From positions 8,206,001-8,270,000 of the forward strand of contig NC_134677.1 in the NCBI RefSeq assembly GCF_024713945.1: DNA of 64,000 nt. Reading direction: 5' to 3'. Positions 1 to 64,000 of this stretch are shown piece after piece. A program made the position numbers and the translations under genes. The notes beneath the pieces are model-generated. The model saw only the letters and a list, made by a program, of their open reading frames with translations, ran no database searches and was not told where the DNA came from. The first letter of the stretch is position 1, and every line of letters starts with the position of its first letter. Source of the stretch: Dermatophagoides farinae (lineage: Eukaryota; Arthropoda; Arachnida; Sarcoptiformes; Pyroglyphidae).

Positions 1-1049
1 ATTGTCCATTTCAAATGGCTAACGATTATCATCGAAATTCAATCTAAATCGATTAATTTTTGCAATTTCATCGTATAAACTATTTTTGTTCCTGCGTATT
101 GATGGTATTGGTCGTTAAATCACTTGCGACATTGGAAAGTTGTCCCGTGTGTGTGTTTGTCATTCAGTGATTTTTTTCATTGGGTTGTCTGTAACCAGAA
201 TGGAAATAAGTATTCAGCCCAAAGCTATATACCCACACACACACCATGTGTTGTTGTTGGTCGGTCACGAACTTGAACGAAATTCATCCAAACAACAGGA
301 TAGGTACGCGCACTAAATAAAGCAGAAAATCTATCTGAAAACAAGGACATTGTGCATGTATTTTTGGGGTTCATTGTCTGGTTTCTCTGGCTTTTCAGGT
401 TCATTGTTTTGTCGTTCGAATCGAATTTATGTCTACCACTGGATCATAATGATTCAATTGGAAAATTAAAACTAAAAATTAGGAAAACATTGAAAATTAT
501 CATTTTAATTAAATTTCATTTTATAATTAAAACAAAAAAAATCACGACTATCTGATTGAATTGTATGTTTGAAATATGGAATTAGGCCAAGATGTGTGTT
601 ATGCATTCGAATGAGATCAATTGTATTGACTATTTGAAACAGAAACCAAAAAAAAACTAGATTAGGGAATCAGTCAATAAGAAAGAGAATCCAGAATTAC
701 AGACAGAAGATAGAGTTAGACCAAAGAAAATATTGTATATAGTTCAAGAATATTTTGTTTTTTGGGTGTGGATTTGAGTATTTGTTCTATTTGAGAAAGT
801 TTGAGTATTCGATGTGTGTTTGTGTGTCTTTCGTCGTGGCACAAGATGAAATCCAATTGAATCGGCAACTATTTTGAGACATAATAAACAGAAAAAAGTG
901 GAATTTGTTTGACAGCCATTGGTTATTGCGGATGATCATAAATATGCGAATCTTTTTTCATTTCTCCTGTCCATGGCTAATTTTAATTAGAAATAGATCG
1001 ACATTATTTTTCTCAGTGAAAAATCTTTAAATCGAAATTTGAGACAAAC
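1..1049. other. Intron of sDscam, possible tail exon at the very edge
   Basis: No convincing coding sequence. It holds short TG runs (about 150-165 and 810-825) and CA runs (about 230-243). On the minus strand an acceptor-like AG at 20-19 is followed by six open codons (PFEMDN) in the required phase 0, so a cytoplasmic exon of sDscam may begin at position 18 and continue outside. The polypyrimidine tract is weak, so this is only a suggestion. Confidence 0.4.
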
Positions 1050-3083
1050 CTGCATATTTTCATCCAGTGGCATTGTAGCATATGCAGTCGGAAATATATT
1101 GCCTTGTTCGGTCATTATTAGTGGTTTGCCACTGACTTTATCAAAATCAGCATATCTTGGCGCCGTATTATATCCGGTAAATTGTTTGCTTGCACTCTCT
1201 AGGATAACTAGTGAAATTGAGGATAAAAGATTAAAAATGTCAATCTGTTGATTGAAATAACCGATGAACAATAACTTACGACTACTGGCAGCTGCTCGAT
1301 GTTTCGCACGACGGACACAGACATATGCAATGACCATAATGATGACTACGATTACGAATGCAGTCAGTATTGGAATAGTGAATTCTGGTTGCATATAATA
1401 TGGACTTTCATAGTAGTGGTTCATCAATTTTCCTTGGAAATTCAATCGTTCTGTTGAAATCAAAAAATCAGAATTTGGGTGAAATTTGAATAACAGAAAA
1501 AAAACGAAACAAACCTCCAATGGTTTTAGTGTTGACAATATTACTTGGATCAGAGAAACCGAAACGATTAACAGCCGTCACAAATATTCGATAATTAGTG
1601 CCACTTTCCAGATTGACCAATGTATGCGTATAGATTGGCATCGATGATTGTTCAATCGATGGAGCTGATGTTGCCAACGAACTAAATGGTATTTCATGCC
1701 ATCTTGGTTCACCTTCTTTTTGATATTGTAACGTATAGCTAATGATTGAGCTGATCGAGTCCCGATTATCTCGTTGATGCCATCGTAATGAAATTGAATT
1801 TGTCGTGGTTTCCGTTGCAATTAGGTGTTGTGCAGGTGGTAGATCACCATCAAGTGTACGTGCCAGCAATACATGAGATTGCGGTCCACTACCGGCCATA
1901 TTATAGGCTTTGATAACGATTTCATACTCCGTACCACGCGATAGGTCGCGTAGAAAATATTCATAAACTTCACTTTCGATTTGATTGGCTTCCGTGTATT
2001 TGGAATCAATGGATTTCAATGTATAAGCTGTATTTGTATCGTCGGCTTTTCGAAAACCAACATAATAACCTTTGATCAGGCCATTCCAGAATTCTTTTGG
2101 TGGTGCACGCCATGTAATCCGAATCGTAGTTGGCCCTTTTGGTTCGACATTTATGTCATTCGGTGGTGCACTTGGTTCCTCTTCACCAGTGAAAAATGGC
2201 ACCGTTTCCGATGGTTGACTGCGTCCAACCTCGTTTTCGGCAATAACGGACAACTCATAGGACAATCCAGGATTGAGATTTTTGATCAAATACGATGTCT
2301 GCGAACTGCTAACATTTACTTCATGCAATCGATGTGGAGCACTTTGTCGACGCCAATAATGTATCAGATATCGGGTGACAGGTGAATTGCCGTTCTGAGG
2401 ATGACGCCATGAAACACTAGCTGAACGTGACCATACTTCATTGATTTTAACGTTAACCGGTGAACTTGGTTCTTCTACCACTGATAATTTTATGGTTCGA
2501 TCATCACGACCATGTTCATTTTCAGCGTCACATTTATATATTGCGCCATCACTTTTCTGCACCGGTCGAATAGATAGTTCAGAAATGACCCCTTGACTGG
2601 TGGAGAAATGCGTCATTTCATAATGATGACTCAATCGGTCCAATTTAATTCCATCTTTTGTCCAACTTATTGTGATTGGTCGATCACCGGTAGCATTACA
2701 TTTCATGACAATTATATCGCCTTTTTTCACTTGTAATGAACTGTATTTTTCATCAAATCTCGCCGGTACTTCAAATCATCAATTAAAATCACTGAAAATC
2801 TTTGGACGAATTCGCTTACCATTATAAGAGATGGTGATACTTTTCCGTAATGCCTCACCGATGCCATTATCAGCCACACATTCGAAAGTCAATGTTTGTC
2901 GACCATTTTTTTCATTTTTGATCAATTTACTCAGATCCAGAATTTCATTTTCGATCGTTTTACCTGACGGTGTAATCCATTTGATTTTCGGTTTCGGTAG
3001 ACCATCGGCCAAACATTCCACGGAATATTCTTCACCCATACGTAGATTCACGTCTTTCGGCTCTTTGATCCAGCTAGGTGGAA
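1050..3083 (-). CDS. sDscam: sDscam constant region: Ig2, Ig3, three FNIII, transmembrane, start of cytoplasmic tail
   Basis: Shared 3' part of a shortened Dscam, a single-pass homophilic adhesion receptor. Exons by hand: 3083-2820 (Ig2, begins V-PPSWIKEPKD), 2768-1515 (Ig3 beginning VPARFDEKY, then FNIII-1, -2 and -3 in one exon), 1450-1280 (linker, membrane span around FTIPILTAFVIVVIIMVIAY, then RRAKHR stop-transfer), and 1198-1050 (or 1207-1050, same frame) for cytoplasmic sequence ending ...PLDENMQ. The first three introns are phase 1, so any cassette ending in phase 1 joins at the 3083 acceptor. The domain order corresponds to Ig8-Ig9-FNIII of canonical Dscam, so the variable cassette domain corresponds to Ig7. 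After 1050 (phase 0) the coding sequence must continue; the remaining cytoplasmic exons are mostly beyond the left edge. Family assignment is from remembered domain patterns. Confidence is high for Dscam type and good for sDscam. Confidence 0.9.
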
Positions 3084-3187
3084 CTGGAAAAAAATAAATT
3101 CAAATTGATAATTTGAAAAATGTTAGTTTATCTCGACAACAAAACATTCGAAAAACAATTGTGGCACTGTTCTTGATCATTAGACAC

Positions 3188-3533
3188 CTTGAACACTCAG
3201 ATATGAACTTTGGCTGTCAAAACCGCCTTGATTATGGACTGAACAAGTATAATTTCCCGAATCATCAGATGTTAGATTTTCAATCAATAAAGTAGACATG
3301 AGATTATCTTTTCGGATCTGCACATGGTCGTTTTCGTGGATTTCACGGCCATTTTTCATCCAATTAAATGAAAACGGTGAATCACCAAGAATAGGCAGAC
3401 AATTCAAAAATAAACGAAAGCCTTGTACTTGTGTTTGAAAAGAACTCCATGTATTCAATACAACAGGATTCTGGTGAGAAATTGAAATTAGTAAAAAAAC
3501 CCAAATGTTTCGCAATGAAAACATGTTTGTCAA
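3188..3533 (-). CDS. sDscam: sDscam alternative cassette C12 (signal peptide + variable Ig1, single exon)
   Basis: The cassette nearest the constant region. One uninterrupted exon: ATG at 3533, hydrophobic leader MTNMFSLRNIWVFLLISIS, then an Ig domain with first Cys in LFLNCLP, Trp in FNWMKNG and second Cys in DDSGNYTCSV. The donor CAAG|GTGTC is at 3188 in phase 1, and the constant acceptor is 105 bp away. Most other cassettes split leader and Ig over two exons; here that intron is absent. It belongs to the 'GFD...L.VQG' subgroup (compare C3, C4, C6, C7). Its own promoter element lies 91 bp upstream. An alternative reading as a constant domain is unlikely because it starts with its own leader. 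Confidence 0.82.
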
Positions 3534-3623
3534 CAGTGAAATATTTCAATGGTCAAGAATGTATTTGTCATCATTGTTAGGTTATAAAAGATGAAAAATC
3601 CATAAAAAAATTTTCCCAACAAA

Positions 3624-3642
3624 TAGCGCCACGATTTGAGTG
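3624..3642 (-). promoter_or_regulatory. Conserved cassette promoter element, C12
   Basis: Gene-sense CACTCAAATCGTGGCGCTA, 91 bp before the C12 start codon. It carries the exact octamer TGGCGCTA shared by C4, C6, C7, C9, C10 and C12. Confidence 0.65.
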
Positions 3643-3670
3643 AGGAACAAATGATCAAATCAAACCAAAC

Positions 3671-4019
3671 CTTTAACCAAAATATTGGTGGCAATCGAAT
3701 CTTGACCATATTGATTTTTCGCATGACATTCATATTTCCCACTATCACTTGTTTGAACATTTGATAGAGAAAGCAACGAGATTCGATCTTGATTATCAAT
3801 TTTTAGATTTAATCGTTCCATAACTTTTTCGCCATTTCGATACCAATCGAAAAAAATTGGTTTCGAACCACTTATCAACACACACGTTAATGGATAGGTC
3901 ATATTTTCAATCAATTCATGTAGATCACCATTAAATGGCATCAATTTCGGTGGACCAGAAATGGCGATTGAAATTATGGAGAAAAATGTGAAAAATTTCA
4001 AGAAAAACATTTTCGTCAT
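3671..4019 (-). CDS. sDscam: sDscam alternative cassette C11 (single exon)
   Basis: ATG at 4019; a leader of about 20 residues (MTKMFFLKFFTFFSIISIAI) runs without an intron into the Ig domain: GPPKLMPF start, Cys in YPLTCVL, Trp in FFDWYRNG, second Cys in DSGKYECHAKN, end ATNILVKG. Donor AAAG|GTTTG at 3671, phase 1. The place where the other cassettes carry a phase-1 intron corresponds here to the first base of a glycine codon (G|GT), so the intron looks precisely removed. A second in-frame ATG lies 9 bp downstream of the first. The promoter element is 105 bp upstream and of the same subtype as those of C9 and C10. Confidence 0.85.
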
Positions 4020-4123
4020 TCAACGATAAACATGTGTTATGATTGAAAGATTTCAAAGACTGAAAATTTACTACCGAAAATGTAGAAATTGGAAAAGCCA
4101 GAAAAATTCAAAATAAGCAACAT

Positions 4124-4142
4124 TAGCGCCGACTTTTAACCA
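4124..4142 (-). promoter_or_regulatory. Conserved cassette promoter element, C11
   Basis: Gene-sense TGGTTAAAAGTCGGCGCTA, 105 bp before the C11 ATG. It differs from the C9/C10 element at one base (C in place of T in GT[T/C]GGCGCTA). Confidence 0.65.
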
Positions 4143-4188
4143 TGAATTCAACATAGTTTCATCGATATGATTTTTTTCTCCGTCAAAC

Positions 4189-4593
4189 CTTTTATAACAA
4201 ATTGTGTGGATGTCGATGCAGTTCCATATGCGTTTTTAGCAATACATTCATATGTGGCCGAATCAGCGGCAGTCAGACTGGTCATCGTTAGTAATGAATA
4301 ATGATTTGTATTTTCCATACGAACATTTGTTGTCCCGGAAAATTTTTGACCATTTTTATTCCATTCAAAAAAAATTGGTTTAGCACCGGAAAATAGATTA
4401 CAAGTCAATAAGTATGTTGAATTTTCCAAAAGTTCAACAATTTTTTGAAGTGGTACTAATTTCGGTTCGTCTGAAATAAAAAAAAATTTAAAATGGAAAA
4501 TTGAAATGTTCACCATTCGAAAATACCTGCAAAGACAATCGATAAAGCGTGATTAACGGAAAGAATTTGCACAAAAAGATTGAAAAGATGCAT
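4189..4593 (-). CDS. sDscam: sDscam alternative cassette C10
   Basis: Two exons. The leader exon 4593-4527 (MHLFNLFVQILSVNHALSIV..., ending GCAG|GTATTT) is followed by a 56 bp intron. The Ig exon 4470-4189 begins DEPKLVPLQK and contains YLLTCNL, FFEWNKNG and DSATYECIAKN, ending VIKG before donor GTTTGA. Both junctions are phase 1. The start was chosen because this ATG gives the leader the phase shared by all cassettes; an ATG 9 bp upstream (4602) is in another frame. The Ig domain is very similar to that of C9, so the two are a recent tandem duplicate. Confidence 0.85.
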
Positions 4594-4717
4594 TTTATCA
4601 TTGGATAATTTGTGAACAAAACTTGAACAACAACCTGACTGAACTAAATGAATTTGGAATTTAAGCTACAACAATAAAAACAACAAAAAAAAATTTATCC
4701 ACAATGACCAACAAATC

Positions 4718-4736
4718 TAGCGCCAACTTTTAACCA
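4718..4736 (-). promoter_or_regulatory. Conserved cassette promoter element, C10
   Basis: Gene-sense TGGTTAAAAGTTGGCGCTA, 125 bp before the C10 ATG. Identical over 19 bp to the C9 element. Confidence 0.68.
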
Positions 4737-4777
4737 AAAACGTAAATATTTCAAAATGATCGAAAACATTCTTCAAC

Positions 4778-5180
4778 CTTTGATTACAAGTTGTGTGGAT
4801 GTCGATGTACTTCCATGAGGATTTTTTGCGATACATTCATAAATCCCCGAATCAGTGATGGCTAAATTTTTAATCGATAGTAATGAATAATCATCAGTAT
4901 TTTCGATACGAATATTCGTATTTGTCGATAATTTATGTCCATCTTTCATCCATTCAAAAAACACAGAAGAACCAGATGCTAAACTGCAGAGTGCACTAAA
5001 AGTAGATTTATCCACAAGTTCAAAACGTTTTTGTAGTGGAACCAATTTAGGTTCATCTAATGAGAGAGAAAAAGAGTTTAGAATTTTTTTTAATGAAAAA
5101 ATAAATGTCAACAAACCTGCGATGACGAAATTTAAGGTAAAACACAAGAAAATAGTTGAAAACAACATTTTGAACAACAC
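4778..5180 (-). CDS. sDscam: sDscam alternative cassette C9
   Basis: Leader exon 5180-5117 (MLFKMLFSTIFLCFTLNFVIA, donor GCAG|GTTTGT; a second in-frame ATG at 5168 could also serve), 60 bp intron with a CTCTCTCTC tract, Ig exon 5056-4778. The Ig starts DEPKLVPLQKR, has Cys in FSALCSLASGSS, Trp in FFEWMKDG and second Cys in DSGIYECIAKN, and ends QLVIKG at donor AAAG|GTTGAA. Closest relative is C10, which shares DEPKLVPLQK and the STST run before the last strand. Even the intron is read-through in this cassette, so an unspliced transcript would also give a leader plus an Ig domain. Confidence 0.85.
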
Positions 5181-5265
5181 TACTCAAATGGATTCAAACG
5201 AATGAAACACAATGAGGACAAACACGAGAAAAATTAGTGTGAAAAAATCGACAAATTCAAGCAGA

Positions 5266-5284
5266 TAGCGCCAACTTTTAACCA
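5266..5284 (-). promoter_or_regulatory. Conserved cassette promoter element, C9
   Basis: Gene-sense TGGTTAAAAGTTGGCGCTA, 86 bp before the C9 ATG. Identical to the C10 element. Confidence 0.68.
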
Positions 5285-5318
5285 CGAATAAAAACTCAAT
5301 GAAACAGAAAAAAAGAAC

Positions 5319-5730
5319 CTTTTACATTCAGTCGAAAAATCATGCTATCAGTTCCGTAAGCATTACGGACTTGGCATGCATAACGGCCAGAATCATTTCT
5401 GTTGGTTGTTTGAATTTTTAAAAACGAAAATTGTTGATTAATTTCAATTTTCAAATTGCTGGTTTCACGAAGTGGTTGTTCATCTTTAAGCCAGGTGAAA
5501 AATACGGGTTCAGAACCAGAAATAATACTACAGCTCAACAGTTGAAACGTATTTGCAATCGGTTCAACATCAACGAGGACATTTTTATTGATTTTAGGTG
5601 GATCTACAAAATTTTAAAAATGTAAAAAAATTAATTTCAAGTTTCGCAAATTCATTAATCGAAAATGAACATTACCTTGAGCAAGTCCACGCGAGATGAA
5701 AAAGCTGAACAAAATAAATATTCGAAACAT
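5319..5730 (-). CDS. sDscam: sDscam alternative cassette C8
   Basis: Leader exon 5730-5676 (MFRIFILFSFFISRGLAQ, donor CAAG|GTAATG), 72 bp intron, Ig exon 5603-5319 beginning DPPKINKNVLVDVEP. Ig landmarks: LLSCSIISGSEP, FFTWLKDEQPL, NDSGRYACQVRN, end FRLNVKG at donor AAAAG|GTTC. Junctions are phase 1. The promoter element 109 bp upstream is a variant (TCGCTA in place of GCGCTA). Confidence 0.83.
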
Positions 5731-5838
5731 TATCGAAAAATTGGTAAAAAACACCTCCGATGATTCACAATAGATTTTTTTTGCAATGAAATAACGAATG
5801 AAACACAGTAAAACAGTATTTCTTTTCAACAACAAATC

Positions 5839-5857
5839 TAGCGACACGTTTTGTTCA
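5839..5857 (-). promoter_or_regulatory. Conserved cassette promoter element, C8 (variant)
   Basis: Gene-sense TGAACAAAACGTGTCGCTA, 109 bp before the C8 ATG. The octamer is changed at one base (TGTCGCTA); the CGCT core is kept. Confidence 0.55.
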
Positions 5858-5886
5858 AATTTATGACTATTTCTTGTAGTAGTCAC

Positions 5887-6310
5887 CTTTAACTTGAAGC
5901 ATCGACCATTGTGAATCGATACCGAAACGATTTTGTACCGTACAGGAGTAATTTCCTGCATCATCAATTTTAATATTTTTGATGGTGATCGTTGAAAAAT
6001 CATCATCAACATCAATTTTGATTCGTGAATCCGACGATTGGGGAATGGAGTGGCCATTTTTCGTCCAAAAAAATTTCAATGGCACTACTCCACTGAAAGA
6101 GTTACAATTCACAACGAATCGAGAATTCATGGGTTGTGAGTATAAATTTTTAAATTCAACCAAACGAGGAGCATCTATTTTTTACGGGGAAAAGTTGGAA
6201 AAGTCACACAAAATCAATTTAAAATAACTGAAAAGCTTACCATTAGCGATTACAAAGTTTTGATTCGCTAACAACAAATCAAAAACAACCAAAATGAATG
6301 GCCAAAACAT
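5887..6310 (-). CDS. sDscam: sDscam alternative cassette C7
   Basis: Leader exon 6310-6241 (MFWPFILVVFDLLLANQNFV..., donor AATG|GTAAGC), 66 bp intron, Ig exon 6174-5887 starting DAPRLVEFKN. Ig landmarks: RFVVNCNSFSG, FFWTKNG, DDAGNYSCTVQNRFGIDS, end MLQVKG at donor AAAG|GTGACT. Phase 1 at both ends. It belongs to the GFD/GID subgroup together with C3, C4, C6 and C12. Confidence 0.85.
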
Positions 6311-6445
6311 TTTTAAAACACAAACACGAAAATCAACAGAAGAGACAAATAAACCGATGGATGTGAAATTGCAAAAGAATTGCCATTGATTTTTTTTGAA
6401 TTGTTTTATGCAAAAAAAAATTTATGACACTCAAAATGAAAGAAT

Positions 6446-6464
6446 TAGCGCCATATATTGGCAG
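6446..6464 (-). promoter_or_regulatory. Conserved cassette promoter element, C7
   Basis: Gene-sense CTGCCAATATATGGCGCTA, 136 bp before the C7 ATG. The last 14 bases before TA match a generic CTCF consensus (CCASYAGRKGGCRS) at 12 of 14 positions by hand count. Confidence 0.65.
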
Positions 6465-6493
6465 ATAAAAAACATTGAATAAATTGTTCAAAC

Positions 6494-6903
6494 CTGTGAC
6501 GGTTAGTTGAATCCACAGTTTGTCGAATCCGAATTTATTCGTAACAACACAAGAATAATTTCCCACATCATTGGAATCGATATTTCTCAATGTAAAAAAA
6601 GAGAAAATATCTTTGTTTTCAATTGTCGATCGTCCAGTATTGAATACTTCAACACCATTCTTGAACCATTGGAACCGTAATGGTTTACTGCCTTTGGCAA
6701 CATTACAAGTCAACACAAGGTCTGAACCTTTGGTTTGTTCATGTTGATTTTGTGAATAAACTTTAACGAGAATCGGAGATTCTAGAATTGAAAAAAATGA
6801 ATTAATTCAAGCTTAAAAAACATGAACAAATAGACTTACCATCACTGTTAGCGGATGAAATCAAAATGATCAAGGCGAAAAACTTGAAAATCAAATTCAA
6901 CAT
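6494..6903 (-). CDS. sDscam: sDscam alternative cassette C6
   Basis: Leader exon 6903-6840 (MLNLIFKFFALIILISSANSD, donor GATG|GTAAGT), 58 bp intron, Ig exon 6781-6494 starting ESPILVKVYS. Ig landmarks: LVLTCNVAKGSKP, FQWFKNG, DVGNYSCVVTNKFGFDK, end QLTVTG at donor ACAG|GTTTGA. It is nearly a copy of C4: about eight differences over the last 70 residues, the same 19-bp promoter element, and a shared ATCACACGAAATT stretch just before the ATG. Confidence 0.86.
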
Positions 6904-7002
6904 TTTCACTAGCAAATTTCGTGTGATAAAACATTGAATGTGAATAAAACAATCGAAAAAAAACATTTTCGACGGGAAAATCAAAATCAAAATTTCAATA
7001 TT

Positions 7003-7021
7003 TAGCGCCACGTTTTGGTGG
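7003..7021 (-). promoter_or_regulatory. Conserved cassette promoter element, C6
   Basis: Gene-sense CCACCAAAACGTGGCGCTA, 100 bp before the C6 ATG. Identical to the C4 element. Confidence 0.68.
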
Positions 7022-7083
7022 AAATTATTAGTTTCAAATCTTGACCCTAATTGCACACCATGATGATTAAATTAAAAGCAAAC

Positions 7084-7490
7084 CTTGTATGACAAGTTTT
7101 GTTGTAATCGAGTCGGATCCATGAACATTTCTGGCATTACAGGTATAGCTGCCTGTATCGTTTGGATTCAAACTTTTGAATGCAAGTGATGACATTGTAT
7201 CATGATTATCGATTTTGTACTCGGTCGACGATAGTTTCTTATGATCATCTTTGTACCATTCGAAGAATATTGGTTTTGATCCAGATAAAATGGAACACGG
7301 TAATATGTACGATGCATCGACCCAAAGTTTGACTTCGGATGTAGGAAATTTATTCAAATTGGGCTTTGCTAAAATCAAAAATAGTTATTAAAGAAAAACA
7401 ATTCCAGACAAGTCTCACTAAATTACCAGCATCGACTGAATGAAAATGGAAAATTGAAAAAATCACCAATAATAAAATCATCATAGCCAT
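7084..7490 (-). CDS. sDscam: sDscam alternative cassette C5
   Basis: Leader exon 7490-7427 (MAMMILLLVIFSIFHFHSVDA, donor GCTG|GTAATT), 58 bp intron, Ig exon 7368-7084 starting AKPNLNKFPT. Ig landmarks: YILPCSILSGSKP, FFEWYKDD, DTGSYTCNARNVHGSDS, end KLVIQG at donor CAAG|GTTTGC. Phase 1. It is of the FFEW/xDS subgroup and sits between the two near-identical cassettes C4 and C6. Confidence 0.85.
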
Positions 7491-7597
7491 GACGTTCAAC
7501 AACAACAACTCATGTTCAACAACAAGAAAAACAATCGTTTAATCAAACCATTTCAATCGAAAAAATTTTGAAAATCGCCAGTGGATTATGGCAATAT

Positions 7598-7616
7598 TAG
7601 CGCTACCTTTTGGCCC
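7598..7616 (-). promoter_or_regulatory. Conserved cassette promoter element, C5
   Basis: Gene-sense GGGCCAAAAGGTAGCGCTA, 108 bp before the C5 ATG. The octamer is changed at one base (TAGCGCTA). Confidence 0.6.
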
Positions 7617-7647
7617 ACAAAAAACATTGAAAAAAAATTATTCAAAC

Positions 7648-8062
7648 CTGTGACGGTTAGTTGAATCCAAAGTTTATCGAATCCGAATTTATTGGTGACA
7701 ACACAGGAATAATTTCCACGATCATTTGAATCAATATTTCTTAATGTGTAGAGGGAAAAAATGTCTTTAGTTTCGATTGTCGATTGTCCAGTATTGGATA
7801 ATTCAACACCATTTTTAAACCATTGGAACCGAAATGGTTTACTGCCTTTGGCAACATTGCAAGTCAACACAATATCTGAACCTTTGGTTTGTTCATTTTT
7901 CGAATAAAGTTTAGCAAGAACTGGAGATTCTAGAATTAAAAAAAATAAATTAATTCAAGCTGAAAATGATTGACAAATAGACTTACCATCACTGTGAACA
8001 GATGAAATCTGCAATAAAATCCAGATAAACAAAACAAAAAATTTGAAAACCGAATTCAACAT
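7648..8062 (-). CDS. sDscam: sDscam alternative cassette C4
   Basis: Leader exon 8062-7987 (MLNSVFKFFVLFIWILLQIS..., donor GATG|GTAAGT), 57 bp intron, Ig exon 7929-7648 starting ESPVLAKLYS. Ig landmarks: IVLTCNVAKGSKP, FQWFKNG, DRGNYSCVVTNKFGFDK, end QLTVTG at donor ACAG|GTTTGA. Its twin is C6. Confidence 0.86.
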
Positions 8063-8172
8063 TCTGAATGAATTTCGTGTGATCATAAAAAATGTAAAGT
8101 CTTAAGCCAGCATTCAGATTAGCAGCAGCAAATCAAAAGGCAAAGTTCAAAACCAAGATTTTGAAACAAAAT

Positions 8173-8191
8173 TAGCGCCACGTTTTGGTGG
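8173..8191 (-). promoter_or_regulatory. Conserved cassette promoter element, C4
   Basis: Gene-sense CCACCAAAACGTGGCGCTA, 111 bp before the C4 ATG. Identical to the C6 element. Confidence 0.68.
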
Positions 8192-8231
8192 AAATTAAGA
8201 ACAGAAAATTTTTTTTTATTTAATTTCAAAC

Positions 8232-8653
8232 CTTGAACTTGAAGTAATGACCATTGAGCATCGAATCCATCATCATTGATAACTGTGCAAGAATAATTGC
8301 CCGAATCATTCAATTCAATATCAGAAATCGTGAGAATAGAATAACTATGTTTTGTTTCAATTTGAATTCGATCTAAGTGCATCGATTGTTTATCAATGGT
8401 TAAACCATTCTTCATCCATCGAAATCGTAACGGGTGAGATCCAATATATGCAGCACAATTCAGAACAAAAGATGAATCTTTTGGTTGAATAATTTCATTA
8501 TGAAATCTTGTCACTTTGGGAGCCACTGAAATTGGAAAATTCAGATACATCAATCCATCAACAATAATCAATCTGATTCAATGAAAAAACCAACATACCA
8601 CCAGAATGAACAGATTTTGTTAAAATTAACAAACAAATTGACTGGATAATCAT
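8232..8653 (-). CDS. sDscam: sDscam alternative cassette C3
   Basis: Leader exon 8653-8599 (MIIQSICLLILTKSVHSG, donor GGTG|GTATGT; a GT three bases upstream keeps the same phase), 73 bp intron, Ig exon 8525-8232 starting VAPKVTRFHN. Ig landmarks: FVLNCAAYIGSHP, FRWMKNG, DSGNYSCTVINDDGFDA, end LLQVQG at donor CAAG|GTTTGA. Phase 1. Confidence 0.85.
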
Positions 8654-8774
8654 TTTTCAAACATAAAAAAACAACATTCTCACCGCTCAGGAATGAAATA
8701 GACCGATGGATAAATAAATTCAGAATCCATGGCCACACGAGAAAGAAATTGGAATTCAAATCAAATCAAGATTG

Positions 8775-8793
8775 GAGCGCCATATTTTGGCCA
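8775..8793 (-). promoter_or_regulatory. Conserved cassette promoter element, C3
   Basis: Gene-sense TGGCCAAAATATGGCGCTC, 122 bp before the C3 ATG. Only the last base of the octamer differs. Confidence 0.63.
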
Positions 8794-8806
8794 AAAATAC
8801 AGATAC

Positions 8807-9216
8807 CTTTGATCAGAAGTCTAGTCGATGTTTGATCCTGGCCGAATGCATTTTTAACCAAACATGTATAAGTAGCGGAATCATCGGCATTTAATCTTTT
8901 CAGTGTAAGTGCCGAGAAACTTTCTTCGATCACTAATTTGTATTGATCAGATTTGGATATTTTTTCGCCATTTTTTGTCCATTCAAAAAACACAGGTTGA
9001 CTACCGCTAATCATTGTGCAAAAAATCACATGTGTTCGATTAGCAACTAGCACAACTGATTCAGCAAGTTTCTGCAGAATAGGTTTCTCTGAAATGGATT
9101 CCATTAGCAATCAATGTAACAGATAATATCAATATACCTGCATCAGCTGAATTGGCCTGATTCAATGGCCAGAAAAACAAACAAATTCCGAAAAAAATTT
9201 TCAGTAAAATCAACAT
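8807..9216 (-). CDS. sDscam: sDscam alternative cassette C2
   Basis: Leader exon 9216-9138 (MLILLKIFFGICLFFWPLNQ..., ending ADA, donor GCAG|GTATAT), 49 bp intron, Ig exon 9088-8807 starting EKPILQKLAE. Ig landmarks: HVIFCTMISGSQP, FFEWTKNG, DSATYTCLVKNAFGQDQ, end RLLIKG at donor AAAG|GTATCT. Phase 1. Its promoter element (9337-9355) matches the general CTCF consensus better than the array consensus. Confidence 0.85.
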
Positions 9217-9336
9217 ATCGAATGGGATTGATTGAAACAGTGTGAACAAAACAACACAAACTTGATGGAAAAAGAATGATCGAATAACGATCGTTTTGGA
9301 TAAATTAAAAATTGCTAAAATCAATGTTGAGATTTT

Positions 9337-9355
9337 GAACGCCACCTGGCGTATC
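9337..9355 (-). promoter_or_regulatory. Divergent cassette promoter element, C2
   Basis: Gene-sense GATACGCCAGGTGGCGTTC, 121 bp before the C2 ATG. The inner part CCAGGTGGCG fits the core of a generic CTCF motif, while the terminal GCTA is lost. Confidence 0.5.
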
Positions 9356-9394
9356 CTGACACCACCACTATCATCATCATTATGAATTATTTAC

Positions 9395-9822
9395 CTTGAA
9401 CACGTAGCTTAGTTGTGGTTGAATCATATCCATATGCATTACGCGCAATACATTTATAAATAGCTGAATCATATTGATCCAAACGTGGTATGGTGAGCAT
9501 AGAAAAATTATCCGTCGAATCTATTTTCCAATTCGTTGCTTTAGTATGATCGGGATCGATTATTTGGCCATTTTTGGTCCATTCAAAATGAACTGGTTGT
9601 GTTCCTTGTAATAAATTACACAATATCACATGAGATATGTTTAACATTGATTGACTTTCAATCGGTAGATCGACAAGTTTTGGTCTTTTATCTTTGAAAG
9701 AAGCCAGAAAAATTTCATTATTCAGTAATTGATAATGAAGAGATATAAAAAACAAACTTACTGCATTCGATTGATATTAAAGTGGCCAATAACCAAACGG
9801 AGATTGTCGAAATAAACAACAT
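9395..9822 (-). CDS. sDscam: sDscam alternative cassette C1 (most 5')
   Basis: Leader exon 9822-9762 (MLFISTISVWLLATLISIEC, donor TGCA|GTAAGT), 70 bp intron, Ig exon 9691-9395 starting NKRPKLVDLP. Ig landmarks: HVILCNLLQGTQP, FEWTKNG, DSAIYKCIARNAYGYDS, end KLRVQG at donor CAAG|GTAAAT. Phase 1. No further Ig-coding ORF of this type lies between here and 13.5 kb, so this appears to be the first cassette. It is the one cassette without a GCGCT element upstream. Confidence 0.84.
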
Positions 9823-9940
9823 AATGAATTTGGGAGAATTTTTTCGATTTTTCTGTCGAAAAACAAAAATTCGAATTTTTTTAGTTTATTTCTCTTCTAC
9901 AATAGATGGCACTAAAGTGGTCATAAAAGTCCATAATGTG

Positions 9941-9955
9941 GCTCCCTCTTGTGTA
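9941..9955 (-). promoter_or_regulatory. Candidate cassette promoter element, C1
   Basis: Gene-sense TACACAAGAGGGAGC, about 119 bp before the C1 ATG, the same spacing and orientation as in the other cassettes. It lacks GCGCT but resembles vertebrate-type CTCF sites (AGAGGGAGC). A second candidate, AGATGGCACTA on the plus strand at 9904-9914, lies closer to the ATG. Confidence 0.3.
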
Positions 9956-10367
9956 AGATGTATGAATTTTAAAGAATTTGAATTACGAAAAAAATGATTT
10001 TTTTTTCTATAGAAAAAAATCAATTTTCTATCATGAAACAAAACTATAAATTTGATCGATTAGTATTTATTTTTTATAAACATCAAGAATCATGAAAAAT
10101 TCAACACAACGTACAATAAATATGATGAAATAGCACGTAGTATTGATTGCTGCACACAGACACACACACACCAACACACTTTGATGCATATGAAACATTA
10201 CTGAATGAAGATCAATTCTGATTGACCGAACTACATTGACTGGCCACCAAATAGCATTGAAGATGCTTGGGCATGCCTTTTCATCGTCATCGTCTGATTC
10301 TGTTATATTCAGCATGCCTATTTATACTATTTTCAACTATGGATGATCATAGATTTGCGTGTGTCTG

Positions 10368-10404
<37 letters not shown>

Positions 10405-12271
10405 ATGTACACTTTATTTATTCTAAATGTATGTTGCAATGCATGTCGATCCAACGATGTTTTTTTTTTACAGACAAAATTAAATGGATATCACTATTAC
10501 CGTAAGAAAAAAAAACGTAAAAAATATTTGCCGAATAATAATACCTACTACTAGTAGTATAAAGTGATATTAGGCAAATTCTGACAGGTTCTGTATAAAT
10601 GAACACAATTTGCAAGAAGAGAGAAAAAAAATTGCATTGTGAACATGATGAAAAAAAAAATTCTTATCAAGAGAAAAAATTTTTTGTTTGTTTGTTTGTC
10701 TGTACAAGTTACATACTTGAAATCATCATCATCATCATCAAGCTTATCTATTGGTTTGACATTAGTTTTTTTTTTTGGTCCATTGGTTGTACACACACAC
10801 CAGAAAAGCATCGCCAACATTCCTGACAAATATTTTCCAACTCATTTCACAATGATTGAAGCAAAAAAAAAAAAATTTTTTGAATCATTGAATGAATTTG
10901 GCTAAAAATAAGTGACAAAAAAAAATGTTATCCAGTTGTCCATTTGGTCATTGGTGAATGATGTAATCGAACTAAAGAACCGTGTATAGGTGTTAGCTTT
11001 ACGTGATCAAAATAATTAGAATCAGACCATCATGAAATTAATTAAATTCTTTTGGAATCATTCATGACATCATTTACATATTACGGAATAATTAGCATTA
11101 GCTAATTATTAATATTGGAAACAATGAAAATAACAGCATATAGTCTAAATATAGAATTGCCATTGGTATCAGATATCCAATTTCATTCATTCGTTTTTTT
11201 TTGCTAATTCTTTAATAGATTCATCGATAGTTTTGCAGTCCGAAAAAAATTGTTTTATCTATCAATTGAATTCGGTCAAATAACGACAACAACAACAACA
11301 TCGATTGATGATTTTCACAAACCACAACAACAACAACAACAACAACAACAATTTGACATGAATGTAATGTGATATGTTAAGAATACTGTAAATAAATATT
11401 GCTGTTGTTGATGATTGAGAAAACAAAACAAAACAAAAAAATAGGCAGCGAGAAAGAAAGAAAGAAATCTTAGTATAGTTATATATAACAAATACATAGA
11501 AGAAGAATTTCCAAGAATCAAATGATTCTTAGCTTTGAAAATGAGAAAATTCTGACAAAATTAGTGATTACAAATGGAAATGGAAATGGAAATCAAATTC
11601 CACATTGATAATAATGATGATGACTAGCTTATCTAGTAAAAAAAAAAATAACTAGCACAGCCATAGTATTCCCTAATTGTCTATAATGAAAACATTGGAA
11701 GTTTCTTTTTTTTTTGTTTCCTCTATATATCGATCTTTTTTTTTTTACTTCTTCACGTTTCTCATTGATCAATGAAAAAAAAAGGAAATCATGAAGACTA
11801 AGGAATAGAAAAAAAGAAATTATTTTTATTTTTATTTTTGGACCAAAAGAAAAACAAAAATTGCATTATAAATTGAATAATATCCGATATAAAATAAACG
11901 ACACTTATCGACCCAAAATGAATGGATAATGACCAGAATCCAAAAAAAAGAGAATTGACAAAGAATTCGATGATAATAAATGGACTATTTCATCGAAATC
12001 ACTACTGTTGTTGTTGTTGTTGTTGTTATTCATTCATATTTTAATGATAATGACATTTTTTTTGAACATTAAACATCATCTGATTGTTGTATATAGAGGC
12101 TTTTAATGTAATAACCAATTTATAGAATAAAAAAAAATAAGCTTGTAAAGGTAGAGAAAGAAGAAAAAAAATAGGTTAACAACAACAAATAGGTCTTACC
12201 TGTTTGTTTGCTTTGTATTGTTTGTATTAATCAGAAATTATTATCTCTAGAATTATTCTTTCTAGAATCAA
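9956..12271. other. Intergenic, low complexity
   Basis: No gene seen between the sDscam array and the two-Ig gene. It holds CT/GT runs (about 10368-10404), a CAA run near 11326-11350, GTT near 12005-12028, A and T homopolymers, and repeated ATTTTT units near 11820-11840 that would read as AATAAA-like signals on the minus strand and could end the two-Ig gene transcript. Confidence 0.6.
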
Positions 12272-15200
12272 TCAATTGATTGGAACAATTTCCTTTTTAT
12301 GGTGATGCTTTGGATGATGGCCATCCTCATCGATGAATTGTGATTGAAACAAAAAAAAAAATTTTTTTCCCATCAAACACAACACAATAAGCGCCACACA
12401 GTGACCGGAATCTGAACTAAAATGGGTGCAACATGCAAAGAATTCTTTTTCGAATTTCAATCGATTCGAAAAAAATTTTTTGTTTAATTTTTTTTAACCA
12501 TAAATACAATGGAATGTAAAATTATGAACAATGATGATGGTGATGATGATGACAGTGATGAAATTGAACAACAGCATCTTTGATGATGATGATGATTGGT
12601 TGTTTTCATTCGACATTTGAATCTGATTGGATTTTCGATCATAATCTGTACACATGTGTATGTGAGTGAAAAAAAAAAAACAAAAAAACAAAACGAAATC
12701 AATATAAAAAAATAAAAAAAAAACATCAACAAATTGATGATCATAAACCTATAAAGCTGCCATTAGTTGGGTGGTGAATATCAGAAAAAAAACGACACGC
12801 AAAAAGACATTTTTCATATACATTGTATATTTATACACACACAGCAAAATTATTCATGTTTTTTTTTCTATCACTAATTGATATCGATATATATTAATTT
12901 TAATTTAGATAATTATAATCTTGTATGATTGAATTTTGTTCATTTTCGATTCCTAAAATCAATAGTGCAAATCAAATTTTTGGCCATATATTAAATGAAC
13001 AGAGCTTGAAATCAATCATAGCTATTATGATGATGATGATGATGATGATCATTAGAATCATCGTAGATTGTCTTGTATCACGAAATCAAGCCGAAAAATA
13101 AATGAATGAATGGAATGAACAAATGAAGAATCAATTCATGGACAGAAAAAGACAGAGATAGAATTTTCAATCAAAAGGGTGTGTCCATTTGATTTCAGTT
13201 CTGGTGTTATGTTGTTAAATGTGACAATTAGAGAGAGAGAGAGAAAAAAAGTGAATAGTATAATGATCAACACCTACTGATCATTGATGGTGGCCAAAGT
13301 TAATAATATCGTCGTCATAAATCAATTAGTCCTAATGCATATATACGCACACACACACAGTCCGTGTGCGTTTGGCGTGGTTGCCAAAAAAAAAAAAAAA
13401 AATGGCACGAATGCTAATTTACCATTATATATCCACCAACATCCGTCTCTCTCTTTTTCTCTAAATCTCATTAACAACAACAACAAAAATACAATGAAAA
13501 TTCAATGATAATGGACATGAAAAAAACTTACTTGTTGGAAATATGATTTTTATTCGTTTTTTTCCTCACATATAATGTACCATAAAGTTGTATACGACAT
13601 TCATAAATTGTACCAGCCATTAATATCGTATCGATTGGTCGTCGAAACCATGCACTATATAGACAATGGTGATGATGATGATTGACAATTTCATTTTGAC
13701 AATTATTTATCGTAGTAACATTTATCGATGATGGTGATGATAATTCTGAATAATTTTTTTGCTGTATGAATATCATTCTTGGTTCTGGATAAACATCTTG
13801 TACTAAACATTCTAATGCAAATTGATCGGCACTTGATTCAACAAAATGAAATTGGAATAAACTTGGAGGCACTGAAATAAAAAAAAAATTGATTATTATA
13901 GAAAAATTACATCCATAAATTCAAACAGACACGAACCATAAATTATCATTTGACTTTGACGGCTATCCTGATTGGCAATCGATGATATTACACATGAATA
14001 ATTACCCGATAATGATAATGGTACCACAATCATCGATTGTTCTTGTCGTAATGATATGATATTTAAACGTAATGCACGATATTTTGAATATTGATCATCA
14101 TTTATAGTGAAATTCATATCAAAATATGGCCGTATTAATTGTCCAACATAACGTATATTTGATTCCGGTATCCATTGATAGATTGGTTCCGGTGAATCAT
14201 TATGAAACCAACGGATGACTAATTTAACATCACCAGAATCATAACTATATGAACAATCTAATGTTAAAATGGTGTTATTTCTTGCATCAATCATTCGCGG
14301 TATGGATGATTGAATGATTTTTACACATTCAATTGCTAAATGAATGGCATAAAGAAAAAAAAAGTGAAAAAAAAATCTTTTCAACAAAATAATGGTGTGA
14401 ACATCTGTCATTGGAAATTTAATCCAAAAAATAAAAAAATTCTGACATTGAATGTCCATTAGTGTATGTGACTTTTACATTCATTCAAACGAATCATCAT
14501 CATTTATGAATTTCAACAAAATATAAGGAACGAGTTTTTTTTTTGCTGTTTGAAAAATTCAAGAATCCCTGAGAATATTTACCAGCTGATGACTCATATA
14601 GACAAAAATGTGTCATCCAAAAAAAAAACGATGACAAATTTACTGTTTCAAGTTTTTGCATCAAATCAATGGAACAAATCATCATCATCGTTGAAATTTC
14701 ACTATCAGATTTTGATTTGAAAATAATTGCTAATGTTGAATATTGAAAATAAAAATAAAAAATAAATGGAAAGTGGAAAAAAAACGCAAGAGAATTCAAA
14801 CAGATGCCGTGTGTATGTGTGAGCGCGTGCGTGCAGAATTCATGAAAGATTCATGGACGTACGAAGATTTTGAGAAAAAAAAAGTTATCGTCAACATTAG
14901 AATACCTATTGATTACTCTATGGAAAGGTTAGCTAATTAACAACATTGGATTGAAATAGAATCATCATCATCATCATCGTTTTTTTGGCAATGGATTCAT
15001 TATTGTATATTTTTCATTTTGGTTAATGAAAACCTTTGAAAATGCGAATCAATATGATATTTGGCAATTTTATCATCAACATCATTGTTGGTTGGTTGGT
15101 TGGTTTGTCTAAAAATGAATCAATGAAGCGAGAAAAAAAAACATTTGAAATTGACAAAAACGAAAAGAAACGAACGATAACATTTTTCATCGTTTCTGGT

Positions 15201-15964
15201 ACGTTTGTTTGTTCTATTATGTGTGTGTGTGTGTGGGTTTCACTTTCATTTTCCAATGTGAAAAATATAATTGAACCAATAGATAGATAGATGGTGAATG
15301 AAAACATTTTTTTTGTTGTTGTTCGTTGTCGATTCCAATTAAATGCTTGGCCTTTTTTTTCATTAATGGAAAGATGTATAAAGTAAATATCAAGAATAAA
15401 TAAATGAAAGGTGAACCTCATTGATTCATTGATCCAGATGATGACCAGTGAGTGTGGACCGATTCAATTCATTAAGTTTTTTTTTTTACTCCATCATCAT
15501 TATAATTCAATGGATCTAATGTGTGTGTGTGTGTGTGTAGTGGGTATTTCATTTACCATACATCTAAATGGAAATTGTTTTTTTTTCACTTGTCAAGGTA
15601 TTAGAATTATAATTCTGTATATAATGAAAACCTGTCTGTATTACCTCTGGATATGATTCTGTCACAGTTTGACATATGCACAATATATTTTATATAAACA
15701 AACAATTCCAATGGAAATGACGGAATTGAAATATAAAAAAAAAATGAAATTGTCATCAAGTGTTGTGTTGTGTTGACAAATTCAATATGGGTGTTTTTTT
15801 GTTTTTGTTTTTGTGTGTTTGTGGAAGGAGATGGAAAATGCAAATGATAATTATATGAAATGAAAAAACTTACCATGAAGTGGAAATAATGAAAAAAATA
15901 AAATTATCATTAAAAATGATTGTTGAATATTAATAATAATTTGATTATGATTTTGTCCGAACAT
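12272..15964 (-). CDS. Two-Ig-domain secreted or membrane-anchored protein (Beat-like?)
   Basis: Exons: 15964-15874 (signal peptide, hydrophobic stretch FLMIILFFSLFPLHG), 14335-13937 (V-type Ig: Cys in LTLDCSYSYD, RWFHNDSPEPIYQWIPE, YRALRLNI, second Cys in LSGNYSCVIS), 13871-13532 (second Ig: ALECLVQDVYPEP ... TIYECRIQLYG). The first two introns are phase 1. The third exon ends in phase 2 at AACAA|GTAAGT, and a terminal exon 12416-12272 fits that phase (TTTTAG acceptor, hydrophobic CVALIVLCLM, then a His/Lys-rich end and stop); this last exon is tentative. The total would be about 324 residues. The V-set plus second Ig layout resembles arthropod Beaten-path proteins, but WF-N...PIYQWIP also recalls a less studied arthropod two-Ig family, so no symbol is given. 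A Ser/Asn/His-rich loop enlarges the second Ig. Confidence 0.7.
14336..15873 (-). other. First intron of the two-Ig gene
   Basis: About 1.54 kb between leader exon and V-set exon. Low complexity: TG run near 15521-15538, a TTGG repeat near 15089-15103, CAT runs, A/T homopolymers. No exon with Ig landmarks was found in it. Confidence 0.6.
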
Positions 15965-16947
15965 GATGAAAATATTTGTATGACGACAAACATTTCACAA
16001 TAATTTTTTTTATTCGAAAAAAAAAATCGGACATGAATGAATGAATGGAATAAGCTCGAACGAAATTATTTTTCAACCGTTTTGGTTTGTAGCTAGACAT
16101 GCAATGAACATGACAGACTATTTGTTCGGTTGTATTTATATGAAACAAAAATAACACACACACACACCCTATAAGGTGTGCATGACGATTACCAAATTGT
16201 CGACGGTTTTTTTATTGAATTCCATCATTGTTGGCAGTATATAGAACCATGATATGAAAACAGACATTTGTCATGCTGTAGCACACAGCCATTGAAATGA
16301 AAATTCACAGCATTAACAGAAAATGATTGGTAAAATATCTGGTACCACTGAAACATTATTATTAATCTGACCTGATAATTTCTATTTACTTTTTTTTAAA
16401 TAGAAATAAAAAAAAAATTCAACAACAAAAAAATCAATGAATTCAAAATGTTTTTTTTTGCGCCATTTTCATGTACACATAAATATAGGTTTAGCCATAA
16501 AGGTGGAAATAGAAAATTTTTGAGGACAGATCGACAGCATCATCATCATCAATAACAACAGTCAAGGTGTTGTGTTGTGTGTGTGTGTGTTTACAATTTC
16601 ATTCGAATTGAATTTCAATCAATTTTGTTTTTGTTTTTGTTTTTTTTTTTGAAAAACTTTAAATTTAATAAACATCTGATTTATATCAACACCATGAAGA
16701 AATATAATGTTAATGCGTTTGGATAATCAATCGAATCCATCAGAATCCATGAAGAATATTTTGTTTGTAAAAAGAAAAAAAATTCGAGTTTTTGCATATC
16801 TTCTTTTTGTATTTATATCGAATGAAATAATCTAATTGATTTATATTTGAATTTCGAATTAAGGTGCTAATTTTCATTCGAAATTTTTTTTTAAATATAA
16901 ATTCAACGATTTACCAACTTGGAACGGCATCAACAACAACAACAACA
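15965..16947. promoter_or_regulatory. Divergent intergenic region between the two-Ig and zinc-finger genes
   Basis: About 980 bp separate the two start codons, which face away from each other, so both promoters should lie here. It has CA/TG runs (about 16155-16166, 16575-16590) and poly-T. No clear TATA/initiator pair could be picked out, and a 5' non-coding exon of the zinc-finger gene cannot be excluded. Confidence 0.4.
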
Positions 16948-19900
16948 ATGATGATGCTTTTGAATACAAAACAAACACCACCATCACCACAAATACCTCC
17001 ATCATCATCAACAACATCTTCAGCATCATCTCAACAACAACAACAACAGCATTTATTAATCAATAATCAAAATTCGATTGCTCATTCACAACAAGTTATC
17101 AACAGTAATAATAATCATCAACAACAAATTACAAAACAGATGATTTATTCGCAACATCAACAACAACAACAGCAACAATTAGACAATTCTAATTTATTGA
17201 TTATGAATGGAGGTGTTGGCCATGTAAATACAAATTCAAATATCATAATAAATGATGAGATACGTTTTATACAGAAATTATTTCCATTATTAGAACGTTA
17301 TCGTACATTTATAAATAAATTTGTATTCAATTGTAATTGTCGTTGTAATCTTGATTATCATTGTGAATTAAATGAATTGGAACGTGAATATAAAATATTT
17401 ATTTCCGATAATATTATTCATCCACAGCAGCAGCAACAACAACAACAACAACAGAATATTCAACATCAAAATGTCCATCATCAGCCACAGCAGCAGCAGC
17501 AGCAACAACAACAACATTCGAATACTATTCATCATCATCACCATCAACAGCAACAACATTCGAATATTATGAATTATCAACAACAACAACAACCACAACA
17601 ACCTTTAATTAATTCATTGGTACACCATCAACAAAATCAGCCATATTCAAATTCATCAAATCAAACAGCGACAACAGTATTGGAATTGATTAATAAATCA
17701 CCATCACAATTCATTCCAATATCATCAACATCATCATCAGATGTTGCGAATATTGTAATTGAACCAAAAAATATGACCACTGTTGAAAGATTATTACGAT
17801 CATCACCATCGAATCAACAGCAGCAGCAACAACAACAACAACAACATTCACATAATCATCAACAGCATCATCTTCATCAATCAATCAAACCAATTAATGA
17901 TCTCCTTAAATTATCTTCGGTGGTACAGTCATCGGATATTATTCATAACAACAACAATAATTCAGTTCAACAACAACAAATTCATCTGGCTCTTCAACAA
18001 CCATCGTCATCATCATCGAATCAGCAAATTTTATTAAATCATAATTTTAATTCTATTCAATTAAATTCAGAATCTAATGTTACTGCTGCTGCTCCTATTT
18101 CAACGATTAAATTGGATCAACTGCAACAACAACAACAGCAGCAGCAGCAGATGACTGCCATTTCTTCTGTTGCTTCGACAATACCTCATATCATACATCA
18201 AGGTACTTTTTGTTTTTCCTTTGTATATCAATTTCATTAATTGTTTTTCATTATTTTTCAGCGAGAACAATTCCAATATCAAGCATTCTAAATGGCCGAA
18301 ATTCCAATGTATCATCGTCACCAGTAGCATCATCTAGTCATCAACACCAACAACATATAACGAATCAAATTGAACAATTTCAATTCAATCAACAACAACC
18401 ATCAGCAAATACAACAACAACGTTTGTTACGAATGATGATTCCGTTTCGATGATTCGACCATCTAATGATAATACAACAACAACATCGACAACTGTAGTA
18501 GAATCAACATCTACTTCTATAGTGAAAATTATTGATCATATTGATCAACATCGTATTGTTGGTCTTCATCATCCAATAAGTTGTAAGAATGCTATCATAT
18601 AATGATTACAAATTCCATTAATTATTTTATATTTCTAGTGATTGTCAATGATAATGGTTCAACTAATTCAGCGACAACCGCTAATTCAACGAATGGACAG
18701 ATAATGATTAATCCTACAAATGCTTCCATAGAATTTAATAATAATCAATCGCAACCATCACCAGTATCACAGACAACAAATCAATCAACAAACAACAACG
18801 ATACAGCTGAAAGAATCAATTTTGTTCATCCATCGAACAATACTACGAAACAACATCATACTGATCATCAAACAATGACTGTGATTCATAATAATCCACA
18901 TCATCAAAATCTACAAATATCTCGATCATCATCATCAACATCATCGAATAATAATCATACATCGAATATATCGCCAACAATCATTAACAATCATGCCGCA
19001 ATTCCTTCAATAGTAGCTCATAAACGTAAAAGCAAATTGTTATCAAGTACAATAAATCTTCATGATAATTCGATAATTGGAAATCAATCAGTAGTGTCTA
19101 CGCCAACATCAGCTGGTGATATGGTCGTTGTCACTATTCAATCACCTATCCGTTCATCATCATCATCATCATCCACGTCCTCATCATCGTCATCAAAACA
19201 TGCAACAACAGCATTATCTTCCACTAATTCCAATGTTGATAATAGCAATGGAATTTCATTAGCAAATCTTTCTTCCGTCTCTAATGTGAATAATGCTACA
19301 ACAACAACCATTGAAAATTTGGAAAGTATATTCGATGATGACGATGATGATGATATCGTTGATAATGAAAAAAGATTGGTTCAAGATTCTATTCGTTCTA
19401 ATATAGCTCGTCTTCATCAACGTAATGATGATCTATCCACTGTAGTAATGACATCACCGCAGTCTTCGAATGCACAAGCTACCACTACCTCATCAGCAAT
19501 TGAAAAACAAGAATTGACCGTTTTGAATGTTACATCAACGAAAACTGATTCCATTTGTAATGGTGGTGGTGATAATTCGGTTGGCGACAGCGGCAATGGT
19601 AGTGGTGGCAATGCAACAAATCATATTTTTACGGTTGAAAATAATTCATCGTCTTCGTCTACAAATTTTCGTTGTGAATTCAATGGTTGTAATTATAAAA
19701 CAGGCGTTTGTTCAAACCTAATCAATCATCTTCGTAGCATACATAATGTAACACGACCATTTCGATGTTCATATGCCGGTTGTACAGCAGCATTTAAAGA
19801 AAAATATAAACTTAAAGTTCATACCGTTGTTCATACAGGTGAAAAACCATATGTTTGTGATTGGCCTGGTTGTGAATCACGATTCTCACAATCTGGTCAT

Positions 19901-20263
19901 CTGGCAAGACATCGAAAACGACATACATCGATTGAAGAGAAATTTTATTGTACATGGCCAAATTGTAATCGATCTTTCATACAGAAACATAGTCTTAAAT
20001 ATCATGAAATGACACATAGAGATGAAAAACCATGGACATGTCAAATGGATGGTTGTGGTCGTTCGTTTGTTGAACGTTGGAAAATGTTTAAACATCAGCG
20101 GAAAAAACATCCACAATTATGGAATATTAATCAACAACAACAACGTATGGCTGCCGCCGCTGCTGCTAGAAATGGTATAGTTGTTCCATCACTACAACCA
20201 TCATTACAGCAGCAGCAGCAACAACAACAACAACAACAACCAAAGAACGATAATAATTCATGA
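16948..20263 (+). CDS. PolyQ-rich protein with five C2H2 zinc fingers
   Basis: Probable DNA-binding transcription factor. Exons: 16948-18202, 18262-18582, 18639-20263; both introns are short (59 and 56 bp) and phase 1, with TTTTTCAG and TTTCTAG acceptors. ATG 16948 (MMMLLNTKQ) is the first ATG in the frame; open frame continues upstream, so an extra 5' exon is possible. The protein is about 1066 residues. Residues 1-870 are dominated by Gln, Asn, Ser and His tracts coded by CAA/CAG, AAT and TCA/TCT, with one ordered island (DEIRFIQKLFPLLERYRTFI, then a Cys-rich stretch). Five tandem fingers occupy 19673-20110 (residues 871-1016), all of CX4C-X12-HX3-4H type as in GLI/ZIC/TFIIIA-like proteins, with one TGEKPY linker. 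An Ala run and a Gln run close the protein. A poly(A) signal AATAAA lies at 20302-20307. I cannot assign an orthologue. Confidence 0.85.
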
Positions 20264-20538
20264 ATTGATTAATTTTTCCTTTTTTTGATATCTAACTTTT
20301 AAATAAATTAAAAAAACTTGTTATTGATTTTGCATCATCGATGATTATTATGTTTTATATATTTTATTAATTCGATAAATAAATTGAACAAAACAAGAGA
20401 AAAAGAAAACATTATGATACAGAGGAGAGGTAAACAGAACACAGGTAAAATTAAAAATTATTAACAATTTTCAAATTTCTACACATCGTATTTACAGTTT
20501 GGCTGAGCATTAAATTCATCAATGATCACGAATTTTAT
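20264..20538. terminator. Convergent 3' ends of the zinc-finger and Side-like genes
   Basis: Only 275 bp separate the two stop codons. AATAAA on the plus strand at 20302-20307 would serve the zinc-finger gene. TTTATT at 20534-20539 reads AATAAA on the minus strand and overlaps the Side-like stop codon; another TTTATT lies near 20363. The 3' untranslated regions probably overlap. Confidence 0.5.
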
Positions 20539-23500
20539 TTATACGGTTGTTGATGTTTCCTGTGTTTCTGATGTTATTGGTTGATTATGAGAAGATTCAC
20601 AAGAATTTTTTCCCTCTTCCATTATCATTGTTGATCCTAAAAGTTGTGAATGTTGTTGTTGGTGTTGTTGCAATGTAAAAGGCACCGATAATGTTGAAAT
20701 TGGTGATGTTGGTGATAGAAAGCCACCGATATGAGAATCGATACCATTCCGGCTGCTCCCGGATCCACCACCTAATGGTAATGTTTCAGCTTGACTCCAT
20801 GTCATTGAACCAATTGTATTCGGTTGACTATGATGATAATTTGATGGTATTAGTGCGGTGTGGCTTGATGAATGATTCGAAATTTTATCCGTACTATGTT
20901 GATAATATGATGAAACATCCATAAGTAAATGTAATGGAGTGGCGGTATCAGTGTTCGAATTAGATCGTGTTTGACAAGGATGTATCGAGAAGAATGGAGA
21001 ATCAGCCGATGTTGTTGTTTCGGAAGCATAAACCGTATGATACATTGGAGGTGGCTGTGATGGTAATGAATCAATCGATGAAGGAGATTGACTACTACTT
21101 AAATGTTCCATTAAAGGATTTTTTATAATCACACTTAGTGGATGAGTTTGTTGGCAATGTTGTTGTTTAGGTGATCCATTTATACTACTATCGATGTTGT
21201 TTTCACCAACAATTTGTTTGTACAATGTTGAATGATGGTTAGAATTTATGGGCAATGTACCACAATGATATGATGCAGCTGTTGTAGAATTTATCCTTGA
21301 ACTATTTATATTATTATTACCTAACAATGATCCTAAACAATGATCATGAAATGGTGATGAAGATGATGATCGTTGCTGTGGTGGTGGCCCAATGTTCGTT
21401 GTCGATGTTGTGGTCAAATCTAATAATGTAACTGGATGAAGATTATTACAATTATCACCGATACCATTTTGATTGTGATTGTCTAATTTATTAATTGATG
21501 ATTGCTGTATAGATACTGTGAATGTATCAAATGTATCCAGATTGATATGTGCGTCACTACCATCATTGTTATTGTTGTTATCATTATGATCAATAGATAT
21601 TTGTTTAATCATTGATTTATTAGCTTTAGACAATGATAATGATGTTGGCGATGAAAGTGGTCGATGACGACCTTTAGATCGATTAATGGTACGAATTTTC
21701 GATACAATCATAATGATTATGGCTGAAATGACTAATCCAATGACAACAGTGATTAACAAATACATCATAGGTTTGATACCAAAATCGGCAGTAAATTTTA
21801 GAAATTCTGAGAAAAAAAAACAAATCATTACAATGAAATAAAACAGTCATTAAAAATGTCAAACCTGATCCACGACTACCGGGATGCATTGTTGTAGCCG
21901 AAAGTGTTACATAATTACTACGACCTTTAACATTAGATGCATATAATAAAAGAACATATGTTGAAACTGGAATATCACGAACAATAAATTCAATATAATT
22001 GTTTGATTGTGCTAATGGATTAACAGCCACAGCTTTATGATCATCAATTGAATCATTGAAAATGTTTCCAAATAAAATTTGTTGACCTAAATTTTCACCA
22101 TCATCCACGATATCGCTTGTGGTTAGATTGGCCACCATCTGTCCTTGATCAGCTTGAAATATTTCCAAATGAAATTGTTGATCAAGACCACCATCATCAC
22201 CGGGTTGACAACGTACCACCAGACCATCAGAGCTTTGATTTCGTACCATACAATTTTGCAATGGTTGTGGTTGTCCAGCCGGTATTATATCAAAACGACA
22301 TGGTTCATATTGTTCGCCAAGTTTATTTGTTGCCCAACATAATAATTGACCATAACCATAACGTGTTTTTGGTTCATAACGTGCGATCGAAGTTCGACTT
22401 TTTGTCAACAACAAACTTTTGCTAGCTGGACGAACTTGAAATGTATCGATAGGAATCATCATCATTGATTCTGATTGTGAACTATTAAACATCCAACGAA
22501 AAGTCACTTCTTCAGGATCGGATTCAACTGTACAAGGCACTTGAAGTGGTTCACGTTGTGCTACACCAAATAAACTACGTTGACCACGTGCACAAACTGG
22601 TTTATCTGTTTTTTTTTTGACAGTATGAAAGTTTTAATAGTCAGAATTGTCATCCAATTCTTATTGTGTACTTACATTGAACTTTAAGAAGAATATCATC
22701 ACTATATCCTTCACCTTGAACATTGGCAGCCATACAACGATAACGACCGGAATGTTTTCGATCAATATTATAGATTAATAATGTGTTCGATTTGAATTCA
22801 ATCCAAGAATCATTCCATTCACCACGATGATGATGAATTGATTTTGGATTATTCGATACGAATGACAGACGACGTCCTTCAAAAATCCATCCAATTTCCG
22901 AAGCGATAGGATTAGCTGAAACATGACATTCAATTGAAACATTGGAACGTTCATGGATATTATCATGTTGAATGGTAGCGCCAAATGAAATTGTCAATTT
23001 TGGCTTAACTAAACAAGAAAAGGGAAAAATATTACAATACGAAAATGGCTCGATAAAAAAATGACAACAACAGAGAGAAAAAAAAATGTCAACATACATA
23101 AAACATTTAGAATCCAAGAATCCTCAAGGGAAGAATCAGGCAATACTGGATGATCGGCACGACAGCTCAACACTTTACCATTATCATTGATTGTTGGCAC
23201 AAATTGAATTGTACTGAATGTACGATTAGAAATTGAATTTCCTACACCAATTTCTTCAGTAACAGCGTGTTCTAAACGTTGCGATTGTTTCCACCATGAC
23301 AATAATGCTGGTGGCCGTGCACCATCTGATTCACAATTGATCACAATCATTTGTCCATCAATCAATGGACGATGTACGGTTGTAATGCGTACATTCAATG
23401 GACGGACTATTAAAAAAACAAAAAATTAAAATTGAAGAAAATGATTAAAGTTTGAAAAGGAAAAAAATTCATTCATTCAATAACAACAACAACAAAAAAA

Positions 23501-26500
23501 ACACATGAGATAATCAAAAGTTGAGATACTTCATGTGGATATATATGTCGTCTAGTAATTTTTTTTTGTTATAACATAGATAAAAACCAAATAATAAACG
23601 ATAAACCATCAACAGGAAATGGCCAAACAATAAAAACAACGATAACAAAGTTTTTCATAAATGAGTAGATATTTATATAGTACGACGACTACGACTACGA
23701 ATGATGATGGTGATCATAAAAATCCAAAAGTAAAGCAGATCGCAGATTGAGCAGAAAAAAAATAAAATGATTTTTTTCTTCACCCGCACACTCACACACA
23801 CACACACACACAAACACAAACACAACAAAAGCTTTAATGATTCCATTTCATTTCCAGAGTTTCTCGAATAAAAAGCTCGTGAAAAAAAAACTTTTTTTTT
23901 CCAGAAAAAAAAAGAAGAAAAATGTTTTTAATTTAATTGTTGCTCATTTAACGACACAAAATGAATCACAAAAAAAAAATGTGAATGTGAAGTTGATGCT
24001 GTGATTTTTAGAAATTTATCGTTTCTTTTTCTTTCGAATGATGATGATTATGATTATGATTATGATTATGATGATTATTATTTTGGTTATGAAAGATAAT
24101 GATAATAGCTGAACCATAACAATACGTTATTTATGAACGGATAATGATGATGATGATAATGACACAACAACAACAACAACAACAAAAAACGAAGGAAATG
24201 ATTTGAGAATATATTTCCATCGAAAAGAAAAATTCGTTCGAATGTTTTTTTTTTCGTTACGGTCTTATGCAAATGACAAACATTATTGCAGAGAAAGTGA
24301 AAGAGAGAATTCGATTTATTTATCATCAGAAGAAAAAAAAATAAGGTAACGGAAAAAAAATAAAAATCAAAGTTTGTTCAATTTTCATTCTCTTTGCATC
24401 GAGAGAAAAAAAAACTTTTCTCTGTGTGTGTAGGGCGTTTCTGTGTTGACCAAATATTTATTGAGTTATAAAAGTTTTGAATAAGCGTACGAGTGTGTAT
24501 GTGTCTTATGAATTATGAATTTTGCAATGTGAACAACAACAACAACAACAACATTCAAAACACACCAATGATGGTCAAACCATAATCGTTTTTTCTTCTT
24601 CGTAAAGAAAAAAATGAACTTAACCATTCACATATATTCTCAACATCAATCACACCATCACGTCTTTGGTTAATGTAAATGTTTTTGTATCATGATCATC
24701 ATGATCATCATAATAAATTGTCATATACATGATAGAAATATGTTATAGAATACTAAAATCATGACCAAACATCATTATCATCATCAATGCAAAAAAAAAA
24801 AATAAAAATAAAAAGGTGTCACAAATTATGACAGCCACCAACAACGCCACCACCACCACTACTAATGACAGTGATCATCATCATCATCATTGATATTGTG
24901 CGTGATTTCTGACCATATTCAATGTGTTTCGTTTCGTTGTTGTTTACTATTCTCATTTTTTGTTTGTTTGTTTCACACCACAATAAACATACCGTAAATA
25001 TGTACCCGTTACATTTCATTTTTTTCTCTTCTTTTTTATCAACTTATATTCACAAAACACACACACAGACAAATAAATAAAAGACACACTTGAATTCAGT
25101 AGCTAGAAATGATATCAAATTGCATACAAATAGCAGAGAGAGAGAGAAAGAGATCCATTTTCGATTTATCGCCCAGAATATATTTTTTCGATATTCGATT
25201 TTGTATCGTTTGTACAGACACACACACACACACACACAATGATGGTATCACATCACATCACATTTATTTACTATGATGATGATGATGATAATACAGCAAG
25301 GGCAACGCCGAATATTTATGTGATTCTACTACTAAAGCAATAACAGTAATGATATTCAAATGATAAAAGTTTTTTTTTCTTCCCGTTCTTCCATAAACAT
25401 TTTAAGAATTTTTTATTTCTCTCTTTATGTCTCTCTAGATTCATATTCTTTTTCTGTTGGAAAAAAATGATTGCCGCCGATATATTCGAATGGTGAAAAA
25501 AATGACAAACAAATGGATGAATGGATGGATTGAGTGAAACAAACGATGAAACCGATAGATGAAAAAAATGATGATGATGATCATAATAAGAATATTTCGT
25601 TTTTTTTCTCATTCAATAAATTCCATTTGGAGAAAAAAAAAGCCGTGGAAAATTGAATCCGATTTGGAATGAAAAACAAAAAAAAAACGCGAAATATTGA
25701 AACTTGAAACGAACAAAAAAAACGAAACTATTCGCAAACAATTCGATTTATTCGGGTTTTACACATTTATTCTACTGTAAACAGACAAATTTCAAAATAT
25801 TTGAAATCGAAATTTTTTGTTTTTGTTTTTTTGGTTCTCATTTTTCACATCATTATTCAATGTTGAACGATTATTATTATCAACCACACCAACACCATTG
25901 CATCGATACGAACATCGCACCATTACTAATTCTTTAAAAGCAAGAAAAAAAAATACAACGATAATGATGATGATAATAGACATTCAACGATCAAAGATCA
26001 TCATCTTGTTGATGAATGATCAAAAAACAACAACAACAACAACAACAACGACGACGTCGAATATTTCAGTTCGTATATTCATTTATAATGATAATGATGG
26101 TTGTTGCAACAAAAGAAAACAAAACAAAAAAAAAACAATTTGCAAAATAAAACAGAAAAAAATCCTTTTCTATATCATGATGAATGAAAAACAAACAAAG
26201 AAACGGATGGATAGTTTTCTTTTATGGTGGTTAGTGAAAAATTTTGTTGTTGTTGTTGTTTTTTTTTTTGAATCTGATTATTATCATTATTATGATTATT
26301 ATAAGCGGCTCATTTCCTTAATCGATCTGGAATGAAAAAAAAAAACAAAAACAAAGTGACTTTGAATTCAAAGTCGCAACGAAGGATTTTAAATTTGAAT
26401 TGAATCGAATGAATGAATGAATGAACAAGATAAGCTCAAATCGTAAAATTAACCAAAATTGGCTGGCTGGCTGTCTGGTTGGCTTCAAAACAAAAAAAAA

Positions 26501-29500
26501 TGTTGGCTTCACTGTCAAAATTATAGTATATTTTGTGAGCGAATGATGAAAATTTATTTTTCATAAACTAAATTGGTAAGAAGGACCAAAAAAAATCAAG
26601 TAAATTTTTCTACTGAAAAATATCGATTTATTTATAATGAAAACACACACACACAAACAGAGAGAAAGAAAAAACTTTGACTTTTGGACATTTTTTTTCA
26701 TTTCTTCCAAAAAGTCATTTCAATTTGCCATGAAATGAGCAATGGCAATATATACCATGAAACAAATGGACCAAACCAAAACATGGTCATCATCATTTAG
26801 CTTCAATGATGATGTCGTTATATTCATCGTCATTGTTGTTGTTGTTGTTGTTGTTGTGTAAAACATTCATTTTCATTCAATTCAATTTATATATTCACCA
26901 ACTAGATTAAATAGCGGTCATCAAAACTGACCACCGCCGCCACCACCACACATTATCATCATTATTGCCCATTATGTTGATGGTTTACATAAAAAAAAGG
27001 GAAACACTAAGGATCTATAATCCAGTTAAATCAAATGGGATTTGATTTGGCTTTCTGTCCATGTGTATATGATGAACAAAATAAAATCCAGACTTCAGTT
27101 CGATTGAAATATCAACTGATCATATAACGTCGTTTTTCAAACAGGTATGTAACTTGGTTTATGAACAAAAAATAAAAACAATGACAAATTCAACTTTATT
27201 AGGTCGTCGTTGTCGTATGTTTTGATTTTTTTTCTGTTTTATTTTCTTTTCTCGGTCAATGTAAAATAAAACCGAGAAAACAAAACGATGATAAGCGAAA
27301 TGTATACTAAAAAAACAAAGCGATAAATCATGATGTCGAATGTTGTTGTTGTTGTTTTTTTCGTTATTTTTTTCTTATTTGCGAAACAAAACACTAATAA
27401 TAAGACTGAGATAAACAGAGATAACTTAACCATTTTTGTTTTTTTGGGTCGTTGCACACACACACACATAGAGAGAAAAAGATAGAAATCCAATAAAGCC
27501 ATTTTTCACTATTGTAAATTTTTCTATTTGTAGCACACATACACACACACACAGTAAAAAAGGGGTTAAGAACATACACACACAAAAAAAACATCAAATA
27601 GATTTGAACGTTGGCATAAAACAATCGGATCGAACATCAAAAAATATTGGAATGACAAATCGAATCGATAAACACAAGAAAGACAAATAATAACAACTAG
27701 TACAACAACAACAACAACAGCTCGTCATATCGGAAAAAAGACAACAACAACAACAACAAAAAACTTGATAATGAATCTTTTGAAAAAAAAAATTTTTCCC
27801 ACTAGATTTCGTTGCTATTGCAGTGGCTGTTTTCATGATTCACATTATATGAATGTGTTTGTCATTCATTTATTCATAGAGCAAAAAAAAAATTTAATAA
27901 TGAAAAATATTCAAAAGAACAAAAACGAAAAAAAAAATTTCCTCATTTTCTTCATTTGCCCCGGAGACACACACACACACACACCAAAGTCCAGAATTAT
28001 CAAATTTCAATTTATTGAAAATGTAATTTTCCTCGATCATCATCATCATCATCATACAAAAAAAAAAGAAAAATTCAGGAAAATTTGACAAGGCACGTTC
28101 CAAAAAGAAACTTTTTTTTCACTTTGCATTTTTTTTTCTGTGACTTTTTTTTAAACAAACTTTTTTCTTGAACATTCATTTCTACCACAAATTGATTCAC
28201 ACCCATAGACAAACACACACACACAGCAGCAACATTACCCATTTCCTTGAAAAAAAAAGAATTCGGAAACAAAATAAAAATAAAGAAACGGACAATGTAG
28301 AAAAAAAAAGTTGGCAAACATTGTTTTTGCATATTCATTATTATTATTAAAAAAATGATGATTTTCTTTTTTCCATCATTCATCACGGAATTTCATTCGC
28401 TCATTTGTTTCACAAAATTAAAAAAAAGAAGAAATTTTGAAACAAAAAAAAATTTACACACACACACACACACACACATCTTTTCATGACCAAAACTAAA
28501 AAAAAGCTCATCATTGAACAATGAACCAGTTGATAATCACTGTGAACATTATTATGAAGCAAAAAAAAAAAAAAAAAACAAAGACCAGCGGCTACGAAAA
28601 AAAAAATGTTCAAGCAACATACATCATAGGTATATATCTTGAAGAAGAAGAAGAAAAAGAAGAAAAAAAAATTATCAAAATAATGATGGAATGAAATTTA
28701 ATGTAAGTTTTAGCCAAAACTCACACAATACCCGAAACTAAAATCATCATCACAATGAAATCAGGCAGAATAAAGTAAAAAATAATGATAAAAAAAGATA
28801 ATTAACTCTCTCTCATTGTTTCTGCCACTACCACCACCACCACCATCACTACCAAGTTATAAAAATATGCAAAAGTTCATATTGTAAAAATAAAAAAAAA
28901 ATGATGATGATGATGAACAATTTTTTTTATATTCATTTTCGTTTGTTAGTTTTTTCATTCAAATGAAAAAAAAGAACAAAAGAAAATTTATTTTTTTCTG
29001 AATGAATAAATGAATGAATGAATGAATGGAAAGAAAACACCAAAAAGAACCAAATCTATGAGGATTTTTTTTTGTGTGTTGGTATCACCACCACCATTCG
29101 TGGATATTTAGTGAAATTAATTTATCATTATCATTCAACAAAAAAAAAAATTCTATTCTATTTCATCTTTTTCTTCAGATTTTCAATGATGAGAAATTAA
29201 AAAAAAACGAAACTTTTCTATCATCCATTCATTCAATGTCTATGTTTTTCTTTATAAAAAATGATGATTCTAGTTTGGCCAAAAAAAAAAAAACAGAATT
29301 AAAAACACTTACGATTAAGTTCCAATTGGATACTGCTTTGTGATTGTTTTAATTTGAATAAATTTTCATGTTGATTACTACTGCTACTATTGTTGTCGAA
29401 AATTTGACCAACCAATAATTGATTAGCTAATATGGCACGTCTTATTTGTTCAGGATCACGAGGATTCCATAATGATAATGATGATGATAATGTCGGAATG

Positions 29501-32500
29501 GCAGCTGAATTTGTACCAATAGTTGTTGTTGTTGTTGTCATTGTTGATGATGATGATGATGGAATTATATTGGGAAACATTTGGCCAATAGATTCATCAG
29601 AAACATTGAATAATGATTGACATGTAAGCGTTGTTCCTTGATCATCACGATGTAATTTATGTATAAAAAGTTCATTACGAACAATGCCTTGTGCTGTTAT
29701 TGTCCATTGATTGTCCAATAGTTGATCATTACGGTACCAATATAATAATGGTCTTGGTTTGCCTAAATTTTTTTTTGCGGTTTTTGGTGGTGGTTTTCGG
29801 TTATTGTCACGGGAAAATAAACAAAAAAAAAAAAAAATGGAAATGAAAATTATTTTTAGAATGAAAAAAATTCTGGTGTGGTTAATTATTACTACATTTT
29901 CTTATGCTAATTAGACAAACACACACAATATTTTTCTTTTCGTTAGATTAATGTTTTGCACTTCGGTATTTTTTTTTTTGTTGTTGTTGGTTAATCTAAT
30001 TTTTATTTTTGTTTCACTTTGGCACGCTCTCTCTCTCATTCGATGTGAAAGTTTCACATATGTTTTATATCATCAGCATCATTTTGTTTTCTCGATTGAT
30101 ATTGCTGTTGTTGGTTGATTAAAAACAATATATACACACACAAACACACAGCGAAAAAAATGAAAGGAAGAAAAAAAAAATTATAGAAACTTTGTTTCCT
30201 GCTGCTGCTGCTGCTACTCGGAATGGAAACGTCGAAAAAGAAATTTTTTTTTATAACCAAAAAAATAAACAAAATAAAAAGGCACACGCTGAAAATTTCA
30301 ATTGGAACTGCACATCATTGTGTTGTTGTTGATTTGCTTTGATGTTGGCCTTATTACACAAGTTATGAAAACACGGAAATAACTCTTTTATGTGATAATA
30401 AAGAAAGTTGCAATCGTTGTTTGCCCACCACCATCATCAACCATTATTTCTATCCCCTAATTTGGAACACAGAGTGATATACCACCAAAAAAAGCAACAA
30501 CAACAACAAAAAGCAGTCATGTCCAAAGTCAATGATTTTGAATTCGAAAAAACGTTCGATAAAAAAAACTATTTCAACTCTAATTGTCATCATCGTGTTT
30601 GTTTATTCGAATTATACAGAGAAAAAAACCCGGCTCATTTCAATGGGGAAAAAAATGGACAATCAATGATCATCATCATCATCAAATGGAATAAGAAATT
30701 CACTCATATAAACTGATTTGACATTTTTCAATTGTCATTGAAATTATTTTTCCGTTTATTCTAATACTTTGAAATGATGACAGTGATTGCTAACCATTCA
30801 TTCTGTCTCTGTCTGTCTATGTCTGTTTCTATCTCAAACCAAAGAAGAAGAGAAGAAAAAAAAATTAACCCCAAAATAAAATGACGAAATTTACTTTGAA
30901 TTATCGTGAAGGAAAAAAAATTTTTTTTGAACTTTTTCGCCTCTACAAGCACGGAATCTTCTTTTTTTTCTTGTATGTTTTTTTTCATTCTTTCAAAAAA
31001 TTTTCTCACACACACACACACATACGCAAAGAATAGACATTCTCAGACGAATAAATGGAAAAAAAAGAACTGAATGACAGATTTTGAAATGAAGAATTTT
31101 CATTTTTTTTTCTTTAATGGAAGTTCAGAATAATAAAAAAAATAAAACGGAATTCCGAATGATGATGATGATGATGATGACAAATTTCAACTTTCAAAAC
31201 TTATTTTTATTTTCAAGATGATGATGATGATGATTTTGATTTGTGTATTTTGAATGATTTTGAGTCTAATAATATAATAGAATTATGATGATGACAATGA
31301 CAATGACAATGATGGTGGTGGAAACTTTTTTTGTATTTTTTTTTTTTTTTTTTTGTTACAAACATACCTCCTTCAGCTTCACAGATAAGATTAAGATGGG
31401 CACCTTCATTGAACGGACTGATTGGATCGTTAAGACGTTGTCCAAATTCATCCATAATGATCACCTCTTTTGGTGGTATCAATACATCCAACAATATGGA
31501 ACGATGTTCAGATGGTGAACGACGAAAATCAACACGACAACGATATTCACCAGCATCTTCAACTGTAGAAGAAAAAAAATTTTTGAAATAAAAAAAAAAA
31601 TTTTTTTTCTTGTATCAAACACATACTTTTCAATGAATCAATAATCAAACTACTTGGACGTGTACTAAGATCAATAAAAGCTCTAGTGCCAAGCATATCA
31701 TCATCGGTAAAATGTTTTGCACGTTGCATTGTCGATGTACGTCTGGCATCAATTGAATATAGTGCACGTTGTTCTTGTCCACGAAACCATAATATCAGAT
31801 CAATAGAATCATTATAATATCGACCATTACGTAATAATGGTAATGAAACATTACATGGTAATATTGTTTTTGTTCCTTCCCAACCAATTATATGTGTTAT
31901 TGGTTCATTTTTAAATTGTGTATCAATCATCAATGATAACATTATCGGTTGATTTGATGATTCTTGTTGTTCAATACGATGATTATCTTTCCATGACAAT
32001 GATGATGATTTCATTATTGCTTTATTCATAGTATTTAAGCTCGTTGATTCTGTTGTTAATGAACGTCGTTTGACTGTTTCAGAAAAAAAAATAAAAATAA
32101 AAATGAAAATTAAATTTTTCCAACTAACAAAAAAAATAAAAAATAAATGTCAAGAGCAAATGAATTTCTTAAGAACCAAAAAATCTCTGTGCGTAAATCT
32201 TACTGTCAATCAATCACTTTACACACGCGACATACACACACACACGCTTTATTCAAGTAAATTTTTTTTTTGTTTCGATTGAACAACCCAAACTAGGGCT
32301 GCTCGGAAACATCTCGAAAACAGAAAAAGAGAGAGAGAGAGAGAGAAAAAAACAGTGACAGGTTATAATTAATAACGACAACGACAAAGACAGAATGAAA
32401 GAAAAAAAAACTCAATCAAGAATCCCATTGAAGATTCAATTGAAAATTCACAATGAAATTTCTAGTTTTTTTTCAAAAAAAAAAAACCATTAACTGCCTA

Positions 32501-34212
32501 CTATTGTGTGTGTGCATGTGCATGCATTTAGTGTGGATTTAGTCGTTGTTTTTTTTAGAACTGGAGTGAATGGAAAAAACATAAAAAAAAATCTATATCT
32601 GTCATTTGGATCAGTTTTTTTTCCGGAATCGGAATTAAGAATTTTTTTTTGTTTCTTGTTGTTGACGATATGATGATTTAATCACATTATATCCGTATTA
32701 TATTCTGATTGTTTGTTTGTTTGTTTGTGATACAATATCACTGTGCAAAGAGAGAATATAGAAAATAATAACAACAACAACAACAACAACAACATGGAAA
32801 ATAATGTTGTCCATTTTCTGTGTGTGTGTATGTTTGAAAAATTGCAAGTTTCACTCATAATGATTAATGTATTATTGTTGTCATTCTTCAATTGATGGTA
32901 CGATACTTGAATGAGAGCCCATGTTTTGGTCACATACACTGATGTTGATGTGGATGATGGTCAAAATCGAAAAGAAAAATGATCTGTAAATGAAAATCTC
33001 TTAATTTTCAATGTGATAAAAAGGTTGTTTATTTGCAATGCTTTTTACTTAATCAAACAGCCAAAAAAAAACATGATGTATATGAAAAAGAACTACAGTT
33101 TACTGTGATGTATATCTCTATGGTCTGATGATAATCAATGATGAGTGAACAACAACAAAAAAAAAGAAAAAAAAAGTCAAATCAATCAATTGATGGTAAA
33201 ACGAACACAAAGTGACCACGAAAATTGGATATATATTGTCGCGATTAATCTTTTTTGAAACTATCAACACTTTCACTTTTACTAGATTGCAAGTTTTTCT
33301 AAAACAAACAAACAAAAAATGTCCATGATTATACGCATGTTATGAATTTTTTTTTTCGATTTCAATTTCCTTTTCTTTTTTTTTTTGGTACGTGAATGTT
33401 GTCGTTGTTGTTGTTGTTGTTGTTTCTTGTTGTTAGTGGACAACAATGAAAATTACCATGGTCGATCAATAAAAAAAAAACAGTGCACAGAATTGAATGG
33501 AAAAAAAAGACGGAACTATTCCAGGGAGAAAGAGAATTAAACGGAAAAAAAAATTCAGCAATGCAAAAGATACAGATATCCATTATGTTATATATGGCCA
33601 CTGTTAATAGTATGCCACTTGAGAATTACATTTTGTTTGTGAACAAAAATATATTGAACCACAATCATCATCATCATCATCATAATATAAATCCATTTCG
33701 TTTTTTTTTCTGGGAATATTTATCCAATTCGAAAAAAACAAAAAAAAAAATTCGATTACAAATGAAAATTGTTTGTTTCGATTGATAATCGATAATATAT
33801 CTTGGCATGGACATGGCCATACTTTGAAAAGTTAGCCGGAAAAAAAACTTTATATATACCGTATTTGTTCATAATCAAACCTTGGAGCTATTTTGTATTG
33901 TTTTGAATTTTTTTTTGGCCATCAAAAAAAAAAAAACAAAATTGAAATTCAAAAGAAATTCTTCACACGATGCAAATCAATTTTTGACCAACAAACAAAA
34001 GAATTGACCTAGGAACTTGAAAATTTCAGAAATGTTCAGAATTAATTGAGACTGAATATCAATATGCAAGCGTGTGTGTGTGTGTGTGTGTTTGTGGAAC
34101 ATGGAATGTTTTTCATTTTCAAGTTTTTTTTTTCATTTGCCGAAATTTTTCCTTTTTTTTAGCATCAGCAAGACGAAAAAAAAAGTTTAAACCGTTTTTC
34201 TTTCATCATCCC

Positions 34213-34275
<63 letters not shown>

Positions 34276-37200
34276 AAAAACCACTGACATTGATAAAAAG
34301 GAAAAAAAAAATTTTTCGCCTTCAGGATGTTTATATCAGAAAAAAAATTGGATCGAGAAAAAAAAACTCAATGTCTGCAATAGTCGAAGAAATCGATTCG
34401 AATTCGAACCAACCAACCAACCAACCAGACGTCAATAATAAGACGCACACACACACACACACAGGGAAAATAAGCCAAAAAAAAGACGTTTTAAAATTTA
34501 AAATTAAAATAAAATTTAAAGACGAGCAAAAAAATTGACTCAAATTTCAACGAAACCAAAAAAAAAACGAAATTACTTATTTCGAATAATTTATCATTAA
34601 TGTTGAATGTTGTTCGTTTTAAATTTTTATCACAATGGATCAGAAAAAAACCAGACGCTGAAAAAAAAGAAGGTTTAATTTACTTTGGTACACACTTTTC
34701 TCCATGTGTGTTTATTGGAAAATAAATCGAGAAAAAAAATTTTTTTTTCTATTTTTTGCCGGAAAAAAACGATCAAACATTGAAAATAAATGAAAAAAGA
34801 GAGTGCGAATCGATCAATTTGAAACAAACAAAAACTAAAACAGAACAAATGAGAAAAAGTCAGAGATACAGAAATTTTTTACAATTTGTCCAATTCTGTG
34901 AATGATGAAAAAACCAGAATGAACCAGATGATGATGATATATGAAATGAAATGATTTTCAGAATTCTTTGAAACATTTATATATATCAGCCATTCTTTTT
35001 ATTCGATTTTTTTTTTGACTACAAAAAAAAATCAAACAATCAATTCTTTACTATCGATTGAACAATCGATGTTCGAATAATTTTACAGATGAAACCAAAA
35101 AAAAAAAAAAAAAAAAACAAAACAAAATCTGAAAATCATCCAAAACAAACTGACAATTTCTTCAAAATTAAAATTGGTTTAAACACAATTAATTTATGTA
35201 TATATATAAATAAATGAAATGTGCGTGCATTTTATCGTCCAATCATCATCATCATCATCATCATTATTATTATCAAAAAATTATCGGCTTCGATTGTTGA
35301 ACAAAACAATCGTAATTAGTAATAATAAAATCGTATGGACAATGTCCACATATACAGAGAAATTTACAACAGAAGACAACGAAGATGATGACCAAATGAT
35401 AATAATAATGGCAACAATTTTATTATGAGAAATAATTGCTACAAAGAAAAAAAAAATACTTTACTCGCTATATATAACCGCCACCACTATTGAGAAATAT
35501 TTGACCAGAAAAATATTTCTGCTCTTGTCACATTTAATGTCATTTGTGTGTGTGTGTGTGCATGATATTGTCACTAAAAATAGAATTTTCGTTTTCGTTT
35601 TCGTTTCTTTTTTTTTGTTGGGAATGTTCAATATTAAAGACACAATTCAGCGTTTTTTTTTATGTTTGTTTGTATGTTGTTCCGGCTATTTTTTTCCGCC
35701 TTTCAATATTATTTGTATATACAATTAGCTTGTTCTTGATTAAGGGGAAACAAATTCGTACGAATTGGCAATGAAATAATGATATTGATAATGATGAACA
35801 CACACACACACACACAAACATATTGGCTATTACCAAAAAACGATTATCATGACGATGATGATGATTATGGTGATTACGAATTGGACAGAATTGAATGGAA
35901 TTTGAAACGAAAAACGAAAAATTTTTAATTATACAAAAAATTCTCAAGTTGTCATCTTTGTTTCGTTTTTTTTTTTACTTCATAGACACACACACACACA
36001 AGAATCATACTGGAACTTTTTCAAACATATGCGAACATCTTGACATAAGATTGATGAAGAATAATTATTATTACATCATCATCATCATCATCATCATCAC
36101 AGAATCAGAATCTAATGTATCACCAACTATCTAATGATGCTAATTATTATAATCAGAAAAAAAATTTTTTATTATAACGAAAATTCATGATGATGATGAT
36201 ATTTATATGGATATTCAATTAAAGTTTTTTTTCTTCTTTTTTTTCATCTTTCAAACATATCATCATCATCATCATCATCGTTGTTATCAAATTGAATTTT
36301 ATCATTTCTTTTCATCGCTGAATCTGTCCATTTTCTTTTCTTTTTTCTCTTTCTTGTTTGAAATGGAAATGGTATTATTTTCCGGATATATTCGGGTATT
36401 CTGATTTTATGATTATAATACCGATATATATTCAATATTAGTAAAAGAGAGAGAAAGAGAAACGAAGACACTGGATGGATTTTGATCATCATCATCATCA
36501 TCTTCATTCACATTTATTGATCAGATCAGATCAGATGAAAATGAAACACATACACACACACACACAGAGTATGTTTCGGTGATTTTGTTTGTTAGTTAGT
36601 TATTTATTTATAGATAAATAAAGTATCATCATCATCAACATCCGAATTCGAATTCGAATTCGGGTATATAAAGTAATCAAAAATCTGAAATCCAAGTACA
36701 CCCACACACACACACACACACCCAACACACTATTCGAAATCGGGTATTAGGATTTTTAGCAACAAAAAAAAAAAAAAAAAAAATACTGCACAACATATGA
36801 ATGGATGTAAAAGAAAGAGAGAAAAAAAAAATAGATCCGGATAACATTTGGTACAGAGTTCGAATGAAGATGGAAAAAAAATTATTAGATCCAAAAAACA
36901 AAAATTTATGATATCGCCAACTCTCTCTCTCATGCTCAATGTCTGCCACCATAAACATATATACATGATGATGATGATGATATTTTATTATCATTTCCAA
37001 CATGATCATCATTACACATGGCTATATTATGAGTCAGTTGATACAAAACATACAAACAAACCAGAATGTACGATGTGACCCATGATGATCAAAAAAAAAA
37101 CAAACAAACTAGAAATGCATCAGTCGTTGGTTATCGATTAATTGATTGACAGAATTGGAATGCAAAAATATTTTTTTTTTCGCAAATGAATGATTAATAT

Positions 37201-40163
37201 ATATACGACGACAATAACAAACGGTAAATCAGAAGAAGTGAAAAAAAAAATTCCTGTTATATTTATGAAACCAAAAAAATACATATGGATGACAAGTATA
37301 TCTTTCTTTCTTTCATTCTCAATTGGAATGAAGATCATGATGATGATGATGATTATATCTCTTGTCTCTAAGCATCTTGTCTTGTTGTTGTTGCTGTTTC
37401 AAAATCACACAGGATGGAATGCCATTGATGTACACTATACAGAGATAGAGAAAGATAATAGTAATGATAATCATCATCAGACAATCATCAGAAATCAGGA
37501 AAAAAGATTGGGTTTTTTTTTCATCTCGTTTCGTGTATCGTTTCAATCTATCCGCACACACACACACACACGCACACACATATATAATTATGTTGCCCAT
37601 TATTTATTTTTTTTCTGTTTTGTTTTATTTTGTTTTATCACCATTAGTGCAAGAGAAACATCTATAAAAGTAGTGGGCGTTTATTCTTTTCAAGAAATGG
37701 AATGTTCTGTTGTTTGTCATCATCATTCGTTTTAATGGGCTTCTACGAACATACACACACACATACACACAAATCACATATGTCGATAATTCATTCATAC
37801 ACAAAATGTGAATGTGAACAAACAAGAAGATGAAGAAGAAAAAATTTCTTGATTGTTGATATGTCAAACAACGACGATAATAATAATCATCATCATCATT
37901 CATTCATTCATTCATTCAATTGCAAGAAACAATTAATTATTGAAAAAAAAGTGGAAAAAAACGAACATGGACATCATTTTTTTTTCAAATATTGGTCATA
38001 TGGGTTAGTCAGTGTTTTTTTTGTCATCGAAAAAAAAATTTTTTTTTTTTTTTTTGGTTGCAGAATCCACCACCATTTGAAAACATTCAATTTTCTTTTT
38101 CTCAAAATGGAACACACACACACACACAGACATTATTTCATAATTACTTTCCACTCTAAATAGTGAAATTCAACTTTCAAACACAAAGAAAAAAAAATTT
38201 ATCCACCATAGTTGCTGCTGTGCACTATAAATTCCACTTATTATTTGACCTATAATAGTAGTGTGTGTGTGTGTGTGTGTGTTTGTGTCTGTTTTTCAAA
38301 GTGGACATTATTTTCCATTTACTTGATGAGTATTTGATTATTTTGGAAACAGAGATAAAAAGAGAGAGATTGGATATGTGTATAGGAAACATCAACAATG
38401 ACAACACATGTATTATGATGATGATGATGGTGGATAGTAGAGTGTCAAATGATAGTGTGACATACACATACACAAAGTGAATCATCCATTTTGATCCAAT
38501 TGGAATGGTCGTCATCAATTACATGGGAAATAATAACCGTTTTTTTTTGGTGAAAACCAAACAAAAAAAAACTTTTGAAATTCCTGGTTTTTTTTACACA
38601 AAAAAAAAAAACTAAAATTTACCCCCAAAACAACAACATTATTTCATCATTGACAAAGGTCATGGAAACGGTCAAAATTAAAACGAAATAAAATAAAAAA
38701 ATAGACAATAGACAATCATCGATTACAAAAAAAAAAATTTTCAATTTCTTCTGAAAGACAAAAAAAAATCTTTCAACTTATTGGCTAATAATGTGGAAAA
38801 AAACAGCAAAAAAAAAATGTAGCCATAAACAATTTGAAGACGACGACGATGATGATCAAAAACTTTTTCAATGATGAAGATGATGATTAACCATAAACAA
38901 AAAGAAGCGGACATCTTTATTTTTTTTTTTTTGAAAACTATTGAATACAACGACAACAACATACGTGACTAGAGAATAGAAATAAAAACAAAACAAAAAC
39001 AAAAACAAAAAAAAAACAATTCTGGTCAACTTTCATGGTTTATTGTCGGTACTGATGTAATGGTGGTCGTCGTCGTCGTCGTTGTTGTTGTTGTTTTCAT
39101 TTTTTTCCCATTTTCATCGGTTATTGTTGTTGTTGTTGTTGTTGTTGCCGTTGTTGTTGTTATTGTTTTATTTCAACTTCAATTTAGCTTCAGATTCAGT
39201 AAACCTAGATTCTTTTATATATATTCTTTCGTTTTTATGTACCATTGTAATAGTTGAAATGTGCACGAATTGTTATATCCAAAGAAATGATGAGTGAAAA
39301 GAAATAAAGTCAATGTTTGAAATATATAAAGAAATAACAATAAGAGAAAAAAAAATGCAAAATGAAATGGACAGAGGGGTAATAAGAATGAAATGAAATG
39401 ATGATGATGATGGTAATAACCCCCATAGCGTGTTATATACAACAACAAAAAAAAAAAATACAAGACAAGACAAGACAAGGCAATGTCTATCTGTTTGGTT
39501 CGGTTTTTTTTTACATAGCGAAAATAAATAAATAATCTAATTTGTATCGTTTGTTTGTGTGTGTGTGGATAAAAACTGAATAAATCGAATGTGTTGAAGA
39601 AATAGAAAAAAAAATCTTTTTTTCTATATCCAACGGAAATATTTCTTGTTCAATTTTACTGCGTGTGTGTATGTGTGTATCGGATTCGGGTTAGTGGATT
39701 AAAAAATAAGCTTCGGTTATCGAAAACACGCTGCTAAATTGAATTAAATGAGCCGTTTTTGTTGTTGTTGTTGTTGTTCATTTTATTAGTCAATTTTAAA
39801 AAACATGAATATCATGTGTAAATCTTGTCAACAACAACATAAATATAGAAAAGAGAGAGAGAAAGATAAAAATTGAATTCAAATTGAATGGCATGGTTGA
39901 TAATTTCCATATATTTATACATCCATCACACTAAATAACATTTCAGCCACATCAACTATTTCGACAAGTCATGGATTTTTTCTTTTTTTTTAAACATTAC
40001 AAGTATATATAAGGAAAAGGAATTAAGTGCAGCCAGAGTTATTTAATGTGCACACCCACACGCACAAAAAAAAACAATGGAATAAAGAGAATGATTCTCT
40101 CTCTCTCTCTCTCTCTCACTCGATTTCAAAAGAAAAAAAAACGAATGTTTTCTCTTTTCTTTC

Positions 40164-40196
<33 letters not shown>

Positions 40197-40863
40197 ACGC
40201 AAATTAATGACATTTTCGATTTTTTCACATTTTTTTTCTGTCTGCTATACATGATATTTTCGTATACGAAAAACAAAAAAAAAATTGCATTGGCATTCAA
40301 AAGGCCTGAATAAAAAAAAAATCAGAATCTGGACGTTTGCTTTTTTTGTTTGTTTGTTTGTTTTTTATTGGGTTATGTAATAATCCATATAATAAATCTA
40401 TGCATGCATGTGTGTGTATGTGTGTTTTGGATATTTTGAATTCGGTTGATTACCTCCATTCATTCATTTTTCACATCAAGGTTTTTTGTCATCTTTTATC
40501 GATTAGACATTATATACATTGATGATGGCCTTTAACTTATGGTTTAATCTTGAATGTTTTGAGCATTCATTCAAGATATAATTCATTTGTCTGTCTGTCT
40601 GTTATTTTTTTTTTTTTTTGCTGCTGCTTGCTACACACTGTGCGTGTGTGTGTGTGGTGATTATGATGATCATCGTTGTTGTTGTTGTTGTTTTCCTATT
40701 CTCAATCGATAACAAAAAAAAAAAACAACAACAAAAGTGGAAAAAATAAATAAAAAACAAAACAAAATAAAACGGAAATAATGTCCGGAAATGAATGAAA
40801 AAAAAACAAAACAAAAAAAACAAACGAATGAAAAATAAAAACCATTGAGAAATAAAATACCAT

Positions 40864-40928
<65 letters not shown>

Positions 40929-43900
40929 AAAATCCTCATCATCATCATCATCATCATTATGGTTCATAGAATCACGAATTATAATATACGAACATCGGAA
41001 ATAAATAAATGAATATATAAAAAAAAAAATCTTTTTTCAGACATGAAATTAAGCAAAAAAAAAAAACAGAAAAAAAACATAAACAAAACAATAAAATATG
41101 ACAACAACGAGTCCACATTAATTATTGCTACTTTGAGGTGGCGTATCCGAGAAAGACTGAAAGAAAGAAAGAAACAAAAAATTCAGAAAGTTCCAAAACA
41201 ATGTATGTAACAGAATTTCTTGGAAACCAAAAAAAAAAAAAAACATGTTCATGTGGAATTATTCTATATGATCCATATAAATGAATGAATGAATGAATGA
41301 TCATCATTGGAATGTCATTATTTATTTTGAGTGGCCAACAACAACAACAAAAGAGAGATGTTTATTTCAAGCCAAAGAATATCCAATTCCATAAATCTTG
41401 ACAAACAAAAAAATGGGAAAATTTTTTTTTTCTCCAGGATATAGAAAAAAAAAGAAAACCAAAATCATCAACGATGTTTTTTTTTTTTTGGTTCCAAATG
41501 GATCAATATGTAATATCAATCTATATTCATTATAACAATATAAATATTCAAAATAGACAAACAAACCAGAAAAAAATGAAGCATCAGGTATACATATCAT
41601 TTCTCATGGTGAACATTTACAGTTCATTTTGATGCAAAAAAACAAAAAACAAAACAAAAATGAGATGAGATAGATGGATGTATATTTTGTCATTATTATC
41701 ATCATTATTATTATGTTTGTTCATTTCATTTTCGAATGATTTATTATCTTTAATTCGTTTTTGAAATGGTTAATGTTTTTTTTTCGTCGTTGTATTCGTT
41801 GTTCTGGAACTGAAAAAGATATACATCGAATATAAGAAAGTGCCAGAGAATTTTCTCTGTTAGTTATTCTTGTGTTTGGATTCTTTTATTATTTTTTTTT
41901 TTGTAAATTTTCTGTAAAAATAAATTTTTATTTAATTCTTGTAAGGAAAAAAAAATTTTGTTGTTGTTGTTGTTGTTGTTTCTGGAACTTTTTTCAACTT
42001 TCATGTCATAGGATTTCGATTCATTTTCCAGCCATCACCACATTTACAGACACCCACACACACACACACACACAGCTAATATACTAATGTACATTGTTGT
42101 TGTTGTTGTTGTCAAACCATTCACATTTGAAACACATAAGAGATACATGTTTGAAGAGAAAAAAGTGGTGAAAAACAAAATCAAATTTTGTATAAACGCC
42201 GCCGTTGCCGCTGCCGATGAGAACAACAAACGAAAAAAAAGATGCAGGATAAAATGGAAAGCAAATTTATCAAAAAAGAAGATAGATTATATGGATTCAC
42301 AAACACACTGACACCATAAGTATCAAAGCAGAACCCAAAAAAAAAACGAAATTTCGGACCATTTTATATTAACCATAGAAGAGAAAAAAAATCTTCAGAA
42401 ATTCAGTATATTCAACTTGGTCCACAGAATCAGAATCAGAATCAGAAGAAAAGAAAAGTCTGTATATGTGGAAACAAAAAAAAAAACAAAAAAAATGCCG
42501 TTCATTTTCGCCATTTGGATCAATAAACGCTTAATAATCGGTCTTTATATCGTACATACATGGAATAGATAAATGATTCTGGATCATGGATTCATGGAGA
42601 ATAAAGAACCCCAAAAAAAAACTCGGGTAAATCTTGTATATTCGTTTTATACATTGATAATTTTTCATTCATTTTTTTCGATGATTTATTCGTCGAATAA
42701 AAATAAAAAAAAAATTCTTTTCTCCATTTATTCATAGACTTGGATGTATAAAAAAAAAAATTTTTTTTCTTTTGAAAGTCCAGCACATATATACAGTGTT
42801 CGTGCTGATGTGGTAGTGGTGTGTAATAATAATAAACAAACTTATAATAATAATAATCGATTTGCAAAATAAATCGAGTCTGTTTCTTTCAATTTTTTTG
42901 TTTTTGTTCACGCCGGTTTTTTGCAACTTGCGTGTCTGTGACACATACACACACACACACACGAACAAACAATTCATTTCATTTTTCATTGTACAGAGAG
43001 AGAGAGAAAAAAATGTAAACTTGAGATAAAAATCTCAAGTGTAAAAAAAAAAAAATGCAAGACACATCATAATGTGAACACATTGATTGTGATGTGATAA
43101 ATGTCTATATTATGCAGATATTTATATTTTTGTATGAGCCTAGATTTATTTTATTTTGTTTTGTTTTTTTTGGCCACATATCATCTATCTATCTAAAATA
43201 ATATTTCGTTTTTTTTTTGATCAATAAATTCGCTGATATATATGATCAATATCAATGTATACGTGATACAACATTAATCATTAACGTTATGTCATTATAA
43301 AAACCAATGATTGACCAATGTTCAACACACACACATCACATTGAAATTCAATTCAAGAATAGCAGTAGTTTCTACGTCATCCTGATCATCATCAATGCCA
43401 GTAGTTTCGTCGTAACACTTTGTTTCATTAGTAAAAAAAAACAGAATTTGTTTCATATTCTGCATGATAATAATAAGGATGACGATTCTTTTTTTTTTTT
43501 TGCTCATAAATTTTCAGCCAATTTCTTCTCTACTTTCAATAATTCAAGTTGTGTCTGTTTGTTTATATTTATAATAAATGTGTGTATGCGATACCTGAGA
43601 CACACACACAATTTCAAAAAAAGGTAAAGAAAATAAATCTACCTGTTTTTTTTGCATAATAATAACAACAACAACAACAAAAGCAATATAATAAGGATGC
43701 TACAATTTTGTTTTGTGAATAATAAAAAAAAAAAAAATTTCGTTTGTTTGTTCATTATGATTATTATTGCAGAAATATATCGTTCATTTGATTTTGAGTG
43801 GTTGGTTGTGTGTTGTGTTTTGATTTCAGTTTGGTTGGCTGAATATGAAGATGAAGAAGAAGAAAGTAAAAAAAATTAATGGCCAATCTTATTTATACGC

Positions 43901-46900
43901 GCACACGCACATTTTTGTTTTTCACTTGATGATAATTTATCTTTATTTTTTTTTGTTCATTTTGTTTTCAGTCGGTTGGTTGGTTGGCGGGTGTGTGTGT
44001 GTGTGTGTGTGTGGGTTCGTTTATGTGAAACAAATAACCGACTAGAAATACTAAATTTTTTTAGTCGAAAAAAATATTTTTTTCCAGAATTTTGTGTGTT
44101 ATACTGTAAAATGAGAATTTTCTTTTCATTTTTATTCGGAATTTTTTTTTGTTGTATATCGAGTACATAAGAATCTCATCTTATTCTCTTGAATTTTATT
44201 AAATTTCATCACAAAATGCAATGGTAGAAAAGAAAAAAATTAATACGCTCTTCACCGAAAAATCGAAAACAACAGGATAAAATACAGAATAGCCACAATC
44301 TTGTTTGTTACGGGATTATTTCTTCTTCAAGAATGAAAAAGCAGAGAGAAAGAGAGAAAAAAACAGGAAAAAAAACACTACCAAAAGAAAAGCAAAAGAA
44401 TCCGGTTCAAATAATTTGCCTGCATGTGTGTGTGTGTGTGTTGTGTTGGTTGTTGTTTCCGTATTTTTCTATTCACGGTATTTATTTCGGTTTTCCATTT
44501 GGTCAAATCTGTGCCGAAACGAAACAAAAAAAAAAAAAAAAATTGTGCACCTGTGCGCTACCGGAACGTATCAACAGCCAATCCATCATTATTTATGTGG
44601 CAGCAGCAGCAGCAGCAGCAGCACAAAACAAAAAAAAACCAATCAAAAACAAGCAAAAGACTGATTCATTTTCCAAAATGTGAAATAAACAATAATGTCA
44701 AAAAAAATGTTGTCGTTGGTTATCCATAAAAAAAAAGCTTTTGTTTTGATTTTTCAAAAAAAAAGTTTTTTTTTTGAGCTAGAAAACAAATTTTTTTTGT
44801 TCTTCGCCTTATTTGTTTCGTTTTTCTTCTCATTTCAATCATCAATATCAAGACGCCATGAATATGAACAAAAAAAAAAAAAAAATGAATCCACACACAC
44901 CCAGACAGACAGGAACAACAAAACGCAAAAAAAAACACTCAGTCATCAATCGTAAGCTCACCATATATCTGTCATATATACATATGATGATGATGCCAAT
45001 AACGAAAAAAAAGAAATTTTTTTTTCACCAGAAAAATCCATCCATTTTTTTTTATTTTCTTCAGTTTCAACAAGATTTATGATGGATCGTTCAATGAACG
45101 AAATGGATGCAAAAAAAAAACAAAACAAAACAAAAAAAAACTTGCACTCATAACATAATCTCAAACAAAGATTGTCGTTTCCTATTCATATACGCTAAAA
45201 TTCGTTAATATTATCAAAAAGGGAAAAACGAAAAAAAAAATTCAAACTTGAAATTATAAGAGCGAGAAAGAAAAAAGATTGATTTTGATGATGAAAAGTC
45301 AAGACAAGAACGAGAGATTGAAAAACCTGAAAATCATCATATACACAAAGAAAAAAAAAATCAATAAAAGTTTGACATATTCAATGTTTGTATTTTCTAT
45401 TTTGTTGACATCCAATTGATCCGATCATCGCATATAAACACATACACACACACACACGTATTTTCATATTCAACACGCGTCCATATTCATGTCAGACTGA
45501 AAAATTCTTAATAACCAGTATATATCCACGATTGGGCAAAAAAAAACAACAATATGCAAATCAACAAATCAAAACCGATGCTAATATATGTCATATATGA
45601 AAGTTTTATTGAATGGAAATGAATCATAAAAACAAAAAACAGAAAAAAACAATGACAAACTCAAACTCAAAAATAATAATTTATCGTTGCCATTCACAGT
45701 ATAAGCAGCTTTTTTTCAAACAATTTGAAAATTTTCCCAAGAATCGTAGGAAACATCATGAAAATACATGCTGTTTATAATCCGGCTAATAGAAAAAAAT
45801 GAAAAATTTCCAATTTCCACTGGTTTTCGTTGGAAAAATTTCGTAATTCCATTCTGAATAAAATGACAACGACGATGATGATGATGAACTGAAAACCAAT
45901 CACTTAATATAATGGAATATATTGAAAGTAAAACAGCAGCAGCAATATAGTAAAACTAAAGGATCGATAATTTTTCATTACAAACAAAACAGATGAATAG
46001 GTGGAAAGAAATTTTTTGTTTTGTTTTGTTTTGTTTTTCAATACCATTTTTAGATGGAAAATTTTCTTTTTTTTTTTGCTGATTCGTGATATTTTTATTT
46101 GTTGGAATAGAATCTATCATTACCACCAACGTGTGTGTGTGTGTGTGTGTGTGGTTTTCTTCATCGTCAAAGATACAAATGTGCAAAAAAAATGATGATG
46201 AAGAAGAAGAAGAAGAAGAAAAGATACAAACAAACAAACAAACAAACACCAAACAATAACCAAATAATAATGGAAAAAAAGTATTCGAATTTATAAAGAT
46301 GTATAAGTGAAGCGCGAAACAAAACAAAACAAAACAAAAAAAATGAAAAGAAAAGAAAGAATAAAATCAATCGAATTGAATCGAAAGGCAACAACAACAA
46401 CAACAACAACAAAAACAGCGAGAATAAATGTGTATATATATGTGACGATGAATGAATGAATAGATGAAATTGAATTTTCTTTCTCTTTATTTTCTAGATC
46501 CAATCGATCAGCACAGCAGTAGCAGCAGCAGCAACAATTCATTGAGAATCGTTTTTTCTTTTTGCACACACACACACACACACAATCGAGAATCAAGAAT
46601 AAAAAGTTTGATTTTTTTTCTTTTTTTTCTGGTTTTCAAAAGACAAAAAAAAAATTTTTTTGATTCTAAGAATTTCTGTTTTTCAATTTATTGAGTGTAG
46701 AATGATATCAACTAATAAGAAATTGTTGCCACCAGACGCACATACACACACACAATAAATCTTTTCTTTAATTAGTGTGATTCATTCTAGTGGTTCAAAT
46801 GTGTGTGTGTGTGTGTGTTTACAAATTTTGAAACAAACTTTTTCATTTTCATTGAAAACAAAAGAGAGAATTTTCTAACGTATGGAAAAAAAAATTCTTG

Positions 46901-49422
46901 TTTATTGAAACACAAGAAATCACAAATCAAATCAAACTTTACTTTAGGTTTATTTGATTGGAATTATTCTGGTATATATTTTCACTACAGCAATATTTTT
47001 TTTTTTGTTGTTGTAGCTTTCTACAATCGACATGAAAAAACTCAATCAATTGAATCAATCAATCAATCATTGGTATGAAAATAACAGTCAAATAAAATGA
47101 AAAGAAAAACATGAAAACAGAGAAAAAAAAGCTCTGAAACATTCATATACAAGGTGATGTGATGTAGGGCGTCAAGAAAAAAAAAATTTTTTTTTTTTTT
47201 GACTCAAATCGAATCGAGTGATGACACACACACACACATTGGCTGTTTCATTGTTTTAATTGAAAACAGAATTTTTTTTTCTCTCTCTCTCACTTGATCA
47301 TTTTACATCTGTAAAAACAAAAACAAAAAACAATTATCAATCAACGAAAAAAAAAATCGGACAACAGCAATAATCAAACACATTATTATTATTGCTATTA
47401 GATTGAACGAAACCAAAGAGAAAAAATTTCCATTTTTTTCTCCATACTCGGAAATGATAATCGGAAGGAAACAATTGTCTGCCTGTGTGTGTTTGTCGCT
47501 ATGGAACAATGAAAAAAAAATTGAAAATTCCATTCTTTCTACTTATATAAATTGGAAAACATTTATATTCAAATATTATACCGGCTCAAGATTTTGGCCC
47601 AAAATAGTAGTTAGTAGTGATAAATAGATTCTATTAGTGATGAATTGAAATTGAAAATTTTGCAAAAAAAAAGAAGAAAAAAAAACTCAAAAAGGCAATG
47701 GTTTGTTTGTTTGTGATTGGCAACAATCATTCATTTTGGTTCATTGAAAAAAGTAGACTATTTCTCGTATTTCTCAATTGAATACCACACACACACACAC
47801 ACACACTGACACACTGCATCATATATCATATCACAGAATTCCATTTTCTATTCTATATGCGTGTGTGTTTTTGTGTGTGTGTGTGTGTGTACAGCACAAA
47901 AACGAGAAAGGCAAAAAGAAAAAAAAAATTCGACTATCACTTGAAATCATCATTATTGATAAAAATAATAGTCAAGAGAAAAAAGAAAACGAATGAACAG
48001 AAAGAAAGAAAAAAAAATCAAATTTCAATTTCAATTCAATTCTCAATTCTTTCATGCGAATCACAACCATCATCATCATCAATGTTATTATTATTTTTAT
48101 GGCTATTCATGGTTTGGCCAAACGCACAACAACAACACAGACACACATTCGACTTTTTACAATTGCAAAATGTTGTCGGTGTCTATGTGTGTGTGTGTGT
48201 GTGTGTGTGAAGAATCGAATCGAATCGAATGAAATTGATTTCGATTTGGTCACAAAATATTATTATTATTATTATTACAATCGGTAATTCAGAATTTAAA
48301 CAGAATTTTCTTTTTATTCTTTTTTCACTTTCAATAAATGGAAATATATTTGTGTTTCTGTGTTTGTTTACAAATAGAGATTCTTTTCTTTTTTATTTTG
48401 TCAATCAAAATGGTCAGAAAACAAAAAAAAAACTTTTGACCCTTTTTTTCTGAAAAGAAAATATTCAGATTTCAGCAAAAACAGCTATAGCCACAGCACA
48501 CACACAAAAAAAAGTAAAATGAAAAACGCAAGCACATGTGTATAGAGAGAGAGAGAGAGAGAGAGAGAAAGTGAATATATCAGATTTCAAAGAAAAGAAA
48601 AAAAAAGCAAACAAAATAACACTTACCAAAATGATGACGATGATGATGATGATCATGTTGAGTGTACAATTGTTCAATAGATGATGATGATGATGATGAA
48701 CCATTATCGATAAAAAAATTATTATTATTATTGAGATTGATATTATCACTATTAGACGAGACAATCATATTTATGATTGGTAATGTAATACTAGCTGATG
48801 ATGATGATGATGATGATAACGATGATGATGGTGTATGATGAACAAAAGTTAAATTGTCCATTATTTGATGATTGTCAAAAGTTTTTCGATCATGTAACCT
48901 GTATAATAAAGAATTATTTCGTCGTCGCTGTTGTTGTTGCTTAAATAATGATCGAGAATCAACAACAATATTGGCTGACGACAGTAACAATGACCACCAG
49001 TAATTATTTTTTTGGTTAAATAATAATTGTCGTTTATGATCATTATTTTCTGTTTTTTGCTTATTATGGCCAAACCACAAGATATTATTATTATTATTAT
49101 TCATTAATTTTGCTGACCTATCATCATTCTCATCATCAATATGTTGATTGTGCATTATTTGAAAATTATCACGATGATCATCATGATCATGATTATCGAA
49201 TAATATCGTTATTGCCATAACTTTTATAATCAATATAATTATGATTAATAATATTGATAATTGTAAATTCTGTATTCGATTCATTGTTGTTGTCGTCGTC
49301 GTCGTTGCTGTCGTAGTTGGTGTTGATGAATGAAAAAATTGTAAAATTGGCCATAAAAAATATTTACATTTCGTGTCCGGTATTATAAATGATGGTCGCC
49401 TTGGTTGTTGTTGTTGTTCCAT
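20539..49422 (-). CDS. side: Sidestep-like receptor (five Ig, one FNIII, one transmembrane segment)
   Basis: Side proteins are cell-surface receptors or attractants that pair with Beat proteins in axon guidance. Exons: 49422-48627 (N-terminal, inferred), 32073-31627 and 31562-31368 (Ig1: TILPCNV, LILWFRGQEQRALYSIDAR, EDAGEYRCRVDFRRSP), 31562-31368 and 29762-29313 (Ig2: LNLICEAEGG / GKPRPLLYWYRNDQ, TLTCQS), 23406-23098 (Ig3: RPPALLSWWKQ, VLSCRADHP), 23008-22676 (Ig4), 22605-21865 (Ig5 with VPCTVESDPEEVTFRWMFN, then an FNIII-like part), 21806-20539 (membrane span MMYLLITVVIGLVISAIIIM, long Ser/Asn/His-rich tail). All junctions are phase 1 and the total is about 1512 residues. The PP-LSWW and VDFRR-SP patterns are what I remember of the Side family. 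The tail has a PPPMY (WW-ligand type) motif at 21040-21054 and ends STTV, a class I PDZ-ligand form. Assignment of the 49 kb exon rests only on phase and leader. Confidence 0.82.
23407..29312 (-). other. Side-like intron between Ig2 and Ig3 exons
   Basis: About 5.9 kb of low-complexity DNA: CA/TG runs (for example 23789-23812, 25219-25239, 27547-27554, 27966-27982, 28454-28478), CAA/TTG and ATG/CAT trinucleotide runs, A and T homopolymers. No open frame with domain character on either strand. Confidence 0.6.
29763..31367 (-). other. Side-like intron inside the Ig2 coding region
   Basis: About 1.6 kb between the two Ig2 exons. It holds A/T homopolymers, a CA run near 31009-31022, an ATG run near 31158-31180, and a 20-base T run near 31336-31355 just downstream of the donor. 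No coding sequence seen. Confidence 0.6.
34214..34268. repeat. (GA)n microsatellite, about 55 bp
   Basis: Uninterrupted GA dinucleotide run within the long Side-like intron. Confidence 0.95.
36642..36663. repeat. Perfect 22-bp palindrome
   Basis: CCG, then (AATTCG) units, ending CGG: three GAATTC sites overlapping in a tract equal to its own reverse complement. It lies in the long Side-like intron between a CAT run and TATATAA-like sequence. Confidence 0.9.
40164..40194. repeat. (CA)n microsatellite, about 31 bp
   Basis: Longest uninterrupted CA run noticed in the window, preceded 50-70 bp upstream by a CT run (40096-40118). Confidence 0.9.
40866..40924. repeat. (GA)n microsatellite, about 59 bp
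   Basis: Longest dinucleotide run in the window, flanked at 40935-40957 by a CAT run. Confidence 0.95.
48186..48209. repeat. (TG)n microsatellite
   Basis: Twelve GT units, within the long intron near the 5' coding exon of the Side-like gene. A GA run follows at about 48544-48568. Confidence 0.9.
48627..49422 (-). CDS. side: Inferred first coding exon of the Side-like gene
   Basis: A 265-codon open frame ending in a consensus donor (TTTG|GTAAGT at 48627) in phase 1, exactly what the Ig1 acceptor at 32073 needs. The ATG at 49284 starts a typical leader (MNRIQNLQLSILLIIIILII, then KVMA); the upstream in-frame ATG at 49422 would add 46 residues including a Thr run. After the leader the exon codes a low-complexity region rich in Asn, Asp, His, Gln and Ser without known domain. 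It could instead belong to an unrelated gene, but no other minus-strand acceptor with coding sequence was found in between. Confidence 0.55.
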
Positions 49423-52400
49423 TTTTTGTTTTCAATTCATTAATTATTATCAATCATATCAGTCGTTATTGCTGTATCAAAAAAAAAAAAAAAAAAAAAA
49501 ATGAAAAAGAAAAATAAGTGAATAATTGGAAAAAAATGATGATAATGATAAATAAATGGAAAAACAACAATGGAAAATGATGATGATCATCATCATCATC
49601 AAGATCAAGATGTACATGATGATGATGATGATGATGATCATTACACACACAAAAAAAATATAGATAGATAGCATCTTTTTCACTTGAATACACATTCAAC
49701 AGAGAGAGAAAGAATTTTTTTTTTTTGTTTTGTTCGGCCAAAACAAAGTTTTTGTCGACCACCTACCAGTGTGTGTGTGTATGCAGAATCGCAAAGAAAA
49801 TTCCATCCTTATCGGACAACAACAACAACAACGTGGATACCAAATAAATAATATGGCCGAAACCCATATACACATATATATCCAAATTGAATTAGCATTT
49901 TTTTTTTTGGCTGTCTTTTTTCTATTTTGTATCACACACACATATATATATAAAATGATGACACTATGAATTGATTGAATCGTACTGTGTGAATGCTGAA
50001 TGTTGAAAATGAAAAAAAAAGTTGCTGATGATCACACATACACAACACACACACAAGACTATCCAATGGTTTTAGATTCGTTTTCCCAAATGGATACTCT
50101 GTGTATTTCCATCACACCATCATCATCGTTCACTCACTCACCAGCTCTCTCTCTCTCTTTGCCATTCAATAGAATCTGAATTGATATGGAAAAATAACCA
50201 ATCATAAAGACATAATACTAAACCAAACACACATTGAAGATGAAAAAAAAAACGAATTTTCGAAAAAAAAACCAGATATATGCAATGTAAAATACACAAA
50301 TTGTTTTGAACAGAACAGAATATATCCACATTTAAAATATATGTGAATCATTATAGAGAGATAAAGAGAGAGAGAAGAAAAATTCATTCCATTCAAGATT
50401 GAGAAATTACAAAACATTACAAAGAATTAGTGTAGATGAAAAAATTCTTTTTTTTTCTTAGCACAAAGCGAACGATTCATTTTAGTCATATCAAAAAAAA
50501 AAAAAAAAAAAATTGACGACGGATTTAGAGAAAATCAGAATGAGATGGAAATCCTTTTTTCATCTGCTTCTGTTGCTGCTGCTGCTGTTTTTTTTTTTTT
50601 TCCTTTCAATTTCAGCATCATCATCATCATCATACCAGAATGACTTTCACTAATCGGGTTTTTTTCTTTTCTTCTCTATTTTCGTTTTTGTTTTTTGTTT
50701 TCGGTTAATATCTCTTTGAATCGTAATTTTTTTGTTTCTTTACCATTCCAGACTATTTCACATCCGGCACACACACATTTATATCCCATATTTTAATTGT
50801 TTTTTTTTTCGTCGTCGTTGTCGTAGTCGTCGTCGTTTATGTTTAGAGAGATTCACCACTACATGTAGTGTATTTTAGGATTCTTTTTTTTTGGTTCTTC
50901 TTTCGTTCATTTATCTCCATTCTCTATTTCATTATTATAATTGAATCAATTAATTAAATTCAAATGAAATCAACGAGAATTAAAAAAAAAGAGAAATGAA
51001 TGCTCAAAAAAAAAACTGGCGGATAAAATTTAAATGTCTATGTGTGTCTGTGTGTGTGTGGCCAAAACAAAACAAAACAAACAAACGGATCAAATGTATG
51101 CAATTTAGCAGCAAGCAATCATGATCAAAAGACAATGATGATGATGATAATGAACTTTTTGTTTTCACCTTTTTTTGTTTTGTTTCTATCGTTTGACGAA
51201 AATTGTTTTCACCATCATTGAAAACTATTAACAACCATTTTTATTTCGTCGTTTTTGTTTTTTGCACTTTGTTTCATTATTGGCTTTATCAATAACACAT
51301 TTGCTAAAAGTGATGTTTGTTTATCTCTCTCTCTTTCTGTTGTGTGTACACACATAAACACACAAAAAACACCCACACGAAGACACAAAATTGCGAAAAC
51401 AAATTAATAAACAATTAGACCAAGAAAAAAAAAGACCTTGAATAGTCGTCCACCGTTGATGATGATTATTATTATGGTTTTAGATCAGCGGACCAAATGG
51501 ATATTTTCGACAACAACAATTTATTGTCAATATAAAAACACCAAACGTCGATCTTGTTCCAGAGAATCATCAACATGATGATGATGATGATGATGATGAT
51601 CATGATGATCATCATCATTTTCGTTGGAAAAAAACAACAACAAAAAAATGGAACAAGAACGAAAAAAAAAATCAATCGATCGATCGTGATCGAAGATCAC
51701 ACACACACACACACACACACAGATACACACAAAATGGATCATTCAAAATTATTTCTATTCCATTATATGTGTGTGTTATATTGGTAAATTGTGATCATCA
51801 ACGATTATGATGATGATGACGGTTTTTTGGGGCTAAAAATGAACGACAATAACAGCAACAACAACAAAAAAAATGTTTCCATTTCATTTCATTCTTTTTA
51901 TTCTTTTTTCATCATCATCATCATCATCATCATTATTCGTCTCGAGAATCACAATAAACAATAAATATAAAATAAAATCTCTGTTTGATCCAGAGTGAAT
52001 GAAATGAAATGAAAAACGACAGAAAAAAAATTGGATCATTATCATAGACCAAATGACGACGATGATGATGATGATGATGACTTATGGTTAGTGATTAACT
52101 TTATTTGGGTTGCAAAAAAAATTAAATTTCAACACACACACACACACAGAGAAATCAATGTTTCATCCATTCGAACTGTATCGAATAGAACATTTCATTT
52201 GGATTGATCATTTATCATCACCGATGACAACAACAACAAAAAAGTATTGATTATTAATGAGAAATCCAATGAATGTCCAGATGACTTGTCATATTTCACA
52301 TGTTAAACCAAGAAGAAAAAAAAATAATAAACATCATCATCATCATCGTGGACATTCACCACACACACAAAATATTAATAATGTCTTGTTTATCCACGAT

Positions 52401-55217
52401 CAAACAACGAATGAAATGCTAAAAAAACAAAAAGTGCCTTCATCAGAATTTTTGGCTGTTTGTCTGTTTGTTTGTTTTTTTTTGTTTCTGGCCCATTTAA
52501 TCGATTTTATTCATTCACGTTTCACATCTGGTTCATCATCATCCCCAAGACACACGCACACAGGAAAAAATTCAAAAAAAATGGTCATCAATTGGTCAAA
52601 TATTTATCATGGAATATAAATCAAACATTGATCATCAATATAGATATGGTGTGTGTGTGTGTGTGTATGTGTAACAGTGATGTTCATTCAAGCTAGAATA
52701 ATTTAATTTCATTCATATATTCCATAATATCATCATCAATGTCATCATTGTCATCATCATCATCATCATCATATCATTAAATTAAATATTTAGCTAATGA
52801 TAATTATTTGTTTTCATTCTTCTCAACAATAACAACAACAACAACAAAAGCAGCAGAATCAGCCTGAACATATAGAATAAACACACATTACACATACACA
52901 CACAAAAACAAAGAGAAAGAACGGAACAAAAAAAAAAAAAAATTCTCGAAACAACAACAAAAAAAACAGCCGTTGAAATATAATATTCATCATCATCATC
53001 ATCATTTAAACCACCATCATTATAACTGATGATAACCACCATCATTTTCATCATCATCATCATTGTGGTCGTTTTTATTTTTCGTTGGTTGTTGTTGATT
53101 GTTGTTGTTCATATCACACCGCATGCATACATCACGCACAAAAATTATTTATTTGTTCAAAAACAACATCCATGATGATGATGGGAATCCTTGAAAAAGA
53201 AAAATGAATTTTTTTTTTGTTTCACTCTCAGTCTTTTTCAAAATTAATAATCTAAACACGTTTGATTGTTACCGTAACCGTATGACCATTTTTAGATGGT
53301 TTTTGATTGACATACTTTTTTTTCGTGTGAATATCTATCCACTGATCATCATCATTATCATCATCATCAGAATCACGAGAAGAAAAAAAAATCCTGAAAT
53401 CTATCCATATATCTATATAGATTATTATTACTAGTTAGCCTATTATTATCATTCGAAACAAGCAAAAAAAAAAAAAGATTAAATCAGGAAACAGAGTGAA
53501 AAAAATGACTGAATCCGCATTTCCGGACAATAATTTTCAATGTATCCATTTATATAGAGTTCATATTCCTCAATAGCAGAAAATAATAGAAAAAAAGGAA
53601 ATGGAATAAAATCCAGTGGAGAATTCTCAAATGGGAAAACAAGGTTTATCCAAAACAAAAACACATATATAATATACTGAATTTGATCGAAAAATGAATA
53701 TCTCTCTCTCTCAATCGCGCATACACACACACACACAGATGATGATTTAATCATTTCATTCAATCACGATATGATTTCATCATTAGAATTTTGCCTCAAG
53801 AATTTCATCATCACTACCATCATACAAATCAATGATTAAATGAATCAGAAAGCAAAAAAAAAAAATTGTGAATAGTAAATATGAATTTATACAGGGAAAA
53901 AAAATACAAAGAATATATCCAGAACCAGAATATATATTGATTATAATTTGATTATTATCATAATATTCTCGAGAATAAAAAACCATCAATTACACATGCA
54001 CACACACACGCACATTGATTTTATTCAATTTTCACCGAAATCATCAGAATATTTATTGAAAACTAACGCCTAAACACGAAAAATGAATTGTATCAAAAAC
54101 AAAAAACAAAATTATTCATTACAAATTGATTTTTAAACAAATTTTTTTTTCATTGAATACAAATGTGAAACATTCTGGTGGTTTCATTTCATTTCATATT
54201 TTTCTTCACAAATCATTCATATATTGAATTGAAAAATGACTTACTTATTTGAATGAATCGCAAAGAAATTCTTGTGGTACTTGGCACAAGCTAATGATAA
54301 ATCTTTTTTTTTTGGGCCGTTTTTTTTGTGCATTTCACATTCAAATTGAAATGTCATGTGTGTGTGTGTTGTCCAAATCAGAGCGAAAAACAGAAACGAG
54401 ATTCATATGAAATTGCAACAAAATTACACAGAAACAGAGAGTATAAAAAAAAAATTCTCTGGCTCACCCACACAAGAATTAAAGAATTTTCAAGTAGCGA
54501 AAAAATTTTTCACTACTCAAATTCATTATTCAACGAATATAAAAGGAAAATTTTTTTCACAAAGTCCAGACACAGCTGAAAACTAATTACATAAATTGAA
54601 TGTACCACTCATTTTTTTCTGTTTTATTCGTTTGTTTGTTTGTTTGATTCTGAGATGAATAGAAAAAAAGTTTTCAAAAATTGAATTCCACCAGTTCTGT
54701 GTGTTCTGTGTGCGTGCGTTTTTTTTTTGTTCTGCAAATGAAATGGCAACAACAACAGCGAAACAAAACAAAAAAGATTCAATGAAATTCATTGTACAAG
54801 AAAAAAAAACGAAAAGTTTCTAAATAAAGATAATCGGTTCACCAACAACAACAACAACAACTACAACAACAGAATTAAGAAACAACAACAACATCTAAAC
54901 ATCAGCAAAAGTAAATGACATTGAAACAAACAAACAAACCAAGCGCATAGGAATGAAAAATCCAATCAAAAAAAAAATTATTATTATCGGACCCATTAGA
55001 ATTGTGGATGAGTGAATATAAGGGGAAAGAGAAAGGGAAAAGAATCGAAAAAAATTTCTACCTGTGTTTGTGTGTCTTTGTCTACTTGAATGCACCTGAG
55101 AAAATTGAAATGCACAAAAAAAATTCTTATTCGAGATTTACTTTCTTTTATTCTTTTCAAAAGTTTGTAAAAACATCGATAATAACCAAAAAAATTCCAA
55201 TATAGTCGTGCTACTAC

Positions 55218-55220
<3 letters not shown>

Positions 55221-55250
<30 letters not shown>
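55221..55250. repeat. (CT)n microsatellite, 30 bp
   Basis: Fifteen CT units between a CTACTAC stretch and ACTCTATTC. Confidence 0.95.
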
Positions 55251-55253
<3 letters not shown>

Positions 55254-58200
55254 CTATTCTCAAGTATAAATGTAGTCAAGTTTTATTATATTATAATAAC
55301 CGGCCTGTGCAAGTTTCCTAAATGATGATTCATGATCCAAAAAAAAAAAAAAAATCCTGAAACCATGTTCAAAACGACCGACTGGATTCAACAAATCATT
55401 GGATCAAATACAAACACAATATATCTACGAAATTAAGTGCCATGTACATTATGTATATACAAGACATACTTGAGTTTATTGAACGGAAAAAATTCTAGAT
55501 TCTAGAATCATCTAGAAACCGACTAGCCACACATATTCGATAATAATAGTTACCTATCCGATTGAAGAGTGATAAAGTGATCGAATTTTTTTTTGGGGGA
55601 AAAAGGGAAAAAACCAGTTAGAAAATGTTCGATGGAGTTTGGGTATTGTTTTCGTTTTTTTTTCAACGCCACTACTATACCACCGCCACCACCGTCATGA
55701 TCATGTAATATCTATAATTTATTATATCGAAAAAAAACTGAATGAATGAATGATATGATAAGATTTATCATTTTTTTTCGGTAATAATAAATAATGATGA
55801 TAATTCATTGCATTATAATTATACCAGAAATTTATCATTCATATTGAATCTGGTTCTTCTTCATTTTAGTGCAAATAAATGCAATATATGCAGATTTGTT
55901 TTTGTTTTTTTTTTTGGTTAGAGAAAACGAAAAACAATTTTCGATTAGTAAAACTAATCATTTGATGATGATGATGGTGATCATAATCATCATCATAGGT
56001 ATATTATTACTATCATCATCATTATGGAATGTTTTTTTTTGTTACATTTCAAATAGAAATTCCAAATTGTAGATTCTTCACACACACACACACACAGAGT
56101 ATGATGTGAAAAAAAAAATTTTCAATTGTATTTACACATAAAGAAACCTTTATTTGTCTGGTTAGTGATCATAGATCATGATGGATCAAAGAGAGAAAGA
56201 AAAAAAATAGGCCCAAACTTGGTGATATTCATGATAATTCCAGCTATTATTGTTATTGTTGAACAAGGAATTATAAACCACCAATATCAACATTGATATA
56301 CATAGAACATGAACCATAACCTCATGCTTTAACCAAAAAAAAAAAAAAAAAAACAAGCAGAAAAAAAACGAAAGAAAAAAATTTGAGCCACAAAATCCAT
56401 TAAGAATCTCGCTCTCTCTCTCTAGCTTGATTATCATAAAAATACGTAAAGTTAAACCACCAGCCACACGTACACAACAGCAGCAGCATATGAAAAAAAA
56501 CCCAAAAAAAATCTCAAGCTATAATCATTATTATTGGAAACATACGGCGGTAGAATATTTTTTTTTTTTTGAACATAAAAATACAGCCCCCCAAACACAC
56601 ACACACAGACAGACAGTCAACCCAAAATGAAAAAAAAATCCATACAAAATGATTGAACAAAATGACAATCATCATAATGTTATGAAAGGAAAATAAAAAA
56701 AACGAAAATCAAATTAAAATTACATTCACATACCCACACACACACACCACACACAAACAATTTATAGTTTAGTTAGTGGATTATATCTAATATATAAATA
56801 TATAATGGATGGATAATGTTGGAATAAAATCCTGAACAACAACAACAAAGAGTTTACGGAAAAGGAATGTAACGCCTATGATGATATCACAAATCGATTT
56901 GGATTTGGTAGTTTTTTTTTTGATCATCATCTTTATATAATGTTGTTGACTCCCACTATATTACATACCCGTATTATATTTTATTGACGGTTGTTTTGGT
57001 ATTGGTGTTGGTGGTTGGTGGTTGTCGTTGTCGTTGTCGTTTAATTTGATTTACATATTTGGCAATGGGTATGGGGAATGCGAGTATTGCGTTATATATT
57101 TTTTTTACACTTTCATTGACTGTTTGTCATTTTTTTTCATTGGATTAAATACCAGGATTAAAAAAACAAACGGTGAATATCATTTTTCATCATCATCATC
57201 GTTTTTTTTATTCTTTAGTCTTTTGTTTTGGAACACACAGAGACAGAAAATAAAACTATTGTTATATTGAATGGAAAAATGGGCAATATATTGATGGTTA
57301 TCGATCTTGATTTATGTAATTGGTCAAATTTTATATATGTATAATATAAAACAAAACAAAACACTAGATTTGATATGTTTGAAAAAAAATATCGATTGTA
57401 GATTGACGATACATCGAATTATAGAACACACACAAATATAACAATAATAAAAAAAAACAATAATAATAAATGAAATTTGGGCGGAACGGATTGAATCTAT
57501 TTCCGTTTAAATATAATTGATTGATTGATTGATTGATTGTTGTTGTTGTTGTTGCTGCTGCTGCTGCTGTTGTTGTTGTTGTTAAAATCATAAACAAACC
57601 ATACACAGACAAAAATACACAGAGAGACACTTGAAAAAAAAATTCGAACAAATTAGCTAACCACAGACACGCACACGCACAAAAACACAAACATCATCAT
57701 CAATTTCAATTCACGATTTTCAATGATTAAAACGTGCCTGTTTTATAGTTGACTCGAAAGGGTCAAAAGGATTAATCCATTGGGAAATAGATGAACAGAA
57801 AAAAAAATTTGATTCAAGCAAAATTTGACTTTGTCAACAAACAAAACACACCAACACCAATCATTGAAGAAATGGATGAATCAAAATTTCAACTTTTTCA
57901 TAGTTTTTTATTTTCATTGGCAAGCTGTTTCACATGATGAAAGAATTTTTTTTTCATAGGTCGAAGGTGATGGTGTTGAATATTAGTTTTTTTTAATATT
58001 AGAGTTCAATATTAAACTGATGTTTTTTTTTGGATTTTTTCTCTTGATGAACATCGGGACCGAGACACGCTACAAACAACAACAAAAAAATAATAATAAT
58101 AACCGTAGATTTTGTCGATAAAGAACAAATATAAACACAGAATCGGGCGCCAAACTAAAAAATCGAGAATAAATAAAATGTTTGCGCGACTAAAATGAAT

Positions 58201-58440
58201 TTTTCGAAATAACAGTAATGAAACCCGATTTCAGTGTTTGTTTGATCATCATCGGTCTATTATGGAACAAATGAATCATACCCTGCTGCTGCTGCTACCA
58301 TCACACCAACACCTACACCAATGCCAACTGCCACCACCCAATTCTTTTGTTTTTCTACTGATTCTGGAATAGGAACAGAATCGATTTATTTTCGGAAAAA
58401 AAAGGAAGTAGCATTTCATTGTAATGAAATTGCAATATTC

Positions 58441-58457
58441 AGCAGTATATAACTGCT
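58441..58457. promoter_or_regulatory. Possible TATA region within an inverted repeat
   Basis: AGCAGT and ACTGCT form perfect 6-bp arms around ATATA, so TATATAA sits at the loop. The surrounding 130 bp (58.43-58.56 kb) is free of microsatellites, which is unusual here. It may be a core promoter for a transcript starting in this gap; the direction is unknown. Confidence 0.25.
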
Positions 58458-60332
58458 AACGGCATTTAGTTTAGCCGGTAAAATATTTTCAGCTGTAGTA
58501 GTACACTTGAATGATAATAGTGTGGTCGGTCGTAGTGGTAGGAATTGAACCAATAGCAAAAAAAAAAAAAAAAAAAATTCCCGCCGAACCTATTGAAAAT
58601 TGAGAAAAATGGATCGTTCGCGTATCTTGGAATCAAACGAAAAAAATGTTAGGAATTATGGTCAAAGGTCAACCAATACATACACAATGTTTTGTGGTCA
58701 TGTCACCCTGTCATCATCATCATTAAATTGTAATTGAAAAAAACACTACATTTCAATTGATTTCCGTTTCACATTTAAATAATGTGCAAAAAAGAACATT
58801 ATCATCATCAATTAAAATTAACTAACTTAGACAACAGAAACTTACCGGAAATGAGGAATGAATGAAACAAAAAAATCTTATTAATTTTTACAGGCCATAA
58901 AGCTTGATGATGATGATGGTGAGAATCTTGAAGAGAGAAAATAAAATAAAAAATCGATCGATTATTGTGAAAATAATTTACTTGAAAATCTATTCTACAG
59001 TGTGTGACCAACCACCACCAATGGCTGAGTTTATGATTCTCTTTCCTTCTTTCTTTCTTTTTTTCTCTTTCACGGACAATTAGTTCGATGGAATTTTCGT
59101 AGAAACTAAAACGAATTTCAATTTTCAATGAAAATGTCGTCCCTATTTTTTGTTGTTGTTTTTTCTCGGCCAATATTTGTGTTTATATACAATGAATTTG
59201 GGATCAAACAAAAAAAAACGGTCATTCTCCATCGAAGCTAATAATAATAAAGATGTTCAATGAAAAAAAAGAATAATCTTTTTTGGATAAATTCACTTAT
59301 CAAAAAAAAAAAAAAAAAAAATTCATTCCATTCCGCTCGATTGGCATCACACACACTTTTCCATTATATTGAAAATTTATCGATAAAGCAGAAAAAAAAA
59401 ATTCTTTTCTTTTTACAGTTTGATTGAGAATTATATTAAAAGTTGACCGTATGCGTGGTGCGTGTGTTCCTTGTTCAATTTTCATTGAATTCAACATTAT
59501 CTCCACCACCACCAACAGCAGCAGCAGTGTTGTTGTTGTGATAATGAGAATACCATTTAGATTTGTTGATGATTATTATAATGATGATCATGATGATGAT
59601 AATGGAAATCATCAACTAATGATGTGTTTATCTTTGCCATAAATGCAAAAGGTGTATGTGTGTGTGTGTGTGGAAAGGTATGATCAACAACACATTGATA
59701 TTGGTTGGTATATTCGTGTATATTTGCCACTCAATTAAATTGAAAAATAAATTTTTCATCATATCATCATGATGATTATGATCTCAATTTTACATATATT
59801 TGATAATAATGTGTTGATTTTTTTTTCGTCAAGATCATTTACGAAAACTTTCATCATTATCATCATCATGCCGGTGCGTCAAAGACAATGATGATGATGA
59901 TGATCATCATCATCATCATCATGATCACTCGATTGATATGGTTCTATAGAATTGAAGCGAAGAAAAAATCATTTTTTTTTAATAAATTTTAAATTAGTTT
60001 CAGATGAAAAAAAAGAATGCTTACACACTTACCTCATACACACTCATACACACACACATAAACAGCGAAGGTAGCAGAAGGAAGGAAAAAAAAATTTAAA
60101 ATTCTGAAACAAACAAGAACAAAAAAAAAGTTACTAAATCGCGCACAGATGTGGAGCAAATATTAAGTAAATTAAACTTTCGATTCGTCGGGTGGTGTGA
60201 GAGTTTCGTTTTCATTTATTCTTCTTATTCTTAGATGAATGAATTTTATTTTACTTTTTTTCCCGTTATGATAAAATGATTAATCAGTAGGCAGCTACAT
60301 TGATTTCTATCGATCGATCTACTCATTATTTT

Positions 60333-61152
60333 TCATTCAGATGTTTTAAAATTTGTTGCAAATTTTTGTATGATATTTGTTATACTTGGAACAGTCATTT
60401 TTGCTTTTTCCATTATATTACGATGATTCGGTAATGTTCTTGCATCATCATTTGTTGTTAACGTTGTTGTTGTTGATGCTATCCCTATTGATTCATCATT
60501 TGACGATTGATGATTAGCTCGATTACGATGACGATGTGGAGCATTTTGAATACTTGATCCATGTGTTAATGTTTCCATTTGCTGCTGCTGCTCTTGTTGT
60601 TGTTGTTGTTGTTGTTCAGTATCTAAACTATCATCATCCATAATAAAATTTGCCGGTCGACATTGATCGAAATTTCCACAACAAATCTCCGTAATAAGAT
60701 CGATTCCTTTTGAATGGAAAAAAAAACAAAAACAAATTCATTTGAAACAAACATTTTTCACCAAAAAAAAACGAACACTTACTTGAAATAAGATAAACAA
60801 TCGAAATGATTGCCATATAAATCATTGAAATCCAGCCCATATATTGGTTATAATTAAGAAAATGGTCATCATTTTCAATTTTTGTTCCATTCTTATTTAT
60901 AACAATATCATCAACATCATTATTATGCTGAATTTTTGAATTCACCTGATGCCGCAATGCTGATTGGTTTTGAACATTTTCTAAATCCATATATTGATTA
61001 CCATCAATCATTTTTGGTATTAATGTAAATCGATTTTCATCATCATCATCAACAACATTGCTAGTCGTTATTTGTTTATCGATGACAATACCATGGATTA
61101 GTTGAAAATTAATTACAATGGTGATGATGATGATGATAATTTTCGTCAACAT
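60333..61152 (-). CDS. Small single-pass membrane protein, unrecognised
   Basis: Exons 61152-60783 and 60706-60333, 76 bp phase-1 intron (TTCAA|GTAAGT, CAAAAG acceptor). About 247 residues: leader MLTKIIIIIITIVINFQLIHG, an acidic and Asn/Asp-rich extracellular part of about 80 residues with possible N-glycosylation (NQS, NGT), a membrane span MGWISMIYMAIISIVYLIS near residues 104-123, then a Cys-containing juxtamembrane stretch (TEICCGNFDQCRPANF), a Gln run and a His/Asn/Thr-rich cytoplasmic tail. Upstream in-frame ATGs at 61251 and 61221 would add a second hydrophobic stretch; 61152 was chosen for its compact signal peptide. The start is only 234 bp from the divergent gene at 61386. I do not recognise the family. 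Confidence 0.7.
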
Positions 61153-61385
61153 AATTTTGTTTTTGAAAACCGAGAGAGCGAGGACCAAATAACAATAATT
61201 AATCATTATGAAAATTTTCATGAAAAAAAATTTTCGGTTTTTTGTATCCATTGGAAATTCAAATTTCTATAATCAAATAATGAAAAATTTTTTGTTGTTG
61301 TTGTTGTTGTTGATCGAATTCAATTTAAATCGACAAAAATACATAATTAATCTACTTTGTGAAAAAGAAAAGAAAGAAAAAAGAA
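61153..61385. promoter_or_regulatory. Shared divergent promoter region
   Basis: 233 bp between the start codons of the membrane-protein gene (minus) and the 247-residue protein gene (plus). Contains a GTT run at about 61292-61312 and A-rich sequence. Its small size suggests a bidirectional promoter. Confidence 0.4.
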
Positions 61386-62129
61386 ATGCCAAGAAATAAT
61401 ACATCCATATCGGAATCGAATCTAATTGAATCAATTATCGATGTTTGTGATGATTATGATAATAATGATGATCAATCGAAAAATAAATGGAATTGTCAGA
61501 TGATGATTAATGATCCGGATTCAATGTCGGCAGCAAACATTATACTATATCAGATTCGATTACAATCAACAGCAAATAGTTTGAATCTACTAATACCAAT
61601 ATCATCGATACGTGATGAAAGATCGAAATATTTATTGGAAACAAAATTACATTTCAAACCAAATGAACATTATTGGCAAAGAGATTTAGATTGGAACAAT
61701 GTCATCACTATTGGTCAATGGGAAGATCCAACATTATTAACACTTTATGATCAATTGTATAGGAAAATTGTATCGATAAGATTTCGTATCCATGAAGATG
61801 TCAATCATTTTCGTCGTCGTATTAATCGTGATCGTTTTACATTGGTACCATGGGATGAATGGGAAATTTGTCAACGTGTTGGCGCTTGCCAATGGAATCA
61901 TTATAAACATACATTTCAACAGGCTAAATACCGATGGCCACAATATGTTTTTAATATAGCATATGTGATGCGTGGTAATTCATCACCATTCGATGATCCT
62001 GATGTTGAAGAAGATCATAAACGTAAAGATCGTATAATGGTCGAATTTGTCATAAGGATTCATAAACAGTATAAATCTTTACGAATGGAACAAATTAAGA
62101 AAAAAACATCTATTTCATCAGTAAATTGA
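61386..62129 (+). CDS. Unrecognised 247-residue intracellular protein, single exon
   Basis: ATG 61386 (MPRNNTSISESN) is preceded in frame only by a purine-rich run without ATG, so it is the natural start. No signal peptide or membrane segment. After an acidic Asp/Asn-rich N-terminus, a compact region follows with many Trp and charged residues: HYWQRDLDWNNVITIGQWED, VPWDEWEICQRVGACQWNHY, KYRWPQYVF, then a Lys/Arg-rich end (DHKRKDRIMVEFVIRIHKQY). Amino-acid composition and lack of low complexity in the second half support a real protein. A poly(A) signal AATAAA follows at 62138-62143. Function not known to me. Confidence 0.72.
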   Translation: MPRNNTSISESNLIESIIDVCDDYDNNDDQSKNKWNCQMMINDPDSMSAANIILYQIRLQSTANSLNLLIPISSIRDERSKYLLETKLHFKPNEHYWQRDLDWNNVITIGQWEDPTLLTLYDQLYRKIVSIRFRIHEDVNHFRRRINRDRFTLVPWDEWEICQRVGACQWNHYKHTFQQAKYRWPQYVFNIAYVMRGNSSPFDDPDVEEDHKRKDRIMVEFVIRIHKQYKSLRMEQIKKKTSISSVN

Positions 62130-62203
62130 TTATTGAAAATAAAATTAATTTATTCAATTGTCGAAAGAATGTTGATATGTTGGATATAATAATTGATTTT
62201 AAT
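62130..62203. terminator. Overlapping convergent polyadenylation signals
   Basis: 74 bp between two facing stop codons. AATAAA on plus at 62138-62143 and AATAAA on minus at 62154-62149 are five bases apart, so the two transcripts must overlap at their 3' ends if both signals are used. Confidence 0.55.
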
Positions 62204-64000
62204 TCAATTGTTATTCAGTTGTTCAGTTATCGGTGATAAAAATTTCAAAGCCGATTCTTTGCTAATACGTTGTACTTGACTAAGCTATTTTTTAAAAAAA
62301 TATGCAAAAAGATAAAATGATTATACAATTTGTCAATTATACAATCCAATATAATAATTACCCCATTAACATATTTGACACCGAAACATCGATCAGAATG
62401 TTCAACCAATTTTGTTTTAAATGTAGTCACAATGAATTGTTTATGTCGTTGTTGTGGTTGTGGTGAAACCTGTGTTTGAATCATGTTTGCAATAAGTTCA
62501 GTACTTTGTGGATCAAGATTTTGATCCAATTCATCAAATATGTAGAATGGTGTTGGATCAACTTGTTGTAATGCAAGAACAAAAGCCATGGAAACTAGCG
62601 TTTTTTGACCACTTGAAAGCGACATTAAATCCTGTTTTGGTTCGTTCTTTTCCTCAAACGATACCAAAATTTCGATGCCAGCGAATGAATCAACACTGTC
62701 GATGATTGAGGATTGATCTTGTTCAAAGAAATAAATGTAAAAAAAAGAATGAAATAAGGAGTATAAATTACCTGCTGATGATCCCAAAGAACTTGAATTG
62801 AATGATGATGACAATGATGATGGTTCCGTCAATGTTTCACTTCTCATAGTAATCTCAGTTGAATTATTTGAGGTTGATGAAGTTTCGATTGTTGTTGATG
62901 ACATATTTTGATCAGTATGATGACGAGTGATGAATTGTAAAAAAGCTGCACCATTTGGTACAAATCGTTTGAAAATTTCTTGAAAATAAAAATTAACCTG
63001 TTTATAGGTACGCATGATGATTTCATTCTTTTGGCCTTCAACCATTCGCATTAGATGATGGATTTTTTCTGCACTACGAATTTGATTTTCTTTTTCGCTT
63101 TTCAAATTATCAATCGTTTGACGATGTTCATGATATTCTCCCAATAGACTATGGTTGATTTTTCCACCTGGAATCAAATCATTTAATTGACGATTCAAAT
63201 TTCTTACTGCTTTATTCATTTGGCTTGTAGTGTTTAAATTACGATATTGACTATCAAGATCTCGTAAAAAATCTACAATGAACAAAAAATATTAACAAAT
63301 TATTTGCATGCAAAAGTGAGAAAACAAAATCATACCATTTGAAAACAATCCTGCTTGTTCTATATCGACCATAATATCTTGAATCTGTGAATCAATATTT
63401 TTACAGCCATCTTCTTTAGTCTGAAATGATTTTCGTAACAATTCCACTTCATACATTGCTTGTTGCCATTCCTGTTCCAAATGTTCAATTTCATTGTCAA
63501 GTTCAAATTTCATTTGTGTTTTATTCGAAAGTATCTCGTTGAATTGAGCAATTTTTCTATGAAGCGATTCAATTTGTTTAGTCCATTGTTGTTCTAATTG
63601 GTCAAATTTTTCGCATTTTTTTGCCGATGCTTGTAAATTTGATTGATAATATTCTATTTGCTCTATTTTTGTTTTCAATCTTTGTGTTGATAATTTTAAA
63701 TCTTGAATCAATTCTTCCGTTATTTTATGTTTATGTACAGTATGATGAATTTCAGATTCCAAAGTTTCAATTTGTTCATTAAGTTCTTGAATTTCTGGCT
63801 GCAAAACATTTGGATCCGATTGTATTGATTGGATTTTATGTTCCCAAAAATTTTTCTCTTCAATCAAACAAGACATTCGTGTTTCATTTGAACACAGACA
63901 TTTTCTTTCCATTTCAATTTGTTGATCAATCTGTTCGAGTTTTTTCGCCAAAACAGATTCCGATTCAATATCATCGTTTTGCCTTTCAAACCCATCTTGT
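62204..64000 (-). CDS. Smc3: SMC3-like cohesin subunit, C-terminal part (5' end outside window)
   Basis: Cohesin ATPase that holds sister chromatids and extrudes loops. Exons: 64000-63336 (coiled coil, open to the window edge), 63272-62772 (end of coiled coil and start of C-terminal head: NFYFQEIFKRFVPNGAAFLQF, then a Ser/Thr-rich loop), 62717-62362 (VDSFAGIEILVSF; ABC signature LSSGQK at 62619-62605; Walker B FYIFDELDQ at 62547-62521; VTTFKTKLVEHSDRCFGVKY), 62284-62204 (C-terminal LSQVQRISKESALKFL..., stop). Introns are phase 1 except the last, phase 0. The order and the Ser-rich loop between coiled coil and head match SMC3 and not SMC1/2/4. Odd: the signature is LSSGQ where the family has LSGGQ, and the head is quite divergent from the fly/human sequences I remember, so a divergent SMC3 or a paralogue is possible. 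Confidence 0.85.

Follow-up and report, generated by a model that had tools for sequence, protein, structure and literature searches.

In a 64,000-nucleotide stretch of the Dermatophagoides farinae genome (the window; positions are counted from its first nucleotide, and seven-digit positions are genomic), each of the 12 variable cassettes (C1 to C12) of an sDscam gene is preceded by a short element in gene orientation. A Der f 2 match at 119 of 120 residues agrees with this species. The element is almost certainly real and constrained, and CTCF-bound promoter elements are probably its best explanation. Chelicerate sDscams and vertebrate protocadherins are two well-known families in which recognition diversity derives from tandem alternative promoters. 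Promoter choice is CTCF dependent in the protocadherins; a CTCF-type site at each sDscam promoter would make the mechanism of choice in sDscam directly testable.

The window gene was identified as a minus-strand sDscam gene with 12 variable cassettes from sequence alone, since tandem 5' Ig cassettes with their own start codons and signal peptides adjoin Dscam-type Ig/FN3/TM constant exons. The cassettes extend from 3186 to 9689 (minus strand; tblastn, with Pfam I-set for the C10 exon). The tblastn spans of the Ig exons, all on the minus strand, are 9393 to 9689 (C1), 8805 to 9089 (C2), 8230 to 8523 (C3), 7646 to 7930 (C4), 7082 to 7366 (C5), 6492 to 6776 (C6), 5885 to 6172 (C7), 5317 to 5598 (C8), 4776 to 5057 (C9), 4187 to 4471 (C10), 3669 to 3953 (C11), and 3186 to 3458 (C12). 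The constant exons (minus strand; approximate limits, 1000 to 3085) are open reading frames encoding Ig domains, three FN3 domains of the DSCAM type (Pfam fn3 in three stretches, plus FN3_DSCAM), and a transmembrane segment recognized by eye. Structure matches of the constant part include the Dscam entries 3dmk, 7y6o, and 7y9a. The top match is Titin, which is a common outcome for Ig domains.

Two further sDscam arrays (i.e., an inverted tail-to-tail copy and array B) are present in the same genome. Together with the window array, these paralogous arrays provided 41 upstream segments, and the segment and cassette counts given below are not independent because cassettes and arrays are paralogues. 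Ig matches 3' of the cassettes (window position 2479; 8136622; 3970915, 3972238, and 3973241) were counted as constant exons, and two overlapping tblastn matches at 8132389 to 8132665 were counted as one cassette. Cassette C1 of the inverted copy has no Ig exon match by tblastn and, by eye, no start codon or sense site at the corresponding place. Bacterial and archaeal genome contigs scanned for stray mite DNA yielded no relative.

In every cassette, the element precedes the signal-peptide ATG of that cassette and is located immediately past the Ig exon of the preceding one. Word searches and matrix scans placed it on the minus strand at 8775 to 8790 (C3, CCAAAATATGGCGCTC), 8173 to 8188 and 7003 to 7018 (C4 and C6, both CCAAAACGTGGCGCTA), 7598 to 7613 (C5, CCAAAAGGTAGCGCTA), 6446 to 6461 (C7, CCAATATATGGCGCTA), 5839 to 5854 (C8, ACAAAACGTGTCGCTA), 5266 to 5281 and 4718 to 4733 (C9 and C10, both TTAAAAGTTGGCGCTA), 4124 to 4139 (C11, TTAAAAGTCGGCGCTA), and 3624 to 3639 (C12, TCAAATCGTGGCGCTA). 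The exact word TGGCGCTA occurs on the minus strand in 6 of the 12 cassettes, at 8180 (C4), 7010 (C6), 6453 (C7), 5273 (C9), 4725 (C10), and 3631 (C12), and variant words are found in C3 (TGGCGCTC), C5 (TAGCGCTA), C8 (TGTCGCTA), and C11 (CGGCGCTA). The counts of the initial annotation were reproduced for the exact word (the same six cassettes), for GCGCTA in C5 and C11, and, by word search, for CGCT in 10 of the 12 window cassettes. C1 and C2, which had been taken to lack the word, are not element-less but carry diverged sense sites detected by the human CTCF matrix at 9939 to 9954 (minus strand; ACACAAGAGGGAGCCA; P = 1.2e-6; 116 bp before the C1 ATG) and 9337 to 9352 (minus strand; ACGCCAGGTGGCGTTC; P = 4.5e-6), respectively.

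De novo motif discovery by EM on the 12 segments, as the initial annotation had proposed, recovered CCAAAAGGTGGCGCTA, which is close to the printed CTCF consensus CCASYAGRKGGCRS (score of 111 with 120 starts versus 40 to 45 for six letter-shuffled sets with 25 starts each). The exact word TGGCGCTA was found 6 times in sense and 0 times in antisense orientation in the 7.5-kb array; in 203 kb of non-array DNA, it was found 4 times, counting both strands. The similarity of C3 to C7 to a CTCF consensus, put at 9 to 12 of 14 positions, was recounted by hand as 11 to 12 of 14 against CCASYAGRKGGCRS; C8 to C12 match it at 8 to 9 positions (also by hand).

In the 12 window cassettes, the end of the core lies 97 to 135 bp before the chosen ATG (86 to 136 bp in the initial annotation). 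Across the three arrays, the element-to-ATG distance is 94 to 135 bp (standard deviation [SD], 11), while the distance to the upstream exon is 12 to 217 bp (SD, 45), i.e., the element position tracks the downstream ATG and not the upstream exon. This comparison covers 34 of the 41 cassettes, leaving out C1, L_1, and B_1 (without an upstream exon), L_10 and B_7 (without an ATG distance), and B_2 and B_12 (implausible automatic ATG). A role in RNA, with the element steering splicing or RNA pairing from near the 5' splice site of the upstream cassette, would fit the C2 to C12 elements of the window, which lie 12 to 61 bp past the upstream Ig exon match, and the complex sDscam splicing described in sections of PMC4835542. 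However, a splice-site role was rejected because the spacing follows the ATG. C1 also carries an element, even though no further cassette was detected upstream within the window, and an RNA-level function is very improbable.

Functionless shared ancestry is an even more remote prospect. The cassettes and arrays are paralogous, and certain flanks are near-identical, as expected for recently duplicated cassettes. From 37 promoters, we kept 15 selected for diverged flanks (<70% aligned identity), in which the 16-bp core is 73% identical versus 31% for the flanks. Four columns are invariant, and the C, G, C, and T of the CGCT box are kept in 15, 14, 15, and 15 of the 15 elements, respectively. Mere duplication was rejected on the basis of this difference in identity.

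The best sense-strand match to the human CTCF matrix is the element in all 41 upstream segments and in 39 of 39 without C1 and C2, whose sites came from this same matrix. The L_10 and B_7 elements, which are below the threshold of the array matrix, were seen by eye and then found to be the best human-matrix matches. At a fixed threshold, the human matrix flags 23 of the 41 segments in sense orientation versus 1 in antisense orientation, with 18 below the threshold. None of 300 column-permuted matrices reaches 23 segments (maximum, 10), and the reversed and complemented matrices flag none of the 41. Matrices rotated by one or two columns still flag 10 to 21 segments because rotation leaves the matrix nearly intact. 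With the bare consensus CCASYAGRKGGCRSYR, 15 segments are flagged in sense orientation and 3 in antisense orientation. At a loose per-segment cutoff of 0.05, 7 of the 12 window segments are flagged in sense orientation but 5 in antisense orientation; at 0.02, these numbers are 7 and 1. By these comparisons, the consensus match spans both CTCF halves with the correct spacing. The element fits a CTCF site, and the CTCF part of the interpretation is well supported by sequence; CTCF likely binds the element.

The resemblance is uneven, and C8 to C12 fit the human matrix badly (scores, -1.0 to 3.6). Column 10 of CTCF sites is an almost invariant G in vertebrates. In the mite, G occupies this column in only 7 of the 15 diverged elements and in 6 of the 12 window elements (C1, C2, C5, and C9 to C11), i.e., the column lacks vertebrate-type near-invariance. 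Finger 5, the reader of column 10, is unchanged in mite CTCF despite the relaxed column. The relaxation counts against a site of the vertebrate type but does not weaken the case for a mite CTCF site. By hand count, GATGGCG occurs in 7 of 17 near matches outside the arrays versus 0 of 25 within them; therefore, the array elements do not merely reproduce the type found elsewhere in the genome. With a window-trained array matrix, some non-array places equal the weakest array elements (8218406, score of 17.1; 8124329, score of 15.9). On the supporting side, AGATGGCGCTA is present genome-wide in 52 copies versus 0 for the backwards pattern and 2 to 8 expected; the flanks of these 52 sites exhibit weak upstream preferences only (e.g., C at column 5 in 18 of 52).

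Such variation leaves some room for a core-promoter or activator site of another protein (a C2H2 zinc-finger, E2F-like, or YY1-like factor), with a likeness to CTCF sites that is limited to the GGCGCT half. Middle columns 10 and 11 vary, the genome contains many C2H2 exons (at least 125 matches to the CTCF fingers), and the element is the only constant promoter feature seen. Among 17 promoters, no TATA-like word was found within 150 bp downstream of the element versus 6.1 expected, and the initiator word TCA[GT]T[CT] was found 16 times versus 7.1 expected but was dispersed, with no localized initiator signal. We nevertheless regard another factor as unlikely, given that both CTCF halves and their spacing are matched, that permuted, reversed, and complemented matrices fail, and that C1 and C2 fit CTCF even without the shared word. 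As candidate binders, YY1, E2F, NRF1, DREF, M1BP, ZIPIC, Su(Hw), NF-Y, SRF, and Pita were rejected, as thirteen typed patterns flagged 0 to 2 of the 41 sense segments; the zeros of the shortest patterns are weak evidence because such patterns could hardly pass the threshold.

A CTCF reading depends on a genome that has CTCF, and the mite genome encodes an 11-finger orthologue (E = 1.7e-101). The proposed comparison with its fingers revealed that fingers 3 to 5 have the same residues as human CTCF at all 12 contact positions (4 of 4 in each), while the other eight fingers share 1 to 3 of 4. According to passages in reviews, finger 3 binds the CGCT box, whose CpG is read jointly by fingers 3 and 4. 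In protocadherin-type arrays, access of CTCF is gated by CpG methylation within the CGCT box. The mite genome has a DNMT1-type gene, but the CpG observed/expected ratio is 1.03 in the non-array DNA examined. The genome also contains a STAG gene. Human CTCF requires YDF at residues 226 to 228 for cohesin retention, as stated in part of the literature, and SVYDFND ahead of the mite fingers resembles this motif. The N-terminal stretch of mite CTCF used as a query found no human CTCF chain; therefore, the likeness depends on three letters, on their location ahead of the fingers, and on the human sequence context.

For CTCF-based promoter choice, as put forward in the initial annotation, the CTCF resemblance stood up (matrix controls, the orthologue, and an oriented site in 41 of 41 segments), while choice through cohesin loops is what we infer. 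Each cassette would be served by a separate promoter that lacks a TATA-like word, and the sole conserved promoter element would be a mite CTCF binding site in gene orientation, about 95 to 135 bp before the signal-peptide ATG. CTCF bound there would halt cohesin and connect a shared enhancer with a single promoter at any one time, as happens at vertebrate protocadherins. Whether looping drives sDscam promoter choice is close to evenly balanced in our judgment, leaning slightly against.

The window sites face those of the tail-to-tail gene copy, and the closest pair of elements is 74 kb apart; with this arrangement, the two arrays would lend themselves naturally to anchoring a single loop. On the plus strand, sites that face the window array are located at 8143938 (exact AGATGGCGCTA), 8167656 (score of 18.9), and 8192466 (16.1), and minus-strand matches between the two arrays are located at 8154845, 8189342, and 8207898 (10.2 to 12.6). 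At the 5' end of the array, an opposite-facing CTCF-like site (ACAATAGATGGCACTA; 9896 to 9914, plus strand; human matrix P = 6.4e-6) has a counterpart in the inverted copy, located at C1:8126615(-) and scored at P = 4.2e-5 by the same matrix. Past the constant exons of array B, one weak facing site was found (3974963, score of 10.2; DNA examined to 3985000). Site strength by the human matrix declines from distal to proximal cassettes (Spearman coefficients of -0.91, -0.86, and -0.64 in three arrays that are homologous and, hence, not independent), and the array offers a natural series of sites graded in predicted strength.

CTCF may instead work locally, as an insulator that separates tightly packed promoters or as a pausing site between them, a possible but less favored branch of the same explanation that does not exclude looping. 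Neighboring window elements are just 500 to 607 bp apart, and the DNA scanned around the arrays yielded no confident enhancer-side site. The dipteran literature stresses CTCF as an insulator more than as a loop anchor. Against a purely local role, the uniform orientation and the YDF-like motif before the fingers fit a cohesin-stopping function.

Among known systems, published sDscam genes (Mesobuthus martensii and others) have tandem 5' cassettes, each with a promoter ahead, and fragments before the cassettes of one gene had reporter activity, as described in parts of PMC4835542; the mite cassettes resemble the sDscam-alpha layout in being single-Ig and two-exon. The words "motif," "CTCF," and "conserved sequence" are absent from the main text of that paper, and our literature search found no paper linking CTCF to sDscam promoters. 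Section 13 of Cao 2018 (PMC5775551) suggested that sDscam regulation is distinct from protocadherin looping, whereas the mite element points toward protocadherin-type regulation. Mammalian IgH VH CTCF sites have, in the sections consulted of PMC6746451, a locus-specific subconsensus conserved above its surroundings and one orientation, features shared by the mite elements. Those sites belong to a V(D)J recombination locus, where their positions relate to recombination signals and fall upstream of leaders or between genes; they lack the fixed spacing ahead of alternative promoters that the mite elements show.

The closest parallel is the protocadherin CSE, a CTCF-type site with a CGCT box that is in gene orientation and precedes most variable first exons with nearly constant spacing (parts of PMC7811963 and PMC4978886). 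The mite array likewise has one oriented site per variable first exon (41 of 41 cassettes) at a near-constant distance (34 measured), with the CGCT box in 10 of 12 window cassettes. The systems differ in distance (about 95 to 135 bp in the mite versus about 200 bp for the CSE), in the upstream half (CCAAAA versus CCASYA), and in the relaxed mite column 10, and Pcdh-alpha exons have a second, exonic site. CTCF binding and looping are demonstrated for protocadherins, while the mite site is known from its sequence. sDscam belongs to an unrelated gene family and lineage. The element at every promoter suggests that one solution to promoter choice may have arisen independently in mites and in vertebrates, which, if true, would stand as a strong example of convergence in gene regulation. 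We tentatively propose, with slightly less confidence than for looping itself, that oriented CTCF sites were recruited separately in arthropods and in vertebrates for tandem-promoter choice in cell-identity genes of different protein families, with the two facing mite arrays as loop anchors and a strength gradient that could equalize how often near and far promoters are used under loop extrusion.

Each of the 12 cassettes (C1 to C12) in the window's sDscam-type gene (minus strand, window ~1000 to 9957) is preceded by a CTCF-like element in the orientation of the gene. Every cassette has two exons, one for the signal peptide and one for an Ig domain. The constant exons that follow the cassettes carry Ig stretches and three FN3 stretches, the latter matched by the DSCAM-type FN3 model as well. 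Structure matches of the gene include 3dmk (a DSCAM isoform with eight Ig domains, matched over their end) and 7y6o and 7y9a (both named Down Syndrome Cell Adhesion Molecules); the top-scoring match is a Titin chain, a frequent outcome for Ig domains. Upstream of the array, an ORF with an Ig-like look is present (window 13896 to 14459, minus strand).

Our recount of the element words reported in the initial annotation for the 12 cassettes agrees with it. The elements of C3 to C12 (n = 10) align without gaps as [ACT][CT]AA[AT][AT]NN[CT][AG][GT]CGCT[AC]. In C1 and C2, which had been taken for cassettes without the element, the human CTCF matrix locates diverged sites (ACACAAGAGGGAGCCA and ACGCCAGGTGGCGTTC). 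The motif discovery suggested in that annotation, run here as an EM search on both strands of the 12 upstream segments, yielded CCAAAAGGTGGCGCTA with a log-likelihood of 111 (120 starts); six sets of shuffled segments, with 25 starts apiece, gave 40 to 45. For C1, the search chose an opposite-facing site (window 9896 to 9914, plus strand) over the sense site. Located at the 5' end of the array, this site points away from it, has a counterpart in the copy array (contig C1:8126615, minus strand), and may be a boundary mark. A lone array-like CTCF-type site in gene orientation (CACTGTGTGGCGCTT; window 12389 to 12407, minus strand) lies ~2.4 kb upstream of the array.

The genome (62.4 Mb, 22 contigs; the window is C1:8206001-8270000) is most likely that of Dermatophagoides farinae, as a group-2 allergen gene in it agrees with Der f 2 at 119 of 120 aligned residues. 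It contains a near copy of the sDscam gene in tail-to-tail arrangement (copy array; contig C1:8126600-8137000, plus strand, loci L019-L020; 16 cassettes) and another, more diverged gene (array B; contig C1:3.962-3.970 Mb, plus strand; 13 cassettes). A matrix for which only the ten window elements served as input finds 15 of the 16 copy-array elements and 12 of the 13 array B elements; the two missed elements belong to corresponding cassettes, carry GGATGGCGCTC, and were later the best hits of the human CTCF matrix. Array B is also partly copied elsewhere: its first cassettes, together with their elements, recur in incomplete form at contigs C2:5249818-5251551 (L032), C3:3931399-3933095 (L031), and C4:3732033-3733491 (L033). 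With at most one mismatch allowed, CCAAAANNTGGCGCTA is matched at 42 places genome-wide and the backwards pattern at 4. By our own count, 25 of the 42 lie in sDscam arrays or partial copies, all in gene orientation, and 5 of these 25 are the window's own, which had helped define the pattern. The copy array has cassettes absent from the window gene, and the Ig exons of window C1 and C2 are unmatched in it. At its C1 place there is no Ig exon match and, by eye, no start codon and no sense site, while the opposite-facing site is retained; this is one case of element and cassette missing together.

The human CTCF matrix has the element as its top sense-strand match in all 41 upstream segments of the three arrays (39 of 39 without C1 and C2, whose sites it defined). 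With the threshold set to 1 in 30,000 positions of non-array DNA, 23 of the 41 segments are flagged on the sense strand and 1 on the antisense strand. None of 300 column-permuted matrices reached 23 segments (highest, 10); reversed or complemented matrices flagged none, and one- or two-column rotations flagged 10 to 21. The CTCF consensus printed in the available text of PMC6746451 is CCASYAGRKGGCRS. The genome has 52 copies of the 11-mer AGATGGCGCTA (expected, 2 to 8; backwards pattern, 0), an excess that could fit a CTCF site used throughout the genome. Some of these 52 places (L043-L091, L021) are paired or in near-identical surroundings (L053, L061-L062, L084-L085).

Alignment of 37 promoters on the element left 15 with diverged flanks for comparison; in these, identity is 73% in the 16-bp core and 31% in the flanks. 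With the core T set as CTCF column 12, the invariant positions are A (column 7), C (15), C (17), and T (18). In 34 of the 41 cassettes, the distance to the start codon is kept (94 to 135 bp; sd, 11) and that to the upstream exon varies (12 to 217 bp; sd, 45); thus, its behavior is that of a promoter element. In 17 promoters, the 150 bp downstream of the element contain no TATA-like word (6.1 expected from letter shuffles).

Absence of CTCF from the genome, which the initial annotation had named as a ground for rejecting its reading, does not apply: a CTCF gene with 11 fingers is located at ~C6:653.4-655.9 kb (match to human CTCF, E 1.7e-101). At contact positions -7, -5, -4, and -1, fingers 3, 4, and 5 are the same as in human CTCF (12 of 12), with 1 of 4 retained in finger 6 and 2 of 4 in finger 7. 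In CTCF structures, fingers 3 and 4 contact the GGCGCT stretch, which is the best-conserved part of the array elements, finger 5 contacts columns 10 to 12, and finger 6 contacts columns 7 to 9, which in the mite element are mostly AAA or ATA in place of SYA.

Other results point away from a standard CTCF site. In vertebrates, column 10 is nearly always G; here, only 7 of the 15 diverged elements have a G there. The site is under the matrix threshold in 18 of the 41 segments. Scores with the human matrix are -1.0 to 3.6 for the five proximal cassettes of the window. If the per-segment cut-off is relaxed to 0.05, 7 of the window's 12 segments are flagged on the sense strand and as many as 5 on the antisense strand (7 and 1 at 0.02). 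GATGGCG is found in 7 of 17 near matches outside the arrays and in 0 of 25 inside. Because of these features, the array-type site may be a type of CTCF site that is weaker or particular to its locus, of which the mammalian IgH VH domain offers a reported example (PMC6746451), or the site of another protein.

If CTCF does bind the element, then by the vertebrate convention CTCF on sites so oriented would halt cohesin arriving from the constant-exon side, and the promoter is therefore predicted to be brought to an enhancer. Mite CTCF has SVYDFND ahead of its fingers, resembling human YDF at 226-228, which is reported to be required for cohesin retention; a STAG gene was also found. The window-array and copy-array sites point toward each other. 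Between the arrays, plus-strand sites face the window array at 8143938 (an exact AGATGGCGCTA), 8167656, and 8192466 (the latter two scoring 18.9 and 16.1); weaker minus-strand matches lie at 8154845, 8189342, and 8207898 (10.2 to 12.6). The DNA past array B (to 3985000) yielded a single weak facing site (3974963), and no enhancer was identified. The more proximal the cassette, the weaker its site under the human matrix (Spearman -0.91, -0.86, and -0.64 in the three arrays, which are homologous and thus not independent). Gating of the sites by CpG methylation is possible, given a DNMT1-type methyltransferase gene (C2:6133230-6136254; RFD and catalytic domains); a second methylase-type gene lies at C3:3370184-3371135. 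The CpG observed/expected ratio of 1.03 in the non-array DNA examined (i.e., no depletion) speaks against heavy germline methylation.

Literature searches on sDscam/Dscam promoters, motifs, CTCF, and trans-splicing, judged from titles, abstract openings, and selected passages of openly available papers, found no description of such an element. The words "motif" and "CTCF" are absent from the main text of PMC4835542, and CTCF occurs once in PMC5775551, within a reference title. Section 13 of PMC5775551 suggests an sDscam mode distinct from protocadherin looping, and PMC8787164 discusses CTCF in connection with protocadherins and, for Dscam, splicing. The same kind of device is already known in vertebrate protocadherins; the novelty is such a device in an arthropod Ig-family array.
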